A DNA stretch of 64,000 nucleotides from an uncultured bacterium. GTDB taxonomy: Bacteria > Bacillota > Clostridia > Lachnospirales > Lachnospiraceae. The translations under genes and the position numbers were made by a program. Position 1 is the stretch's first letter, and every line of letters begins with the position of its first letter. The stretch is from contig CANCXX010000018.1 of assembly GCA_947381965.1 (NCBI GenBank), forward strand, positions 19,334 to 83,333. Reading direction: 5' to 3'. Of this stretch, positions 1 to 64,000 are shown piece by piece. Under the pieces are notes generated by a model, which saw only the letters and a list, made by a program, of their open reading frames with translations, searched no databases and was not told the DNA's origin.

Positions 1-2
1 AT

Positions 3-1820
<1,818 letters not shown>

Positions 1821-1835
1821 AAGTTAGGAGTATGA

Positions 1836-4409
1836 ATGGAAGATAATATTTTTGATAAAATCCATGATGTAGACTTAAAAAAGACCATGGAAGAATCTTA
1901 TATTGACTATGCTATGAGCGTTATTGCTTCCAGAGCGCTTCCTGATGTAAGGGATGGATTAAAGCCTGTACAGAGAAGAGTTCTTTATTCCATGATAGAA
2001 TTAAATAACGGGCCTGACAAGCCTCACAGAAAAAGCGCGCGTATTGTGGGTGATACCATGGGTAAATATCATCCGCATGGTGACAGCTCAATTTATGGTG
2101 CACTGGTAAATATGGCACAGCCCTGGTCTTCCCGTTATCCTTTAGTTGATGGTCACGGAAACTTTGGTTCTGTCGATGGTGACGGCGCCGCTGCAATGCG
2201 TTACACAGAAGCAAGACTTAGCAAAATTTCTATGGAGCTTCTTGCTGACATTAATAAAGACACAGTAGATTTTGATCCTAACTTTGATGAAACAGAAAAA
2301 GAGCCTTCTGTTCTTCCAAGCCGCTATCCAAATCTTCTGGTAAATGGAACGACTGGAATTGCAGTTGGAATGGCAACAAATATCCCTCCTCATAATTTAA
2401 GGGAAGTAATAAGTGCAATAATTAAAATTATTGATAACAGGATTATAGATGATAAGGAGACAGAGATAGAAGAAATTCTTTCTATCATTAAGGCGCCTGA
2501 TTTTCCTACAGGAGGTATAATATTAGGAACCAGAGGCAGTGAGGAAGCCTATAGAACCGGACGTGGAAAGGTACGGGTGAGGGCTGTAACAGATATTGAA
2601 ACCATGGCGAACGGGAAAACAAGGATTATAGTAACAGAGCTTCCCTACATGGTTAATAAGGCAAATCTGATCCTGAAAATAGCTGAATTGGTAAAGTTAA
2701 AAAAAATAGACGGCATTACGGATCTTAGGGATGAATCTGACAGGGAAGGAATGCGGATTGTCATTGAACTTCGCCGTGATGTAAACGCCAATATTATTTT
2801 AAACCATTTGTTTAAGCACACACAAATGCAGGATACCTTTGGCATTATTATGCTGGCGCTGGTGAACAAGGAGCCCAAGGTCTTAAATATTCTTGATATG
2901 CTCAGGGCCTACATAGCGCACCAGGAAGAAGTGGTAACAAGAAGAACAAGATATGACTTAAATAAAGCAGAAGAGAGAGATCATATTTTACAGGGATTAC
3001 TAATTGCCCTTGATAATATTGATGAAGTTATCAGGATTATCAGGGGAAGCCGTAACACCCAGCTTGCAAAGGAAAGTTTGATGGAACGGTTTGGTCTGAC
3101 AGATCCTCAGGCACAGGCTATTGTGGATATGAGGCTTCGTACGCTGACAGGTTTGGAAAGGGAGAAGCTTGAAAATGAACATCTGGAGCTTCTTGCAAAA
3201 ATTGCACAGCTAAAGGAAATCCTTGCAGATGAAAAAAAACTTCTTGGTGTTATAAGAACAGAAATTAAAATAATCTCTGATAAATACGGGGATGATAGAA
3301 AAAGTAAAATCGGATATGATACTTTTGATATTTCAATGGAAGATATGATTCCAAATGAAAATACGATTATTGCAATGTCAAATCTGGGATACATTAAGAG
3401 AATGACAATTGATAATTTTAAATCCCAGCACCGGGGCGGAAAGGGAATCAAAGGAATGCAGACTATAGAGGATGATTTTATAGCAGACCTTTTGATGACA
3501 ACCACGCATCATTATATTATGATGTTTACGAATTTTGGACGTGTTTACAGGCTTAAGGCTTATGAAATACCAGAAGGGAGTCGCACTTCAAGAGGCGTTG
3601 CTATTGTAAATATCCTTCAGCTTAATCCTGGTGAAAAAATTAATGCAATTATCCCTATTAAAGATTATGAAGAAAACAAAAATCTTTTTATGGTTACAAG
3701 AAAGGGGATTGTAAAGAAAACCAGCATAACCGAGTATAGTAATGTACGCAAAAACGGACTTGCTGCAATTAATTTAAAGGATGATGACGAACTAATAGAA
3801 GTAAAAGTAACTGATAAAGATACAGAGATTTTCCTTGTGACAAAAGACGGCATGTGTATTAGGTTTAAGGAGACAGATGTACGTGCAACAGGAAGAGCGT
3901 CTATGGGTGTAATTGGAATGAGCCTTGGAGATGGCGATGATATTGTGGGAATGCAGCTTGACCATCAGGGAGACTCTCTTTTGATAGTATCTGAAAATGG
4001 TATGGGAAAACGCACTTATTTGGAAGAGTTTACAGTGCAAAAGCGCGGCGGAAAAGGTGTAAAGTGTTATAAAATAACTGAAAAAACCGGATACGTTGTG
4101 GGTGTAAAAGCAGTCAACAGTGAACATGAAATTATGATGATTACTACAGGCGGCGTTATTATCCAGATACCAATGGAAGACGTTTCGGCTCTTGGACGTA
4201 TTACTTCGGGAGTGAAGCTAATCAACCTGGATGAAGGAGTAAAGGTAGCACAAATTGCAAAGGTAAGGGAAAAAGTATCTGATGGCGATCATGAATTTGA
4301 AAATATTGATGATGCCATGGAAGACATTCCGGACCAGGATAGGGTTTCTTCTGACTTTGATGAAGATGAGGAAGTTACATTACCTAAGGAAGAAGAGGAT
4401 GAAGAATAA
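1836..4409 (+). CDS. gyrA: DNA gyrase subunit A
   Basis: Breakage-reunion subunit of gyrase, 857 residues. The catalytic tyrosine is Tyr123 in RYTEAR. The quinolone-resistance region is [13 protein letters not shown], in which the position equivalent to E. coli Asp87 is Gly88 and the Ser83 equivalent is Ser84. The C-terminal beta-pinwheel carries the GyrA box QKRGGKG at about 735-741, and a related QHRGGKG lies near its start, which distinguishes gyrase from topoisomerase IV ParC. The last 40 residues are very acidic ([15 protein letters not shown]), as in many GyrA tails. The gene starts 15 bases after gyrB and ends just before a strong hairpin terminator. Confidence 0.97.
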
Positions 4410-4430
4410 TGGTTTTTAAATAAAAAGAGA

Positions 4431-4458
4431 ACCCCACCAGTTTAACTGGTGGGGTTTT
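4431..4458 (+). terminator. Rho-independent terminator after gyrA
   Basis: A perfect 9-bp GC-rich stem, CCCCACCAG (4432-4440) with CTGGTGGGG (4446-4454), has a 5-base loop and is followed by TTTT. It ends the gyrB-gyrA transcript. Confidence 0.9.
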
Positions 4459-4563
4459 CCGGCAAAATAATTTAAGGAAAAATATATATGTCAATTTTAA
4501 AATGAAGCTTTTTATGGTAAGATAAAATATAAGTTTTTGAGGATATACGAGGAGAAAAGAAAA

Positions 4564-5757
4564 ATGGAAAATTATTTGGTACTTAAGGATCTTGCAATTA
4601 TTATAATTGCAGCAAAACTGTTTGGAATTGTAGCCAGAAAGCTAAAAGCGCCACAGGTGGTGGGAGAAATCATTGCAGGTCTGCTTATAGGCCCTGGAAT
4701 ACTGGGGTGGGTTAATCAGTCAGATTTTCTTCTGCAGATGGCTGAAATTGGTGTTATTTTACTTATGTTTTCAGCAGGTCTGGAAACAGATATCAAAGAG
4801 CTGTTAAAGACAGGTCCAATTGCTGCCTTAATTGCCTGCGCAGGTGTATTTATTCCTCTTATTTTAGGTGCATTATATTATATGCTTTATTATGGCATGT
4901 CTCCCTGGGGTTCTGAGGAATTTTATAAAGCAGTATTTGTAGGTACAATACTTACAGCCACCTCTGTAAGTATTACGGTGGAGTCGCTAAAGGAAATGGG
5001 AAAACTGAAAGGAAAAGTTGGAACAACTATTTTAAGCGCTGCAATTATTGATGATGTAATAGGCATTGTTGTTCTTACCTTTGTAATAGGATTTAAAAAT
5101 CCTGATTCCAATCCTTCAACTGTAATGATTAATACGGTATTGTTTTTTGCAGCAGCACTGATAGTAGGTTTTATTTCCTACAAGCTGTTTAAATATGTGG
5201 ATAAAAGATATCCTCATACAAGAAGAATACCAATTGCAGGACTGGCATATTGCTTCTTATTATCTTATGTAGCAGAAAGGTATTTTGGAATTGCCGATAT
5301 CACAGGTGCATATGTGGCAGGAATTATTCTTTGTTCTATTAAAGATTCAAGTTACATAGAAAGAAAAGTGGATGTAAATTCTTATATGCTGTTTGGACCT
5401 GTCTTTTTTGCAAGTATAGGACTTAAAACAAATGTGGAAAGTGTAACAGGAAGCATTTTGTTGTTTTCACTTGGATTTGTGCTGGTAGGACTAATAAGTA
5501 AAATTATAGGATGCGGCCTTATGGCAAAGATATGTAGATTTAAATTAAATGATTCCCTTAAAATAGGGATTGGTATGATGACAAGAGGAGAAGTGGCATT
5601 AATTGTTGCACAGAAGGGGCTTTCTGCAGGATTATTAGAGCCTGTATATTTTACTTCTGTTATTTTGTTAATTATTGTTTCTTCCATATCAACGCCTATT
5701 TTGCTTAAAATACTATATTCCAGGGATGGAGATACACAAAAGATTCAGGCAGCGTAA
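4564..5757 (+). CDS. NapA-like cation:proton antiporter (CPA2 family)
   Basis: Integral membrane antiporter of about 12 helices, 397 residues, that probably exchanges Na+ or K+ for protons. The helix-5 motif IIDDVIGIV has the paired aspartates seen in electrogenic NapA/NhaA-type exchangers; VVGEIIAGLLIGPGILG near residue 30 and MTRGEVALIVAQKG near residue 345 are typical CPA2 signatures. There is no C-terminal RCK/KTN domain, so it is unlike full KefB/KefC. A TTG at 4537 is in frame, but the ATG at 4564 has GAGGAG about nine bases upstream and is preferred. The flotillin gene follows after 79 bases without an obvious terminator. The ion cannot be read from the sequence. Confidence 0.85.
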   Translation: MENYLVLKDLAIIIIAAKLFGIVARKLKAPQVVGEIIAGLLIGPGILGWVNQSDFLLQMAEIGVILLMFSAGLETDIKELLKTGPIAALIACAGVFIPLILGALYYMLYYGMSPWGSEEFYKAVFVGTILTATSVSITVESLKEMGKLKGKVGTTILSAAIIDDVIGIVVLTFVIGFKNPDSNPSTVMINTVLFFAAALIVGFISYKLFKYVDKRYPHTRRIPIAGLAYCFLLSYVAERYFGIADITGAYVAGIILCSIKDSSYIERKVDVNSYMLFGPVFFASIGLKTNVESVTGSILLFSLGFVLVGLISKIIGCGLMAKICRFKLNDSLKIGIGMMTRGEVALIVAQKGLSAGLLEPVYFTSVILLIIVSSISTPILLKILYSRDGDTQKIQAA

Positions 5758-5836
5758 GCTGATTGAATAGATGCTATTAACTTATTTTTAACTGGGAGAA
5801 GGGGATACCAGTTTATCAGGGACAGGGGGTATTATA

Positions 5837-7357
5837 ATGTTAGGGTTTATTGTTGCAGCAGTTGTTATCATTCTTGTAGCTGTTATATTAGTGACAGGAT
5901 ATAAGAAAGCGCCACCGGACACAGCGTTTATTATATCTGGTTTGAGAAAAAAGGTAATTATAGGTAAGGCAAGCATTAAGATTCCTTTTTTGGAAAGAAT
6001 GGATAAGCTGAGTTTAAAATTGATTGCTATTGATGTAAAAACGTCCAATGCGGTTCCCACTGCTGATTACATCAATATCCAGGTGGATGCTGCAGTTAAT
6101 ATTAAAATAAGCAGTGAGAAAAGCAGACTTGCTCTTGCGGCAGAAAATTTTCTGAACCAGAATACACAATACATAGCAGGTATCGCCAGAGAAGTTCTTG
6201 AGGGCAATATGAGAGAAATTGTTGGCAGAATGCGTTTGGAAGAGATGGTCAGTGACCGTCAGAAATTTGCTAATCTGGTGAAAGAAAATGCGGAGCCGGA
6301 CTTAGCTGCGATGGGACTTGATATTGTAAGCTTTAATGTGCAGAATTTTGCTGATGGAAATGGTGTAATTGATGATTTGGGTATTGATAATATTTCCCAG
6401 ATTAAGAAAAAGGCAGCTATAGCAAAAGCGGAGGCCGAGAAAGAAATTGCAGTTGCCAAAGCGGAAGCAGATAAACAGGCAAATGACGCCAGGATTAATG
6501 CGGAGCGTGAAATTGCAAAGAAAAATAACGAACTTGCTCTGCAGAAGGCGGAACTTCAAAAACTGGAAGACACCAAGCGGGCAGAAGCAGATGCCGCTTA
6601 CAGCATTCAGGAACAGGAACAGCGTAAAACCATTGAAATTGCTACACAGGAAGCAAGTATTGCCAAGCAGGAAAAAGAGGTTGTATTAAAACAAAAAGAA
6701 GCGGAAGTTAAAGAAAAAGCTTTGGATGCCGAAATCAAGAAAAAAGCGGAAGCAGATAAATTTGCCCGTCAGCAGCAGTCAGAGGCATCTTTATACGAAA
6801 GAATGAAAAATGCAGAAGCTGATAAATTTGAACGTGAAAAAGAAGCAGAAGCGATGAAGGCAACCGCTGAAGCACAAAGATTTGCGAAACAGCAGGAAGC
6901 AGAAGGCATCAGAATGGTAGGTGAAGCAGAAGCAGAGGCAATTCGTGCAAAAGGTATTGCAGAAGCGGAAGCAATGGAGAAAAAGGCAATTGCTTACCAG
7001 AAATACAATAATGCTGCCATGGCGGAAATGCTGATTCAGGTATTACCAGATATTGCAGGTAAGATTGCAGAGCCTTTGACTCAAATTGATAAAATTACCA
7101 TTATCGGCGGAGATAACAGTAATGGTGTAAATACTGTAGCAGACAATGTTCCAGGCGTTATGACAAAGTTATTTGAAACCATGAAGGAAACAGTTGGAAT
7201 TGATTTGGCAGATATAATGAAGGCAGGCACATATGATGCCAAAGTAAACAGAAATATTAATTTATCCGGTTTTTCAGGAGAGGAACAAAAAGATGCAGTA
7301 GCTGCTATTTCAGGTGCAATAGCAGGTGAAATGGAAAGAGAGTCAAAAAATATTTAA
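5837..7357 (+). CDS. Flotillin-like SPFH/band 7 protein
   Basis: Membrane scaffold of functional membrane microdomains, 506 residues, similar in length to Bacillus FloT/YuaG. One N-terminal hydrophobic segment (about 2-22) anchors it, followed by the SPFH domain (about 25-190), then a long Ala/Glu/Lys-rich coiled coil with repeated AEAE/KAEADK units (about 195-400) typical of flotillins, and a C-terminal region with GGDNSNG. A GGGGG ribosome site lies about seven bases before the ATG. No NfeD partner is adjacent; the upstream gene is an antiporter, and shared transcription is possible but not proven. The family assignment is secure; the cargo organised by this protein is unknown. Confidence 0.9.
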   Translation: MLGFIVAAVVIILVAVILVTGYKKAPPDTAFIISGLRKKVIIGKASIKIPFLERMDKLSLKLIAIDVKTSNAVPTADYINIQVDAAVNIKISSEKSRLALAAENFLNQNTQYIAGIAREVLEGNMREIVGRMRLEEMVSDRQKFANLVKENAEPDLAAMGLDIVSFNVQNFADGNGVIDDLGIDNISQIKKKAAIAKAEAEKEIAVAKAEADKQANDARINAEREIAKKNNELALQKAELQKLEDTKRAEADAAYSIQEQEQRKTIEIATQEASIAKQEKEVVLKQKEAEVKEKALDAEIKKKAEADKFARQQQSEASLYERMKNAEADKFEREKEAEAMKATAEAQRFAKQQEAEGIRMVGEAEAEAIRAKGIAEAEAMEKKAIAYQKYNNAAMAEMLIQVLPDIAGKIAEPLTQIDKITIIGGDNSNGVNTVADNVPGVMTKLFETMKETVGIDLADIMKAGTYDAKVNRNINLSGFSGEEQKDAVAAISGAIAGEMERESKNI

Positions 7358-7370
7358 TTGAAGGCTAAGA

Positions 7371-7399
7371 ATGCCCTGGAACCATTGGTGCCAGGGCAT
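7371..7399 (+). terminator. Probable terminator after flotillin
   Basis: A perfect stem ATGCCCTGG (7371-7379) / CCAGGGCAT (7391-7399) lies 14 bases after the flotillin stop. The following T tract is interrupted (TTGATAATAG, then a run of T from about 7414), so termination may be partial. Confidence 0.6.
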
Positions 7400-7512
7400 T
7401 TGATAATAGAATATTTTTTTTAGAAAGTATCTAAAGAATTTTATAACCGGATGAATTTTTATAGTGAAAGGTTTATAATAAAAATATCTTTTATGAGAAT
7501 GGAGAAGAAGGT

Positions 7513-9102
7513 ATGGAAAAAAGAAATTTAATTGATGAGGGGAAAACATTTCTTGGAATTGAGCTTGGGTCTACAAGAATCAAAGCAGTGTTAATTGATG
7601 AATCCGGGGAACCTCTGGCAGCAGGCAGCTATGAATGGGAAAACCAGTATATAAATGGTATTTGGACTTATTCATTAGATGAAGTCTGGAAAGGAATGCA
7701 GGGTTGCTATCAGGATTTATTAAATAATGTACGGGAAAAATATAACACAATAATTACTCAAATAGGAGCTATTGGGTTTTCAGCAATGATGCACGGCTAT
7801 CTTGCGTTTGACAAAAATGATGAACTTTTAGTGCCCTTTAGAACTTGGAGAAATACCATTACTGAGAAGGCGTCTTCGGTACTTACAAAGGAATTTAATT
7901 ATAATATTCCACAGAGATGGAGTATTGCCCACTTATATCAGGCCATATTGAACAAAGAAGAGCATGTAAAGGACATTGCATTCTTAACTACTTTGGCCGG
8001 TTATGTACATTTTAAGCTTACCGGTGAGAAAATTTTGGGTGTGGGAGATGCTTCAGGCATGTTTCCAATTGATATTTCCACTAGTGATTATAATAAGAAA
8101 ATGATCAACAAGTTTGATGAACTTGTAAGTGGGGAAGGATTTTTGTGGAAGTTGCAGGATATTCTTCCTAAAGTACAGACAGCCGGAGATATGGCAGGAA
8201 AACTAACAAAAGAGGGAGCTGCACTGTTAGATATCAGCGGAAATCTTAAAGCAGGAATTCCGGTATGTCCTCCGGAAGGAGATGCAGGTACAGGAATGGC
8301 AGCAACTAACAGTGTGGCAAGGAGGACAGGAAATGTATCTGCCGGAACATCTGTGTTTGCCATGATTGTACTTGAAAAAGAACTGAAAAAGGTTTATCCT
8401 GAAATTGATCTTGTAACCACACCAGATGGCGCCCTTGTTGGAATGGTTCATTGCAATAATTGCACTTCTGATTTAAATGCCTGGGTAAATTTGTTTGATG
8501 AATTTTTAAGAAGCATAAATTACAAAATGAGTAAAGATGAACTTTTTTCTGTACTTTATAACAAAGCCCTTGAAGGGGAGGCGGATTGCGGAGGATTAAT
8601 ATCCTATAATTATTTTTCGGGGGAACCTGTAACGGGATTTGACGCAGGTGCACCTTTGTTTGTAAGAAAAGCGGAGAATAACTTTAATCTTCCGAATTTC
8701 ATGAGGGTGCACTTGTATTCATCCCTCGCTGCTTTAAAAGCAGGATTGGATTTACTGTTTAAAGAAGAAGATGTGGAAGTAGATGAAATGTTTGGGCATG
8801 GCGGTTTATTCAAGACAAAAGGCGTTGGGCAGAGAGTTGCAGCAGCAGCAATGAATACTTCCGTATCTGTAATGGAAACTGCAGGAGAAGGAGGTGCCTG
8901 GGGAATTGCACTTCTTGCTTCATACATGCAGAAAAAGGAAAATGGTGAAAGTTTACAGAGTTATTTGAATCATAAAATATTTGCAGGACAGAGCATAAGC
9001 CGGATGGAACCTGTAAGGGAAGACGTGGAAGGATTTGAAAAATTTATGGAACGCTATATAAAAGGGCTTACCATTGAACATGCAGCAGTAGATTCCCTAT
9101 AA
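7513..9102 (+). CDS. FGGY-family carbohydrate kinase, probable L-ribulokinase
   Basis: Sugar kinase of the FGGY/actin-like ATPase fold, 529 residues. The N-terminal phosphate-1 motif is [15 protein letters not shown] (residues about 14-28); the middle has [10 protein letters not shown], and the C-terminal nucleotide-binding half has [14 protein letters not shown]. Similar proteins in Clostridia are annotated as xylulokinase-like. The sugar specificity is inferred from the next gene, an AraD-type L-ribulose-5-phosphate 4-epimerase 33 bases downstream, which makes L-ribulose (or a related ketopentulose) the likely substrate. The start has GGAGAAGAAGG just upstream. No arabinose isomerase is within the window, so that step must be encoded elsewhere or the pathway differs. 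Confidence 0.82.
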
Positions 9103-9135
9103 AATGCAAGAGATGAACTGAAATGGAGATTAATT

Positions 9136-9831
9136 ATGTTAGAAGAATTAAAAAGACAGGTTTATGAAGCAAATTTGAAGCTTCCATATTATGGACTGGT
9201 AACTTTTACATGGGGAAATGTAAGTGGTATAGATAAGGAAAAAGGTTTATTTGTTATAAAACCAAGTGGTGTTGATTATGAAAAACTGACACCGGAGGAT
9301 ATGGTGGTTATGGATTTGGAGGGAAACAGAATTGAAGGTAAATACAATCCCTCTTCCGATACCCCTACTCATTTGGAATTATATAAAGCTTTTCCTGAAA
9401 TAGGAGGAATTGTACATACCCATTCTTCTTATGCTACAAGCTGGGCACAGGCGGGAAGGAGCATTCCATGTTATGGGACAACACATGCAGATTATATCTA
9501 TGGGGAAGTTCCCTGTTTAAGATGTCTTACAAAAGAAGAAATTGAAAAGGCTTACGAAGAAAATACGGGACATCTTATTGTAAATGAATTTGCACGCCTT
9601 AATAAAGATCCTATGGCAGTACCAGCAGTTTTATGTAAGAATCATGGTCCCTTTGCCTGGGGAAAGAATGCCATGGACGCGGTACACAATGCAGTGGTAC
9701 TTGAGGAAGTAGCTAAAATGGCATATCGGACAGAAATCATACAGCCAAAAGTATCCCCGGCGCCTTTAGAGCTTCAGGAAAAGCATTATTTTAGAAAACA
9801 TGGGGAAAATGCTTATTATGGTCAAAAATAA
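9136..9831 (+). CDS. araD: L-ribulose-5-phosphate 4-epimerase
   Basis: Class II aldolase-fold epimerase, 231 residues, the normal AraD length, converting L-ribulose 5-phosphate to D-xylulose 5-phosphate for the pentose phosphate pathway. The metal and catalytic residues align with E. coli AraD: Asp75 in SSDTPTH, His94 and His96 in VHTHSS, and His170 in [14 protein letters not shown] (27-31) and KPSG (42-45) bind phosphate. It is co-directional with the FGGY kinase, with GGAG eight bases before the ATG. Related UlaF/SgbE epimerases use the same substrate, so the upstream sugar (arabinose, ascorbate or other) is not fixed by this gene alone. Confidence 0.92.
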
Positions 9832-9834
9832 TGA

Positions 9835-9863
9835 TTGACAAACAGGAAGTTTTTTGATAAGTT
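9835..9863 (+). promoter_or_regulatory. Candidate promoter of the ABC-F leader
   Basis: A consensus -35 TTGACA (9835-9840) is separated by 17 bases from a weak -10, TAAGTT (9858-9863). It begins just after the araD stop and would start transcription about 20 bases before the leader peptide's ribosome site. Confidence 0.6.
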
Positions 9864-9893
9864 AAAAACAGTAAATGTAAAGGAGATGTGTGG

Positions 9894-9917
9894 ATGTTTA
9901 TTTTTTCTGCAAAATAA
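9894..9917 (+). CDS. Seven-codon leader peptide MFIFSAK
   Basis: A short reading frame, ATG to TAA, encodes MFIFSAK. It has a good ribosome site, AGGAG at 9881-9885, eight bases before the ATG, and stands alone between a promoter and a terminator ahead of two antibiotic-protection ABC-F genes. Leader peptides of this kind let a drug-stalled ribosome prevent attenuation of Erm, Cfr and ABC-F genes. That translation controls the downstream genes is an inference here. The first arm of a hairpin (9893-9901) overlaps its start codon. Confidence 0.65.
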   Translation: MFIFSAK

Positions 9918-10076
9918 CTAATTTCATAAGTTGTGTGTAGAAGATAAACATCTGTTTTTATTTTAATATAATCTATATATTTGTTCGTAATTTCCATAAG
10001 TTAATTCTTAAATGAATTGTATAATTATGGGAATAAAGCAGTAATAATGAAAGGCTGCTTTGTGACAGGGTATTTT

Positions 10077-10107
10077 AGGTGCAGAAGTTTTCTTCTGCAC
10101 CTTTTTG
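10077..10107 (+). terminator. Intrinsic terminator within the ABC-F leader
   Basis: A 10-bp perfect stem with loop GTTTTC, followed by TTTTGTG, lies 78 bases upstream of the ABC-F start codon on the same strand. It could end either upstream araD transcription or, as attenuator, the leader transcript. Confidence 0.85.
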
Positions 10108-10184
10108 TGTTCAAAATTTTTTTACAGGCAGCGAGTTAAGTAAAGTAAAACAGTGTTTTTATATAAAAGTGGAGGAAAAAAGAT

Positions 10185-11762
10185 ATGTCACAAATCAGCG
10201 TAAATAATCTAACTTTTTATTATGAAGGCAGCTATGATAATATTTTTGAAAATGTAACTTTTCAAATTGATACGGATTGGAAATTAGGATTTGTAGCCAG
10301 AAATGGGAGGGGAAAAACTACTTTTCTTAAGCTATTGACAGGACAGTATGAATATCAGGGAAAAATAAGCTCTTCTGTTACTTTTGATTATTTTCCTTTT
10401 GAAGTTGGAGACAAGAGCAAAAACACCATTGATGTCATTGAAAGAATCTACCCGGATTATGAATTTTGGAAGATATGCAGGGAGCTTAATCTTTTAAGTA
10501 TGGATATGGAAATACTTTACAGACCCTTTTCAACGTTAAGCAATGGTGAACAGACCAGAGTAATGCTGGCATTGCTTTTTTCAAAAGAAAATCATTTTCT
10601 TTTGATTGACGAACCTACAAATCACCTGGATATGGAATGCAGAGAAACTTTAAAGGAGTATTTGAAAAATAAGAAAAGCTTTATTTTAGTATCTCATGAC
10701 AGAAATTTTCTGGATGGCTGTGTAAATCATATTTTAGTTATTAACAAGACAAATATAGAAGTGCAACAGGGAAATTTCAGTTCCTGGTGGGAAAATAAAA
10801 AAAGACAGGATGCTTTTGAATTTGCAGAAAACGAAAGACTGAAAAAAGATATTAAGAGACTTACGGAATCTGCAAGAAAAACAAAACAATGGGCTGATAA
10901 TGTAGAGGCAACAAAGATTGGTGCAGGGTCAGAAAAATATGAAAAATGTATTGATAGCAGAGCATACATTGGTGAAAAATCACGCAGAATGCAGATGAGG
11001 CGCAAAAATCTGGAAAGAAGACAACAAAGGGAGATAGAAGAAAAATCCGGACTTTTAAAGAACCTGGAAACAGCAGAAGATTTAAAGATTGTGACTTTAA
11101 AGCACTATAAAGAAAAAATAGCAGTGATGGAAAACTGTACAATTGCTTATAAAAATAGCAATTTTGGACATGAGAGAACCCTAAATAATCAAAAGGAAAT
11201 TGTAAATGGATTTAATCTTGAGATAAAACAGGGAGACAGAGTTTTTTTAAATGGGCGTAATGGATGCGGTAAGTCCAGTATATTAAAATGTATATTAGGA
11301 ACATTGTTGGAAAAGAAAGAAAACATCAACAATTCCTGTTTATCAGAAGGATCATTTCCGATTTTGCAAGAAGGAAGAATTGAAATTCCAAATCAGCTTA
11401 TTATTTCTTATTGCTCTCAGGATACTTCTATGCTTGGAGGGACATTAAGAGAATATGCCGTGAAAAATGAAATTGATGAAACTTTGTTTTTGACACTGCT
11501 TAGAAAATTGGATTTTTCCAGAATACAATTCGAGAAAAGAATAGAAGATTATAGTGGAGGACAGAAGAAGAAAGTCCTGCTTGCCGGAAGCTTATGTACA
11601 AAGGCTCATTTATATATTTGGGATGAACCGCTTAATTTTATTGATGTGTTTTCAAGGATGCAGATAGAAGAATTAATATTAAAGTTTAAACCAACTATGC
11701 TGCTTGTTGAGCATGATAAGAAATTTATGGAAAATGTTGCCACCCGTATTATAAATATTTAA
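10185..11762 (+). CDS. ABC-F ribosomal protection protein (Lsa/Vga-like), copy 1
   Basis: Soluble ATPase with two ABC domains and no membrane segment, 525 residues. The N-terminus (MSQISVNNLTFYYEGSYDNI) resembles the Lsa/Vga group of ABC-F proteins, which bind the ribosomal E site and dislodge lincosamides, pleuromutilins and streptogramin A. NBD1 has Walker A RNGRGKTT, signature LSNGEQ and Walker B LLIDEPTNHLD; a charged linker, the antibiotic-resistance domain, spans about 190-300; NBD2 has NGRNGCGKSS, SGGQKKK and WDEPLNFID. GGAGG lies nine bases before the ATG. It sits behind an attenuator and 59 bases before a second ABC-F gene. The drug spectrum cannot be predicted, and a housekeeping ABC-F role is the alternative. 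Confidence 0.87.
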   Translation: MSQISVNNLTFYYEGSYDNIFENVTFQIDTDWKLGFVARNGRGKTTFLKLLTGQYEYQGKISSSVTFDYFPFEVGDKSKNTIDVIERIYPDYEFWKICRELNLLSMDMEILYRPFSTLSNGEQTRVMLALLFSKENHFLLIDEPTNHLDMECRETLKEYLKNKKSFILVSHDRNFLDGCVNHILVINKTNIEVQQGNFSSWWENKKRQDAFEFAENERLKKDIKRLTESARKTKQWADNVEATKIGAGSEKYEKCIDSRAYIGEKSRRMQMRRKNLERRQQREIEEKSGLLKNLETAEDLKIVTLKHYKEKIAVMENCTIAYKNSNFGHERTLNNQKEIVNGFNLEIKQGDRVFLNGRNGCGKSSILKCILGTLLEKKENINNSCLSEGSFPILQEGRIEIPNQLIISYCSQDTSMLGGTLREYAVKNEIDETLFLTLLRKLDFSRIQFEKRIEDYSGGQKKKVLLAGSLCTKAHLYIWDEPLNFIDVFSRMQIEELILKFKPTMLLVEHDKKFMENVATRIINI

Positions 11763-11821
11763 GTCTATATTATTCTAAGTGTGTAATAAAAATGTTTTTA
11801 AAGGGACAGTAAGGAGGAAGA

Positions 11822-13369
11822 ATGGGCAAGATAATATTTGAAAAGGTTGATTTTTATTATCCGGAAATATATTCACCAGTTTTTGAAAAAGTTTCAATTT
11901 CTGTTGATACAAAGTGGAGGCTTGGCCTTATTGGACGCAATGGACGTGGAAAGACAACTTTACTTAAACTTATCACCGGGGAATTAACTCAGACAAGCGG
12001 AAAAATTAAAAGAGATGTTGACGTTGAGTATTTTCCATATCAATACTTTGGAAATGTCAAAATAACTTTAAATGTTATTAAAGAATGTATTGGTGGATTA
12101 TATAGTCTGGAGCAACATTTAGATGATTCTTCCGCACTGGAAAAGTATATGGAACTGGATGGATTTAGTGTTGAAGGAAAAATAAGAAAAGAGGCAGGAA
12201 AAATTGGATTAAAGTATAACATACTTGACAGGGAATTTGAAACGCTATCCAGTGGTGAAAGGACGAAAGCATTAATTATTTCATTGTTTTTAAAGCAAAA
12301 TACATTTATTTTGCTTGATGAACCTACCAATCATCTGGATGTCCATGGAAAAGAAGAATTAAAAAATTACTTAAAAAAAAAGCAGGGATTTATTCTTGTG
12401 TCCCATGACAGAGCCTTTCTTGACAGTGTGACGGACCATATACTTTCTATTAATAAAGCAGACATAACCATAGAAAAAGGTAATTATACCACTTGGGAAA
12501 ATAATAAAACAATTGTTGAGGAATATGAGAGGAGGACAAGCGAAAATCTGCAGCATGAGATTGCCAGAATGGAAAGTAATATTGTACAGAAAAAAAACTG
12601 GGCAGATGTTTCAAATAAGCAGAAATATCATTTTGCTTCAAATAGCAGGACTGGCGGAGTTCAGGCATACCAGGGACAGGCAAAAAGAAGTGAATTAAAA
12701 ATAAGAAAAGATATAGAGGAAAAAAAGAAGCTGCTTAGAAACTATGAAGAAAGCAGAAATCTGGAATTTGAACAGGAGGAAAAAGAGGGATGGCTGATAA
12801 AAGTAGATAATTTAAATTTTTCGTATATAAGAGAAGAAAAGCTGATAAAGAATCTGTCTTTGGAAGTAAAAGAGCATGATACAGTATTGATACAGGGAAA
12901 AAATGGAAGTGGAAAAAGTACGCTTTTAAAATTGATTACCGGTAAAATTGTTCATCCATCTATAAGCTATAATGGAAATATTATTTTTTCAGTTCTTCCA
13001 CAGGAAATAGATATGGAAAACTGCCATAATGGAAGAGAATTTTTAAAGTCGAAGTTGGATGATGAAAAAGAATATATAAGCAGTATGCAGGTATGTGAAA
13101 TGTTTGATATTACAGAAGAACTGTTAGAGAAGCCATGTGATACCTACAGCAGCGGGGAAAAGAAGAAAATATATCTTGCAAAGGTTTTAAGCAGGCGGAA
13201 CCATATAATTGTTTTGGATGAACCGTTAAATTATATGGATAATATGTTCCGTAAACAAATTTTAAGAGCATTTAAGATGCTCCGGCCAACGGTTTTGCTG
13301 ATAGAACATGATAGTTTCTTTTTGCAGAATCTGGCTACAGTAATTGTAAATTTGGATGAACAAAAATAA
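11822..13369 (+). CDS. ABC-F ribosomal protection protein (Lsa/Vga-like), copy 2
   Basis: Second two-domain ABC-F ATPase, 515 residues. NBD1 has GRNGRGKTTLLK, signature LSSGERTK and LLDEPTNHLD; NBD2 has GKNGSGKSTLLK, SSGEKKK and VLDEPLNYMD. The linker (about 195-300) is Lys/Glu-rich, with KNWADVSNKQKYHFAS. It shares the layout, and clearly related N-terminal and Walker regions, with the preceding gene, so the pair looks like an old tandem duplication that has diverged. AAGGAGG lies before the ATG. It ends 11 bases before a strong terminator. The two proteins may protect against different drugs or act at different ribosomal states; the sequence does not tell. Confidence 0.87.
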   Translation: MGKIIFEKVDFYYPEIYSPVFEKVSISVDTKWRLGLIGRNGRGKTTLLKLITGELTQTSGKIKRDVDVEYFPYQYFGNVKITLNVIKECIGGLYSLEQHLDDSSALEKYMELDGFSVEGKIRKEAGKIGLKYNILDREFETLSSGERTKALIISLFLKQNTFILLDEPTNHLDVHGKEELKNYLKKKQGFILVSHDRAFLDSVTDHILSINKADITIEKGNYTTWENNKTIVEEYERRTSENLQHEIARMESNIVQKKNWADVSNKQKYHFASNSRTGGVQAYQGQAKRSELKIRKDIEEKKKLLRNYEESRNLEFEQEEKEGWLIKVDNLNFSYIREEKLIKNLSLEVKEHDTVLIQGKNGSGKSTLLKLITGKIVHPSISYNGNIIFSVLPQEIDMENCHNGREFLKSKLDDEKEYISSMQVCEMFDITEELLEKPCDTYSSGEKKKIYLAKVLSRRNHIIVLDEPLNYMDNMFRKQILRAFKMLRPTVLLIEHDSFFLQNLATVIVNLDEQK

Positions 13370-13380
13370 TTATTACTCAT

Positions 13381-13407
13381 ATGGAGAGCCTTGGGCTCTC
13401 CATTTTC
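13381..13407. terminator. Terminator between convergent ABC-F and radical SAM genes
   Basis: A 10-bp perfect stem, ATGGAGAGCC (13381-13390) / GGCTCTCCAT (13394-13403), has a 3-base loop and is followed by TTT on the plus strand. It separates genes that run toward each other and may act in both directions. Confidence 0.85.
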
Positions 13408-13422
13408 ATCAGATAGATAAAA

Positions 13423-14277
13423 TCATTTCTTTTTCTTTTTTTCTGCCACAAGCAGATCATGATAAAAATAATTTTTATAAGCTATATTTTTTTGCTTACA
13501 ATAACTGTCTATTTCATCAGACAATTGATGCCAGTATTCAATATTCTTTCTATTATATATTTCTTTGTATCCATTTAAGTATTTTGGATATTTTTCAGAT
13601 ATGTATGCCAGTATTTTTTGCTTATAATCTCCACGTAAATTTAAGTTTTCAAACCAGTATTCACATATAAATTCGGATGTTGCATCTACAATTTTCTTAA
13701 AATCTGTTATATATGGAAAAATTGGAGACATAAATAAAACAGTATAAATTCCCTGTTTCCGTAATTCCTTTAAAGCAGCAATCCGCTGTGTAATACTACT
13801 GGCATTATCCATATCATTTTGGAAAGTATTATCCAATGTATTAACAGACATTGCAACTGTTAAGTTTTTCATTTCTTTCAGAATATCAATATCCCTTAAA
13901 ATCAAATCTGACTTAGTTGAAAGAGTAATAAAACAATCTGCCTGTTTAAGCTGGTTTAAAATATTTTTTGTAATCTCATATTTTTCTTCAACAGGATTAT
14001 AACAATCTGTTACAGAAGACATAAAAACAGATTTATGATATAATTTTTTGGTATTAATAGGTTTATCACATCGTTTGATATCAATAAAATTTCCCCATTC
14101 TTCCGTATGTCCTGTAAACCGTTTCATAAATCGGGCATAACAATATTTACAGGCATGGGGACAGCCGATATATGGATTGATGACATAATCACTGGCAGGC
14201 AGATTTGATTTTGTAAGCAAATCTTTGGTTAGAATTTCTTTTTCAATTAAGTTCAAAAAGGCACCTCTTATAATCAT
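13423..14277 (-). CDS. SPL-family radical SAM protein
   Basis: Radical S-adenosylmethionine enzyme, 284 residues. The iron-sulfur cluster motif is Cys39-x3-Cys43-x2-Cys46 in GCPHACKYCYARF, the form found in the spore photoproduct lyase-like (SPL) family. It lacks the extra N-terminal domain of true SplB, so it is a relative, not a confirmed spore photoproduct lyase. The start codon overlaps the stop of the EndoQ-UvrD gene by four bases (ATGA), which implies translational coupling and a shared task, plausibly DNA repair. The C-terminus is lysine-rich. Its substrate is unknown. Confidence 0.82.
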   Translation of the reverse strand: MIIRGAFLNLIEKEILTKDLLTKSNLPASDYVINPYIGCPHACKYCYARFMKRFTGHTEEWGNFIDIKRCDKPINTKKLYHKSVFMSSVTDCYNPVEEKYEITKNILNQLKQADCFITLSTKSDLILRDIDILKEMKNLTVAMSVNTLDNTFQNDMDNASSITQRIAALKELRKQGIYTVLFMSPIFPYITDFKKIVDATSEFICEYWFENLNLRGDYKQKILAYISEKYPKYLNGYKEIYNRKNIEYWHQLSDEIDSYCKQKNIAYKNYFYHDLLVAEKKKKK

Positions 14278-17200
14278 ATTTTCATAAAATCGAATAAACT
14301 CATCTGAACTGCTTTTTCTGTCTTCCTTTTCTTTGGTTTTTCCAGGTTTTCCATTTTGGCGTTCTTTGCCGGAATTTCATTTAAAAAGAGGGAAGCTTCT
14401 TGTCCACAAACTAAAATCAGTTCTTCTTTTGCACGGGTCATGCCGACATAACACAGGCGTCGTTCTTCTTCCAGAGAGATTTCTTTATCTGTATTGTTAT
14501 ACTCCAAAGGAAAACGTCCCTTATCCATTCCATAAAGGAAAACCACCGGAAATTCCAGTCCCTTGGAACCATGGAGTGTCATAAGGTTTACCGTATCTGT
14601 GACAATTTTTCTGCCGCCATTTCGTCTTATATCCCCGTCTTCTCCAAAGGAAAGGGTGTGGAGAAAGGCTTCCATAGTAGTATAAAGTACCGACATATTG
14701 ATTAATTTTTTAATTACATCCTGATTGTTTGAAGAAATATCCTCAAACCATTCCTCAAGAAGTTTTATAGGACGGTTTTTGTGAACTTTTTTCTGGTATT
14801 TACCGGTTAAATATACAAATTGATTTTCCCATTCACTACCCAAAAGGGAAAAAAGTAATTTCTGACAAAGTTCCTTTGCAGGTTTTTCCTGGGGATACAG
14901 TATATGACGAAAAAAATATAATGCGGTCCTTACTTCCCGCTCTGTCAGAAAATTCTCCCGTCCGGCCACCTGATAGGGAATGCCTTCCTGTTTCAAGCAT
15001 TTTTCAAGTATTGCAGCCTGTCTGTGCGTCCGGTAAAGTACGGCAATATCTGAAAATCCCCGGACAGGGCGTTCCTTGTCCGTTTTATTATCTTCTGTGT
15101 CCAGCATATCGATTCCGCCAATCTGCCGGTTAATTTCTTTGGCTACGAAGATTGCCTCATGCCATTCGTCTTCCAATGGAACAATACGTATGGGAAATCC
15201 CTCTTTTTTCAAGGTTTCCATCCTGCGTTCCTCTCCCTTATTATGAGAGATTACGCCAAGGGCGGCTTGCAGAATATCTGATGTGGAACGGTAATTTTCT
15301 TTTAGACGGATGGTAATGGGATTTGGATAATCTTTGGATAACTGGTGGAAGATGTCTGGATTACAGCCACGAAAACCATAGATGGACTGGTCCGGATCAC
15401 CAATTACAAAAAGTTCCTTGCCGCCCCGTCTCCATTCCTTCACCAGTTGGTATTGAAGAGGATTAATATCCTGAAATTCATCAATTAAAAGGTAAGAGAA
15501 AGGCTTTCTTTCTAAAGCATTTTCCGGGATGTCTTTCAATATATTTATTGTTTCTAAAAGTAAATCGTCATAATCAAGCGCTCCGGATTTTTGTAATAGG
15601 TTTTGATAAAAATCATATAATTGTCTGTCTTTTTCATCAACTACAGATAATCCATTTTTGACTTTTGACAAATCCTGCAGAAATCTGTTGGGGGATTCTT
15701 TCCTTTTAAATTCCAAAAGAGCTGTCTGCGCCAGTTCCATCTGAAGCCCTGTATCTGCCACCACAAAAGACAGTCCGGTTTCTTTCAGAAAATGGCTGCA
15801 GATGGCATGAAAAGTACCAATCTGGACAAATGATGGCAGAGCCTTGCTGAACATACGACTCTTCATCTCCTCTGCAGCTTTGCTGGTAAAGGTTACCGCT
15901 GTGATTTCTTCCTGAGAAATTTTGCGTACTTCAAGAAGAAACTGTAGTCTGGCTATCAGAGTTTTGGTTTTCCCTGTGCCTGGTCCGGCAATAACTGCTA
16001 TTGTAGCTCCAATCTGTTCTGCAGCTTTTTTTTGTTGGTCATTCATATCATAAATAGGTAGAGCACTTTGTATATTCTTTGTAATTTGTTTGCGGATTTT
16101 TGTTTTATTTTCTATAATTTCACTTTGGGAATTTTTGCATTTTTGCTTATGATTCATATTTTGAATCTCTGATGCTGTAAAAAGAGAAATTTGGCCTTCA
16201 AGACTGCTGATATCTTCCGGTGTCAAAAGGCTGATTTTTCCATACTCTCCATCAAAGCCCGGTGTTCGTTCTACCTGTCCTTTACGGAGTTTATTAATTC
16301 CTTCTGCAATAAGAGAGCCTGCATTTCTTCGGATGTCTTCAATGGGTATATTTCTTAGAATAGTAAATTCGGGACCCAGAGTTTCTGTCATATGCTCATA
16401 TTGCTCCATGGCCTTCTTTCCTGTGGGGGAGATTCCTGTAGAAGCTCCGATTACTTCTAAAAGGGGTACCAAACTTTCAAAGGGACGGCCTTTAGGCAAA
16501 ATAAATCCTTCTTTTCGGTCCGCAAGCTGTTCTATACGGTTTAGCACGCCAATGGTAATTTTTTTGCCGCATACCGGGCAGATATTTCCATATCCGGAGG
16601 TTTGGGATGGACTGATACATAATCTGCATTTTCTGTGTCCGTCAAAATGGTATTTTCCTTCCTCCGGGAAAAATTCAATGGTGCCAGTTAGTCCTTTTCC
16701 TTTCTGAATAGCTTCAGACAGTCCTGTATAAGATAACTCTATATCAAATAAGTTGGCTTCTCTTCCAAGTTTTGCAGGTGAATGGGCATCAGAATTTGAG
16801 ATTAGAAAAAATTGGTCCAGTGCGCTTACCCGCCAGTTCATGGGGGGATCAGAAGAAAGCCCTGTTTCCAGTGCATGGATATAGGGTGTCAGATCTTCAA
16901 AGCAGTCTTCAATTTTGTCAAAACCGGAAAAAGCGCCGAATAAAGAAAAATGCGGTGTCCAAATATGGGCAGGAATAAAAATTCCCTCTGGGGATACCTG
17001 CAGCATGGTTTCCAGCAAATCACGACAGGAAATTCCCAGAATGGGACGTCCGTCAGAATGGATGTTTCCAATTAGTTCCAGTTGCCTTGACAGTGTATCT
17101 GCCGCTTCCAGCCCTGGAAGGATCAGAAGGCTGTGTACTTTCCGTACCCGTTCTCCTTTTTTATAGATAGAGCTGATTTCTCCAGTCACTACAAAACGAG

Positions 17201-17435
17201 GATGATGACCGGAGGCTCCCGGAAGCCGGTATTCTTTTTTCAACACATATAATCCGTCTTCCGCCGGTTCTAACTTTTCTGATAGTTCCGCACGCCATGC
17301 AGGATGGGTAAAATCTCCGGTACCTACAATATCAATTCCCTTTTTTCCTGCCCAGAAATCCAGATATTCCGGCGTGCAGTCTTTACTGGTTGCACGGGAA
17401 TATCTGGAATGAATATGCAAATCTCCTATGTACAT
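14274..17435 (-). CDS. EndoQ-like PHP nuclease fused to UvrD/Rep helicase
   Basis: Two-module DNA repair protein, 1053 residues. The first 430 or so form an endonuclease Q-like PHP domain: metal ligands in DLHIHSRYS (His7, His9), GTGDFTHP, and a four-cysteine zinc finger CRLC...CPVC near 270-295. EndoQ nicks DNA 5' of deaminated bases. The remainder is a superfamily 1A helicase: Walker A AGPGTGKTKT near 483, DEFQDINPLQYQ near 648, GDPDQSIYGFRG, and LCYVGMTRAKEEL near 990. The ATG at 17435 has AAAGAGG six bases upstream and is preferred; a longer frame to 17504 runs into an inserted repeat element. The fusion suggests coupled nicking and strand displacement, an inference from architecture. It is coupled to the SPL-type gene downstream. 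Confidence 0.88.
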   Translation of the reverse strand: MYIGDLHIHSRYSRATSKDCTPEYLDFWAGKKGIDIVGTGDFTHPAWRAELSEKLEPAEDGLYVLKKEYRLPGASGHHPRFVVTGEISSIYKKGERVRKVHSLLILPGLEAADTLSRQLELIGNIHSDGRPILGISCRDLLETMLQVSPEGIFIPAHIWTPHFSLFGAFSGFDKIEDCFEDLTPYIHALETGLSSDPPMNWRVSALDQFFLISNSDAHSPAKLGREANLFDIELSYTGLSEAIQKGKGLTGTIEFFPEEGKYHFDGHRKCRLCISPSQTSGYGNICPVCGKKITIGVLNRIEQLADRKEGFILPKGRPFESLVPLLEVIGASTGISPTGKKAMEQYEHMTETLGPEFTILRNIPIEDIRRNAGSLIAEGINKLRKGQVERTPGFDGEYGKISLLTPEDISSLEGQISLFTASEIQNMNHKQKCKNSQSEIIENKTKIRKQITKNIQSALPIYDMNDQQKKAAEQIGATIAVIAGPGTGKTKTLIARLQFLLEVRKISQEEITAVTFTSKAAEEMKSRMFSKALPSFVQIGTFHAICSHFLKETGLSFVVADTGLQMELAQTALLEFKRKESPNRFLQDLSKVKNGLSVVDEKDRQLYDFYQNLLQKSGALDYDDLLLETINILKDIPENALERKPFSYLLIDEFQDINPLQYQLVKEWRRGGKELFVIGDPDQSIYGFRGCNPDIFHQLSKDYPNPITIRLKENYRSTSDILQAALGVISHNKGEERRMETLKKEGFPIRIVPLEDEWHEAIFVAKEINRQIGGIDMLDTEDNKTDKERPVRGFSDIAVLYRTHRQAAILEKCLKQEGIPYQVAGRENFLTEREVRTALYFFRHILYPQEKPAKELCQKLLFSLLGSEWENQFVYLTGKYQKKVHKNRPIKLLEEWFEDISSNNQDVIKKLINMSVLYTTMEAFLHTLSFGEDGDIRRNGGRKIVTDTVNLMTLHGSKGLEFPVVFLYGMDKGRFPLEYNNTDKEISLEEERRLCYVGMTRAKEELILVCGQEASLFLNEIPAKNAKMENLEKPKKRKTEKAVQMSLFDFMKI

Positions 17436-17451
17436 TTTATACCTCTTTATC

Positions 17452-17686
17452 TTCTGTATATTAGGTAATTGCGAAACTCGTAAACTTGCTGAATATTCTG
17501 ACAATATATTCTGCGAAAAGCCTTATGCACCATGGAATCAAGACCATAGAAGGCAGGAGGGACGCTCCCCGACTGTCTTCTGTCCTGCTGGGCTTGATGG
17601 AATGCCCGGTGCAACAGGATTTAAGTGGAATATATTGTCAGAATATTTCCACAACTTCAAGTTTCGCATTTACCTATTCTGTATAT
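17452..17686. mobile_element. MITE-like inverted-repeat element with 10-bp target duplication
   Basis: A 215-bp non-coding element (17462-17676) is almost palindromic. Its ends are TAGGTAATTGCGAAACT and, on the other strand, TAGGTAAATGCGAAACT (16 of 17 identical). Internally AATATTCTGACAATATATTC (17492-17511) recurs as an exact reverse complement at 17628-17647, and nested arms meet at a central GGGACGCTCCCC (about 17569-17580). The direct repeat TTCTGTATAT flanks the element on both sides (17452-17461 and 17677-17686), as expected of a target-site duplication. It encodes no transposase, so it would need one in trans. It lies 26 bases upstream of the EndoQ-UvrD start codon, just beyond the ribosome site. 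Confidence 0.85.
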
Positions 17687-17712
17687 ATTAATTTACCTGA
17701 TTGTTATTTCAA
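17684..17712 (-). promoter_or_regulatory. Candidate promoter of endoQ-uvrD, upstream of the inserted element
   Basis: On the minus strand TTGAAA (17712-17707) is followed after 17 bases by an AT-rich -10 of the form AATATA/TATATA (about 17689-17684). If this is the promoter, the MITE-like element sits directly downstream of the transcription start and forms most of the 5' UTR. Confidence 0.4.
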
Positions 17713-17837
17713 GTATATCTGATTTTAAAGGTTGATACAATGTTTTTACAGGCAATATACAGAAATCAATTTCCAAAGCATTCAAAACAAATTTTCAAAA
17801 CTGATTTTTGAAAATATAAGCTTAACAGGGGAAAAAT
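17687..17837. other. AT-rich intergenic stretch
   Basis: Between the inserted element and the end of the DUF4153/4173 gene there are about 150 AT-rich bases. Apart from the candidate minus-strand promoter, no gene, RNA or convincing hairpin is visible. Confidence 0.6.
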
Positions 17838-19508
17838 TTAATTAAAAACTACAGAATAAAAGGTGTTATTAATTTTTTCAAAATAGTCAGTATTTGACTT
17901 ATAATAGGTAATATATTGACTATATGCTTTCCATTTTGATAAATTCCATTTTCGGATTGATAATTTTTTGGGAATAAATTTATATTCTGTTTCTTTTATT
18001 AATGAGATTTCTGATAATTTGTAGTTATAACTTTTCCTTACAATTCCTGTACCGTATCTGATAAACCACCATTCAAGGTTATATCCAAATTCATCCGCTT
18101 TCTGGAAAATAGCCGGAGCAGCATCTAAGGACAGGTGTTGGATCAAATAATCAAAATCGCTAAATGCTTCCGAGTTGGAAATTATTTTATTGTCTTCTTT
18201 ATGAATTTCAGCATAAATACTGTGATTTAAATTATATTTGGCAATCCAGTAATCAGGATGGGAAAAGGAAAACAATAAATAAAAGATGGTTACAGTCATC
18301 AGGCAGTATTTTGTAAATGGAAAGCTATTTTTGCATATGAAAACAAGTGCGTCTGTCATTAACAAAAAAATAACAAAAAGGGACCATAACACAAATACAC
18401 GTAAAAAAGTCAGATAATAAACTTCAATGTAAAGCAGCATCCGGTAAAAACTTGATGCAATCATTATGAAAGTACAGAATGATATAAATACAAGAATACC
18501 CTTTAAAATTTTATTTTCTTTAAATCTTTTCAGGCATACCAGTACCAGTCCAAGATTAATAAGACACACAAATACCAGTTGGAAAAATCCTTCCCGTGCA
18601 TAAGAAGAATAAGTATAGTTCTCCGGTAAAGTTCCCATCCCTCCAAATAGATATACAATCTGGATATAGCAGAATATCAGATAAACAAAGGAAATTATTC
18701 CTGTAAAAGTAATGCCCATAACAGGTTCGCCTGTTCGCTTGTCCGGTATATCTTCTTTTAGATTGTGTAAAGAAATCCTGCTTAAAATACAATAGGATGC
18801 AAAATACGCAAACAGAAACAAAAATATAATTTTACATAAGTTATAACAAAAATCATAATCCATATAAAAAGAAAACATGGATTGAAAAGTATTTGAAAAA
18901 ACTGCATCTGCCTTTACAAGCAGGGGAAGTATAAAGCATAAAAGAAAAAGAGCAATTAATACACCAAAAAATATATATTTATATTTTCCATTCTCTTTTT
19001 GTCCTGTCTGTTTTTTTATTTTTATATAATTATAAGAATCTGTAAATGGATAAAAAACAAATGATATACTAGTAAAAACAATACAAATAATTGATTTTAT
19101 AAATTTAGGAATGTCCCATTTTTTGTCTTCATATAAATTATGAAGTACAAGGTAAAAAAACAGAAAAAATATTCCTGTTTTATTAAGTAGTATCAGAATC
19201 CAGGAATCTGTCATACATGTGCTTATACCAAGAAGAAGAAGGCTAACAACGGGAAAAAGGGATGTTTTTTTGGCGGTAATCCCGGACTTTTTCAAATATA
19301 AGAAGAAAAAGAAGCAGGTTCCGCCTACGAAAAAAGGGTAGGTAATACCTGAACCATTTTTATAAAGAAGAAATGTGTAAAGCAAAGCATAAATGAAACA
19401 TCCAATTCCCATAAATGGGAACAGGGGATTCGGTGTTGGTTTTGTTTTAAATGAATCTTCAGTTGTGGGAGATTCTACAGCTGTGTTATTACAATTTATA
19501 GGTTCCAT
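17838..19508 (-). CDS. DUF4153/DUF4173-type multi-pass membrane protein
   Basis: Membrane protein of 556 residues with a hydrophilic N-terminus (about 1-28), some 10-12 hydrophobic segments up to about residue 430, and a soluble extracytoplasmic or cytoplasmic C-terminal domain of about 120 residues rich in Tyr, Lys and Trp. The segment YSSYAREGFFQLVFVCLINL resembles the conserved core of the DUF4153/DUF4173 families. GGAGG lies before the ATG. It is the last gene of a three-gene minus-strand operon with DUF2975 and an XRE regulator, a context seen with this type of protein. Its function is not known; a role in envelope signalling is only a guess. Confidence 0.72.
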   Translation of the reverse strand: MEPINCNNTAVESPTTEDSFKTKPTPNPLFPFMGIGCFIYALLYTFLLYKNGSGITYPFFVGGTCFFFFLYLKKSGITAKKTSLFPVVSLLLLGISTCMTDSWILILLNKTGIFFLFFYLVLHNLYEDKKWDIPKFIKSIICIVFTSISFVFYPFTDSYNYIKIKKQTGQKENGKYKYIFFGVLIALFLLCFILPLLVKADAVFSNTFQSMFSFYMDYDFCYNLCKIIFLFLFAYFASYCILSRISLHNLKEDIPDKRTGEPVMGITFTGIISFVYLIFCYIQIVYLFGGMGTLPENYTYSSYAREGFFQLVFVCLINLGLVLVCLKRFKENKILKGILVFISFCTFIMIASSFYRMLLYIEVYYLTFLRVFVLWSLFVIFLLMTDALVFICKNSFPFTKYCLMTVTIFYLLFSFSHPDYWIAKYNLNHSIYAEIHKEDNKIISNSEAFSDFDYLIQHLSLDAAPAIFQKADEFGYNLEWWFIRYGTGIVRKSYNYKLSEISLIKETEYKFIPKKLSIRKWNLSKWKAYSQYITYYKSNTDYFEKINNTFYSVVFN

Positions 19509-19539
19509 AATAATCCTCCTAACTTAATAAATGTATTGA

Positions 19540-19761
19540 TTAAAATGTTTCGTCTGGATCCTCTACATATTCCAGTAAATCTCCAGGCTGGCAGTGTAAA
19601 GCCCTGCATATAGCGTTAAGCGTTGACAGCCGGATGGCTTTTGCTTTATTGTTTTTTAATATGGAAAGATTGGCAAGAGTGATATCAACTTCACCTGCAA
19701 GTTCAGTCAGTCCTTTTTTCTGCTTTGCCATTTCTACGTCCAAATTTATGATGATTGCCAT
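19540..19761 (-). CDS. XRE-family regulator (YozG-like)
   Basis: Small DNA-binding protein, 73 residues, essentially one Cro/C1-type helix-turn-helix: MAKQKKGLTELAGEVDITLANLSILKNN, with the recognition helix around residues 27-40, and LSTLNAICRALHCQPGDLLEY closing the fold. The ribosome site AAAGGAGG is strong. It lies between a DUF2975 gene (29 bases upstream) and the DUF4153/4173 gene (31 bases downstream). DUF2975 proteins are commonly encoded with such a regulator. Two palindromes overlapping the operon promoter (20349-20387) are the likely binding sites, so the protein probably autoregulates the operon. Confidence 0.88.
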   Translation of the reverse strand: MAIIINLDVEMAKQKKGLTELAGEVDITLANLSILKNNKAKAIRLSTLNAICRALHCQPGDLLEYVEDPDETF

Positions 19762-19790
19762 AATGCCTCCTTTTATCTTAACTTTTTTGA

Positions 19791-20237
19791 TTATATTGTA
19801 AGATCATTTTCCAGTTTGTAAGTTACGGCTTTATCAAATACGTGAGAAAGTACTTTGCTGAACAGTCCTGCTATTACAAAAACAAGAATGACTATGAGTA
19901 CTGCAGGCGTAAGATAAAGAAAAAGCCGACAGCAGGTTATAAGTGCAATAAAAAAGCTGTAAGTTCCCATTTTGTCGAGGCTTTTTACATTGTCATAGGT
20001 AAAACAATCATCCATAAGAACAGAATAAATCATTTTCCGTAATTCATGGATTATCAAAACGGCAAGTATGCCTGAAAGTACAAAAATAACGCTTAATTGA
20101 GGCACATTTTGTGCAAAGTATGTGTTGTACTTTCCATATCCTTTAATAATGAGAGGTACAAAAATAGTGACAATAATTCCGGTATAGTATAAAAAATCCA
20201 GAAGTATTTTTGTAAACAGGGTTAATTTGTCTTTCAT
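19791..20237 (-). CDS. DUF2975 membrane protein
   Basis: Four-helix integral membrane protein, 148 residues, with hydrophobic segments at about 15-35, 47-67, 92-112 and 113-130. CFTYDNVKSLDKMGTYSFF between helices 2 and 3 matches the conserved DUF2975 loop pattern (F..N...L...G). The start has AAGGAGG a few bases upstream. As first gene of the operon it may sense a membrane state and control the neighbouring XRE repressor, by analogy with other DUF2975-XRE pairs; this role is inferred. Confidence 0.85.
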   Translation of the reverse strand: MKDKLTLFTKILLDFLYYTGIIVTIFVPLIIKGYGKYNTYFAQNVPQLSVIFVLSGILAVLIIHELRKMIYSVLMDDCFTYDNVKSLDKMGTYSFFIALITCCRLFLYLTPAVLIVILVFVIAGLFSKVLSHVFDKAVTYKLENDLTI

Positions 20238-20323
20238 GAATCTCCTCCTTATATCCGTTAATATATAGCAAAAAAGTAATGTCCGGTACCTGGTATGTTA
20301 TATACTGGAACTGTTGTAAAAGG

Positions 20324-20352
20324 AATATATCACTTAAAAAGATGAAAGTCAA
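20324..20352 (-). promoter_or_regulatory. Promoter of the DUF2975-XRE-DUF4153/4173 operon
   Basis: On the minus strand TTGACT (20352-20347) and TATATT (20329-20324) are exactly 17 bases apart, a good sigma-A promoter. The transcription start would be near 20317, about 80 bases before the DUF2975 start codon. The -35 box overlaps operator palindrome 1. Confidence 0.8.
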
Positions 20353-20387
20353 TAAAAATTTATTGATATTCAATAAAAATATATTGA
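20349..20387. promoter_or_regulatory. Two tandem palindromic operators
   Basis: TCAATAAAAATTTATTGA (20349-20366) and TCAATAAAAATATATTGA (20370-20387) differ at one base of 18. Each is a palindrome with TCAATA/TATTGA half-sites, and the two are 21 bases apart, two helical turns. Site 1 covers the -35 box of the minus-strand operon. They are the best candidates for binding by the XRE regulator encoded in that operon. Confidence 0.75.
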
Positions 20388-20471
20388 AAATTAATAAGTA
20401 ACATCATAAAGATGTTATTATTAATGAATATATTAAGAAAATGTTAAGAAGTATAAAATAGAAAATTTTTG

Positions 20472-20501
20472 TTCAAAATTACCAGCTTTTTATGCTATAA
20501 T
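20472..20501 (+). promoter_or_regulatory. Promoter of the DUF1538-PII operon
   Basis: A perfect -10 TATAAT (20496-20501) has an extended TG at the -15 position (TGCTATAAT) and a weak -35 TTCAAA (20472-20477) 18 bases upstream. It faces away from the DUF2975 operon. Confidence 0.7.
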
Positions 20502-20530
20502 AATAACAATACTATTAAAAAGAAAGGCGT

Positions 20531-22078
20531 TTGATATCCTTGCATTTTAGTCGATCAAAATTAAATGAAAAATTCTTAGAAACTTTAAAAGCGGTGTTTC
20601 CAATTTTGGCTATTGTATTAATACTTTGTTTTACAATTACGCCAATTCCTCCAAGTATTTTAATGACATTTCTAATAGGTGCAGTAATGCTGATTGTAGG
20701 AATGCTGCTTTTTAATGTTGGTGTGGAATTGTCCATGACTCCTATGGGAGAACGAGTGGGAACAATTATGACCAAGACCAGAAAGCTGCCTGTTATGATT
20801 TTGATAGGATTTGTTATGGGATTTATTATTACCATATCAGAGCCGGATCTTCAGGTACTTGCAGGTCAGATTCCTTCTATTCCTAACCTGGTGATTATTT
20901 TATCAGTGGCAGCAGGTGTGGGAGTATTTCTGGTAATTGCCCTGTTGCGTATGCTTTTTGGAGTTGCCCTGTCTCATTTTCTGGTATTTTTTTATGCGCT
21001 GGTGTTTATCCTTACCCTTTTTGTTCCAAAGGATTTTCTGGCAATTGCCTTTGATTCCGGCGGTGTAACTACAGGACCTATGACAGTACCTTTTATTATG
21101 GCGTTTGGTATTGGTATTGCGGCAATCAGAAGTGATAAACATGCTGCGGATGACAGTTTTGGTCTTGTATCTTTATGTTCCGTAGGTCCAATCCTTGCAG
21201 TTTTGATATTAGGGATGATTTTTAATCCGGGACAAGGGGAAAGTGTTTCGGAAACCATACCAATTGTTGATAATACAGTGGACTTGTGGAGATTGTTTAC
21301 AAAGGGTTTACCCACCTACATAAAAGAAATGGCCGTTTCTCTTCTTCCAATTGTACTTTGCTTTGGATTATTTCAGATGGTATCAAGAGATATTAATAAG
21401 ACAATGTTAATTAAAATTGGGATTGGACTTGTTTATACATATGTTGGCCTTGTGCTTTTTCTTACAGGTGTGAATGTTGGATTTATGCCGGCAGGCAATT
21501 ATCTGGGACAGACCATTGCAAAGCTTTCTTATGCGTGGATTATTGTTCCTATTGGAATGATTATCGGTTATTTTATTGTACTTGCAGAGCCAGCGGTATT
21601 TGTGCTTACAAAGCAGGTAGAAGAAATCACTTCCGGAGCGATTTCTGCAAAAGCAATGGGTACCAGCTTATCCATAGGTGTATCTGTATCTGTGGGTCTT
21701 GCCATGATAAGGGTGCTTACAGGTATTTCCATTATGTGGTTTCTGGTTCCAGGCTATGGGATTGCTATTCTGCTTACATTTTTTGTTCCGAAAATATTTA
21801 CAGCAATTGCATTTGACTCTGGTGGCGTGGCTTCCGGTCCTATGACAGCTACCTTCCTGCTTCCTTTTTCAATGGGAGCCTGCGGAGCGCTTGGAGGCAA
21901 TATTATTACAGATGCTTTTGGAATTATTGCGATGGTGGCAATGACACCTCTTATTACAATTCAGGTAATGGGCATGGCTTTAAAGGTAAAAGAGATCCTG
22001 CTGCGCAGAAAAGTATTCGACAAAAAAACAGCTATACCTTTGGAAGCTTTTGGGGATATGGAAATTATTGAACTGTAG
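20531..22078 (+). CDS. DUF1538 integral membrane protein
   Basis: Polytopic membrane protein of 515 residues with at least 12 hydrophobic segments and an internal duplication: PKDFLAIAFDSGGVTTGPMT near 165-185 and PKIFTAIAFDSGGVASGPMT near 420-440. GVELSMTPMGERVG and GVNVGFMPAGNYLG are a second duplicated pair. This is the DUF1538 pattern, predicted to form a transporter or channel. The start is uncertain: TTG at 20531 follows GAAAGG closely, and TTG at 20540 has better spacing; no ATG is suitable. A PII-like gene starts 14 bases downstream, so the pair is an operon and PII-type control of transport is likely. The substrate is unknown. Confidence 0.82.
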   Translation: MISLHFSRSKLNEKFLETLKAVFPILAIVLILCFTITPIPPSILMTFLIGAVMLIVGMLLFNVGVELSMTPMGERVGTIMTKTRKLPVMILIGFVMGFIITISEPDLQVLAGQIPSIPNLVIILSVAAGVGVFLVIALLRMLFGVALSHFLVFFYALVFILTLFVPKDFLAIAFDSGGVTTGPMTVPFIMAFGIGIAAIRSDKHAADDSFGLVSLCSVGPILAVLILGMIFNPGQGESVSETIPIVDNTVDLWRLFTKGLPTYIKEMAVSLLPIVLCFGLFQMVSRDINKTMLIKIGIGLVYTYVGLVLFLTGVNVGFMPAGNYLGQTIAKLSYAWIIVPIGMIIGYFIVLAEPAVFVLTKQVEEITSGAISAKAMGTSLSIGVSVSVGLAMIRVLTGISIMWFLVPGYGIAILLTFFVPKIFTAIAFDSGGVASGPMTATFLLPFSMGACGALGGNIITDAFGIIAMVAMTPLITIQVMGMALKVKEILLRRKVFDKKTAIPLEAFGDMEIIEL

Positions 22079-22092
22079 AAATGGGATGACGT

Positions 22093-22770
22093 ATGGGTAA
22101 ATTATATTTGATGACAACAATTGTTGACAGAAAAGCCGGAAAAAAATATATGGAGTTATATAAAAAAGATGAACATAATGTAATGTTTTCAAGCCTGGGT
22201 TCCGGTACAGCTGCAAGCGAAATGCTGAATTATTTAGGTTTGGAGGCTACGGAAAAGCTTGTGGTCTTTTCTGTCAGGGAAGAGGAAGAATGGCGGCGAA
22301 TCAAAAAGCAGCTTCAGCATAAACTGCATATTGACGCTCCCGGAGGGGGAATTGCTTTTATAACTCCTCTTAGCAGTATAGGAGGCAAAAAAGCGCTTCA
22401 GTTTTTGTTGGAAAGTCAGGATTATCAAAAGGAGGAAGAATCAACCTTGAAGGATACGACACATGAGCTTGTTATAGTAATTGCCAATCAGGGAAATATT
22501 GAACTGGTTATGGACGCTGCAAGGGAAGCAGGTGCATATGGAGGCACAGTAATACACGCAAGGGGAACCGGTATGGAAAAGGCTGAAAAATTTATGGGGG
22601 TTTCCATTGCGGCAGAAAAGGAAATGATTTTTATTGTTGCCAAAAAGGATCAGAAGAATGATATCATGAAAGCGATTATGGAGAAGGCAGGATTGGACAG
22701 CCGGGCCAAATCTATTGTATTTTCCCTCCCTGTTACAGATACGGCGGGTTTGAGATTAATAGAGGATTAA
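22093..22770 (+). CDS. Double-domain PII-like signalling protein
   Basis: Cytosolic protein of 225 residues that looks like two ferredoxin-like PII domains in tandem (about 1-110 and 115-225). The second half carries AREAGAYGGTVIHARGTG, close to the nucleotide-binding T-loop and B-loop region of PII proteins, and FIVAKKDQKNDIMKAI at the end of the fold. The first half has a diverged equivalent (LGSGTAASEMLNYLG). PII proteins bind ATP/ADP and block or open membrane transporters, and this one is encoded directly after a DUF1538 membrane protein. The effector ligand is not predictable. The stop codon lies inside a 15-bp inverted repeat. Confidence 0.8.
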   Translation: MGKLYLMTTIVDRKAGKKYMELYKKDEHNVMFSSLGSGTAASEMLNYLGLEATEKLVVFSVREEEEWRRIKKQLQHKLHIDAPGGGIAFITPLSSIGGKKALQFLLESQDYQKEEESTLKDTTHELVIVIANQGNIELVMDAAREAGAYGGTVIHARGTGMEKAEKFMGVSIAAEKEMIFIVAKKDQKNDIMKAIMEKAGLDSRAKSIVFSLPVTDTAGLRLIED

Positions 22771-22791
22771 CCTTATGGTTAATCCTCTATT
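22758..22791. repeat. 15-bp perfect inverted repeat containing two stop codons
   Basis: AATAGAGGATTAACC (22758-22772) and GGTTAATCCTCTATT (22777-22791) form a perfect stem with loop TTAT. It contains the stop codons of both convergent genes, the PII-like protein and exonuclease III, so both proteins end in Ile-Glu-Asp. It is probably a bidirectional terminator, although neither arm is followed by a clean T run. Confidence 0.75.
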
Positions 22792-23537
22792 GTGATTCCT
22801 ACCGGGCAATGGTCAGAACCTAAAATATCTTTGTAGATGACAGCATCTTTTAAAGCGTTGTCTAAAGAGTTGGATACCAGAAAATAATCAATCCGCCATC
22901 CTGCATTTTTCTCTCTGGCCTTAAATCTGTAAGACCACCAGGAATAAGCGCCTTCTAAATCAGGATAAAAACGCCGGAAGGTATCGGTAAAACCGGCTTT
23001 AAGAAGTGTGGTGAATTTTTCTCTTTCTTCATCTGTAAAACCTGCGTTTCTACGGTTTGTTTTTGGATTTTTCAAGTCAATCTCCTTATGGGCTACATTC
23101 ATATCTCCACATACAATAACAGGTTTATTTTTTTCCAGATTTTTAAGATATTGCAGAAAATCGTCTTCCCATTCCATTCGGTAATCAAGGCGTTTTAATT
23201 CATCCTGTGAATTTGGTGTGTATACTGTAACAACATAAAAGTTTTTAAATTCAAGGGTTATGATTCTTCCTTCATGGTCATGCTGGCTGATGCCCATACC
23301 ACAGGATACAGACACAGGCTCTTCTTTTGAAAATATGGCAGTACCAGAGTATCCTTTCTTTTCTGCATAATTCCAGTATTGATGATATCCAGGTAAATCC
23401 AGAGTAATCTGGCCCTCCTGGAGTTTGGTTTCCTGTAAGCAGAAGATGTCAGCATCCGCTTCTTTGAAAAAGGACAAAAATCCCTTATCTACACAGGCAC
23501 GAAGGCCGTTAACATTCCAGGAAATTAATTTTTTCAT
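22779..23537 (-). CDS. xth: Exodeoxyribonuclease III (AP endonuclease)
   Basis: Exo III/APE1-family nuclease of base excision repair, 252 residues. It cuts the backbone at abasic sites and degrades 3' ends. Family motifs run in order: NVNGLRAC (metal and substrate loop), LQETKLQ (metal Glu), YTPNSQ, GDMNVAH (catalytic Asp/Asn), WRIDYFLVS, and LGSDHCPV (catalytic Asp/His). The ATG at 23537 has GAAAGGAG upstream; a longer frame to 23591 adds 18 unlikely residues. The gene stands alone and converges on the PII-like gene. The family name is secure; xth, exoA and xthA are alternative symbols. Confidence 0.94.
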
Positions 23538-23618
23538 AGGGTCTCCTTTCAAAACAAAAGTTTCCAATATATTATACAGGAAATTCCGCAAGAAAAACAG
23601 ACAGAAAACAGGAAAAGA

Positions 23619-24239
23619 TTACTGGCCGTCCAAAATCCTTTTTTCAATGATATCCAGAGCTTTTTCATTTGCGTCCTGACAGTATGCAACCATTTCATCA
23701 CTGCCTTTTTCTTCAAGAGAAGAAATGTTAGCGCCAAGCTGGACATAACATACATAATTGTCAATGGTTTCTATTCTGGAAGCAAATACTTTTGCCTCAT
23801 TCTGTGGCTGTTGTTCGTAAATTTTAAGAAGAATTTCCCTATATTCATTTAAATACTGCTCAATGGCTTCCTGATTGCCTTCTTTTGCTTTGACTAAAAT
23901 CATCATATCGATTCCAGCTTCTGTATGTTGATATTCCGCAAGAAAATCATCATACATATTTTCAGAGATGCCTGTCCGTTCTGCAAGTTCTTCTGAGCTT
24001 AAAAGTGTATCGGGCCAGTAATTTTTGCCTAATATTTCTACTACAGCATTCTTTAATTCATCCATCGGGCCGGTAATTCTGTACTGACTTCCTATCTGGA
24101 TTGTGTTAACTGCATCTTCTTCATCGCTATCACTGGTATATACACGACTGTCATTTTGGTTTTCTTTATTATTTTTTGCACATCCGGTAAATACTATAAA
24201 TATACATGCCATTATACAAAATAAAATACGGTTTTTCAT
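23619..24239 (-). CDS. DUF4358-type lipoprotein
   Basis: Secreted lipoprotein of 206 residues. The signal peptide MKNRILFCIMACIFIVFTGC ends in a lipobox with the lipidated cysteine at residue 20, followed by a Ser/Asp/Glu-rich linker to about 50. The rest fits the DUF4358 pattern (an Ile-rich strand, then YQHTEAGIDMMILVKAKEGN, then YVCYVQLGANI). It is divergent from an MBOAT O-acyltransferase gene and its SGNH-like partner, and genes of this type are often found beside such pairs in Lachnospiraceae. A role in envelope polysaccharide acylation is inferred from that context only. Confidence 0.78.
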   Translation of the reverse strand: MKNRILFCIMACIFIVFTGCAKNNKENQNDSRVYTSDSDEEDAVNTIQIGSQYRITGPMDELKNAVVEILGKNYWPDTLLSSEELAERTGISENMYDDFLAEYQHTEAGIDMMILVKAKEGNQEAIEQYLNEYREILLKIYEQQPQNEAKVFASRIETIDNYVCYVQLGANISSLEEKGSDEMVAYCQDANEKALDIIEKRILDGQ

Positions 24240-24382
24240 TTTTTAATTTCCTTTCTTTATTTTATAATTGAAAAACAGTTACTTAATTTTTTATTAAGTA
24301 TTTCCATATATTAGACAAATTATGTAAAAATGTGTTAATATGTCACGATAGAGTACTTTAAACAATAAAGGATTGAAAAATT
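24240..24382. other. Divergent promoter region, lipoprotein / MBOAT
   Basis: A 143-base AT-rich gap between divergent start codons must hold both promoters, but no box pair stands out. A small palindrome, ACTTAAT (24281-24287) / ATTAAGT (24293-24299), lies in it and could be an operator or a weak hairpin. Confidence 0.45.
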
Positions 24383-25909
24383 ATGCTGTTTAATTCTTAT
24401 ATATTTATATTTATATTTTTGCCAGTGACTCTTTTGGGCTGGTATCTTTTAAATCATTTTAAGGCTTACGAGCCTGCCAAGTTGTTCCTGGCAGGTATGT
24501 CTTTGTGGTTTTATGGGTATTTTAACTGGTATTATCTTGCAATTATCATAGTCAGTGTAATTGGCAATTACCTATTGAGTTTTTTGTTAGAGGTTTTTAA
24601 ACAAAAAGTGTCTAATAAAAACAGTTATGGCAAAAAACTGGTTTTACGTACTGGTCTTTTTGCAGGAATTCTTCTTAACTTAGGGCTTTTGTTTTATTTT
24701 AAGTATTATGATTTTTTCTTTGAAAATATAAATATTGTGTTTCATACAGATTTTAATTTAAAACATATACTTCTTCCCCTTGGCATCAGTTTTTTTACAT
24801 TTCAACAGCTTTCCTTTATTATAGACAGATGTACAGGAAGGGCAGAGCATTATTCTTTTGTTAACTACCTGACCTTTGTTACTTTTTTTCCACAATTGAT
24901 TGCCGGTCCAATTGTGTTATATAAAGAAATGATGCCTCAGTTTGAAAATATTTCAAAACGCAAACTAAATGGGGATAATTTTGCAAAAGGAATCGTTCTT
25001 TTTACTTTAGGACTTGGAAAGAAAGTGCTGCTGGCAGATGTTCTGGCAATTCCGGCTAATTATGGATTTGAACAGACAGCCTTTTTGGATACACCTGCCA
25101 CTTTGCTTGTAATACTTGCCTATACTTTTGAAATTTACTTTGATTTTAGTGGATATAGTGATATGGCCATGGGATTGGGAAAAATGTTTAATATAGAACT
25201 TCCTGTTAATTTTAATTCTCCTTACAAGGCATGTTCTGTAAAAGAGCTCTGGCAGAGATGGCATATGACACTGTCCCGGTTTTTTATACAGTATGTTTAT
25301 ATTCCTTTGGGTGGCAGCAGAAAAGGTAAAATAAGAACAATATTAAATACTTTTATGGTATTTTTTCTAAGCGGCCTATGGCATGGGGCAAATTGGACAT
25401 ATGTGGCATGGGGTGTCATGCAGGGACTTTTGGTTATATGGGATAATCTTGGAATTGTAGGTGTGAAGGGATGTGATGAAAAAACGCCGGCTTTGTTTCA
25501 TATTCCCAGATGGCTGGGGTGGTTTTTTACATTTTCTTTTTTCAACCTGTCTCTGTTTTTCTTCAGAAGCGAAAGTATGAAAAATGCTTTTCAAATGTTT
25601 AAAAATTTATTTGCCTTTAAGAATACAGGATATATATTCAAAATAGCAAACCGGCTGGATATACCGGAATTTTATCTGATAAAACAGGTGATTAATCTGA
25701 CAGCCCCGGATATTCTGACTTATATATATGTTGTAGTTTTTATACTTTTGCTTATTATCAGCGGATTTATTCTTACACGGAAAAATGCGGTGGAGATTTC
25801 TATGGAGCATCCACTAAATAATCGGCTTTGTTTTTTTATTACAATCATTTTTGTATGGTCTGTTATTTCTTTTTCGCAGGTAAGCACATTTATTTATTTT
25901 AATTTTTAG
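24383..25909 (+). CDS. MBOAT-family O-acyltransferase (AlgI/DltB-like)
   Basis: Membrane-bound O-acyltransferase of 508 residues with about 11 hydrophobic segments. FFPQLIAGPIVLYKEMMPQF and WQRWHMTLSRFF are typical AlgI/DltB motifs, and the catalytic histidine is His334 in SGLWHGANWTY. Such enzymes pass acyl groups across the membrane to a partner that modifies a cell-surface polymer. The partner is probably the next gene, 42 bases downstream. AAAGGA lies before the ATG. Without dltA/dltC nearby, D-alanylation of teichoic acid is unlikely, and acetylation of an exopolysaccharide or cell-wall glycan is more plausible. Confidence 0.9.
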   Translation: MLFNSYIFIFIFLPVTLLGWYLLNHFKAYEPAKLFLAGMSLWFYGYFNWYYLAIIIVSVIGNYLLSFLLEVFKQKVSNKNSYGKKLVLRTGLFAGILLNLGLLFYFKYYDFFFENINIVFHTDFNLKHILLPLGISFFTFQQLSFIIDRCTGRAEHYSFVNYLTFVTFFPQLIAGPIVLYKEMMPQFENISKRKLNGDNFAKGIVLFTLGLGKKVLLADVLAIPANYGFEQTAFLDTPATLLVILAYTFEIYFDFSGYSDMAMGLGKMFNIELPVNFNSPYKACSVKELWQRWHMTLSRFFIQYVYIPLGGSRKGKIRTILNTFMVFFLSGLWHGANWTYVAWGVMQGLLVIWDNLGIVGVKGCDEKTPALFHIPRWLGWFFTFSFFNLSLFFFRSESMKNAFQMFKNLFAFKNTGYIFKIANRLDIPEFYLIKQVINLTAPDILTYIYVVVFILLLIISGFILTRKNAVEISMEHPLNNRLCFFITIIFVWSVISFSQVSTFIYFNF

Positions 25910-25951
25910 ATGTTGTTTAAAGGCGAAAAAAGTAATATGCGGAGGTAAGGA

Positions 25952-27028
25952 ATGTCAAAAAAATTTTTAAAGAATTTTTTTATATCAAGTAGTATATTAT
26001 TATTGGCATGTGTTTTTTTTGTGGTTTTTTTTGACCCGTTTTTCCAGTATCACAAACCATTAAAAGGACTTAAGGAAGTGTTAACGGACAAGGAATACCA
26101 GTGTGTTGGTTCTCTTAAGACTTTTGACTATGACAGTGTAGTGGCAGGTTCCTCTGTGGCTGAAAATTATTATAATGACTGGTTTAATATTGGATTTGAC
26201 TGTAAAGTTATTAAGGCAATCCGTTCTTATGGCGCTACGGCGGATTTGTGTTTTCTTTTAGATATTGCCTTTGAACATCAGGATTTAAAATATGTTTTTT
26301 ACAATCTTGACCCTTCCGCATTGGTTGCAGACCCGGAAACCACTTATGAGCTTACAGGGTGTCCGATGTATTTATATGACAATAATTATATAAACGATGT
26401 TGAATACTGGCTCAATAAAGGTGTGATTATGGAAAAGATTCCTTACCTGATTGCCAATTCTCTGATAGGAGATTATGATGAAAATAATTCCTATAATTGG
26501 GCACAGTGGAAAGAATTTAACTCTGATATGATTTTAGGGTTATATATCCGTAAGCCTTCTGTGTCTATAATGAAACCAGAAGATTATTATGAAGATGTGC
26601 TACAGGAAAACTTAAATTTGCTGACCAGCCGGATAAAGTCTCATCCTGATACGGTTTTTTATGTGTTTGTTCCGCCCTATTCCATGCTCTGGTGGGATAA
26701 TATCTACAGGGAAGGGGATACGGAAGCATATCTGTATAATATGGAGCAGGCAATGAAAGAACTGCTTTCTTATGATAATGTAAAGTTTTATTATTTTCAG
26801 AATGACAGGGAAGTGATAACAGATTTGGAGAATTATATGGATATTCTCCATTTTTCTCCGGATATCAATCATTATATATGCGACAGCATGATTAAAGGAG
26901 ATCATCAGGTTGATAAAAACAATTATAAGGAGAACATCAGCAAAATGAAATCCCTCTCCTATGAAATAGTAGAGGAACTGGTAAAACCTTATGAAGACAG
27001 AATAAAAGTAGATATATATGATAATTAA
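25952..27028 (+). CDS. SGNH-hydrolase-like acyltransfer partner (DltD/AlgJ-like)
   Basis: Extracytoplasmic protein of 358 residues with one N-terminal membrane anchor (about 10-30). The pattern fits an SGNH hydrolase-like fold used by partners of MBOAT proteins: AGSSVAENYY with candidate nucleophile Ser67 or Ser68, and DILHFSPDIN with Asp297 and His300 as the other triad members. GGAGG precedes the ATG. It follows the MBOAT gene closely and is probably the transferase that moves the acyl group onto the surface polymer. Sequence similarity to a named family could not be tested, so the call rests on motif positions and context. Confidence 0.68.
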   Translation: MSKKFLKNFFISSSILLLACVFFVVFFDPFFQYHKPLKGLKEVLTDKEYQCVGSLKTFDYDSVVAGSSVAENYYNDWFNIGFDCKVIKAIRSYGATADLCFLLDIAFEHQDLKYVFYNLDPSALVADPETTYELTGCPMYLYDNNYINDVEYWLNKGVIMEKIPYLIANSLIGDYDENNSYNWAQWKEFNSDMILGLYIRKPSVSIMKPEDYYEDVLQENLNLLTSRIKSHPDTVFYVFVPPYSMLWWDNIYREGDTEAYLYNMEQAMKELLSYDNVKFYYFQNDREVITDLENYMDILHFSPDINHYICDSMIKGDHQVDKNNYKENISKMKSLSYEIVEELVKPYEDRIKVDIYDN

Positions 27029-27038
27029 TATTTTAAAT

Positions 27039-27302
27039 TCAAACTATATGAAAGGTCTTAAAAATAGCCCACACATATGGGGCGCCAAATACATTTAAGG
27101 ACTTAGGGCCTGTTATCTTGTCGGGATTTTCATTTAATTTATTTAACGCCTGTTCAAAGGTAGCTTTGGTTATAGATTTAGAGCGCCTGTCCACAAAAAG
27201 CTCCCCGCCCTTTATGCTGTAGCAAAAGGGCAGTTTTTTCATGGTATAAAAAATTTCATTTTCGTGTTCTATCAGTAAATTCCATAAAGTGTCAATTGTC
27301 AT
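27039..27302 (-). CDS. Small hypothetical protein downstream of murG
   Basis: Protein of 87 residues that I do not recognise. It is soluble, with no signal peptide or membrane segment; the central KLPFCYSIKGGELFVDRRSKSI is followed by a helical TKATFEQALNKLNE. It starts 13 bases after the murG stop with only a weak ribosome site, so translation may be coupled to murG. Codon use looks like that of its neighbours. It converges on the acyltransfer-partner gene, whose stop is 10 bases away. Confidence 0.6.
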   Translation of the reverse strand: MTIDTLWNLLIEHENEIFYTMKKLPFCYSIKGGELFVDRRSKSITKATFEQALNKLNENPDKITGPKSLNVFGAPYVWAIFKTFHIV

Positions 27303-27315
27303 TTTTGATTAAGTT

Positions 27316-28413
27316 TTATGCCTGTCTTCCACCGGCTGATTCTGCTTCAATCAGCTTCATAATCGTTTTGATTGAACCGAGCTGATTGCTTTTTCCCATA
27401 GAGTCAATGTAAGTCTGTCTTGTAAAATATAGTTCAATTACCTTTTCCGCCAGTAAATCCGCGGTAAGATAATCATCGTCAATCACCATGGAAAATCCCT
27501 GGGATTCAAAAGATTTTGCGTTTAAAATCTGATCGCCCCGGCTGCTGTTTGCGGATAAGGGGATTAACAGGTTTGCTTTTTTAAGAGCTAACAGTTCGCA
27601 GATAGAATTGGCTCCTGCACGGGAAATCACTACATCTGCTAAAGCAAATAAGTCCTTTAACTCAGCTTTCACATACTCAAACTGGATATATCCTTCCATA
27701 TGGAGAAGCATATTATCAATTTTATCTTTCCCGCATATATGGACTACCTGAAAATCTGTAAGGAGTCTGGGAAGGGCTTCACGCACCGCTTTGTTGATGG
27801 AAGCGGCCCCAAGACTTCCTCCAATTACGAGAATAACTGGTTTATTGGCAGTAAATTTGCAAAAATCAAGGGCGGCTATTTTATCGCCTTTTGTCAATTC
27901 TTCACGGATAGGTGAACCGGTAAGGACTGCTTTGTCCTTTGGGAGCATGGCAAGGGTTTCAGGAAAATTACAACATACCTTTTTAGCTGCGGAAATACAT
28001 AACTTATTGGCAAGCCCCGGCGTCATGTCGGATTCATGGATAATGCAGGGAATGTGCAGTGAAGCCGCCGCACGTACCACAGGAACACTGACAAATCCTC
28101 CTTTTGAAAAGACAATGTCAGGTTTGATTTTCTTTAAATATTTTCTTGCCTCTCCAAATCCTTTTATAACTCGGAAAGGGTCTGTAAAGTTTTTAATATC
28201 AAGATAACGCCTGAATTTGCCTGTGGAAATTCCATAATAAGGAATGTCAAAGTCTGTAATCAGTTTTTTTTCAATTCCATCATAGGAACCAAAATAGGAA
28301 ACCTCATAACCTGCTTCCTTCAAAGAAGGAAGCAGGGCAATATTAGGTGTCACATGTCCGGCCGTTCCGCCACCGGTAAGGACTATTTTTTTGACCGTAT
28401 TCAATTCACCCAT
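27316..28413 (-). CDS. murG: Lipid II synthase MurG (GlcNAc transferase)
   Basis: Peripheral membrane GT-B glycosyltransferase, 365 residues, adding N-acetylglucosamine to lipid I to make lipid II for peptidoglycan. N-terminal glycine loop GGGTAGHVTPN at about 14-24, second loop VIGGSLGAASIN near 195, and donor-site SRAGANSICELLALKKANLLIPL near 265; HESDMTPGLANK matches the HEQNxxPGxxNK motif with changes. GGAGG precedes the ATG. It is not in a dcw cluster here, so it may be a relocated single copy or a paralogue. The glycine motifs are intact, so it should be active. Confidence 0.9.
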   Translation of the reverse strand: MGELNTVKKIVLTGGGTAGHVTPNIALLPSLKEAGYEVSYFGSYDGIEKKLITDFDIPYYGISTGKFRRYLDIKNFTDPFRVIKGFGEARKYLKKIKPDIVFSKGGFVSVPVVRAAASLHIPCIIHESDMTPGLANKLCISAAKKVCCNFPETLAMLPKDKAVLTGSPIREELTKGDKIAALDFCKFTANKPVILVIGGSLGAASINKAVREALPRLLTDFQVVHICGKDKIDNMLLHMEGYIQFEYVKAELKDLFALADVVISRAGANSICELLALKKANLLIPLSANSSRGDQILNAKSFESQGFSMVIDDDYLTADLLAEKVIELYFTRQTYIDSMGKSNQLGSIKTIMKLIEAESAGGRQA

Positions 28414-28487
28414 AAAAATCCTCCATTCTTACTAAACCCGCAAGTTTGTCTGCAAAAAATAAATTTTACAGCAGGAGACTGTAATTT

Positions 28488-28736
28488 TTAACAATTTCCA
28501 TACTTAATCTGTTCAAGGGCCTGGGCTAACTGATCCGGACAGGAGGTAGATTTAAATCCGCAATGAATGCCTTTTAATTTTGATATGGCTTCATCCACCG
28601 GCATACCAGTTACCAAACTGGCGATTCCTTTCAGATTGCCATTGCATCCTCCAAAGAATTCCACAAATTTAATTTTGTCCCCATCCAATTCTATGTCGAT
28701 GGAAGTGGAACAGGTACCTTTTGTCTGATATTTCAT
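28488..28736 (-). CDS. TSCPD-domain protein (TIGR03905 type)
   Basis: Small cytosolic protein of 82 residues with the diagnostic STSCPDQLAQAL near its end and further conserved cysteines (GTCSTSI, GGCNGN, GIHCGFK). The domain also occurs at the C-terminus of some ribonucleotide reductases; the stand-alone TIGR03905 form is of unknown function, and the cysteines suggest metal binding. GAAAGGATG lies upstream of the ATG. It precedes murG on the same strand by 74 bases and may share a transcript. Confidence 0.85.
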   Translation of the reverse strand: MKYQTKGTCSTSIDIELDGDKIKFVEFFGGCNGNLKGIASLVTGMPVDEAISKLKGIHCGFKSTSCPDQLAQALEQIKYGNC

Positions 28737-28866
28737 TGTTACTCATCCTTTCTTTAATGGATAAGTATAGCAGAAAATAAGCGTTATTTCCAGTATGAAA
28801 AGACAATTCCTTCCTTTTTTTAAATAATTTGAAGAAAAATGACGGTGACTTACGGCCCCCTTGTTA

Positions 28867-28895
28867 TTGAGAGATAAAATATCTTCAATTATAAT
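28867..28895 (+). promoter_or_regulatory. Consensus promoter of the 229-aa membrane protein
   Basis: TTGAGA (28867-28872) and a perfect TATAAT (28890-28895) are 17 bases apart. The transcript would start about 15 bases upstream of the ATG at 28918, leaving just enough room for the AGGAGG at 28908-28913. Confidence 0.8.
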
Positions 28896-28917
28896 AGTAA
28901 GAAGGAAAGGAGGAAAT

Positions 28918-29607
28918 ATGTTTACAATATTATTGGATCACAAATTACTTACAGGGCTGATATCATTTTTTCTGTTATCCAGTATTATATGTCAGATTAT
29001 ATGTGGTGTGATATACCATAATATGATTGCAGAATCGGATAATATGTCTGCAACAGAAAATAAATTTCTAAAACAATGTAAGCAAAAGTATGCCAATTAT
29101 TATAAGCTTAATGGCAAAATGGTCAATACGGATGTTTTTGTGGACAGGTTTCTTCAAAAAGTCTGTTTTGCCAAAATACACCTGACACATCTGATTCATA
29201 TTTCGGGTCAGCTTATGATGCTTTCCATACTGGTTACGGGAATATCCATCTTTCAGTCATTAGCCAGGGGATATACTCTATTTCAGATTATACCCTATTA
29301 TTTAGTCAGTATTCTTGGACTTTATCTGTATTTTTCTATTTCAGGGATTGTAGACGCCCAGGAAAAAAGAAGAATACTTAAAACAAATCTGACTGATTAT
29401 CTGGAAAACCATTTTGCACCCAGGCTTGAAACGGAAAGAGAAAATGCCATGGAAGAAGGGATAAAAAAGAGAGAAAAATATGCAAAGGAATTTCTGGAGG
29501 ATGAGTTAAAAGAAAAAGAGCAGACAGGAAATCTTGTGCAGGTTCAGCCTGTTATGTATCAGTATCAGGACGAACTGGAAAATCTTCTGGAAGAGTTTTT
29601 TGTATAA
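28918..29607 (+). CDS. Hypothetical membrane protein
   Basis: Protein of 229 residues that I cannot assign. Hydrophobic segments lie at about 11-35, 95-120 and 128-150; the rest is charged, with a Glu/Lys-rich helical C-terminal half (about 160-229) ending DELENLLEEFFV. The ATG at 28918 has AGGAGG five bases upstream; an in-frame TTG at 28861 lies upstream of the promoter and is not used. A near-perfect sigma-A promoter is directly in front. The next gene is a DUF1624-type membrane protein 104 bases away. Confidence 0.75.
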   Translation: MFTILLDHKLLTGLISFFLLSSIICQIICGVIYHNMIAESDNMSATENKFLKQCKQKYANYYKLNGKMVNTDVFVDRFLQKVCFAKIHLTHLIHISGQLMMLSILVTGISIFQSLARGYTLFQIIPYYLVSILGLYLYFSISGIVDAQEKRRILKTNLTDYLENHFAPRLETERENAMEEGIKKREKYAKEFLEDELKEKEQTGNLVQVQPVMYQYQDELENLLEEFFV

Positions 29608-29711
29608 TCACTATAAAAATGATGGATAGTGTAAGCTGCATATGATAAAATAATAACATTGCTTTTGCGGACAGAAAACAGGATTTAGGGCGGATAAGGA
29701 TAAAAATACAT

Positions 29712-30488
29712 ATGAAATTAAATGCTTACAGAGAAAAACAAAACATGCGATATACGTTGCTGGATATTATAAGAGGTGTGGTTCTTATCAGCATGATATT
29801 ATATCATGCCTGCTGGGATTTGGTTTATATTTTCGGTATGGATTTTAGCTGGTATGAAGGGACAGGAGCTTATATATGGCAGCAGAGTATTTGCTGGACG
29901 TTTATTCTTTTATCCGGGTTTTGCTGGTCTTTAGGAAAAAATCCGTTAAAAAGAGGAATTATTATTTTTAGTGCAGGAGCGATAATTACTTTAATAACTT
30001 GTCTTTTTATGCCGGAGAACAGAGTAGTGTTTGGCGTACTTACTTTAATTGGATCCTGCATGATTTTAATGATACCAGTTCACAAGCTGATAAAAAGACT
30101 TACACCGGAGACAGGATTTTTTTTCAGTTTTTTATTGTTTATTTTATTAAGAAATATCAACAGAGGATACTTGGGTTTTGAAAAATGGAATCTAATAAAA
30201 CTGCCAGGGAAATGGTATCGGGGTATGATAGCGGCATACATTGGTTTTCCGCCTATAGATTTTTATTCCACCGATTACTTTTCATTATTTCCCTGGCTGT
30301 TTTTGTTTGTCAGTGGATATTTTTTATATCATTTTTTTCAACATAAAAATATATTTTCAAATAAAAAGCTTTCCATATGGAAATGTGATTTGGTATTTTT
30401 TAGTTTTTTGGGAAGACATTCTCTTTTAATATATATGATACACCAGCCTTTGATTTATTTGATATTATGGTGTATATTTTTAAATTAA
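29712..30488 (+). CDS. HGSNAT/DUF1624-type heparan acetyltransferase-like membrane protein
   Basis: Integral membrane protein of 258 residues with about seven hydrophobic segments. The N-terminal YTLLDIIRGVVLISMILYHA is the hallmark of DUF1624, related to the heparan-alpha-glucosaminide N-acetyltransferase family, with the helix-1 Asp and Arg (LDIIRG) and the following His. FLGRHSLLIYMIHQPLIY near the C-terminus is also conserved, with its paired histidines. It probably acylates a surface glycan, but the substrate is unknown. The start at 29712 has AAGGAT upstream; ATG at 29745 is an alternative. Its 3' end overlaps the convergent MFS gene by nine bases. Confidence 0.8.
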   Translation: MKLNAYREKQNMRYTLLDIIRGVVLISMILYHACWDLVYIFGMDFSWYEGTGAYIWQQSICWTFILLSGFCWSLGKNPLKRGIIIFSAGAIITLITCLFMPENRVVFGVLTLIGSCMILMIPVHKLIKRLTPETGFFFSFLLFILLRNINRGYLGFEKWNLIKLPGKWYRGMIAAYIGFPPIDFYSTDYFSLFPWLFLFVSGYFLYHFFQHKNIFSNKKLSIWKCDLVFFSFLGRHSLLIYMIHQPLIYLILWCIFLN

Positions 30489-31718
30489 TGTATCAATTTC
30501 CTGGAAAATTTTTTTATTCCATAAAATAATCAGCAATAATATAACAAATACGCCTGTAAAAAGAAAAGAAATATTGTTCCCGATGCTTTCCAAAAGTACG
30601 CCATAGACAGCCTGTCCTATGGGACTTGCGCACATGCAAATACACATGGTACAGGAAGTGACTTTTCCCAACATATGTTCAGGAGTCAACAGCTGCAGGT
30701 AAGAGAGCATCCGGATAGAAAAAAGGGAGGAAGTTACACACATTACAAAGCAGCAGGAAATAATTATAGCATAAACCACAGAGCCGGGAAGGGAGAAAAA
30801 TAATCCTGCGCCCATAGGAACCAGCGCTGCTGCCGCTGTAATTAAAAAAAGATACAGACGGCCAGCATTTTGTTTTCCTGAAAAAACTCCTGCCAGCAGC
30901 CCTCCGCATAAACTTCCTGCTGCAATGGCCCCCTGAGCGTAACCATATAACTGATTACCTGTTTTTTCAGAAAATCCAAGCATCTGGGTGATAATCACGG
31001 GAATGGCTATCATTATCAGTGAACTTAAAAATAAATTGGCAGAAGCAGTAAGTAAAGCGATTTTCCAAATGACCGGTCTTTCTTTTTTTATAAAAAGAAC
31101 GCTATCTTTTAGGTCAGAATATCCTGTCAGAAAAATATGCCCATTATGTACACGTTTTTCAAAAGGAATTTTAATAAAAAGTTCCATGATGGCTGAAAGG
31201 GCAAAGCAAAGAATGCTTACATATAAAATTGGATACAGTCCCCAAAAACCATATATGGCGCCTCCAATTATGGGGCCGATCAGCGAGGATAAAGAAGAAA
31301 CGAGATTAATAGCGGCATTGCCCTTTACAAGGTCTTCTTTTGAAAGCAGCATAGGAATGCTTGCCTGTACCGCAGGCTGGTAGGTTCCCTGGATGCCATA
31401 AAGAAGAATAAGCATAACAAGAATAAGGGCTGCCAGATCCATTTTTCCAAGAAGTATGGAAAAAAGTAAAGTGATGGCGGAGGTTAAAAAATCCAGAATT
31501 ACCATAATATTTCTTTTATTAATACGATCAGCGATAATACCTCCTATGGGAAATAACAAAATCATTGGTATAAAAGAACAGGCAGAAACAAGTCCAAAAA
31601 GCATGGCGGAATTTGTTTTTCCCAAAAGGTGCAGGGGAAGAGCAAACCGTAGAATTGCATTTCCAAATAAGGAAATAATCTGTCCTAAAATAATAAGTAT
31701 AAAATTTTTTTCCAGCAT
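30480..31718 (-). CDS. MFS exporter (MefA/EntS-like)
   Basis: Major facilitator with 12 predicted helices, 412 residues. The loop between helices 2 and 3 has GGIIADRINKRNIM, the MFS signature G-x3-D-R-x-x-[KR]; YQPAVQASIPML and SSLIGPIIGGAIYG are typical of the MFS_3 group containing macrolide and enterobactin exporters. It probably exports a drug or secondary metabolite. ATG at 31718 has AGAAAGG 12 bases upstream; ATG at 31730 is directly against that site and is disfavoured. The gene stands alone, so the substrate is open. Confidence 0.82.
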   Translation of the reverse strand: MLEKNFILIILGQIISLFGNAILRFALPLHLLGKTNSAMLFGLVSACSFIPMILLFPIGGIIADRINKRNIMVILDFLTSAITLLFSILLGKMDLAALILVMLILLYGIQGTYQPAVQASIPMLLSKEDLVKGNAAINLVSSLSSLIGPIIGGAIYGFWGLYPILYVSILCFALSAIMELFIKIPFEKRVHNGHIFLTGYSDLKDSVLFIKKERPVIWKIALLTASANLFLSSLIMIAIPVIITQMLGFSEKTGNQLYGYAQGAIAAGSLCGGLLAGVFSGKQNAGRLYLFLITAAAALVPMGAGLFFSLPGSVVYAIIISCCFVMCVTSSLFSIRMLSYLQLLTPEHMLGKVTSCTMCICMCASPIGQAVYGVLLESIGNNISFLFTGVFVILLLIILWNKKIFQEIDTLI

Positions 31719-31934
31719 AATTACTGTCATCCTTTCTGTTAAAAAATTTGGTGTAAGATAAGCATATGAAAATACTTGTTATTATATCTATCATCTTTAA
31801 TTGGTTGCGGCCACCAATTTTGGTTTTCAGCTTTGTAAAATCTGGTTGCCATGGAAAGAAACCTGCGGTAGCATTAATGGGAAACCTTTGGTTTGACATC
31901 ACAAAAGATATAAAAAGAAGGGAATAAATTAAAT

Positions 31935-33137
31935 ATGAAAGAAGCTGTTGTAATTTTAAGAAAAGGAGAAGGGCGTACCATCAAAGGGGGTGGTATGTGG
32001 ATATTTGATAATGAGATAGAAAAAATTACAGGTGATTTTTCTAACGGTGATATTGTGGCAATACACGATTTTGATGGATATCCATTGGGAAAAGGATTTA
32101 TAAATTTAAATTCAAAAATAAGAGTAAGGCTGATGACCAGGGATATAAATTGTCAGATTGATAATGATTTTTTAAGACAAAGGGTAAAAGAGGCGTGGGA
32201 ATATCGTAAAAAAGTTGTGGATACGGAAAGCTGCCGGATTATTTTTGGGGAGGCTGATTTCCTTCCAGGACTTGTGATAGATAAGTTTTCTGATATACTT
32301 GTGGTAGAATCCTTGGCTTTGGGGATTGACAGAATGAAGGAAGAGATTCTGTTAATATTAAAGGAGTTGCTAAAAGAAGATGGAATTTCTATAAAAGGAA
32401 TTTATGAGCGAAGTGATGCAAAGGTCAGATTAAATGAAGGGATGGAGAGAGTTAAAGGATTTATAGGAGAAGAATTTGACACCAATGTAATGATTGAAGA
32501 AAATGGAATTAAATTTTTGGTGGATGTAAAGGAAGGCCAGAAAACAGGGTTTTTTCTTGACCAGAAATATAACCGTCTGGCAGTGCAGAAGCTATGCCGA
32601 AATGCCAGAGTGTTGGATTGTTTTACCCATACCGGCTCTTTTGCGTTAAACGCGGCAGCAGCAGGTGCCAGGGAAGTAATAGGTGTGGATGCTTCCCAGG
32701 CAGGGATAAATCAGGCAGAGCGTAATGCCATATTGAACCATATGGAAGATAAGGTATGTTTCTGGTGCAGGGACGTTTTTGAATTGCTTCCGGAGTTGGA
32801 GGAAAAGAAAGAAAAGTTTGATGTGGTGATTTTGGATCCTCCGGCTTTTACCAAGTCCAGAAATTCTGTTAAAAATGCAGTAAAGGGGTATCGGGAAATT
32901 AATCTTCGTGCCATGAAGCTTATAAAAAATGGGGGATTTCTTGCAACATGTTCCTGTTCACATTTTATGACCTATGAACTTTTTACCGAAACAATCCATC
33001 AGGCAGCAAGAAACGTACACAAACGGCTTAGACAAGTGGAGTTTAGAACCCAGGCACCGGATCATCCTATTTTGTGGTCGGCAGATGAATCTTATTATTT
33101 GAAGTTTTACATTTTTCAGGTAGTGGAAGAAAGATAA
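31935..33137 (+). CDS. rlmI: 23S rRNA (cytosine-C5) methyltransferase RlmI-like
   Basis: SAM-dependent class I methyltransferase of 400 residues with an N-terminal PUA domain (about 3-75), a linker domain with RSDAKVRLNEG, and a Rossmann domain. Motif I is VLDCFTHTGSFALNAAAAGA, the acidic end of strand 2 is GVDASQAGI, the catalytic region is VVILDPPAFTKS, and TCSCSHFM supplies the cysteines. This fits the RlmI/YccW family that makes m5C1962 in 23S rRNA. The target is by family, not tested. The next gene starts 30 bases downstream. Confidence 0.88.
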   Translation: MKEAVVILRKGEGRTIKGGGMWIFDNEIEKITGDFSNGDIVAIHDFDGYPLGKGFINLNSKIRVRLMTRDINCQIDNDFLRQRVKEAWEYRKKVVDTESCRIIFGEADFLPGLVIDKFSDILVVESLALGIDRMKEEILLILKELLKEDGISIKGIYERSDAKVRLNEGMERVKGFIGEEFDTNVMIEENGIKFLVDVKEGQKTGFFLDQKYNRLAVQKLCRNARVLDCFTHTGSFALNAAAAGAREVIGVDASQAGINQAERNAILNHMEDKVCFWCRDVFELLPELEEKKEKFDVVILDPPAFTKSRNSVKNAVKGYREINLRAMKLIKNGGFLATCSCSHFMTYELFTETIHQAARNVHKRLRQVEFRTQAPDHPILWSADESYYLKFYIFQVVEER

Positions 33138-33167
33138 GGACATTAATAAGGACAAGGAGTATAGAAT

Positions 33168-34028
33168 ATGGCAACAGATGTGATTGTGGATACTTTATCG
33201 GATGGAATAAAGCTGCTTCCCTTTCTTTTTATAACCTATTTGATAATGGAATATATTGAACATAAAGCAGGCAGTAAAACCCAGAAGATTATGCAAAAAG
33301 CAGGCAAGTGGGGTCCGGTGTTTGGAGGTGTTTTTGGAATTGTACCCCAGTGTGGATTCTCAGCGGCAGCTTCTAATCTCTATGCGGGACGCATTATTAC
33401 ATTGGGAACTTTAATTGCCATATTTTTATCAACTTCTGATGAAATGGTTCCGGTACTTATATCTGAACAGGCGCCTTTTCAGACAATTATAAGAATATTA
33501 GCCGTTAAAATGATAATTGGCATTTTTTCAGGATTAGCGATTGATATGCTGATTCAAAAGTGGAAGAAAGGTAAAGGAGAAAAATTACGGATAGAACATA
33601 TATGTGAACATCACCGTTGCCATTGTTCAGAAGGAAAAATAATTAAATCTGCAATTAGCCATACCATACAGATTTTTTCTTTTATTTTAATAATTACTTT
33701 CCTTCTTAATCTGGCAATTGCTTTTGTTGGAGAGGATAATCTTTCAGCATTTATTTCTGGCAGGGCAATTTTAGGTCCTATTTTTGCCGGAGCAGTAGGG
33801 CTGATACCTAATTGCGCTTCCTCTGTTATTTTAACGCAGCTTTATCTGGAAGGAATTTTAGGGGCTGGTTCCATGATTGCCGGACTTCTTGCCGGATCCG
33901 GGGTTGGACTTTTGGTGCTTTTCAGGGTAAATGATAATGTCAGGGAAAATGTAATGATAATGCTGCTTCTCTATTTTATAGGCAGTGTATCAGGTATTTT
34001 TATGGAATTTATGAATTTGGGATTTTAA
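33168..34028 (+). CDS. ArsP_2-type permease (putative manganese transporter)
   Basis: Membrane protein of 286 residues with about eight to nine hydrophobic segments and an internal repeat: GVFGIVPQCGFSAAASNLY near 55 and GAVGLIPNCASSVILTQLY near 205, each with a Pro-x-Cys motif, as in the ArsP_2 family annotated as arsenic efflux or putative manganese transporter. A His/Cys-rich cytosolic loop, HICEHHRCHCSEG (about 144-156), looks like a metal-binding site. It follows rlmI by 30 bases. No yybP-ykoY (manganese) riboswitch is visible upstream. The metal cannot be decided from the sequence. Confidence 0.82.
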   Translation: MATDVIVDTLSDGIKLLPFLFITYLIMEYIEHKAGSKTQKIMQKAGKWGPVFGGVFGIVPQCGFSAAASNLYAGRIITLGTLIAIFLSTSDEMVPVLISEQAPFQTIIRILAVKMIIGIFSGLAIDMLIQKWKKGKGEKLRIEHICEHHRCHCSEGKIIKSAISHTIQIFSFILIITFLLNLAIAFVGEDNLSAFISGRAILGPIFAGAVGLIPNCASSVILTQLYLEGILGAGSMIAGLLAGSGVGLLVLFRVNDNVRENVMIMLLLYFIGSVSGIFMEFMNLGF

Positions 34029-34065
34029 ATTCTATATGTTTTTTGCTCAAAAACATAATTTTTAA

Positions 34066-34114
34066 CAAAAAAAAGCACCATCCCCAAGGCTCGTATGTCC
34101 TCAAAAATGGTACT
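34066..34114 (-). terminator. Terminator of tRNA-Lys
   Basis: On the minus strand, downstream of the tRNA, AGTACCAT (34114-34107) pairs with ATGGTGCT (34081-34074) with one G-U, followed by a run of seven to eight T. The 25-base loop contains further short complementarity. Confidence 0.7.
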
Positions 34115-34119
34115 TGCAA

Positions 34120-34192
34120 TGCGCCTTCAGGGGCTCGAACCCTGGACACCCTGATTAAGAGTCAGGTGCTCTACCAACTGAGCTAAAGGCGC
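34120..34192 (-). tRNA. tRNA-Lys (anticodon CTT)
   Basis: The minus strand folds into a 73-nt cloverleaf: acceptor GCGCCTT/AAGGCGC, D arm GCTC..GAGC, anticodon arm CCTGA-CTCTTAA-TCAGG with anticodon CTT, T arm CAGGG-TTCGAGC-CCCTG, and discriminator A at 34120. CCA is not encoded. A single gene with its own promoter and terminator. Confidence 0.96.
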
Positions 34193-34229
34193 TTAATTTA
34201 TTTAATACACCATTTGCAACGCAAGTGTA

Positions 34230-34258
34230 ATTATAGTATAATGTTTTCTGAATTGCAA
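34230..34258 (-). promoter_or_regulatory. Promoter of tRNA-Lys
   Basis: On the minus strand TTGCAA (34258-34253) and a perfect TATAAT (34235-34230) are 17 bases apart, giving a start about 30 bases before the tRNA. Confidence 0.8.
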
Positions 34259-34394
34259 GAGTTTTTTTAAAAAATTTTAAAGAAAATGTTAGAAAGTATA
34301 TTTTGAACAGTTTATAGGTGTGATTTTATAGTGAAGAAGAAAATAATCTGCCCTTCATTATGACAAATAAAATTGATATTTTTGGAGGAATAAA

Positions 34395-35165
34395 ATGATA
34401 TTTGATACACATGCACACTATGATGATGAAGCATTTGATAAGGACAGAGACTATCTGCTTGTGTCTATGGCGGAGCAGGGAGTTGCCTATATTGTAAATA
34501 TAGGAGCCAGTATGACTTCATCTGAAAAGACCATTGCGCTTACAGAAAAATATCCGTTTATTTATGGTGCAATCGGTGTCCATCCGTCAGAAACAAAAGA
34601 ACTGACAAAAGAGGACATGCAATGGTTGAAAATAAAGGCTTCGGAGCCTAAAGTAGTGGCGATTGGTGAAATAGGGCTTGATTATTACTGGCAGGAGCCG
34701 GATAAATCGGTTCAGAAAATGTGGTTTGAAAGACAGCTTCATCTGGCAAGTGAGGTAAATCTGCCTGTAGTGATTCATTCCCGTGACGCGGCGCAGGATA
34801 CAATGGAAATATTGAAAAAATGGCAGGTGGAGAAAACGGCGGGGGTCATCCATTGTTTTTCTTATACAAAAGAAATGGCAAGAGAGTATCTCAATATGGA
34901 TTACTATTTTGGAATTGGTGGGGTACTCACATTTAAAAATGCGAAAAAGCTGGCAGAGGCTGTGGAATATATTCCAATGAATCGCATTTTGCTGGAGACG
35001 GACTGCCCTTATTTAGCGCCTGAACCTTACCGTGGAAAAAGAAATCAGTCTGTCTATATTGATTTTGTGGCGCAAAGGCTGTCTGAAATCAAGGGAATCA
35101 GCAAAGAAGAAGTATTGGAACAGACAATGAAGAATGGGAAAGTTTTTTATAATATTAACGATTAG
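34395..35165 (+). CDS. tatD: TatD-family metal-dependent DNase
   Basis: TIM-barrel metal-dependent hydrolase of 256 residues. Metal ligands are visible in order: His6 and His8 in DTHAHYD, the Glu in GEIGLDYY, HSRDA, HCFSYTKE, and the Asp in LLETDCPYLAPEP. Family members have 3'-exonuclease activity on DNA. GGAGG lies nine bases before the ATG. rsmA starts 22 bases downstream, the conserved Firmicute tatD-rsmA neighbourhood; rnmV, often between them, is absent. Confidence 0.93.
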   Translation: MIFDTHAHYDDEAFDKDRDYLLVSMAEQGVAYIVNIGASMTSSEKTIALTEKYPFIYGAIGVHPSETKELTKEDMQWLKIKASEPKVVAIGEIGLDYYWQEPDKSVQKMWFERQLHLASEVNLPVVIHSRDAAQDTMEILKKWQVEKTAGVIHCFSYTKEMAREYLNMDYYFGIGGVLTFKNAKKLAEAVEYIPMNRILLETDCPYLAPEPYRGKRNQSVYIDFVAQRLSEIKGISKEEVLEQTMKNGKVFYNIND

Positions 35166-35187
35166 CGTGGAACAAAGGAGAGTGCAG

Positions 35188-36072
35188 ATGGCATATCTTG
35201 GAACACCGTCAGCAACAGCGGAGATTATTAAAAAGTATAACTTTACTTTTCAAAAAAGATATGGACAGAATTTTTTGGTAGACACAAATATTCTGGAAAA
35301 GATTATCAGGTGTGCAGATATTAAAAAAGACGACTGTGTAATTGAAATTGGTCCCGGCATAGGAACCATGACCCAATATCTGGCAGAAAATGCAAGAGAA
35401 GTAACAGCTGTGGAAATCGATAAAAATTTAATTCCGATTTTAAAGGAAACTCTTTTAGAATATGACAATGTGTCCGTTCTGAATGAGGATATCCTTAAAG
35501 TAGATATAGGCAGGATATCAGAAGAAAAAAATGGGGGAAAGCCTGTCAAAATAGTGGCAAATTTGCCCTATTACATAACAACTCCCATTATTATGGGATT
35601 GTTTGAAAGTCATGTGCCTCTTTCAAGCATTACGGTTATGGTTCAAAAAGAGGTTGCGGACAGGATGCAGACTGGTCCGGGTACCAAAGATTATGGGGCT
35701 TTAAGCCTTGCCGTACAATATTATGCCAGACCAGAGATTATTATGAATGTTCCTCCTTCCTGTTTTATGCCAAAGCCTGGAGTTGGCAGCAGTGTTATAC
35801 GTCTTACACTGTTTTCGGAGCCTCCTGTAAAAACTGAAGACGAAATAAAAATGTTTTCTATTATAAAGGCAGCCTTTAATCAGCGCAGGAAAACTCTTGC
35901 CAATTCTCTTGCCAATTCTTCGTTTATACTGGATGGTGAAAGAAAGTCTGTGAAGTTTACAAGGCAGCAGGTTTGTGAGGCGCTTGGGCAAATGGAACTT
36001 AGCCATACAATAAGGGGAGAAGCGCTTACACTTAAGCAGTTTGCGGCGCTTTCTGACCTGCTTTCAAAATAA
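35188..36072 (+). CDS. rsmA: 16S rRNA dimethyladenosine transferase
   Basis: KsgA/RsmA methylates the adjacent adenosines A1518 and A1519 in helix 45 of 16S rRNA, late in 30S assembly. The protein has 294 residues. Motifs: KRYGQNFLVD at about 22-31, motif I VIEIGPGIGTMTQYLAE, acidic VEIDKNLIP, and catalytic motif IV ANLPYYITTPI. The C-terminal helical domain has AFNQRRKTLANSL. The ATG at 35188 has AAAGGAG upstream; a longer frame to 35134 overlaps tatD and is not needed. Loss of this gene gives kasugamycin resistance in other bacteria. Confidence 0.95.
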   Translation: MAYLGTPSATAEIIKKYNFTFQKRYGQNFLVDTNILEKIIRCADIKKDDCVIEIGPGIGTMTQYLAENAREVTAVEIDKNLIPILKETLLEYDNVSVLNEDILKVDIGRISEEKNGGKPVKIVANLPYYITTPIIMGLFESHVPLSSITVMVQKEVADRMQTGPGTKDYGALSLAVQYYARPEIIMNVPPSCFMPKPGVGSSVIRLTLFSEPPVKTEDEIKMFSIIKAAFNQRRKTLANSLANSSFILDGERKSVKFTRQQVCEALGQMELSHTIRGEALTLKQFAALSDLLSK

Positions 36073-36113
36073 AAAAGAGCTGTATTTCTTTCCAAATCTT
36101 CTATCGGATTTTT

Positions 36114-36142
36114 TTGACATACGAAATGGCATATGGTAAACT
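36114..36142 (+). promoter_or_regulatory. Promoter of the TPR/pseudo-AAA-glgB operon
   Basis: Perfect -35 TTGACA (36114-36119), 17-base spacer, -10 TAAACT (36137-36142). The leader, about 75 bases, contains a small hairpin GGCAG/CTGCC (about 36159-36186). Confidence 0.7.
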
Positions 36143-36223
36143 TAAACAGTGAAAATAGGGCAGTTATACCCATGTAAATGCTGCCGTTAGAAAATAACAG
36201 AAAAAGTGTATGGGGTGAATACC

Positions 36224-39106
36224 TTGGATAAGTATGAATACAAAGTACGTGCTGACGAAATCAAATCCCTTATTTCAGAAGGGGAATATGCCCAGGCTGC
36301 TAAAATAGCGGATTCTATTGACTGGCGAAGAGTAAAAAGCGTTATGATGCTTTGCACAGTCAGCGATTTATACAAAATAAACAGACGGTATGAAGACAGC
36401 AGGGATATTCTTTTGCTTGCCTATGAGAGGCATACAGGAGGACGTCTGATTGTCTATTCCTTATGTGAATTATCCATTAAATTGGGAGAATATGTACAGG
36501 CGCTTGAGTATTACAAAGAGTTTGTGCAGCTGGCGCCAAAAGACAGCGGAAGATATGTTCTCCAATATAAGTTATATGAAGCCCAGGAAGTAAGTCTGGA
36601 AGAAAGAATTGAGGTACTGGAAGAATTAAAAAAACGGGATTACCGTGAAAAATGGGCATATGAGCTTGCTTATTTATATCACAGAGTCGGTCTTACCTCC
36701 AAATGTGTGGAAGAATGTGATGAAATGTTTCTTTGGTTTGGAGAGGGAAGACATGTATTAAAGGCGCTTGAACTTAAGATGCTTCATGAGCCTTTAAGCG
36801 CTGAACAGCAGGTAAAATACGAACAAATGAAACAGACAGGCGGATTCATCACACCAGACTATGTGGCAGATCAGCAGGCGATTCGTGAAAAGGTTGAAAC
36901 TCAGGCTGAAGAAGAAGAGGAAGAAGATGAAGAGGACGAGTTTAGTCTGGAGGAAAATATTCTCACAGAAAGTACCCAGGAAATTCCTGTAAAGGAAGAA
37001 ATGGATATACAGGTAAAGACGGTAGATGTGAGCCAGTATAATACAATCAATCTTCAAAAAGAACTGGCAGAAAGCATGAAGGAATTTTTGGAGGAAAATA
37101 AAACACGTGATTTACCTCCTGTTCCTGCTGCCCCGGTACAGGAAACGCCAAATTTAATGCAAACCCAGATTTATGAACCTGTAAAGGGGTTGGACAGCCG
37201 GACAAATGCAGGAGAAAAGATACAGCCCTGGGACAGGAATATTAATCTGAACAGGGAAACAGGTGAAATTCAAATAATTGCAGAAAATGAATTGGAGGAA
37301 ATTGGAGAAGAAGATTATGCGGAACCGCCTGTTTTAAAGGAAAAAAATGAAACTAATGGTTCTGAAGAAATATTTTTTGGAAATACAGAGGAAGTCAATA
37401 TACAGGATGTGGTTTCTGAATTAAACAGAAAAAATGATTTAAAAACACCATTTTCTCCGATAAATGAGCAGGTCCAAATGCCGGAAGGACCCGTAATTGA
37501 AGAAGAGCCCCAAAGGAAGAGCGATCCTTCCTTTGCGGCAGCCAGTCCTAATCCTGCAATTAGTAATACAGGAATAATACGGACATTTCATAAACCTTCC
37601 GGGTATGATAATCTGCTTTCACAGGAATATGACGGACAGATATCTTTGGTAATTCCGGAACAGGAAAAAGTGGAAAAACAAATTACCGGACAGCTTAGTA
37701 TTGAAGATATTATGGCTGAATGGGAAAAAATGAAACAGGACAGTGAACGTAAACGGATGGATGAAATCCGCAAACGTGTTCATCAACAGACAGATACGCT
37801 TTTTGCTGATTTTGACGAGGCAACCAAAACTGGTCTTTTGGAAGAACTGGAAAAAGCAATGGTTACCGCAGCCATAAGAGAAGAGAAACAAAAAGCGGCT
37901 AAAGAGCGGCCAAAGGTTGTAAAAATGGCAACCTTACACCAGAAAATGGAGGAAGAGAAGGAAGAAGAAAAAAAACCTTTGCGGCTTTCCGAGGAAGAAT
38001 TGCCGGTAACGGATGATAAGGAAGAGGTATTAGAAATTACAGAAATTCCGGAAGTGGAAGAAACAGAAGAAGAGGCAGAATTTGCAGAGGAACTTCCCAA
38101 AAAACAAAAAGTTGAAGAGATACAAGAAAGTGAACCTTCTAAGACAGAGGAATTAAAGGAAGAAATAAAAAAGACTCCAAAGAAAAAAGTTAAGAAAAAA
38201 CCGGAGCAAAAATTTCAAAATAAAGAACCGAATATAAAAACCGATTCAGAAATTCAGGAAGAACAGGCTATAAAGGAAGACAACACTTCTAATGCGCCAG
38301 CACCGGCTAAAAAACAGAAAGAGGCGGAGGAAGAAGGAGAAAGCAGGTATTCTTCCAGGGAAATGTCAAATGGTGAGAGAGAGCAGTTTGCACCATTTAT
38401 CCACCATAAGCGTACAAGAAAACAAATTGTGGAGGCAATTGATAACATCAGTCTTGCGTCTTATACAGGAAATGTGATAATCACAGGCGAAGAGGGAACA
38501 GGAACGACAGATCTTGCAAAACGTCTGGTAAAAGAAGTACAGCTTTCAGACAGTAACTTTTCCGGAAAAATGGCGAAGATTTCTGGTGCAACAATGAATA
38601 AAAAAGATATAGGCGCAACATTATCAAGACTTTCCGGTGGCGCTCTGATTATTGAGGCAGCCACTTCCATGAAAAATGCTACGGTAGAACAGTTATTAAA
38701 GGAGTTGAATCAGGAGGAAAGAGGCCTGATTATCCTTCTTGAGGATACGAAGCCCAAAATAAATGATTTTCTTGCTAAGCACCCGGATTTGGAAAAGACC
38801 TTTAATCTGCGGGTGGATGTGGAGGCATTGGATGACCAGACGCTTGTAAAATACGCAAAAAAGTATGCCCTTGAACAGGAGTATTCCATTGACGAACTTG
38901 GAATACTGGCACTACATACAAGAATAGCTGATATGCAGACAAGCGATCATGAAGTCACTCTTGCAGAGATAGAAGAACTGATAGATGAAGCGATTTACTA
39001 TGCAGATAAAAAAACGCCGAAACATTTTTTTGATGTTCTGTTAGGAAAAAGATATGACCAGGAGGATATGATAGTCCTTCGGGAAAATGATTTTATGCAC
39101 TATTAA
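36224..39106 (+). CDS. Large TPR / acidic linker / pseudo-AAA protein
   Basis: Protein of 960 residues in three parts. Residues 1-210 are TPR-like helices (EYAQAAKIADS, YVQALEYYKEFVQLAP). Residues about 225-715 are disordered and Glu/Lys/Pro-rich. The C-terminal 240 residues resemble an AAA+ ATPase: GEEGTGTT at 755-762 stands where Walker A GxxGxGKT belongs, with Thr761 replacing the essential lysine; a Walker B-like ALIIEAA has Glu811; a helical lid domain follows. ATP hydrolysis is therefore doubtful. GTG at 36206 is an alternative start, but TTG at 36224 has GGGGTG at the right distance. It precedes glgB by 18 bases. Function unknown; scaffold suggested. Confidence 0.75.
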   Translation: MDKYEYKVRADEIKSLISEGEYAQAAKIADSIDWRRVKSVMMLCTVSDLYKINRRYEDSRDILLLAYERHTGGRLIVYSLCELSIKLGEYVQALEYYKEFVQLAPKDSGRYVLQYKLYEAQEVSLEERIEVLEELKKRDYREKWAYELAYLYHRVGLTSKCVEECDEMFLWFGEGRHVLKALELKMLHEPLSAEQQVKYEQMKQTGGFITPDYVADQQAIREKVETQAEEEEEEDEEDEFSLEENILTESTQEIPVKEEMDIQVKTVDVSQYNTINLQKELAESMKEFLEENKTRDLPPVPAAPVQETPNLMQTQIYEPVKGLDSRTNAGEKIQPWDRNINLNRETGEIQIIAENELEEIGEEDYAEPPVLKEKNETNGSEEIFFGNTEEVNIQDVVSELNRKNDLKTPFSPINEQVQMPEGPVIEEEPQRKSDPSFAAASPNPAISNTGIIRTFHKPSGYDNLLSQEYDGQISLVIPEQEKVEKQITGQLSIEDIMAEWEKMKQDSERKRMDEIRKRVHQQTDTLFADFDEATKTGLLEELEKAMVTAAIREEKQKAAKERPKVVKMATLHQKMEEEKEEEKKPLRLSEEELPVTDDKEEVLEITEIPEVEETEEEAEFAEELPKKQKVEEIQESEPSKTEELKEEIKKTPKKKVKKKPEQKFQNKEPNIKTDSEIQEEQAIKEDNTSNAPAPAKKQKEAEEEGESRYSSREMSNGEREQFAPFIHHKRTRKQIVEAIDNISLASYTGNVIITGEEGTGTTDLAKRLVKEVQLSDSNFSGKMAKISGATMNKKDIGATLSRLSGGALIIEAATSMKNATVEQLLKELNQEERGLIILLEDTKPKINDFLAKHPDLEKTFNLRVDVEALDDQTLVKYAKKYALEQEYSIDELGILALHTRIADMQTSDHEVTLAEIEELIDEAIYYADKKTPKHFFDVLLGKRYDQEDMIVLRENDFMHY

Positions 39107-39124
39107 ATTGGGGGTTTTTAAAGT

Positions 39125-41044
39125 ATGGGAGAAACAAACAAAAAAACAGAAGCAGAGGTTTTTATTTCAGAGGCAGACCAGTATTTGTTTGCCCAAGGGA
39201 CACATTATGACATTTATAAGAAGTTAGGGGCTCATCTTACAACACAGGATGGAAAAAAGGGAATGTTTTTTGGCGTATGGGCGCCAAATGCGGCAAGTGT
39301 TCATGTGATAGGCACTTTTAATGGATGGAATGAAATGGCGAATCCAATGGAAAAGCTTGGCCCTGGTGGAATTTATTCTGCATTTATTGAAGGAGTGGGA
39401 ATACATGAGTTATATAAGTTTTTAATAACGACTCCCACAGGAGAAAAGCTTTATAAGGCGGATCCGTTTGCAAACAGCACAGAGCTTCGTCCGGGGACGG
39501 CCTCCCGTACCACTGATATTTCAGGGTTTAAATGGACAGATGATGGCTGGATGAAAGAACGATCAGGAAAGGATTATAATAAAGAACCTCTGGCAATATA
39601 TGAATGCCATATTGGATCATGGATGTGCCATCCAAGACCGGAGGAACAAAGGTTTTATAATTACCGGGAATTTGCTGACAGAATTGTGGAATATTTGAAG
39701 GAGATGAAATACACTCATATTGAGCTTATGGGTATTGCGGAATATCCTTTTGACGGTTCCTGGGGATATCAGGTGACAGGATATTACGCACCTACTTCCC
39801 GTTATGGGGAACCGGAAGATTTTATGTATCTTATCAATAAGCTTCATAAAAATAAAATAGGAGTGATACTTGACTGGGTTCCCGCCCACTTTGCAACAGA
39901 CGCCCACGGACTTGGACGTTTTGACGGACAATGTATTTTTGAAGATCCTGATCCCAGGAAAGGTGAACACCCGGATTGGGGGACTAAGATTTTTAATTAT
40001 GGAAAGACAGAGGTTAAAAATTTCCTTATAGCAAATGTATTATTTTGGATTAAGGAGTATCATATTGATGGAATCCGGGTAGATGCAGTAGCTTCCATGC
40101 TGTATTTAGATTATGGAAAACAGGATGGACAGTGGGTTCCCAATAAATATGGCGGAAACAAAAATCTGGAAGCAATTGAATTTTTTAAGCACCTGAATTC
40201 TGTTGTGCTTGGTACTTATCCGGGATTTCTGACAATTGCGGAAGAATCCACGGCATGGCCTCATGTAACCGGAAAGGTGGAAGAAGAGGGACTTGGATTT
40301 TCTTTTAAGTGGAATATGGGATGGATGCACGATTTTTGCGAGTATATGAAACTGGACCCTTATTTCAGAAAAGACAATCACTATGCAATGACTTTTGCAA
40401 TGTCCTATAACGACAGCGAAAATTATATTCTTCCGCTCTCCCATGATGAAGTGGTGCATTTAAAATGTTCCATGGTAAATAAAATGCCTGGTTATACAGT
40501 TGATAAGTATGCAAATTTACGCTGTGGCTATACTTATATGTTTGGACATGCAGGGAAAAAGCTTCTCTTTATGGGGCAGGATTTTGGTCAGGAAAGAGAA
40601 TGGAGCGAGGAGAGAGAACTTGACTGGTATTTACTTGGTGAAGATTTAAACAAAGGACTGCACGAATATGTAAAGGAGCTTTTAAAGATTTATAGAAAAT
40701 ATCCTTGTATGTATGAATTTGATAATTGTTGGGATGGGTTTGAGTGGATGAATTGCGATGACAAGGACAGAAGCACTTTCAGTTTTGTCAGAAAAGCTTC
40801 AAACGGCAAAAACAGTCTTTTGTTTATTATTAATATGACGCCTATTGACTGGGAAGATTATGAACTGGGTGTTCCGGTGAAGAAAAAATATAAATTGCTG
40901 CTAAATAGCGCTGAAGAAAAATTTGGCGGAAGCGGCGCTGTTATTCCCAAGGAGCTGACGGCTGTAAAGGGTGAATGCGATTATAAAGATTATTACATCA
41001 GTTTTCATCTTCCTGCCTATGCTGCGGCGATATTTGTTTTTTAG
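39125..41044 (+). CDS. glgB: 1,4-alpha-glucan branching enzyme
   Basis: Glycogen branching enzyme of 639 residues that cuts alpha-1,4 chains and rejoins them as alpha-1,6 branches. An N-terminal CBM48 domain (about 25-125; VWAPNAASVHVIGTFNGW) precedes a GH13 barrel with the nucleophile Asp320 in GIRVDAVASM, acid/base Glu373 or Glu374 in IAEESTAWP, and Asp441 in LSHDEVVH; the C-terminal beta domain ends in AAAIFVF. No other glycogen gene is nearby. It shares a transcript with the TPR/pseudo-AAA gene. The C-terminal part lacks extensions, so it is a standard short-form enzyme. Confidence 0.93.
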   Translation: MGETNKKTEAEVFISEADQYLFAQGTHYDIYKKLGAHLTTQDGKKGMFFGVWAPNAASVHVIGTFNGWNEMANPMEKLGPGGIYSAFIEGVGIHELYKFLITTPTGEKLYKADPFANSTELRPGTASRTTDISGFKWTDDGWMKERSGKDYNKEPLAIYECHIGSWMCHPRPEEQRFYNYREFADRIVEYLKEMKYTHIELMGIAEYPFDGSWGYQVTGYYAPTSRYGEPEDFMYLINKLHKNKIGVILDWVPAHFATDAHGLGRFDGQCIFEDPDPRKGEHPDWGTKIFNYGKTEVKNFLIANVLFWIKEYHIDGIRVDAVASMLYLDYGKQDGQWVPNKYGGNKNLEAIEFFKHLNSVVLGTYPGFLTIAEESTAWPHVTGKVEEEGLGFSFKWNMGWMHDFCEYMKLDPYFRKDNHYAMTFAMSYNDSENYILPLSHDEVVHLKCSMVNKMPGYTVDKYANLRCGYTYMFGHAGKKLLFMGQDFGQEREWSEERELDWYLLGEDLNKGLHEYVKELLKIYRKYPCMYEFDNCWDGFEWMNCDDKDRSTFSFVRKASNGKNSLLFIINMTPIDWEDYELGVPVKKKYKLLLNSAEEKFGGSGAVIPKELTAVKGECDYKDYYISFHLPAYAAAIFVF

Positions 41045-41051
41045 TAAGCAT

Positions 41052-41078
41052 TAAGAAAAAGAAAAGATATGCCGAAAT
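41052..41078 (+). promoter_or_regulatory. Candidate flagellar (sigma-28/SigD-like) promoter
   Basis: TAAG (41052-41055), 15 bases, then GCCGAAAT (41071-41078) closely resembles the flagellar sigma consensus TAAA-N15-GCCGATAA. It precedes the DUF6240-flagellin-fliS genes by about 190 bases, but a hairpin lies directly downstream, so its use is uncertain. Confidence 0.45.
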
Positions 41079-41081
41079 AAA

Positions 41082-41117
41082 GGGTGAATGTATCGTAACG
41101 TACATTCACTCTTTGTT
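41082..41117 (+). terminator. Terminator after glgB
   Basis: GGGTGAATGTA (41082-41092) pairs with TACATTCACTC (41101-41111, one G-U) around an 8-base loop, followed by TTTGTTT. It ends the glgB transcript before the flagellin region. Confidence 0.75.
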
Positions 41118-41270
41118 TATGCGCATGGACATCCAAAGAAAATAGAAGATAATAAAAGATAAAGCTGAGGAATGTGTGATGTAGCCGGGAGAGCATTCTT
41201 TCCTGTATGATAGCAAAGAGGTTAAGGTGCCGGGAATGGAAATTAAGAATAAAAATTAGGATGGTTGTTT
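41118..41270. other. Leader region before the DUF6240 gene
   Basis: About 150 bases of AT-rich sequence lie between the glgB terminator and the DUF6240 start codon. I looked for a cyclic-di-GMP riboswitch core and for a second flagellar promoter and found neither with acceptable spacing. Confidence 0.5.
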
Positions 41271-44200
41271 ATGAATATTTTACTGGATGGTGCACAAGCG
41301 GCACAGGCGTATACAGGCGCAGACAGGGAAATAACTTCATGCCGTACTGCCAGAGATGGAGGCGTTGCGGGAACGGACAGTTTTGTGTTGGATATTGCGG
41401 GAACTGTTATGGATAATGGTGCATATGCGCAGCATGGACGGACTGCTGAGGAGGTTATGCAGGAAGCAGGACAGGAAAATCTTACTGCCCAGCGGAATTA
41501 TATGGCAGTAATGTCTAATACTATGTCGGACGAAGACTTTGCAAAATTACAGGAAGAGGGTTTTCATCCTGGAAGTACGGATATTGAGACGGTAGTAACT
41601 ATTGTTGATGAGATTAAGGCGGCGCTTGCAAAGGGCGGAACACATGTAGAAGGATACACAGATACCATCAGTGATGAAGTTCTTAAAGATATTGTGGGAA
41701 GCGAAGCTTTTGCAAATGAGCTGAAAAAACAGTTTTCAGACAAAGATATTCCGCTTACAAAGGAAAATATTGCCGCAGTAACAGAAGCATTTCATATATT
41801 GACACAGGCGGGTATACCTACCGATGGCAGTGTGAAATATATGGTTGAAAACAATTTAGACCCTACACCTGAAAATTTTTATATGGCCAAGTTTTCGGCC
41901 CAGGGGGAAGGGGACCGTCAGGGGAAAGGTTATTATGCGGCAGGAGGCATAAATGGATATTATGCGAAAAAGCCTGAAGAGATCGATTTTAACAAACTTC
42001 TTCCTCAGATGGAGAAAGTGATAGAAGAAGCAGGGTATACGGTAGATGATGAAAGCCTTGGCAGGGCAAAGTGGCTGATAGAGAAGGGAATTCCTTTAAC
42101 GTCAGACACGTTTTCTCTTTTAAGCGATATCAGGCAGCAGCATTTTCCTGTAACCTATGAAGAATTTTTGTCGGCGGCGTCCTGTGCAGTTGCCGATGGG
42201 GTGAGTCCTGCAAAAGCGGATTTGGGAAGAAATGAAACTTTTGCAGAGCAGGCGGCAGAGCTTGTGGAAAAAACGGCTGCTATAGAAGACCAGGCGGCGG
42301 ATATTATTATGGCAAGGGATTTACCCCTTACATTAAAAAATCTGCTGGCGGCCCATGATGAAATATTACATGGCTATATAAAGATTGAAGTGGAAGAATC
42401 CTGGGAAATTAACATACGGGGACGCAGGATATTAGAGGAAGTCAGGCTTTCCATGACAGTAGAGGCCAACTTAAAGCTTCTAAGGAGTGGGTTCCAGATA
42501 GAAACATCACCTTTGGAAAAACTGGTGGATCGGTTAAAGGAAGCGGAAAACAGCTTTGCAAAGTCTTTAATGGGTCAGATAGGCAATGAAGAAGCAAAAG
42601 GAAAAGTTTCTTTATATCGGGAAACTCTTAAAGTAATACAGGGAATACAGTCATCACCAGCAGCAATAGCCGCAAAAATATCAGTTACGGATACTTTAAG
42701 GGATGTCTATAATTATGGCGGCAGCCAGAGTCTGGCCTATGAAAAAGCAGGTGAAAGCTATGAGGCAATGATGACAGCTCCCCGCAGGGATATGGGTGAT
42801 TCTATACAGAAGGCTTTTAGAAATGTAGATGATATTCTGCAAGATATGGATTTAGAGCTTTCCGATTCAAACAGACGCGCTGTAAGGATACTTGGATATA
42901 ACAGAATAGAAATTACAGAAGAAAATATTCGTCAGGTGAAAGAAAAAGATGAACTGCTGTGCAGTGTTGTAAATGAGATGAAGCCTGGCAGGGTATTAAA
43001 TATGATTCGGGAAGGGGTAAATCCTCTTACCATGTTACTGGAGGAATTAAAGGATTATTTAGGCGGACAGCAGGACATGGCAGAAGAAATGGAGTCCTAC
43101 AGCCGGTTTTTGTATAAACTGGAAAAGCAAAAGGGTATTTCGGAAGAGGAAAGAAGCGCTTATATTGGTATATACAGGCTGGTAAAACAGATAGAAAAAG
43201 CGGATGATGCCGCCATAGGCGCTTTATGGCAGACAGGAGCTGAATTTACACTTGGTAATCTTTTAAGCGCTCTTCGCAGCAGCAGGCGCGGGTCAATGGA
43301 TTATTCTGTAGATGATAAATTTGGCGGCATTCAGGCTAAAGATACTGGAAAAGAAAGCATCAGCAGTCAGATTGCAAAGGGATACGAAAATGTAATTTCA
43401 GAAAACCAACAGGAATGGAGCCAGCTGCTTGATGAAGCAGGAAGCGAAGAAGCTGGAAAAGAGTTTGACCATATGGTTTATGAACAGGTCCGCAGCGCCG
43501 TAAAATCGGAAGCGGAAGTGCTGAAACATCTTACGGACTATAATGAACCTGTTACAGCGGATAATCTTCTTATGGCAGCAAATCTTTTGAAGAATCCAAA
43601 GGAAACCTGGCAGAAATTTAAGAAACTTAAAGAACAGGAAAACAAACAGCCGGAAGAAGAAGATGTTTCTCTTAATGAAGCAGGGGATGCGGTAGTTCAG
43701 GCGCTAAACAGCCGGGAAGAGGCTGGAAAAGCATATGGAAATATGCAGGAAACTCTTCATAAAATGCTTGAAAAAATGGCATTTTCCGGGTCCTATGGAG
43801 GGTTGGACGTAAGGGCAATGAGCACCCTGTATAAGCAGATAAGGTTTATGGGGAACATGGCAAGGGAAGAAAATTACGAAATACCAACAGAGATTGGAGG
43901 CAGTCTTACATCTATTAACCTTAAGATTATACATAATGGACAAAAGGAAAGTAAAGTTGCAGTAGCTTTTGAATTGCAGGCATTCGGTAAAACAGCGGCA
44001 GAATTTAAAATGACAAGTAAAGGGCTGACAGGTTTTTGTATCTGCAGTAAAAAGGAAGGGACAAATCTTCTTAAGGAAAACGACGGACTTTTGAAAGAAA
44101 AGTTTGGCAGGGAACAGATACAGACAGCAGAACTTTATTTTATAACTGGTGACAGTCTGGATCTGGCAGAATTCTCCTTAAAGGAAACAGATAAACGTCA

Positions 44201-44309
44201 GCCAGGGGACGATTCAGGGCTCCTTTACCGGGCGGCAAAAGCATTTATTGGGTTTGTACAGGAAACAGGCATAGAGAAAGGAAATAAAACATATGAAAAT
44301 CAATTATAA
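41271..44309 (+). CDS. DUF6240-like large protein, flagellar context
   Basis: Protein of 1012 residues, no signal peptide or membrane segment, rich in Glu, Ala and Lys and largely helical. Repeated units of the form 'I-P-L-T-x-E-N-I...' (DKDIPLTKENIAAV, EKGIPLTSDTFSLL, ARDLPLTLKNLLAA, NEPVTADNLLMAAN) recur through it, suggesting a repeat domain. The C-terminal 130 residues (SLTSINLKIIHNGQKESKVAVAFEL) resemble the hook-length-control FliK C-terminal fold, and the length and position fit DUF6240 proteins of Lachnospiraceae. Its last 17 bases overlap the flagellin start, so the genes are coupled. The ATG at 41271 has AGGA ten bases upstream. Precise role unknown. Confidence 0.7.
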   Translation: MNILLDGAQAAQAYTGADREITSCRTARDGGVAGTDSFVLDIAGTVMDNGAYAQHGRTAEEVMQEAGQENLTAQRNYMAVMSNTMSDEDFAKLQEEGFHPGSTDIETVVTIVDEIKAALAKGGTHVEGYTDTISDEVLKDIVGSEAFANELKKQFSDKDIPLTKENIAAVTEAFHILTQAGIPTDGSVKYMVENNLDPTPENFYMAKFSAQGEGDRQGKGYYAAGGINGYYAKKPEEIDFNKLLPQMEKVIEEAGYTVDDESLGRAKWLIEKGIPLTSDTFSLLSDIRQQHFPVTYEEFLSAASCAVADGVSPAKADLGRNETFAEQAAELVEKTAAIEDQAADIIMARDLPLTLKNLLAAHDEILHGYIKIEVEESWEINIRGRRILEEVRLSMTVEANLKLLRSGFQIETSPLEKLVDRLKEAENSFAKSLMGQIGNEEAKGKVSLYRETLKVIQGIQSSPAAIAAKISVTDTLRDVYNYGGSQSLAYEKAGESYEAMMTAPRRDMGDSIQKAFRNVDDILQDMDLELSDSNRRAVRILGYNRIEITEENIRQVKEKDELLCSVVNEMKPGRVLNMIREGVNPLTMLLEELKDYLGGQQDMAEEMESYSRFLYKLEKQKGISEEERSAYIGIYRLVKQIEKADDAAIGALWQTGAEFTLGNLLSALRSSRRGSMDYSVDDKFGGIQAKDTGKESISSQIAKGYENVISENQQEWSQLLDEAGSEEAGKEFDHMVYEQVRSAVKSEAEVLKHLTDYNEPVTADNLLMAANLLKNPKETWQKFKKLKEQENKQPEEEDVSLNEAGDAVVQALNSREEAGKAYGNMQETLHKMLEKMAFSGSYGGLDVRAMSTLYKQIRFMGNMAREENYEIPTEIGGSLTSINLKIIHNGQKESKVAVAFELQAFGKTAAEFKMTSKGLTGFCICSKKEGTNLLKENDGLLKEKFGREQIQTAELYFITGDSLDLAEFSLKETDKRQPGDDSGLLYRAAKAFIGFVQETGIEKGNKTYENQL

Positions 44310-45513
44310 CATTTCGGCAGCAATTGCCCTCAACTCATTAAACAGAAATGACAACCGTTTACAGAATTCCATGACAAGGTTATCCACTGGCTTTAAAATT
44401 AATTATTCAAAGGATAATCCTTCCGGTCTTGCCATGGCAAAGAGAATGAATGCTCAGATGGAAGGAATCAGTCAGGCAACCATGAATGCAGGAGACGGCG
44501 TGTCTATTATTGAGATTGCCGACGGAGCTATGTCAGAAATTCATGATATGCTGCAGAGAATTAACGAACTGGCAGTAAAAGCAAGTACAGGTGTTTTAAA
44601 GAATGACGACAGGGATATGATTGACAATGAAGTGCAGCAGCTTAAAAAAGAAATAACCCGAATTGCTAAAGATACGGAATTTAACGGACAAAGACTTTTA
44701 GATGGATCATTTGACCTTAGAGGATATACAACAAGTCAAACGGTGGATGGAACTGCTATGGGTACCCCCAGTGCAAAGATGCTTTATTATAGTGACGCTG
44801 TATTAAGCGGAAGCTACAATTTGGGGCTGGAAGTTACCTTTAACGCAGATGGAACTATAGATAATGAAGTGGATGCTAATGCGACTCCTCCCAAAACAGG
44901 AACACAGTTTTTGGGAATGACAGGAGCTGAAAAAGTTCCCAGTGATATTAAAGTTACAGGAGTAGATGGAAATATCGTTACATTAAAAGGAAGCGGGGAT
45001 TATGAATTAAGGGTCAGGGTTGAGATGCCGAATGACCCGGCAGTTACTGTTACTGCAGGCACTAAAGTGACGATTAATATAGGCATAGATTTGGAAGGCT
45101 TTGGGGCAATGGATCAGCAGATTGGCGCCAATGAAGGGCAGCAGCTTGCCATCAGAATTCCGGAAGTTTCTCTGGAAAATATGGGCATTGCATCAATTAC
45201 AATGACCGGCAAAACAGAGGAAGAAGGAGTTGCCAATGCCACAGATGCGCTTAGCAGAATGGGAGGTGCAATAAAATATGTATCCTCCGTCCGCAGTCGT
45301 CTTGGCGCATACCAGAATCGGCTGGAGCATACTATCAGCAGTCTGGACATTACCCATGAAAATGTGACAGCTGCTTATTCACGTATTATGGATACGGATA
45401 TGGCGGAAGAAATGACAGAATACACTACCATGCAGGTGCTGTCACAGGCAAGCACCTCTATGCTGGCACAGGCAAATGAAAGACCTTCCCAGGTACTTCA
45501 GCTGTTGCAGTAA
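44293..45513 (+). CDS. Flagellin
   Basis: Filament subunit of 406 residues. Conserved N-terminal D0/D1 helices (about 1-140; LNSLNRNDNRLQNSMTRLSTG and NPSGLAMAKRMNAQ), a variable central domain of about 150-310 rich in Thr, Gly and beta structure, and C-terminal D1/D0 helices (about 320-406; VRSRLGAYQNRLEHTISSLD and the terminal QVLQLLQ). GAAAGGA lies eight bases before the ATG, inside the end of the upstream gene. fliS follows 67 bases downstream. The C-terminal Gln tail is typical of flagellin, not of FlgL. The symbol hag or fliC is a naming choice. Confidence 0.92.
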   Translation: MKINYNISAAIALNSLNRNDNRLQNSMTRLSTGFKINYSKDNPSGLAMAKRMNAQMEGISQATMNAGDGVSIIEIADGAMSEIHDMLQRINELAVKASTGVLKNDDRDMIDNEVQQLKKEITRIAKDTEFNGQRLLDGSFDLRGYTTSQTVDGTAMGTPSAKMLYYSDAVLSGSYNLGLEVTFNADGTIDNEVDANATPPKTGTQFLGMTGAEKVPSDIKVTGVDGNIVTLKGSGDYELRVRVEMPNDPAVTVTAGTKVTINIGIDLEGFGAMDQQIGANEGQQLAIRIPEVSLENMGIASITMTGKTEEEGVANATDALSRMGGAIKYVSSVRSRLGAYQNRLEHTISSLDITHENVTAAYSRIMDTDMAEEMTEYTTMQVLSQASTSMLAQANERPSQVLQLLQ

Positions 45514-45580
45514 TAAATATAGGAATAAAAAGTGATTATTTGTACCGCGGAAGGTATCTGCGGTGTGCGGAGGCATTATA

Positions 45581-46057
45581 ATGACAAAGGAATTAAAGCA
45601 GCAGTATACACTTAAAATCACACAGGCAAATAAATCACAGTTGGTAGTGATTCTTTATGAGATGTTCCTGATTTATATTGATGAGGCAGGTCAGGCACAT
45701 GAAAAAAAAGACAGGGAAGGATTTAAAGAGGGCATCAGAAAAGCAAGAGGATGCCTGAATGAGTTAATGGCATCCCTGCATTTGGAATATGAACCTGCTA
45801 TGAATCTGCTTCAGCTTTATGTTTATGCTGGTAAAGAACTGGCAAAAGCAGATGTACGTAATAGTATGGAAGAGCTTTTACACATAAAGGCAATTATAGA
45901 AAAACTTCACAAAGCATATAAGGAAATCAGCAAGCAGGATAAGTCTGGTCCGGTAATGGCTAATACTCAGACAGTTTATGCCGGACTTACTTATGGAAAA
46001 AATACCCTGACAGAAAGTTTATCCGGTCAGGGAAGTAACCGGGGTTTCCGCGCTTAA
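45581..46057 (+). CDS. fliS: Flagellin chaperone FliS
   Basis: Cytosolic export chaperone of 158 residues that binds the C-terminus of flagellin and prevents early polymerisation. Four-helix FliS pattern: YTLKITQANKSQLVVILYEMFLIYIDEA near 9-36 and ARGCLNELMASLHLEYEPAM. ATG at 45581 has GGAGG eight bases upstream; GTG at 45563 is in frame but poorer. A small hairpin ACCGC/GCGGT (45544-45564) stands just before the ribosome site. The last 39 bases overlap the 3' end of the convergent DUF2508 gene. Confidence 0.88.
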   Translation: MTKELKQQYTLKITQANKSQLVVILYEMFLIYIDEAGQAHEKKDREGFKEGIRKARGCLNELMASLHLEYEPAMNLLQLYVYAGKELAKADVRNSMEELLHIKAIIEKLHKAYKEISKQDKSGPVMANTQTVYAGLTYGKNTLTESLSGQGSNRGFRA

Positions 46058-46321
46058 GGAAGCAGGATGTGTATTTTCTTCAGGCAGCAGGCATAAAGCC
46101 GCTGCCTGTTCCATTAAAAACTTATAGCGTTTTAAAACGGAATTGACCTCATAAATGTAACAGTCAATTAAATCCGGTTCAGTCACATTATCAAAACCGG
46201 CATATGCGATTTCAAGCGCTTTTTTTGTTTTTTCAAGATCAGACAGCAGTGCATTGCGCGCAATCTCCTTTTCTGACAGAGTACGGTTTACGCGGGAACT
46301 AAAGCTAAAATACATTTTCAT
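46019..46321 (-). CDS. DUF2508 family protein (YaaL-like)
   Basis: Small cytosolic protein of 100 residues: LLSDLEKTKKALEIAYAGFDNVTEPDLIDCYIYEVNSVLKRYKFLMEQA is the DUF2508 core (about 24-75). DUF2508 genes normally sit between recR and bofA on one strand; here the gene is divergent from bofA, which starts 155 bases away. ATG at 46321 has GAGGG at a good distance; 46333 is an alternative. The C-terminal 25 residues (EENTHPASLSAETPVTSLTG) are beyond the family core and are read from antisense of fliS, so they may be a late extension. Function unknown. Confidence 0.75.
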   Translation of the reverse strand: MKMYFSFSSRVNRTLSEKEIARNALLSDLEKTKKALEIAYAGFDNVTEPDLIDCYIYEVNSVLKRYKFLMEQAAALCLLPEENTHPASLSAETPVTSLTG

Positions 46322-46475
46322 AATATCCCTCATTTCTAATTTTCTCTTTACATATTATTCCGATATTATCCAATAATTACCTAATATGTTATGAGTATAA
46401 GCAAATTTATTTCTCTTTATTCCGGTATATGGAAAGAAATCAGGACATATATTAAATGGAAGGAGGGAATGACTT

Positions 46476-46748
46476 ATGAGTACCTATTCAGGCGGTTTAA
46501 TGATTATAGGAATATTAGTTTTGGTTCTTTTAATCGGCGCGGCAAAAAGCAGGGCGGAATGGATTATAAACTTTATACTTAGAGGGGTTCTTGGAATGGT
46601 GATGGTGTACTTTGTCAATTACTTTTTATCAGGCAGGGTACCTGGAATTGAAATAGGATATAATCTGGTCACATTTATTACAACTGGTATATTGGGCTTT
46701 CCGGGCGTGTTGATGTTGTATGGTATCAATTTTTATATGATTTTGTAA
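46476..46748 (+). CDS. bofA: Pro-sigma-K processing inhibitor BofA-like
   Basis: Integral membrane protein of 90 residues with hydrophobic segments at about 7-22, 29-52 and 62-90. The C-terminal NLVTFITTGILGFPGVLMLYGINF is the BofA signature. In Bacillus it holds the intramembrane protease SpoIVFB inactive until late sporulation, so the host probably forms endospores. AAGGAGGG precedes the ATG. No recR is beside it. Confidence 0.9.
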   Translation: MSTYSGGLMIIGILVLVLLIGAAKSRAEWIINFILRGVLGMVMVYFVNYFLSGRVPGIEIGYNLVTFITTGILGFPGVLMLYGINFYMIL

Positions 46749-46752
46749 AATT

Positions 46753-46804
46753 CCATAGAAATCATTTTTTAAGACAGCAAAGTTTTTTAATCTGATTTCT
46801 ATGG
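46753..46804. repeat. 12-bp inverted repeat after bofA
   Basis: CCATAGAAATCA (46753-46764) and TGATTTCTATGG (46793-46804) are perfect arms 28 bases apart, five bases after the bofA stop. It could terminate bofA transcription, although the arms are far apart and no T run follows. Confidence 0.6.
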
Positions 46805-46841
46805 TGAAAAATAAGGAAATAATGCTAAATATATATGAATG

Positions 46842-46850
46842 TGATATACT
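46842..46850 (+). promoter_or_regulatory. Extended -10 promoter of the GH2 gene
   Basis: TGATATACT supplies a TG plus a TATACT -10 (46845-46850) about 113 bases before the start codon. No good -35 is in place, so this is a candidate only. A second weak option is TTGACT at about 46868 with TAAAGA 17 bases later. Confidence 0.4.
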
Positions 46851-46962
46851 GGAAATGACAGGTGCGTTGACTTACGGATGTTTGGAAGGTAAAGACAGAC
46901 AAGCCCATGTATAAGTGAATGAATATTCGAGAGATAAAAGGCAGTGAAAGGAAGGAAAAGTT

Positions 46963-49413
46963 ATGGATACAGTCGTTTTGACATTAAATAAAGACTGGCG
47001 TTTTCATTTGGGTGAATGTGAAGAATCCTGGTATAAGGGTTACGATGACAGCAGCTGGCGTAAGGTAATGATTCCCCATGACTGGTCAGTGGAAGCGCCT
47101 TTTTCAAAAGATTATTCCAGTGGAACCGGATATCTGATGGGAGGGATTGGATGGTACAGAGTTTCTTTTGCTCTTCCGGAAGAATATTATGGTAAAAGAA
47201 TTCGTGTTGCATTTGATGGTGTATATAAAAACAGTCAGGTATGGTGCAACAGTTATTATCTTGGTAAACGGCCCAGCGGCTATACATCCTTTTCTTATGA
47301 TATTTCTGATTTTGTTGTATTTGGCGAGAGAAAGAATACAATTTGTGTCAGAGTGGTACATACAGATCTGTCAGACTCCAGATGGTTTACCGGAAGCGGA
47401 ATTACCAGAAAGGTGTCTTTGGCGATAGAGGAACCAGTACATCCAGCAGAGTATGGGTGTTTTTTTCAGACAAAGGAAATTGTTTATGGAGAAGGACAGT
47501 CACTAAAGGCTGAATATGCAGTAATACAGGTAGAGCAGGAAGTAATGAATACACAGACAGAGCCAGTGGAAGTGGATGTAAAAACAGAGCTGCTAGATGA
47601 AAATAATTTGGTCTGTGTATGCCTGGAGGGAAAAATATCTCTTGGAGCGGTGGAAAATGGAAAAGTCACTTTGGAAGGAAAAATAAAGAATCCCTGTTTG
47701 TGGGCACCGGAGCATCCTTATTTATACCATATGCGTACATGGTATAAAACAGGAAAAAAAGATTTTTATTTAGTTCATGATGAAAAAACAGGCATTCGGA
47801 GTATTTCTTTTCAACCAAAAGAAGGATTTTTCTTAAATGGCATAAATACAAAGATAAAAGGTGTCTGCGTGCACCATGACGGCGGTTGTCTTGGCGCGGC
47901 AATGCGCCCGGAGGTATGGCAGCGCAGACTGGAACTTTTGAAGGAATGCGGATGCAATGCCATCCGATGCAGCCACAATCCTCATATGCCTGAATTATAT
48001 GGATTGTGTGATGCTATGGGATTTTTAATGATGGATGAGGCTTTTGATGAATGGGAAAATCCAAAAAATAAATGGTCTGTAGGTCATAATGTCTATCCTC
48101 CCAGACATCAGGGATATTATGAGGATTTTCCGGAATGGCATGAAAAGGATCTGTGCGCTATGGTACGCAGAGATAGAAATCATCCTTCCATTATTCTTTG
48201 GAGTATTGGAAATGAAATTGATTATCCGAACGACCCTTACTGTCATCCTATGTTTGCCTCAATGACAGGTAATAATGATGCGGATAAGCCGGAAAAAGAA
48301 AGGCAGTATGATGCGGACAAACCCAATATGGAAAGACTTTCCCGTTTAGCCTCCCGCCTGACATCTATTGTGAAAAAGGAAGATAGCAGCAGACCAGTTA
48401 CTTTAGCGGCAGCTTTTCCGGAGCTATCCTCAAAGCTGGGATTCTTTGATGAATTGGATGTTGTTGGCTATAATTATAAAGAGCATTTGTATCAAGAAGA
48501 TCACAATAGGTTTCCTGATAAGACATTTTTGGGAAGTGAAAATGGACACAGTCTGGAAGCGTGGCAGGCTGTAACCGAAAATTCTTATATTTGCGGACAA
48601 TTTTTGTGGACAGGGATTGATTATCTGGGAGAAGCCCATGGATGGCCAGTGCATGGTTCACCGGCAGGTATTCTGACCAGCGCCGGCTTTACAAAGCCGG
48701 ATTATTACCGTAGGAGAACATTCTGGAAAAATGAGGCGGTAATATGGATGGCAACGGGAAAAGAAAAAGAATGGAATAAAGATTACATTCCAATGAGTTT
48801 TTGCTGGAATTACGAGAAAGAATCAAAGATTCTGGTAAAATGTTATGCAGGCCTTTTAGAAGAGGAAAATGAAAATTACGTAGTTCTTTGCTGTAATGGC
48901 AGGGAAGTAGGAAGGGAATATCAGCGGGAAAAGGATGGCGCTTTCTGGTTTCATGTTATCTATGAACAGGGGTGTCTGGAAGCACTGTATTACACAAAAG
49001 ATGGAGAGTTAATTGCAAAATGTCATCTGGTATCAACAGAAAAGGCATCTGTGCTGTCCTGCCAGCTGTGGAAGGAGAATGACAGATTAAAAGAGCAGGA
49101 ATGGAATGTATGTTCATCCAAATCCGGTTATTTATATCAGATATTAGTTACTTTGACTGACAGTAAAGGACAGGAAGTGGTGTGGGATGATAAAGAAATT
49201 AAAGTCCAGGTCCAGGGAGAGGGTGAGCTGGCTGGTATGGATAATGGCAATTTGGCAGATGTAACTCCTTTTGCCTCCAATGTCAGAAAGACAGAAAAGG
49301 GAAAAATGGCAGTTTATGTAAGAAGAACGGGGAAAGGAGGCATTACTGTTTTATTGGAATTGCAAAGCAGTTCATTTGAAGGAGATAGGGTATTTAAAGT
49401 GATTGACATTTAG
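46963..49413 (+). CDS. Beta-galactosidase-like glycoside hydrolase family 2
   Basis: Retaining glycosidase of 816 residues without signal peptide, hence cytosolic. The N-terminal sugar-binding jelly roll (about 1-150; DWRFHLGECEESW, GIGWYRVSF) is followed by an Ig-like domain, the GH2 barrel (about 285-600), and C-terminal beta domains with GELAGMDNGN. Catalytic residues: acid/base Glu418 in WSIGNEID and nucleophile Glu526 in FLGSENG. The architecture fits GH2 beta-galactosidases acting on oligosaccharides or host glycans. A LacI-type regulator follows 129 bases downstream. No transporter is near, and related GH2 beta-glucuronidases or mannosidases cannot be excluded by eye. Confidence 0.85.
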   Translation: MDTVVLTLNKDWRFHLGECEESWYKGYDDSSWRKVMIPHDWSVEAPFSKDYSSGTGYLMGGIGWYRVSFALPEEYYGKRIRVAFDGVYKNSQVWCNSYYLGKRPSGYTSFSYDISDFVVFGERKNTICVRVVHTDLSDSRWFTGSGITRKVSLAIEEPVHPAEYGCFFQTKEIVYGEGQSLKAEYAVIQVEQEVMNTQTEPVEVDVKTELLDENNLVCVCLEGKISLGAVENGKVTLEGKIKNPCLWAPEHPYLYHMRTWYKTGKKDFYLVHDEKTGIRSISFQPKEGFFLNGINTKIKGVCVHHDGGCLGAAMRPEVWQRRLELLKECGCNAIRCSHNPHMPELYGLCDAMGFLMMDEAFDEWENPKNKWSVGHNVYPPRHQGYYEDFPEWHEKDLCAMVRRDRNHPSIILWSIGNEIDYPNDPYCHPMFASMTGNNDADKPEKERQYDADKPNMERLSRLASRLTSIVKKEDSSRPVTLAAAFPELSSKLGFFDELDVVGYNYKEHLYQEDHNRFPDKTFLGSENGHSLEAWQAVTENSYICGQFLWTGIDYLGEAHGWPVHGSPAGILTSAGFTKPDYYRRRTFWKNEAVIWMATGKEKEWNKDYIPMSFCWNYEKESKILVKCYAGLLEEENENYVVLCCNGREVGREYQREKDGAFWFHVIYEQGCLEALYYTKDGELIAKCHLVSTEKASVLSCQLWKENDRLKEQEWNVCSSKSGYLYQILVTLTDSKGQEVVWDDKEIKVQVQGEGELAGMDNGNLADVTPFASNVRKTEKGKMAVYVRRTGKGGITVLLELQSSSFEGDRVFKVIDI

Positions 49414-49542
49414 ATATGGAATGTCATATGATGGAATTAAGGAAAAATGGAAAATAATATATGTATATGACTGTAAGTACTATGCAAATTATTTTACTGT
49501 AGTTCCTGAGAAGTATTTTGAAGTAAAGAGGATGTACAGTTG

Positions 49543-50592
49543 ATGGATTTTCAGAAATCATCAGATAATAAAAGAATTACAATATACGATATAGCAAAGG
49601 AAGCAGGTGTTTCGGCGTCTACGGTATCCAGAGTATTAACAAATAATGCAAATGTCCGCAAGGAAAAAAAAGACAAAATACAAAATATCATTGATAAATA
49701 TGATTTTAAACCAAACGCACTGGCTAAAGGACTGTCAGATACTAAAAGTAAAATTATTGGCATTATTGCAGCGGATGTAAGAAATCCTTATTATGCCGAG
49801 GTATTTGTGGCATGTGAAAGTGCAGCGAGGGAAGCTGGATATACAGTGCTTTTGTGTAATTCCCTTGGAATGGTGGAACAGGAAAGCCTTCATTTACAAA
49901 TGTTGCAGCAGCAAAGTGTGGATGCGATAATCCAACTGGGGGGAAGAGTGGATGATCTGGTTTCAGATAAGGATTATGTTGGAAAAGTAGCCCGGATCAC
50001 TGGTACGATTCCTGTTGTAGTTACAGGAAAACTGGATGGCACTTCCTGTTACAGGGTGCAGATTGATGCAAAAAAAGCGATGGATTTACTGATGAGTCAT
50101 TTGATTGGGCTTGGGCATAAAAGAATTGCACTGGTAGGGGGGAGAAAGAATGTTACCTCCACATATGAAAAATATAAGCAATATCTTAAAGTTCTGCATG
50201 ACCATCAGATTGAGTTTCAGGAGGAATTTTTTGTAGAGGGCGGATATAATTATCAGACAGGCTATGAAGGAATGAATAAATTAATTGACAGGCATATAAA
50301 GCCTACGGCTGTTATAGCTATTAATGACTTTTCAGCAGCAGGTATAGTCAGAAGCATAACGGAACACGGCTACAGGATTCCACAAGATATTTCAGTGGTT
50401 AGCTACGATAATACTTATATTGCAACATTGCTTATACCGACTTTGACCAGCGTGGATTATGATTATAAAACGTTTGGAAGAAAGCTTGTACAGGCTGCAA
50501 TTAATGCGGCAGAGGATGAAGAGGTGCCGATACAGCAGCTGGTAACTCCTACCCTGGTTATCAGAGAGAGCAGTGGCCCGGCGGCAGATTAA
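49543..50592 (+). CDS. LacI-family transcriptional regulator
   Basis: Repressor of 349 residues with an N-terminal helix-turn-helix (about 12-35; TIYDIAKEAGVSASTVSRVL), a hinge helix NALAKGLS, and a periplasmic-binding-like sugar domain (about 65-349) with IAADVRNPYYAE, TAVIAINDFSAAGIV and PTLTSVDYDY. It probably controls the beta-galactosidase gene upstream in response to a sugar, as an inference from adjacency. AAAGAGG serves ATG at 49543 or the TTG at 49540. No obvious LacI-type operator palindrome was seen in front of either gene. Confidence 0.88.
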   Translation: MDFQKSSDNKRITIYDIAKEAGVSASTVSRVLTNNANVRKEKKDKIQNIIDKYDFKPNALAKGLSDTKSKIIGIIAADVRNPYYAEVFVACESAAREAGYTVLLCNSLGMVEQESLHLQMLQQQSVDAIIQLGGRVDDLVSDKDYVGKVARITGTIPVVVTGKLDGTSCYRVQIDAKKAMDLLMSHLIGLGHKRIALVGGRKNVTSTYEKYKQYLKVLHDHQIEFQEEFFVEGGYNYQTGYEGMNKLIDRHIKPTAVIAINDFSAAGIVRSITEHGYRIPQDISVVSYDNTYIATLLIPTLTSVDYDYKTFGRKLVQAAINAAEDEEVPIQQLVTPTLVIRESSGPAAD

Positions 50593-50621
50593 TCAAAATT
50601 TTTGGTAATATTTTTATATGC

Positions 50622-50650
50622 AAAAACCCTTGATTTTCAAGGGTTTTTAA
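50622..50650 (+). terminator. Terminator after the LacI gene
   Basis: AAAAACCCTTGA (50622-50633) and TCAAGGGTTTTT (50637-50648) are perfect arms around a TTT loop, and the second arm ends in a T run. It isolates the Tad operon downstream. Confidence 0.88.
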
Positions 50651-50721
50651 TATTTTAAGTAGATTTACATAAAAAATATATGTAAAAAAGTGCTAAACTT
50701 TAAATATTTTGCACAAATTAC

Positions 50722-50750
50722 TTTACAAGCAGTAACTTTTTGTATATAAT
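50722..50750 (+). promoter_or_regulatory. Promoter of the Tad pilus operon
   Basis: TTTACA (50722-50727), a 17-base spacer and a perfect TATAAT (50745-50750). The leader of about 125 bases contains a hairpin GGAAAG (50812-50817) / CTTTCC (50821-50826). No further promoter is seen before 59837, so the ten Tad genes probably form one transcript. Confidence 0.78.
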
Positions 50751-50882
50751 TCAACACATAACAAAAGACAGTCTTAGTTATCTACTATTTAAAATTTCTT
50801 TGAAGATCGTAGGAAAGTTTCTTTCCACCTTTTCAAGTACAAAGCATTCAGGCTAAATTTATAAAGCAGAAAGGGGTTATAG

Positions 50883-51902
50883 TTGGACAAAAGAATCCTT
50901 GCAATTTTTGACAGCGAGGAGAGCTACGCATATCGGCTTATGGAGTTTATCAGTGGAAAAGTAAATCTTCCATTTGAAATTTATGTTTTTACTAATAGAA
51001 ATAAATTTTTCTCCTGTACCAGAATAAAAGATATTGAGTGCCTTCTCATTTCGGAAACCGTTTATAGACAGGAAGTGGAAGACATAAAAATTCCGCATAT
51101 CATTATCCTCAGTGAAAGTGGGGAAAATCTAAACAAAGCTCTTCATCATATCAATAAATACCAGTCATGTGAAAATATTCTTCATGAAGTTATGGAATAT
51201 TATACAGATAAATCCGATACTGTTCCGGCGGCAATGCGCACAGGATTAAAAAAAATGAAAATAATCGGTGTATATACGCCTGTAGGACGATGTCTGCAGA
51301 CGACATTTTCACTAACTCTGGGACAGATACTTGCTAAGAAGTATAAGACGCTTTATCTGAACTTTGAAGTTTATTCCGGGTTTGCCCGTATGTTGGGCAG
51401 AAATACGGAAAATGACATTTCTGACCTGATGTATTACTTTTCCTGTGCAAGAGAAAAGCTGGCATATCGGCTGGAGAGTATGGTAGAAACAGTTAACGGG
51501 CTGGATTTTGTTCCGCCTGCAATGATATACCAGAATTTGTCCGGTGTCAGAGGAGGTCAATGGCTTGACTTATTTATGGAAATTGAAAAAACAAGTGAAT
51601 ATGAATATTTGATACTTGATCTGACAGATGGAATTATGGACCTATGGGATGTGCTGCGCGGATGTGATTATATCTATACAATCTCCAGGGAGGATGGACT
51701 TGCTATAGCTAAAATAGAGCAGTATGAAAAAGCATTGGAAAGTATGAACTATGGGGATATTACAGCCAAAACAACCAAATGGAAACTTCCCATATTTAAA
51801 AAGCTTCCTGTCTCCTTTGAAGAACTGACCTATGGTGAACTGGCAGTATATATTAAGGCAAACATTTTTCCGGATTTGTTTAAGGAGGGAATGGTTGAAT
51901 AA
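50883..51902 (+). CDS. tadZ: TadZ/CpaE-like pilus localisation protein
   Basis: Cytosolic protein of 339 residues. The N-terminal receiver-like half (about 1-115) lacks an obvious phosphorylation site; the second half is MinD/ParA-like. The P-loop position reads GVYTPVGRCLQTTF near 130, in which the deviant Walker A lysine is replaced (QTT instead of KTT), so ATP hydrolysis is doubtful; LNFEVYSG and YEYLILDLTDG are the following strands. TadZ positions the pilus machine at a site in the cell. TTG start with GAAAGGGG upstream. The stop overlaps the cpaF start. Confidence 0.78.
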   Translation: MDKRILAIFDSEESYAYRLMEFISGKVNLPFEIYVFTNRNKFFSCTRIKDIECLLISETVYRQEVEDIKIPHIIILSESGENLNKALHHINKYQSCENILHEVMEYYTDKSDTVPAAMRTGLKKMKIIGVYTPVGRCLQTTFSLTLGQILAKKYKTLYLNFEVYSGFARMLGRNTENDISDLMYYFSCAREKLAYRLESMVETVNGLDFVPPAMIYQNLSGVRGGQWLDLFMEIEKTSEYEYLILDLTDGIMDLWDVLRGCDYIYTISREDGLAIAKIEQYEKALESMNYGDITAKTTKWKLPIFKKLPVSFEELTYGELAVYIKANIFPDLFKEGMVE

Positions 51903-53100
51903 GGGTGAAATTGCGGATTTACATAAAATCATTCTGGAAAAGCTGGATCTCTCCCGACAGATGACAGAAGATGAAATACGGGAACTGATTGATGAACAGA
52001 TAAAACAGGAAAGCAAAAAAAGATATTTGGAGATTTCGATCAGAGAACAGCTTCGAAGAGAAGTTTTCCATTCTATAAGACAACTGGGAATATTACAGGA
52101 GTTAATAGAAAATCCAGAGATAACAGAAATTATGGTAAATGGCACTTCTGGAATCTTTATAGAAAAAAAAGGTAAACTTGAAAAGTTAGATATATGTTTT
52201 GAATCAGAAGAAAAATTAAAACATGTGATATGGCAGATTACTGCAGGTTGTAATCGGGTAGTAAATGAAGCTTCTCCAATAGTGGACGCAAGACTTCCGG
52301 ATGGGGCGAGAGTAAATGTGGTTCTTAATCCGGTGGCTGTAAACGGACCAATTCTAACTATCCGCCGGTTTCCTAAAGATCCGATAACCATAGATCAGCT
52401 TTTATCTATGAAGTCTTTGACAAAAGAATGCAGAGATCAGCTTGAAGAATTGGTATGGTTAGGAAGCAACATTTTGGTGAGTGGAGGAACTGGTTCCGGA
52501 AAAACAACTTTTCTTAATATTTTATCCGGATTTATACCGAAAACGGAGCGTGTAATCACCATTGAAGATAGTGCAGAGCTGCAAATCAGAAATATATCTA
52601 ATCTGGTCAGACTGGAAACGCGAAATGTCAATGTGGAGGGTTGTACGGAAATCACAATACGGGACCTGATAAAGGCGTCTTTAAGAATGCGCCCCGACAG
52701 GATTATCGTAGGTGAAGTCAGGGGAAAAGAAACAGTTGATATGCTGCAAAGTGTAAATGTGGGACACAGCGCCATGACAACAGTGCATGCAAATAGTGTA
52801 AGGGATGTGGTAAGCCGTCTGGAAACTATGGTTCTGATGGGGATGGAAATGCCTCTTAGCGCTATACGCAGGCAGATTATTTCCGGATTTGATGTAATGG
52901 TACATTTGGGAAGATTAAAGGATGGAAGCAGACGGATACTGGAAATAGCTGAACCCGACAGATTATGGGAGGGAGAGGTAAAAATGAGAACAGTTTACAG
53001 ATTTGAATCAGAGTGCGTTTCCCCAAATGGAGAGATAAAGGGGGAATTAAAAAAAGTAGGAGAGTTTAAACATGTGGAAAAACTGCATTTGTCAAGATAA
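51895..53100 (+). CDS. cpaF: Tad secretion ATPase CpaF/TadA
   Basis: Hexameric secretion ATPase of 401 residues that powers assembly of the Tad pilus. Helical N-terminal domain (about 1-90), then PEITEIMVNG, and the RecA-like core: Walker A GGTGSGKT at 197-204, Asp box ITIEDSAEL, Walker B RPDRIIVGEVRG, and the His box VGHSAMTTVHAN. TTG at 51895 has AAGGAGG six bases upstream and overlaps the tadZ stop; an in-frame ATG farther upstream lies inside tadZ. Its 3' end overlaps tadB by 29 bases. Motifs are intact. Confidence 0.92.
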   Translation: MNKGEIADLHKIILEKLDLSRQMTEDEIRELIDEQIKQESKKRYLEISIREQLRREVFHSIRQLGILQELIENPEITEIMVNGTSGIFIEKKGKLEKLDICFESEEKLKHVIWQITAGCNRVVNEASPIVDARLPDGARVNVVLNPVAVNGPILTIRRFPKDPITIDQLLSMKSLTKECRDQLEELVWLGSNILVSGGTGSGKTTFLNILSGFIPKTERVITIEDSAELQIRNISNLVRLETRNVNVEGCTEITIRDLIKASLRMRPDRIIVGEVRGKETVDMLQSVNVGHSAMTTVHANSVRDVVSRLETMVLMGMEMPLSAIRRQIISGFDVMVHLGRLKDGSRRILEIAEPDRLWEGEVKMRTVYRFESECVSPNGEIKGELKKVGEFKHVEKLHLSR

Positions 53101-53839
53101 TCAAAAGAAATTACTGTTATTTCTGTCTCCAGCTGAAAAAAGGTATTTGACTGGAAAAAGTATAGTGATTGTTGTAATTTTAAATTATTTTTTTTATCGA
53201 TCTATATGGGCGTTTTTCCCTCTCTCAGGTATAGGACTTTTATATTACCGGTTGGAAAGAAAGTTCTTATTGGATAAGAAAAAAGAAGCTGTCAGGGAGC
53301 AGTTTAAGGAGTTGATGCTTTTAGTATCAACCAGTCAGAGAGCAGGGTTTTCAGCAGAAAATTCTTTTTTATCCAGTTATAATGATTTAAGGGCCTTATA
53401 CGGAAGGGACAGTTCAATTTGCCAGATTATAATGATGCTGAAGTCGGGGCGGGAAAATAATATTGCTTTTTCAAAGTTGTGGAAGCAGATAGGAGAGAGC
53501 CTGGAAATTGATGAAATCAGGGAATTTTCGCAAGTATATGAAATTTCCCAGCACAGCAGTGGAAACATGGCTTCCGTCATGGATAAAACAGCGGACATTA
53601 TAGTACGGAAAATTGAAACAGAAAAAGAAATTACTGTTTTACTTAGTGCAAAGAAACTGGAACAAAAAATTATGAATATTATGCCATTTGCAATTATGTT
53701 GTATATAAGCATAGCTTCTCCTGGGTATTTTCAGGGCCTTTATCATACGATAGCGGGGGTTTTGGTTATGAGCGCTTGTCTGTTGGTTTATCTGGGAGCT
53801 TATATCTTATCTGTACGAATAATTTCTATAGAAGTATAA
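53072..53839 (+). CDS. tadB: Tad inner-membrane platform protein TadB
   Basis: Type II secretion F-domain protein of 255 residues. A short cytosolic N-terminus, hydrophobic segments at about 28-62, the cytosolic F domain (about 75-190; AVREQFKELMLLVSTSQRAGFS, SSGNMASVMDKTADII), and two C-terminal helices (about 195-250). It forms the membrane platform under the pilus with the next gene product. GGAGA lies nine bases before the ATG. It is compact compared with proteobacterial TadB (about 300 residues). Confidence 0.82.
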   Translation: MWKNCICQDNQKKLLLFLSPAEKRYLTGKSIVIVVILNYFFYRSIWAFFPLSGIGLLYYRLERKFLLDKKKEAVREQFKELMLLVSTSQRAGFSAENSFLSSYNDLRALYGRDSSICQIIMMLKSGRENNIAFSKLWKQIGESLEIDEIREFSQVYEISQHSSGNMASVMDKTADIIVRKIETEKEITVLLSAKKLEQKIMNIMPFAIMLYISIASPGYFQGLYHTIAGVLVMSACLLVYLGAYILSVRIISIEV

Positions 53840-53851
53840 AGGAGCATTTCT

Positions 53852-55201
53852 ATGAAAAATCCAATTTTTCTGTTAGCGCTAAAAGTATACCAAAAAAGAA
53901 AGATCAGGGCTAATAAAAATTCAAAATTGTATAGAGAATTATCAGAACTTTATCCTATGAAAGATACGGAAGAATTATATGCAAATTTTCAGGTACGCAA
54001 ATTGACATCAGTATTTATTGTTTTAACACTTGGGACGGTGTCTGCTATCTGCCTTCATTTGTGCAGCCGGATGGAAGGCAGGATGGCAGAAGGGGCACAG
54101 TTAGTCAGAAATGAATGGGGTGCAGGAGACTATGAAATAAAAATGCGGGCAAAGGCTGATAAGTGGAGCAGGGAAATCCCTATTTTGGTAGAAGAGAGAA
54201 AACTTAACGAAAAGGAAAGGGAGGAATTGTTTAAAAAAATTAATGCAATACTGCCTGAAATTATAAAAAAGGATAATTATGATTTGGATCATGTGACTGG
54301 AAATTTATACTTGCCATCCACAGTGCCGGGATATCCGCTTAAACTTACATGGAACAGTGGAAACAAAGAGAGGGTTAGCAGGAGCGGAAAGGTTAATCGT
54401 ATAGGAATTGAAGAAAAAGGAGAAGAGGTAAAGCTGACAGCGACAATTTTATTGGAAGGAGAGAGAAAAAGTTTTGAATATGATGTATTTTTACTGCCTG
54501 AAAACCTTGCGGTAGAAGAACTGTTCTTCCGCTCATTAGAGGATTTACTGATTAAAACAAATTTGAATAGGGAAGACAAGAAAGAATTTTATCTTCCTGG
54601 AAATCTGGATGGAATTGAGGTTATATGGGAGGAAATAAAACCGGATAATAGTATCTTTTTATTTATATTAACTTTATTTATCAGCGTTTTGATATGTAAG
54701 GGGATGGAAAAAGATTTGGAGAAAGATTGTAAGAAAAGAAACAGACAGTTGATAATTGATTATCCCGGTTTTGTAAACAAGCTTCGACTATACTTGCAGG
54801 CAGGTCTGACCATAAAAAATTCTTTCTTAAAAATAACTTCTGATTACCAGAACCAGAAAGGAAGGAGGTGTTATCTGTATGAAGAAATGAAAGTTGCGTG
54901 TTATCAATTGGAAAACGGAATAATGGAAGAACAGGTATATCAGGACTGGGGAAAGCGGTGCGGAGCAATGAGATACCGAAGGCTGAGCTTTTTGCTGGCA
55001 GTAAATTTAAAGCAGGGAAACAGCAGGCTTCTGTTGCTTTTAGCACAAGAGGCCGACAGCGCACAGGAAGACAGGAGAAATTTGGCAAGAAAAGCAGGAG
55101 AAGAAGCGGGAACTAAATTGATTCTCCCCATGATGCTGATGCTTGTGGTGGTTATGTTTTTAGTTTTATTGCCTGTATATATGGATTTTGGAGGCATTTA
55201 A
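53852..55201 (+). CDS. tadC: TadC-like platform protein with Ig-like insert
   Basis: Second T2SF-type platform protein, 449 residues, about 150 longer than usual TadC. A helix at about 50-70 is followed by an extracytoplasmic insert to about 265: a coiled segment (75-140), then an Ig-like fold (about 143-216: VTGNLYLPSTVPGYPLKLTW, SRSGKVNRIG, KLTATILLEGE) that matches the atrophied bacterial Ig (aBig) pattern. After helix 2 (268-285) comes the F domain (about 300-420; YPGFVNKLRLYLQAGLTIKNS) and a C-terminal helix. GGAG precedes the ATG. The platform role is by family; what the insert binds is unknown. Confidence 0.78.
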   Translation: MKNPIFLLALKVYQKRKIRANKNSKLYRELSELYPMKDTEELYANFQVRKLTSVFIVLTLGTVSAICLHLCSRMEGRMAEGAQLVRNEWGAGDYEIKMRAKADKWSREIPILVEERKLNEKEREELFKKINAILPEIIKKDNYDLDHVTGNLYLPSTVPGYPLKLTWNSGNKERVSRSGKVNRIGIEEKGEEVKLTATILLEGERKSFEYDVFLLPENLAVEELFFRSLEDLLIKTNLNREDKKEFYLPGNLDGIEVIWEEIKPDNSIFLFILTLFISVLICKGMEKDLEKDCKKRNRQLIIDYPGFVNKLRLYLQAGLTIKNSFLKITSDYQNQKGRRCYLYEEMKVACYQLENGIMEEQVYQDWGKRCGAMRYRRLSFLLAVNLKQGNSRLLLLLAQEADSAQEDRRNLARKAGEEAGTKLILPMMLMLVVVMFLVLLPVYMDFGGI

Positions 55202-55262
55202 ACAAAATGGAAATGAACAATAATTAAGGTGGCGTTAATAAAAGCGCAGAAATGGAGGATAA

Positions 55263-55442
55263 ATGATTATTAGAAGTTTAAAAAAGCTTAAAAGAAACAA
55301 TGCAGGAATGGGAACAGTAGAAATGATACTTATTATCGTAGTGTTAATCGGACTGGTTCTGATATTTAAAACCCAGATTCAGGAGCTGGCAGGTACTATT
55401 TTCCAAAAAATTTCGGCTGACAGTTCTGCTATTCTGGCATAA
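55263..55442 (+). CDS. flp: Flp-type major pilin (59 aa)
   Basis: Short pilin gene, 59 residues: a basic leader MIIRSLKKLKRNNAG, then the class III prepilin cleavage site with Gly15 before MGTVE (Glu at +5) and a 20-residue hydrophobic helix (EMILIIVVLIGLVLIF), then a short polar tail. This is the type IVb Flp1 pattern and the expected major subunit of the Tad pilus. GGAGG lies three bases before the ATG. The stop overlaps the next start (TAATG). Processing would be by the prepilin peptidase at 57738. Confidence 0.88.
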   Translation: MIIRSLKKLKRNNAGMGTVEMILIIVVLIGLVLIFKTQIQELAGTIFQKISADSSAILA

Positions 55443-56830
55443 TGAAAGGCTATTTGACAGTGTTTCTTGCCTTATCATTGTCTATTATGACAGGGTTTAT
55501 TCTTTTGTTCACCGGCAATGCAATCAGAAACGCCGGTAAAGTCAGACTGGAATGTGCTGTGGATACAGGTATGAACGCGGTATTGTCAGAGTTTCAGGTT
55601 ACATTGCTTGAAAGGTATGATCTTGTTTATGTGGACGTCTCATATTTAGGATTTCAGCCTTCTGTAAAGAATATGGAGGGCAGATTACAATATTACATGG
55701 AAGAAAATACATCTGCGGTTTTAGAACATGAAAATGGACCCTGGGGGAATCTGAAAGTAGAAAATGTATCCATTACATCTTTTGAAACCGCAGCTGCAAA
55801 AATGGGAGCATCTATGAGAAGTCAGGCGGTCTGCTATATTGAGGATACCGACATTGGAGGAAAGGAGAGAGAAGTATTACAGTATATGGATGAAATACGG
55901 AACCTGGATGCTCAAAATCCAATGAATAAGTGGCAGATGATTATGGAACAGCTGGCGGGAATGGAACTTCCCAAGATTCAAAATGAAGAGGGATTATGGG
56001 AAGAAGTACCTTTGTCTAATCCGGCTGACTGGGTATTTGGGCTGGCTGGAAGCGATGTATTTTATCTTACAGAAGTAAATCTGCAATCTGTTAGTCCTGC
56101 CCGGATATCTTTACAGGATTACATTTCCCACAGACATATAGAAAATACCAGTACGATCAGGGAAGATTTCAAAGCAGATGAAAATATGTTTCTTTCATAC
56201 CTTTTTGATAAAATGGGATATTTCAACAATCCAAAGGAAAACACACTTCTTTCCTGTCAATTAGAGTACATTGCCAAAGGAAAGAGTTCAGACTTAGAAA
56301 ATTTGAGAGCTGTTTCAGAACAATTGTTTAGATGGCGTTTTGCAGATAACGTATCATCTGCTTTATCTGATGGAAATTTAAAGTCGCAGGCAGCTTCCGC
56401 AGCGGAACAGCTTCTGGCGGTGAGTCTTAATGGAGAGTTTAAGACGCCTGTAGTTGAAAGTATATTATATGCCTGCGCTTTTCTGGAAAGTGTGAGGGAT
56501 GTATGGACAATATATACAGGCGGTGCTGTACCAATAAGAAAAGAAACTCATCATATGTCAGTAGATTATGTATTAGGAGGAAACCTTTATCATACAGAGG
56601 GCGGCAGTGGATTTTCTTATGAACAGTATCTGGCGGCAATGATACTTCTTTTGGATGAAAAGAAACAAAATCTTCGCGCCATGGATATTATGGAGATGGA
56701 TATTCGTTTTATTGACAGCAATAAATATTTTTCTATGGATTGGTGTATTGAAAGATTTGAAGCTGTAGTGACATGCAAAGGAGGTTATGGTGACGAATAT
56801 CTGTTAAACCGTAAATATGGATACTTCTAA
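55442..56830 (+). CDS. DUF5702 pseudopilin-like protein
   Basis: Protein of 462 residues with one N-terminal helix (about 5-25; LTVFLALSLSIMTGFILLF) preceded by MKG, then a large extracytoplasmic domain. In Tad loci of Lachnospiraceae this position is held by DUF5702 proteins, and RNAGKVRLECAVDTGMNAVLSEF just after the helix matches the TadE/TadG-like 'virtual pilin' pattern. It is translationally coupled to the pilin gene (TAATG). A role as minor pilin or tip component is inferred. No catalytic motif is visible. Confidence 0.75.
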   Translation: MKGYLTVFLALSLSIMTGFILLFTGNAIRNAGKVRLECAVDTGMNAVLSEFQVTLLERYDLVYVDVSYLGFQPSVKNMEGRLQYYMEENTSAVLEHENGPWGNLKVENVSITSFETAAAKMGASMRSQAVCYIEDTDIGGKEREVLQYMDEIRNLDAQNPMNKWQMIMEQLAGMELPKIQNEEGLWEEVPLSNPADWVFGLAGSDVFYLTEVNLQSVSPARISLQDYISHRHIENTSTIREDFKADENMFLSYLFDKMGYFNNPKENTLLSCQLEYIAKGKSSDLENLRAVSEQLFRWRFADNVSSALSDGNLKSQAASAAEQLLAVSLNGEFKTPVVESILYACAFLESVRDVWTIYTGGAVPIRKETHHMSVDYVLGGNLYHTEGGSGFSYEQYLAAMILLLDEKKQNLRAMDIMEMDIRFIDSNKYFSMDWCIERFEAVVTCKGGYGDEYLLNRKYGYF

Positions 56831-56840
56831 TTAAAAAGTA

Positions 56841-56967
56841 CGGAAGAAAGGAGAAATGCTCTCTTTAGGCGGAGCATGGCAAATAAAAATGGTAAAAGTC
56901 CCTTCTCTCAGAAAATTAAAAATAGATATTGTTTTGTCAAACAAGAGAGCATTTTTTCTTTCTTCCG
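56841..56967 (+). repeat. 23-bp inverted repeat over the ribosome site of the TadE-like gene
   Basis: The segment 56841-56863, which contains the ribosome site GAAAGGAG and the first ATG (56856), has its reverse complement with three mismatches at 56945-56967 (GAGAGC ... CTTCCG). A stem of 20 of 23 pairs with an 81-base loop would hide the start. A third in-frame ATG (56973) lies just outside the stem. Confidence 0.65.
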
Positions 56968-57719
56968 GTAAGATGAAGGGAAGCATGGCGGTTGAAGGAA
57001 GTTTAGTTTTGCCCATTTTTTTATTTTTTATAATGACAGTGCTTCTTAGTCTGGAGGTTGTCCGGGTTCAGTCAAATATACAGGAAGCGTTGCACCAGGC
57101 AGGAAACAGAATGGCATTTGAAGAATATCAGGTTAAATATACAGGCGGGGAAAGAGGGGATGGAGAGGGATATGTAAAAGAATACTTAAATAATCAGTTG
57201 TATCCGTATCTTTGTATAAAAGGTGGCGAAAGCGGGATATTACTGCAGGATTTATCCACAGGAAAAGAAAATGGACAAGTTGAATTGCAGGCAGAGTATC
57301 AAATTAAGTCTTTTATTAGCTGGCTGCCCCTTGGAGATATTAAATTTAGAGACAGATTTTTTGGCCATTCGTGGACTGGCTATTGCGGAAACGAGCTTTT
57401 GACAGACAGAGAACAGGAAATTTACGTTTACATTACAAAAACAGGAAGTAAATATCATATGTCACATACGTGCACATATCTAAGAGTACAGATTCAAATG
57501 AAGAACTATGAACAGATTTCCTCCTTAAGAAATCAGTCTGGTGGAAAATATTATCCATGCCAAAAATGTAAACCTGTAAAGAGAGGTAATGTATATGTCA
57601 CTGCAGATGGGAAGAGCTATCATAGTCTGGCAAATTGTTCTTCATTAAAAAGAACTATATATATGATTCCTTTAAGCGAAGCAGGAACTTATAGTCCATG
57701 TAGTAAATGCGGCGGCTAA
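56856..57719 (+). CDS. TadE-like pseudopilin with duplicated His/Cys tail
   Basis: Protein of up to 287 residues. A TadE-type pilin helix MAVEGSLVLPIFLFFIMTVL has a class III cleavage site after Gly42 (G-SMAVE, Glu at +5). The C-terminal 95 residues hold two copies of a Y-H-x4-C-x2-L ... P-C-x2-C unit: His201/Cys206/Cys235/Cys238 and His256/Cys261/Cys282/Cys285. This resembles the small metal-binding motif found behind secreted nucleases and Ada-type domains. ATG at 56856 has a tight ribosome site; 56889 and 56973 (giving a short MKG leader) are alternatives. It is read just before the prepilin peptidase gene. Confidence 0.78.
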   Translation: MLSLGGAWQIKMVKVPSLRKLKIDIVLSNKRAFFLSSGKMKGSMAVEGSLVLPIFLFFIMTVLLSLEVVRVQSNIQEALHQAGNRMAFEEYQVKYTGGERGDGEGYVKEYLNNQLYPYLCIKGGESGILLQDLSTGKENGQVELQAEYQIKSFISWLPLGDIKFRDRFFGHSWTGYCGNELLTDREQEIYVYITKTGSKYHMSHTCTYLRVQIQMKNYEQISSLRNQSGGKYYPCQKCKPVKRGNVYVTADGKSYHSLANCSSLKRTIYMIPLSEAGTYSPCSKCGG

Positions 57720-57737
57720 AAAAGAAAGGGAGGTTAA

Positions 57738-58148
57738 ATGATACCTTATTGTGCAGGAATTTTATTCCTTGCTGTGCTTGCAGCAGAAGATATAAGAAAA
57801 AAAGAAATTCCGGTATCAGTTATATTAATCTTTGCATTTGGGGCAATATTATTTAAAGTGTTTTCTAAACATTTTTTTTGGAGTGAGGTTGTTTTATGTT
57901 TGGTTCCGGGCGGTTTCTTTTTATTGTTATCACTTATAACAAAAGAAAGTATCGGGTATGGAGATGGAATGACAGTTCTTGTGTTAGGTTTGTGGACAGG
58001 AGGATGGTTTACTGTATTATCAGCAGCTATGGGAATAATTTTGTCTGGAATTTATGGGGGATGCTGTGTGCTGTTTCAAAAGAAGGATCCGATTCCGTTT
58101 ATTCCGTTTTTGCTGCTAGGAATGGAGGTGGTACTGGCCTATGCGTAA
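57738..58148 (+). CDS. tadV: Tad prepilin peptidase (A24 family)
   Basis: Membrane aspartic protease of 136 residues, TadV/CpaA type without the methylase domain. Catalytic Asp18 in AAEDIRKKEIP and Asp76 in GYGDGM; four to five helices. It cleaves the leaders of the Flp pilin and TadE-like proteins. AAAGGGAGG precedes the ATG. The 3' end overlaps the next gene by eight bases. Confidence 0.9.
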   Translation: MIPYCAGILFLAVLAAEDIRKKEIPVSVILIFAFGAILFKVFSKHFFWSEVVLCLVPGGFFLLLSLITKESIGYGDGMTVLVLGLWTGGWFTVLSAAMGIILSGIYGGCCVLFQKKDPIPFIPFLLLGMEVVLAYA

Positions 58149-58563
58149 AAAGTGGAAAGGATATTTTACTATAGAAGCGGCATTTATTTTGCCTGTTGTA
58201 TTGTTTTTATATTTACTGATTATTCTCACAGCTTTGTTTTTATACTGTAGATGTGTAATTTCACAGGATAATTTTTTAATTGGTATGCGGGCAGAAAGGT
58301 TTACAGATGCAGAAGAAAATTATGGGGAGGTAATATATGGACAAAAGGAAAAAGAAAGTTGGTATGGAAAAGATTATATAGAAAGTAGAATGAAACGTAA
58401 AAGAGTGTATTATCCTTTTTTTCCTCCACAGGAAGAAAGGTGTGGCATGTATGAAAAAAATGTAATAATAGAAAGCAGACAAAAAGGTTCCGCAGAAGCT
58501 ATTAAAAAAATGATATGGAAAGCCAATCCGGTAGCGTATATTAGAGAAAGGAAAAGAAAATAA
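58141..58563 (+). CDS. TadE-like minor pilin
   Basis: Protein of 140 residues: leader MRKKWKG, cleavage site G-YFTIE (Glu at +5), a hydrophobic helix AAFILPVVLFLYLLIILTALFLY, then a basic/acidic extracytoplasmic tail with two Cys near the helix end. This is the TadE minor-pilin layout. It overlaps tadV by eight bases and is followed after two bases by the FHA gene, so expression is tightly coupled. Confidence 0.82.
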   Translation: MRKKWKGYFTIEAAFILPVVLFLYLLIILTALFLYCRCVISQDNFLIGMRAERFTDAEENYGEVIYGQKEKESWYGKDYIESRMKRKRVYYPFFPPQEERCGMYEKNVIIESRQKGSAEAIKKMIWKANPVAYIRERKRK

Positions 58564-58565
58564 AA

Positions 58566-59837
58566 ATGCTGAGTGTAAAATATTATAAAGATTACAGGCA
58601 TAATTATCTTATTATAAAAGATAATGGCAATTTATCAGAAAACGCTTATCAAAGAAAAATGGTAACAGAAAATAAAATAAAGGGATTGCTGGTCAGTCAG
58701 GAGCGGTATATAAATGGAGAGATATTATTATATTATGAAATAACATCCAAACAAAGTCTTTTTAGTATAATGGACGGAAAAAGAATCGGTATGGAAAGTC
58801 TCAGGGAGTTTTTTATTCAGCTTAAGACAGTAAATGACTGTCTTCAAAAGTACCTGCTTGATGGAAGCTGCCTGATTTTACAGCCGGAGTATATTTTTCA
58901 GAATATAGAAACTGGCCAGTATTTTTTTGTTTACTTTCCTGATCAGGAGGAAGGAAAATTTTCACAGCTTTTGGAGTTTTTTATTTCCAGAGTAGATAAT
59001 GAAGACACAAATGCGGTTGAAGCAGTTTATAAAATAGCGGATTTGATGAATAGAGATCAGTTTGTGCTTGATGAAATTTTAAAGTGGTTTCAAGACGATG
59101 TTACAGATATGGATAAAAAAAATGATACAATAATGCCACATCAGGAAACGAGATATAATAATGAATATCCGGATTACATAGATAATGAACAAATAAATAA
59201 TAATCCGGATATTCATATTGGTAAGAGGATTTCAGAGTTAAAGTGGAAGAAAATGATTCCTTTTTGGATAGCGGGAGTTTTAGGAGCAGGAATACTGATT
59301 TATATTAATTGGAATTATCCATTGGCATATCAGGAGTATTTATACTTTATAATTGGATGGATAATGGTGGGTGTTCTTATGGTGGGACCTATGATATGGT
59401 TATTATTAGAGAATTTCTCTAATAATAATACAGAAAAGGTGGAAAAGGAAAAAATATATTATTACGCTGATACAAATGAAAATGAGACGGTATCACCTAT
59501 GGAGGAATTAGGTAATACGGTATACATTCCCTGGACAGAAAGCTGTGAAAACAAGCTTTACAGTTTGGACAGGAAAAATAAATGTCATATTGAACTTGGG
59601 ACACTTCCTCTTACGGTAGGTAAGCTTGCTGGCGCTGTGGATATGGTGATTAATGAAAAAAGTATCAGCCGGATGCACGCTAAATTTACCAGAAGCGGAA
59701 AAAATATATGTATTACAGACTTAAATTCCACAAATGGAACCTTTAGAAATGGAATGCGTCTGGTGCCTAATACTTCAGAAATTATAGAGCCGGGCGATGA
59801 AATCCGTCTTGGTAAATTAAAATTTATTTACAGATAG
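58566..59837 (+). CDS. DUF6382 and FHA domain membrane protein
   Basis: Protein of 423 residues. The N-terminal half (about 1-180) fits DUF6382, two hydrophobic segments (about 236-255 and 258-280) span the membrane, and the C-terminal FHA domain (about 345-423) has the phosphothreonine-binding SISRMHAKF and NSTNGTFRNG motifs. FHA domains read Ser/Thr phosphorylation, so the protein may link kinase signalling to Tad pilus assembly; this is an inference. It is the last gene of the Tad operon, with no kinase beside it. Confidence 0.85.
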   Translation: MLSVKYYKDYRHNYLIIKDNGNLSENAYQRKMVTENKIKGLLVSQERYINGEILLYYEITSKQSLFSIMDGKRIGMESLREFFIQLKTVNDCLQKYLLDGSCLILQPEYIFQNIETGQYFFVYFPDQEEGKFSQLLEFFISRVDNEDTNAVEAVYKIADLMNRDQFVLDEILKWFQDDVTDMDKKNDTIMPHQETRYNNEYPDYIDNEQINNNPDIHIGKRISELKWKKMIPFWIAGVLGAGILIYINWNYPLAYQEYLYFIIGWIMVGVLMVGPMIWLLLENFSNNNTEKVEKEKIYYYADTNENETVSPMEELGNTVYIPWTESCENKLYSLDRKNKCHIELGTLPLTVGKLAGAVDMVINEKSISRMHAKFTRSGKNICITDLNSTNGTFRNGMRLVPNTSEIIEPGDEIRLGKLKFIYR

Positions 59838-59887
59838 AGGAAATCGCTTTATACTAAATATAGCAGTAAAAAGAAAGGCGGGGCAAT

Positions 59888-60895
59888 ATGAAAATTAATA
59901 TTTATTATGGCGGCAGGGGGTTGATGGACGACCCTACATTATATGTAATTAATAAAATGCAGGTGGTTTTGGAAGAACTTCATGTTACCGTTGAAAGGTT
60001 TAATTTGTATGAACTAAAAAATAGTATAACAACACTGCCCCAGACAATTAAAACAGCAGATGGTATAATCCTTGCCTCTACAGTGGAGTGGTATGGGATT
60101 GGAGGTTATATGCACCAGTTTCTGGATTCCTGCTGGCTGTATGGGGATAAGGAAAAAATTGCCAAAACCTATATGTGTCCTATTGTTATGTCAACTACGT
60201 ATGGAGAAAGGGAAGGAAAACTGACCCTTACTGGTGCATGGGAAATTTTAGGAGGGCTTCCCTGTAGTGGAATTTGTGGTTACATTGCTGATCCTTCTAT
60301 TTTTGACGATAATGAAGAGTATAACATAATTATAGAAAAAAAAGCAGAAAATATGTACCGCACTATTAACCAAAAAATGGCCTGTCTTCCTGCAAGCAAC
60401 CAGGCAGTAAAACAAATGGTCTCGTTTACTAAGAATATTGATTTAACACCGCAAGAATCAGAGCAATTATCCCAGTATGTTTCTGATGACAGTTATGTAA
60501 AAAGGCAAAAGCAGGACATACAGGAGTTAACCAGTCTTTTTAGGGATTTAATGGGAGAAAGTGAGCAGGAAGATAATGAGGAAGAATATATAAAGGAATT
60601 TAAAGACCATTTTACTCCCCAGCCAGGTTTTAAGGCAATTTATAAAATCCAGGTGGAAGGAAAAAAGAAACCTTTGGTAATAGAAATTGATGGATCGGAA
60701 AACAATTACTATTATGGTAATATTGATAATCCTGATGTTGAAATACAAGTAGGAAAAGGGACAATGGATGATATTATTTATGCAAGAATGACGTTCCAGA
60801 GAGCTTTTATGGGAGGCGCAATGAAAATGAAAGGAGATTTTAAGGTTCTTCGCACGCTTGATTTGTTATTTGCCTTTATGGAAAAAATATATTAA
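59888..60895 (+). CDS. Flavodoxin-like reductase fused to SCP2 domain
   Basis: Two-domain protein of 335 residues. Residues 1-180 resemble flavodoxin/NADPH-dependent FMN reductase folds (MKINIYYGGRG, ADGIILASTVEWYGIGG as the flavin-contacting loop). After a charged linker (about 195-235) the C-terminal 105 residues match an SCP2 sterol-carrier-like domain (YKIQVEGKKKPLVIEIDG ... ARMTFQRAFMGGAMKMKGDFKVL). SCP2 domains bind lipids, so a flavin reaction on a hydrophobic substrate is plausible. Ribosome site AAAGGCGGGG. The HIT gene follows by 16 bases. Substrate unknown. Confidence 0.8.
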   Translation: MKINIYYGGRGLMDDPTLYVINKMQVVLEELHVTVERFNLYELKNSITTLPQTIKTADGIILASTVEWYGIGGYMHQFLDSCWLYGDKEKIAKTYMCPIVMSTTYGEREGKLTLTGAWEILGGLPCSGICGYIADPSIFDDNEEYNIIIEKKAENMYRTINQKMACLPASNQAVKQMVSFTKNIDLTPQESEQLSQYVSDDSYVKRQKQDIQELTSLFRDLMGESEQEDNEEEYIKEFKDHFTPQPGFKAIYKIQVEGKKKPLVIEIDGSENNYYYGNIDNPDVEIQVGKGTMDDIIYARMTFQRAFMGGAMKMKGDFKVLRTLDLLFAFMEKIY

Positions 60896-60911
60896 TAATA
60901 AGGAGAGAAAA

Positions 60912-61322
60912 ATGAAACAGGACAATTGTATTTTTTGCAAAATTATATCAGGAGAGATTCCTTCGCATACTATTTACGAAGATGAAAAGTTTAAAATTAT
61001 ACTTGATGTGGCGCCAGCAACAAGGGGGCATGCTCTGATTCTGCCTAAAAGTCACTATGCCAATCTTTATGAACTGCCAGAAGAGATGGCGTCAGATGTA
61101 ATAAAACTTGCGAAAAAAATGATGGTAAAAATGACCGATAAGTTAAATTGTGACGGATTTAATGTTATTCAAAACAATGGAGAGGTTGCTGGTCAGACAG
61201 TATTTCATTTTCATATGCACCTAATACCAAGATATAAGGATGATGGTGAAATTTTAAAATATATTGCTGGCAGCCCAAGCGGGGAGCAATTAGAGCAGAT
61301 AAGAAAAATAATTGCAGAGTAA
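60912..61322 (+). CDS. HIT family nucleotide hydrolase
   Basis: Histidine triad protein of 136 residues, Hint/HinT type: the active-site HFHMHLIPRY has His99, His101 and His103, and CIFC near the N-terminus (Cys6, Cys9) with His49 resembles the zinc-binding site of Hint-like members. It hydrolyses AMP-amine or dinucleotide substrates. ATG at 60912 has AAGGAGAG upstream; a longer frame overlaps the previous gene. Fumarase alpha follows 18 bases downstream. Confidence 0.92.
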   Translation: MKQDNCIFCKIISGEIPSHTIYEDEKFKIILDVAPATRGHALILPKSHYANLYELPEEMASDVIKLAKKMMVKMTDKLNCDGFNVIQNNGEVAGQTVFHFHMHLIPRYKDDGEILKYIAGSPSGEQLEQIRKIIAE

Positions 61323-61340
61323 AAGACGGAGTCTTTCAAA

Positions 61341-62183
61341 ATGAGAACAATTCATACAGAAGAAATTATTAAAAATATCAAAGAAATGTGTATTGAGGCA
61401 AATCATTTTCTTGGTAAAGACATGGAAGAGGCCTTAAGAAAAGCAGAAGAAAGGGAAAAATCCCCTATTGGAAAGCAAATATTATGTCAGTTGGAAGAAA
61501 ACTTACAAATTGCAGCGGAAGAAATGATACCTATCTGTCAGGATACTGGTATGGCAGTTATATTTGTGGATATTGGGCAAGATGTGTATGTGGAAGGAGG
61601 TCTTCTTACAGATGCTGTAAATGAAGGAGTACGCCAGGGATATGCAGAAGGGTACCTGCGTAAATCTGTGGTTGGCGACCCTATTGTAAGGGAAAATACA
61701 AATGATAATACACCAGCAGTAATTCATTATGATATTGTATCTGGTGACAGAATCAAAATAACAGTTGCCCCCAAAGGATTTGGGAGTGAGAATATGAGCC
61801 GTATTTTTATGCTGAAACCGGCAGATGGAATTGAAGGTGTCAAAGGTGCAGTCCTTACCGCAGTCAGAGAAGCAGGACCAAATGCTTGTCCGCCAATGGT
61901 AGTTGGCGTTGGCATAGGAGGAACGTTTGAAAAATGTGCGCTGCTTGCCAAAAAAGCGCTGACACGGCCTGTAGATGAAGGTTCAAAGATTCCTTATGTA
62001 AGAGAACTGGAGGATGAGCTGTTATTAAAAATTAATAAATCTGGAATTGGTCCGGCAGGACTTGGTGGAAGTACAACAGTGCTTGCTGTTAACATAATTA
62101 CCTATCCAACCCACATAGCAGGACTCCCGGTGGCAGTAAATATATGTTGTCATGTGAACAGGCATAGTGTAAGAGTACTTTAG
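61341..62183 (+). CDS. Fumarate hydratase alpha subunit (class I, iron-sulfur)
   Basis: Alpha subunit, 280 residues, of the two-subunit class I fumarase/tartrate dehydratase family, a 4Fe-4S hydratase interconverting fumarate and malate. Cluster ligands are probably the Cys in PICQDTGM and those in AGPNACPPMVVGVGIGG and FEKCA. GLGGSTTVLAVNI lies near the C-terminus. Beta subunit 29 bases downstream. L-tartrate dehydratase is the alternative substrate class; fumarase is more likely in this family context. Confidence 0.9.
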   Translation: MRTIHTEEIIKNIKEMCIEANHFLGKDMEEALRKAEEREKSPIGKQILCQLEENLQIAAEEMIPICQDTGMAVIFVDIGQDVYVEGGLLTDAVNEGVRQGYAEGYLRKSVVGDPIVRENTNDNTPAVIHYDIVSGDRIKITVAPKGFGSENMSRIFMLKPADGIEGVKGAVLTAVREAGPNACPPMVVGVGIGGTFEKCALLAKKALTRPVDEGSKIPYVRELEDELLLKINKSGIGPAGLGGSTTVLAVNIITYPTHIAGLPVAVNICCHVNRHSVRVL

Positions 62184-62212
62184 AATACATTTGTATTTTT
62201 GGAGATAAGATT

Positions 62213-62764
62213 ATGGAAAAGCATATTACAGCGCCATTTGATAAAAAAACAGCAGCAGAATTACGAAGTGGAGATTATGTATATATTACAGGCACGATTT
62301 ATACGGCAAGAGACGCAGCTCATAAAAGAATGCAGGAAGCTTTAGAAAAAGGGGGAAAACTGCCCTTTGATATTAGAAATAATATTATTTATTATATGGG
62401 GCCATCTCCAGCAAGAGAAAATCGTCCAATTGGTTCAGCGGGCCCCACAACTGCCAGTAGAATGGATAAGTATGCACCTTCTCTCTTAGACCTTGGTCTT
62501 AAGGGAATGATTGGAAAGGGAAAGAGAACTGACTTAGTGAAACAGGCAATTATACGTAATGATGCGGTATATTTTGCAGCGGTAGGGGGCGCAGGCGCTT
62601 TATTATCAAAAACAATTCTCAGTTCTGAAGTTATTGCATATGATGAGTTGGGAACAGAGGCCATTCATAAACTTAGTGTAAAAAACTTTCCGGCTATTGT
62701 TGTAATTGATTCCAAGGGAAATGATTTATATGAAACTGCTGTGGAAACGTACAGGGAAGATTGA
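62213..62764 (+). CDS. Fumarate hydratase beta subunit (class I)
   Basis: Beta subunit of 183 residues that completes the active site with the alpha subunit. YYMGPSPARENRPIGSAGPTTASRMDKY (about 61-88) is the conserved substrate-binding segment; VGGAGALLSK follows. The gap of 29 bases after the alpha gene and the ribosome site GGAGATAAG support co-expression. Confidence 0.92.
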   Translation: MEKHITAPFDKKTAAELRSGDYVYITGTIYTARDAAHKRMQEALEKGGKLPFDIRNNIIYYMGPSPARENRPIGSAGPTTASRMDKYAPSLLDLGLKGMIGKGKRTDLVKQAIIRNDAVYFAAVGGAGALLSKTILSSEVIAYDELGTEAIHKLSVKNFPAIVVIDSKGNDLYETAVETYRED

Positions 62765-62795
62765 ATGGCACTAAAATGTTAAAGAGGTAGCGGTA

Positions 62796-63509
62796 ATGAG
62801 AATTGCATTAATGGTTATCAGGCTTTTTCTGAAGGTTCCTTACTATTTCTATAAAATCTGGTGGTGTGGAATAAACAGCAAAGTTTCATTTGAAGAGGCT
62901 TTCCAGGTAATTAAGAAGGTTACTAAAAAGGCAAATCGGGCGGGAAGAGTGACTGTGGAGTCATATGGCATCGAAAATCTTCCAAAAGAAGATGGTTTTA
63001 TTTTTTTCCCAAACCATCAGGGAATGTTTGATGTTTTGGTTTTTTTGGATTCCTGCCCCAGACCTTTTTCCTTTGTAGCAAAAAAAGAAGTAAAAAATGT
63101 TATTCTTTTGAAACAGGTTATCAGGGCATTGGGGGCTTATTCTATGGATAGGGATGATATCAAACAGTCCATGAAAGTGATTAGTGCTGTAACTGATGAT
63201 GTAAAGAATGGAAAAAATTTTTTGATTTTTCCGGAAGGAACAAGAAGCAGAATGGGAAACAAATTGCTGGAATTTAAAGGCGGAAGCTTTAAAAGTGCAG
63301 TTAGGGCAAAATGTCCTATTGTTCCCTGTGCATTAATAGATAGTTTTAAACCCTTTGATGAAAATTCTATTAAACCGGTAACAGTCAGGCTGATTTATAT
63401 GCCACCTATGTATTATGAAGAATATAAAGGAATGAAAACAGTTGAAATTGCGGATGAGGTTAAAAGAAGGATTGAGAATACGATAAAAGATTATTCTCAT
63501 TTTAAATAA
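62796..63509 (+). CDS. plsC: 1-acyl-sn-glycerol-3-phosphate acyltransferase
   Basis: Membrane-associated acyltransferase of 237 residues making phosphatidic acid for phospholipids. Block I NHQGMFD with catalytic His74 and Asp79, block III FPEGTRSRMG, and block IV CPIVPCALIDSF match the PlsC/LPLAT family. One N-terminal amphipathic or membrane segment (about 3-22). It is downstream of fumarase beta by 31 bases. The acyl donor cannot be told from sequence. Confidence 0.9.
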   Translation: MRIALMVIRLFLKVPYYFYKIWWCGINSKVSFEEAFQVIKKVTKKANRAGRVTVESYGIENLPKEDGFIFFPNHQGMFDVLVFLDSCPRPFSFVAKKEVKNVILLKQVIRALGAYSMDRDDIKQSMKVISAVTDDVKNGKNFLIFPEGTRSRMGNKLLEFKGGSFKSAVRAKCPIVPCALIDSFKPFDENSIKPVTVRLIYMPPMYYEEYKGMKTVEIADEVKRRIENTIKDYSHFK

Positions 63510-63585
63510 AAGCCGGATGAAAAAGTGCGCGAAAGCGTATTTGAAAATTTTTCTAAAAATATTTCCAAAGTTATGAAAAAAAGCA

Positions 63586-63614
63586 TTGACAAATAAAATA
63601 TGCTTATGTATAAT
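63586..63614 (+). promoter_or_regulatory. Consensus promoter of tRNA-Ser
   Basis: Perfect -35 TTGACA (63586-63591) and perfect -10 TATAAT (63609-63614) with a 17-base spacer, about 50 bases before the mature tRNA. Confidence 0.92.
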
Positions 63615-63672
63615 AACTCTTGCGTTGAAGGACGCAGAATAAAATATTGGTAGTGGTGTAATTCAGAATTGT

Positions 63673-63760
63673 GGAGAAATACTCAAGAGGCTGAAGAGGC
63701 GCCCCTGCTAAGGGTGTAGGTCGTTCACGCGGCGCGAGGGTTCAAATCCCTCTTTCTCCG
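63673..63760 (+). tRNA. tRNA-Ser (anticodon GCT)
   Basis: An 88-nt class II tRNA: acceptor GGAGAAA/TTTCTCC, discriminator G at 63760, anticodon GCT in CCCCTGCTAAGGG, a long variable arm (GTGTAGGTCGTTCACGCGGC region) and T arm GAGGG-TTCAAAT-CCCTC. CCA is not encoded. It reads AGC/AGT codons. Confidence 0.95.
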
Positions 63761-63761
63761 T

Positions 63762-63822
63762 TTAGCTACCAATGTAATATGAAGTAATGATAGGATACCT
63801 TCATATTACGGATTAGAGCTAA
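63762..63822. repeat. Nested inverted repeat after tRNA-Ser
   Basis: GTAATATGAAG (63774-63784) pairs perfectly with CTTCATATTAC (63799-63809), and outer arms TTAGCT (63762-63767) / AGCTAA (63817-63822) extend the fold. It could be a processing or termination structure; the plus strand has no T run after it. Confidence 0.6.
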
Positions 63823-63842
63823 AAAGTAACACAAAAAAAGTA

Positions 63843-63871
63843 TTGACAGTATTTAAATAAAGTGTTACAAT
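63843..63871 (+). promoter_or_regulatory. Strong promoter P1, probable rRNA operon
   Basis: Perfect TTGACA (63843-63848), 17-base spacer, TACAAT (63866-63871). Confidence 0.8.
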
Positions 63872-63929
63872 TTAAAATTAGTGCTTATAAATGAGAAAAA
63901 GCACAAAATAAAAAATATTAAAAAAGAGC

Positions 63930-63958
63930 TTGACAAAGGAAGCAACGCATGATAAGAT
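63930..63958 (+). promoter_or_regulatory. Strong promoter P2, probable rRNA operon
   Basis: Perfect TTGACA (63930-63935), 17-base spacer, TAAGAT (63953-63958), 87 bases downstream of P1. Tandem strong promoters followed by a non-coding leader to the window end are typical of rRNA operons; the 16S gene itself is outside the window. Confidence 0.75.
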
Positions 63959-64000
63959 ATCAAAGTTGCATCTAAGCAAGCAGAGAAACAAAGGACCTTG

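Follow-up and report, generated by a model that had tools for sequence, protein, structure and literature searches.

A conserved leader ahead of Lsa-like ABC-F genes in Lachnospiraceae has the features of a ribosome-operated transcription attenuator

The window analyzed here, a stretch of 64,000 nucleotides from an uncultured member of the Lachnospiraceae, carries two ABC-F genes, probably conferring antibiotic resistance, on its plus strand, the strand of all features below unless stated otherwise. The first, ABC-F 1 (10185 to 11762), encodes a ribosome-protection protein of 525 amino acids whose best solved relative is Lsa(A) (7nhk, 7.4e-122), and the second, ABC-F 2 (11822 to 13369), a protein of 515 amino acids. 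Since both pass the 380-bit cut-off of the generic ABC-F protection profile NF000355 (430.8 and 383.1 bits) and neither reaches the 750-bit Lsa cut-off of NCBIfam NF000167 (659.8 and 390.9 bits), both are called Lsa-like and, by this rule, not Lsa. Also in the window, on the minus strand at 13423 to 14277, lies a gene for a radical SAM protein near “mobile pair protein B” (it scores 321.9 bits where the cut-off is 410), which adjoins a long frame of 1,076 codons. The original prediction placed tandem ABC-F genes under a common leader; two such genes are indeed present in the window, but the second was not seen beside ABC-F 1 in the other loci compared. Among 124 records, some of them short downstream, only this genome has ABC-F 2 directly behind ABC-F 1, while L031 has a distant ABC-F (26%) behind ABC-F 1. 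ABC-F 2 may have arrived separately.

Upstream of these genes, the sequence and the predicted fold bear out the order of elements described originally, that is, a promoter, a short frame inside a stem, a middle hairpin, and an intrinsic terminator. The promoter begins 3 nt behind the end of araD (9831) and consists of TTGACA (9835 to 9840), a 17-nt spacer, and TAAGTT (9858 to 9863), a −10 hexamer that matches the consensus at 3 of 6 positions and is preceded by TGA; a consensus promoter and terminator scan of the window did not list it. Twelve of the 14 genus loci inspected likewise carry TTGACA followed after 17 nt by a hexamer (which was located, not scored), 59 to 61 nt 5′ of the leader ATG in 10 of the 12 and 92 nt in two. 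The seven-codon frame MFIFSAK (ATG TTT ATT TTT TCT GCA AAA TAA, 9894 to 9917) reads as predicted, and its Shine-Dalgarno sequence, AAAGGAG (9879 to 9885), stands 8 nt ahead of the ATG. RNA from 9866 to 10110 folds with −68.7 kcal/mol (z −6.1; 0 of 200 shuffles equally stable) into a leader stem that encloses the frame (P1, 9892 to 9953), hairpins at 9992 to 10032 and 10033 to 10063, and the terminator (10077 to 10102). The latter has arms at 10077 to 10087 and 10092 to 10102, a loop at 10088 to 10091, and a T run extending to 10106, and it has the most pairs of the three sites that the scan listed, a number not above chance (2.3 expected). It ends about 70 nt upstream of the Shine-Dalgarno sequence of ABC-F 1 (GGAGG, 10171 to 10175). 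The predicted middle hairpin at 10033 to 10063 does appear in the fold, but comparison by letters with 13 genus loci, in which the middle part is 56 to 194 nt long, gave no counterpart, and it was therefore rejected as a conserved part of the leader.

The stem around the start codon and leader is shared by relatives within the genus. In an alignment of 12 of the 16 genus loci (L099 and L100 were left out for an insertion, L107 and L112 as near copies), 86.0% of the P1 cells are paired, versus 44.6 to 56.1% with slid partners. This proportion was reached by 3 of 500 shuffles, the covariation score, a check proposed with the original prediction, by 7 of 500, and the nine cells with both sides changed by 11 of 500; in the same 12 sequences, pairs with both sides changed and pair types were no more numerous than in the shuffles, 165 and 429 of 500 of which, respectively, reached the observed values. 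A covariance model built from the 12 sequences and searched at E 0.01 gave one match per genome in 16 of 37 genus genomes, of which 12 had supplied the model and, among the remaining four, G040 and G041 are divergent. All matches lie ahead of an ABC-F gene, and the same 16 genomes carry ABC-F 1 at 72 to 79% identity (100% in the window's own genome). At the DNA level, 9836 to 10200 matches 8 of 40 relatives, mainly over query positions 1 to 149 (promoter to leader) and 236 to 273 (terminator), one relative genome aligning over 1 to 271 at 64%. We consider this sequence conservation a stronger argument for the leader than the promoter and terminator scan. Rfam, at gathering score, gave no match in the leader (its only matches in the window are two tRNAs) and none in the upstream regions of 15 relatives, and RNAalifold of 33 clade C leaders returned seven nearly invariant pairs with zero both-side changes. 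Across 13 genus loci, the leader's Shine-Dalgarno sequence and start codon are partly paired in the free stem (medians of 0.67 and 1.0), a sign that the decision may fall to the first ribosome. By eye, L099 and L100 have before ABC-F 1 an extra hairpin, CTTTCTAAG...CTTAGAAAAG, within the 3′ strand of the leader stem, both flanking halves of which are retained.

For a broader comparison, relatives were taken as the best 80 of 566 from a genome scan (nearest relatives) plus the genus genomes, 23 of 37 of which have a match at E 1e-100. The resulting 123 upstream regions, minus eight (two further copies of the window's own region and six regions of other genes) and with identical cores collapsed, left 98 loci. 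The recurring plan has four segments in order: the leader codons (segment 1, within the leader frame and up to 9911 in the window), their complement downstream (segment 2), and the two arms of the terminator (segments 3 and 4). Segment 2 resembles the left arm, and segment 1 resembles segment 4. In the window, the core of segment 2 is GTGTAGAAGA (9935 to 9944), the predicted antiterminator strand, and its predicted partner is TCTTCTGCAC (10091 to 10100), the last loop base plus right arm. The same roles are taken in other Lachnospiraceae by GCAGGAATAAT with terminators such as GGTGCGGAAA.TTA.TTTCTGCACC, and in Paenibacillus, Desulfosporosinus, and others by GCAAGAAAGTTAC with terminators such as GAGCTGCAAGAAAG.TAA.CTTTCTTGCAGCTT; in loci of the latter type, the terminator loop is also complementary to segment 2.

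The start codon keeps a narrow distance from segment 1. An ATG with a Shine-Dalgarno sequence lies 12 to 23 nt before the segment 1 end in 56 of the 66 loci with an anchored segment 1, other 6-nt bins holding at most 3 such ATGs each; this is the unbiased spacing figure, as the leader caller admitted 13 to 24 nt only. Leaders were called in 75 of the 98 loci (23 had none), with one codon in 15, two in nine, five in six, six in 25, seven in 13, and eight in four; three, eleven, and nineteen codons occur once each, the last two (L117 and L080) being judged spurious. The one-codon frames, an ATG followed by a stop, belong to records whose titles name Paenibacillus, Cohnella, or Bacillus sp. FJAT. 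The leaders called share no amino acid besides the initiator Met, nor did they contain a codon run for a regulated amino acid, as in amino-acid attenuators, or a conserved arrest peptide, as in MsrDL, the credible leaders ranging from M alone to eight residues. By analogy with the toeprint at 16 given for vmlR, a ribosome at the start codon would cover about 15 nt downstream, which corresponds to segment 1. Given a spacing to segment 1 that suits one ribosome footprint in leaders of one to eight codons, the peptide seems unimportant and is probably not itself the thing sensed; we infer that sensing is done by the initiating ribosome.

Alternatively, stalling could be peptide specific, as with MYLIFM of MsrDL, and P1 with the U-rich tract behind it could be a terminator that the stalled ribosome opens. 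The motif M[FY].FS, conserved in the genus only, occurs in 15 of its 16 leaders (L110 included), GTTTTTATTTT comes next 3′ of P1 in the window, paralogues in the genus have MRR* leaders in a terminator-like stem, and the stalled ribosome of msrD is described as obstructing a terminator (PMC10314930). However, the same arrangement occurs with other peptides (MIIISC and MDISC) or with a single codon in the 15 AUG-stop frames, and the U tract begins some nucleotides past the stem in most genus members (judged by eye, unscored). Conservation of M[FY].FS would, we infer, largely reflect pairing, and we regard peptide-specific stalling as unlikely. An attenuator answering to amino acid supply or general translation stress (slow Phe or Ile codons, or a shortage of initiator) instead of a drug would agree with the two Phe codons of the window's leader, and any delay of a ribosome at the start codon works alike in the switch model developed below. 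Yet the leaders share nothing but the initiator Met, and within the genus the leader stem stands only ahead of an ABC-F gene, a point on which the nongenus loci are uninformative because they were fetched by their ABC-F gene; such a stress sensor appears very improbable.

In the original prediction, the antiterminator was a pairing of the leader codons with the left arm of the terminator (1:3), with the position of the ribosome deciding whether it forms. The complementarity itself is exact over 7 nt, as claimed (TTCTGCA at 9905 to 9911 and TGCAGAA at 10080 to 10086), but its duplex energy in the window is −9.9 kcal/mol versus −14.7 kcal/mol for the pairing of segment 2 with segment 4 (2:4). 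Both were scored, ungapped over 13 letters, within and across three clades in 58 loci (13, 8, and 37). For 2:4, the own-locus scores are 10.1, 10.6, and 11.9 of 13 in the three clades, versus 7.6 to 8.2 across clades, while those for 1:3 are 8.2, 7.4, and 8.5, versus 7.2 to 8.6. The corresponding values for 1:2 are 10.1, 10.3, and 9.7, versus 6.4 to 8.8; as segment 1 had itself been selected for the best match to segment 2, the own-locus score is inflated. The comparison omits L099 and L122 and, of the 73 loci with segments, the 15 that belong to none of the three clades. Segment 2 is misassigned in L108, and segment 1 lies away from the called leader in three or more of the 58 loci (L104, L036, and L058 among them), which blurs the 1:3 score too. 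In columns 4, 7, 8, 9, 10, and 11 of 2:4 (counted from 0), both sides differ between clades, with changes that include G-C to A-T and A-T to T-A; at columns 8 to 12, some loci of the genus and some of the second clade do not pair.

Shuffling separated the two pairings in the same direction. Upstream sequence against loop plus right arm, the 2:4 side, gave a median z of −2.44, and in 48 of 79 loci at most 5 of 100 shuffles were as good; against left arm plus loop, the 1:3 side, the median z was +0.25, and 3 of 79 loci reached that level. The terminator cores for this test were listed after inspection of the terminators, and the 79 loci are those of the 98 with a terminator of recognized kind; two of the remaining 19, L110 and L032, plainly carry one that escaped the scorer. 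The terminator assigned to L099 is wrong.

Folding simulations connect these pairings with the position of the ribosome. The RNA-DNA hybrid in RNA polymerase spans 8 to 9 bp, and on this basis RNA ending at 10096 to 10100 was taken as approximately what lies outside a polymerase halted on the U tract. At these lengths, the free RNA of the window forms P1 and the terminator (0.36 to 0.79) and no 2:4, whereas blocking 9880 to 9909 leaves the terminator at 0.001 to 0.028 and yields 9.5 to 13.3 expected 2:4 pairs. When the RNA is longer, the terminator returns despite the start-codon footprint (0.94 at 10102, 0.96 at 10106, and 0.86 at 10112; a longer footprint gave 0.47 at 10112), which means that the switch can only be kinetic. 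Across 68 loci (L099, L122, L117, and L080 were left out), a footprint at the leader start with 24 nt of 5′ context lowered the terminator by more than 0.3 and formed an alternative pairing in 57, where the pairing counted as 2:4 is that of any strand between footprint and terminator and not of segment 2 alone; with 60 nt of 5′ context, the terminator fell by more than 0.3 in 51. Control footprints had this effect in 1 locus upstream of the Shine-Dalgarno sequence, in 0 just before the terminator, and in 6 on segment 2, and with segment 2 shuffled the leader footprint lowered the terminator in 5 of 68. Of the 11 loci that fail with 24 nt of context, eight (L102, L104, L018, L019, L027, L029, L054, and L062) retain the terminator, and three (L043, L044, and L063) form little of it even in the free RNA.

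The 1:3 pairing reached 3 expected pairs in 0 of these 68 loci. With its weaker duplex, its lack of specificity across loci, and its scores near shuffle level, it was rejected as the antiterminator; P1 is nearer and stronger (−21.9 kcal/mol), and a stalled ribosome would hide segment 1. For all the exact complementarity in the window, we therefore give the 1:3 antiterminator only a slight chance. The original prediction thus stands in part: the kind of element, an attenuator made of leader, stem, and terminator before an ABC-F gene, is supported, and the pairing it named is not. That all this is a constitutive promoter followed by an ordinary terminator with chance pairings, which the end of araD so close to TTGACA might favor, is barely credible beside a leader that accompanies the ABC-F gene, a clade-specific 2:4, and a conserved leader geometry.

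From sequence comparison and modeling, the probable reading is a ribosome-operated transcription attenuator with a 2:4 antiterminator and sensing at the start codon, an assignment we hold with good confidence. Without drug, the leader ribosome would finish, P1 (1:2) would form as the predicted anti-antiterminator, the terminator hairpin (3:4) would follow, and transcription would stop before the ABC-F genes. A drug that blocks the peptidyl transferase center, expected from the Lsa-like type to be a pleuromutilin, lincosamide, or streptogramin A, would hold the ribosome at the leader start codon, where its footprint over segment 1 would keep P1 from forming. Free segment 2 could then take the terminator loop and right arm as these leave the polymerase, so that 3:4 would come late and transcription would continue into the ABC-F genes. 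With the start codon as the sensing point, peptide and frame length would be free to vary.

Whether this extends to a Bacillota-wide attenuator family, with a sensor that needs only a start codon, a spacing of one footprint, AUG-stop frames as a possible form, an antiterminator directed at the loop and descending arm, and a race instead of an equilibrium, we judge about evenly balanced. If true, it would reveal how gut and soil Bacillota keep their intrinsic resistance genes silent and how drugs that halt ribosomes at start codons switch these genes on, and natural one-codon frames would be the smallest possible drug sensors. An antiterminator aimed at loop and descending arm also makes a specific, testable claim about when in transcription the decision falls. 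For searches, the suggested rule is a start codon 15 to 20 nt before the end of a segment that pairs with the antiterminator strand, which could find leaders where peptide conservation fails.

The kind of element is known, and the published descriptions accessible to us include attenuators of vmlR, cplR, msrD, are5sc, and tiaA, in line with the earlier statement that drug stalling at short ABC-F leaders has precedent. The locus shares with this class a short upstream frame that, with its ribosome site, lies at or within a 5′ stem, an intrinsic terminator between frame and gene, and, in silico, a mutually exclusive antiterminator freed when the frame is occupied. Among the closest parallels is vmlR of Bacillus subtilis, described (PMC9226507) as having a short frame (MIN) enclosed by a first stem with the role of anti-antiterminator, an intrinsic terminator behind it, an antiterminator freed by lincomycin stalling, and frame variants MDN and MDK that work at least as well; our leader has the same parts, the freed antiterminator being predicted. 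Going by that published description, it differs in peptide and layout, and vmlR also has a pause hairpin and a stem that sequesters the Shine-Dalgarno sequence (PMC9226507). Similarly short frames, MR[I/M], MK[L/Q], and MAGN, precede the cplR (Clostridioides difficile), VmlR2, and LsaA genes, ABC-F genes of similar spectrum (PMC10201436). There, cplR likewise has a hairpin over its frame and a terminator, but this terminator sequesters the gene's Shine-Dalgarno sequence (PMC10201436), whereas ours ends well before it, and the LsaA consensus MAGN is absent among the leaders called here. The are5sc and tiaA frames of Streptomyces are also ribosome-mediated attenuators, for which toeprints showed that lincosamides, streptogramin A, and pleuromutilin stall the ribosome at the start codon, but belong to another phylum and have the leaders MLV and MVGDDDISG (PMC12421871). 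Finally, msrD is likewise an ABC-F gene with a short leader and under transcription attenuation, but is described as relying on macrolide arrest that depends on its leader peptide (PMC10314930). Neither leaders of this sequence nor one-codon frames ahead of ABC-F genes turned up in the openly available passages reached by full-text search or in a search of structured-RNA surveys by term. Within the literature so covered, the locus is a conserved regulatory leader of known kind whose sequences, arrangement, and one-codon forms were not encountered.

Acquired plasmid Lsa genes were read at four places among the 40 records listed of 170 that matched. The gene in Paenibacillus urinalis has the leader plan, which was not seen upstream of lsa(E), lsa(B), or the Enterococcus raffinosus gene; some 190 nt separate lsa(E) from the end of an IS1216 transposase gene upstream of it. 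Other kinds of leader were observed as well. ABC-F paralogues of the genus (L115 to L119, L122, and L123) have a leader MRR* in a stem, several of these stems being terminator-like (AGAGAGG...CCTCTCTTTTTT), and in L116, L117, L119, and L123 the loop of a later hairpin, TTTGGCAAC, is complementary to GTTGCCAAA, a match broken in L118; pairing of upstream sequence with the terminator had no support in the shuffle test for these MRR* leaders. A third kind, in L080, L084, L114, and L172, is marked by a THD/THE-x-L motif, exemplified by MVLELDVTHELLRISRYNLSNIYGVI upstream of lsa(B), and a following CCGACTTTGT, and CCGACTTTG also occurs upstream of lsa(E). In the Paenibacillus-type loci L042, L048, L049, L064, L069, and L075, another shared stretch (like GTAGATGTTTATGTGAACCTGTC) replaces the leader.
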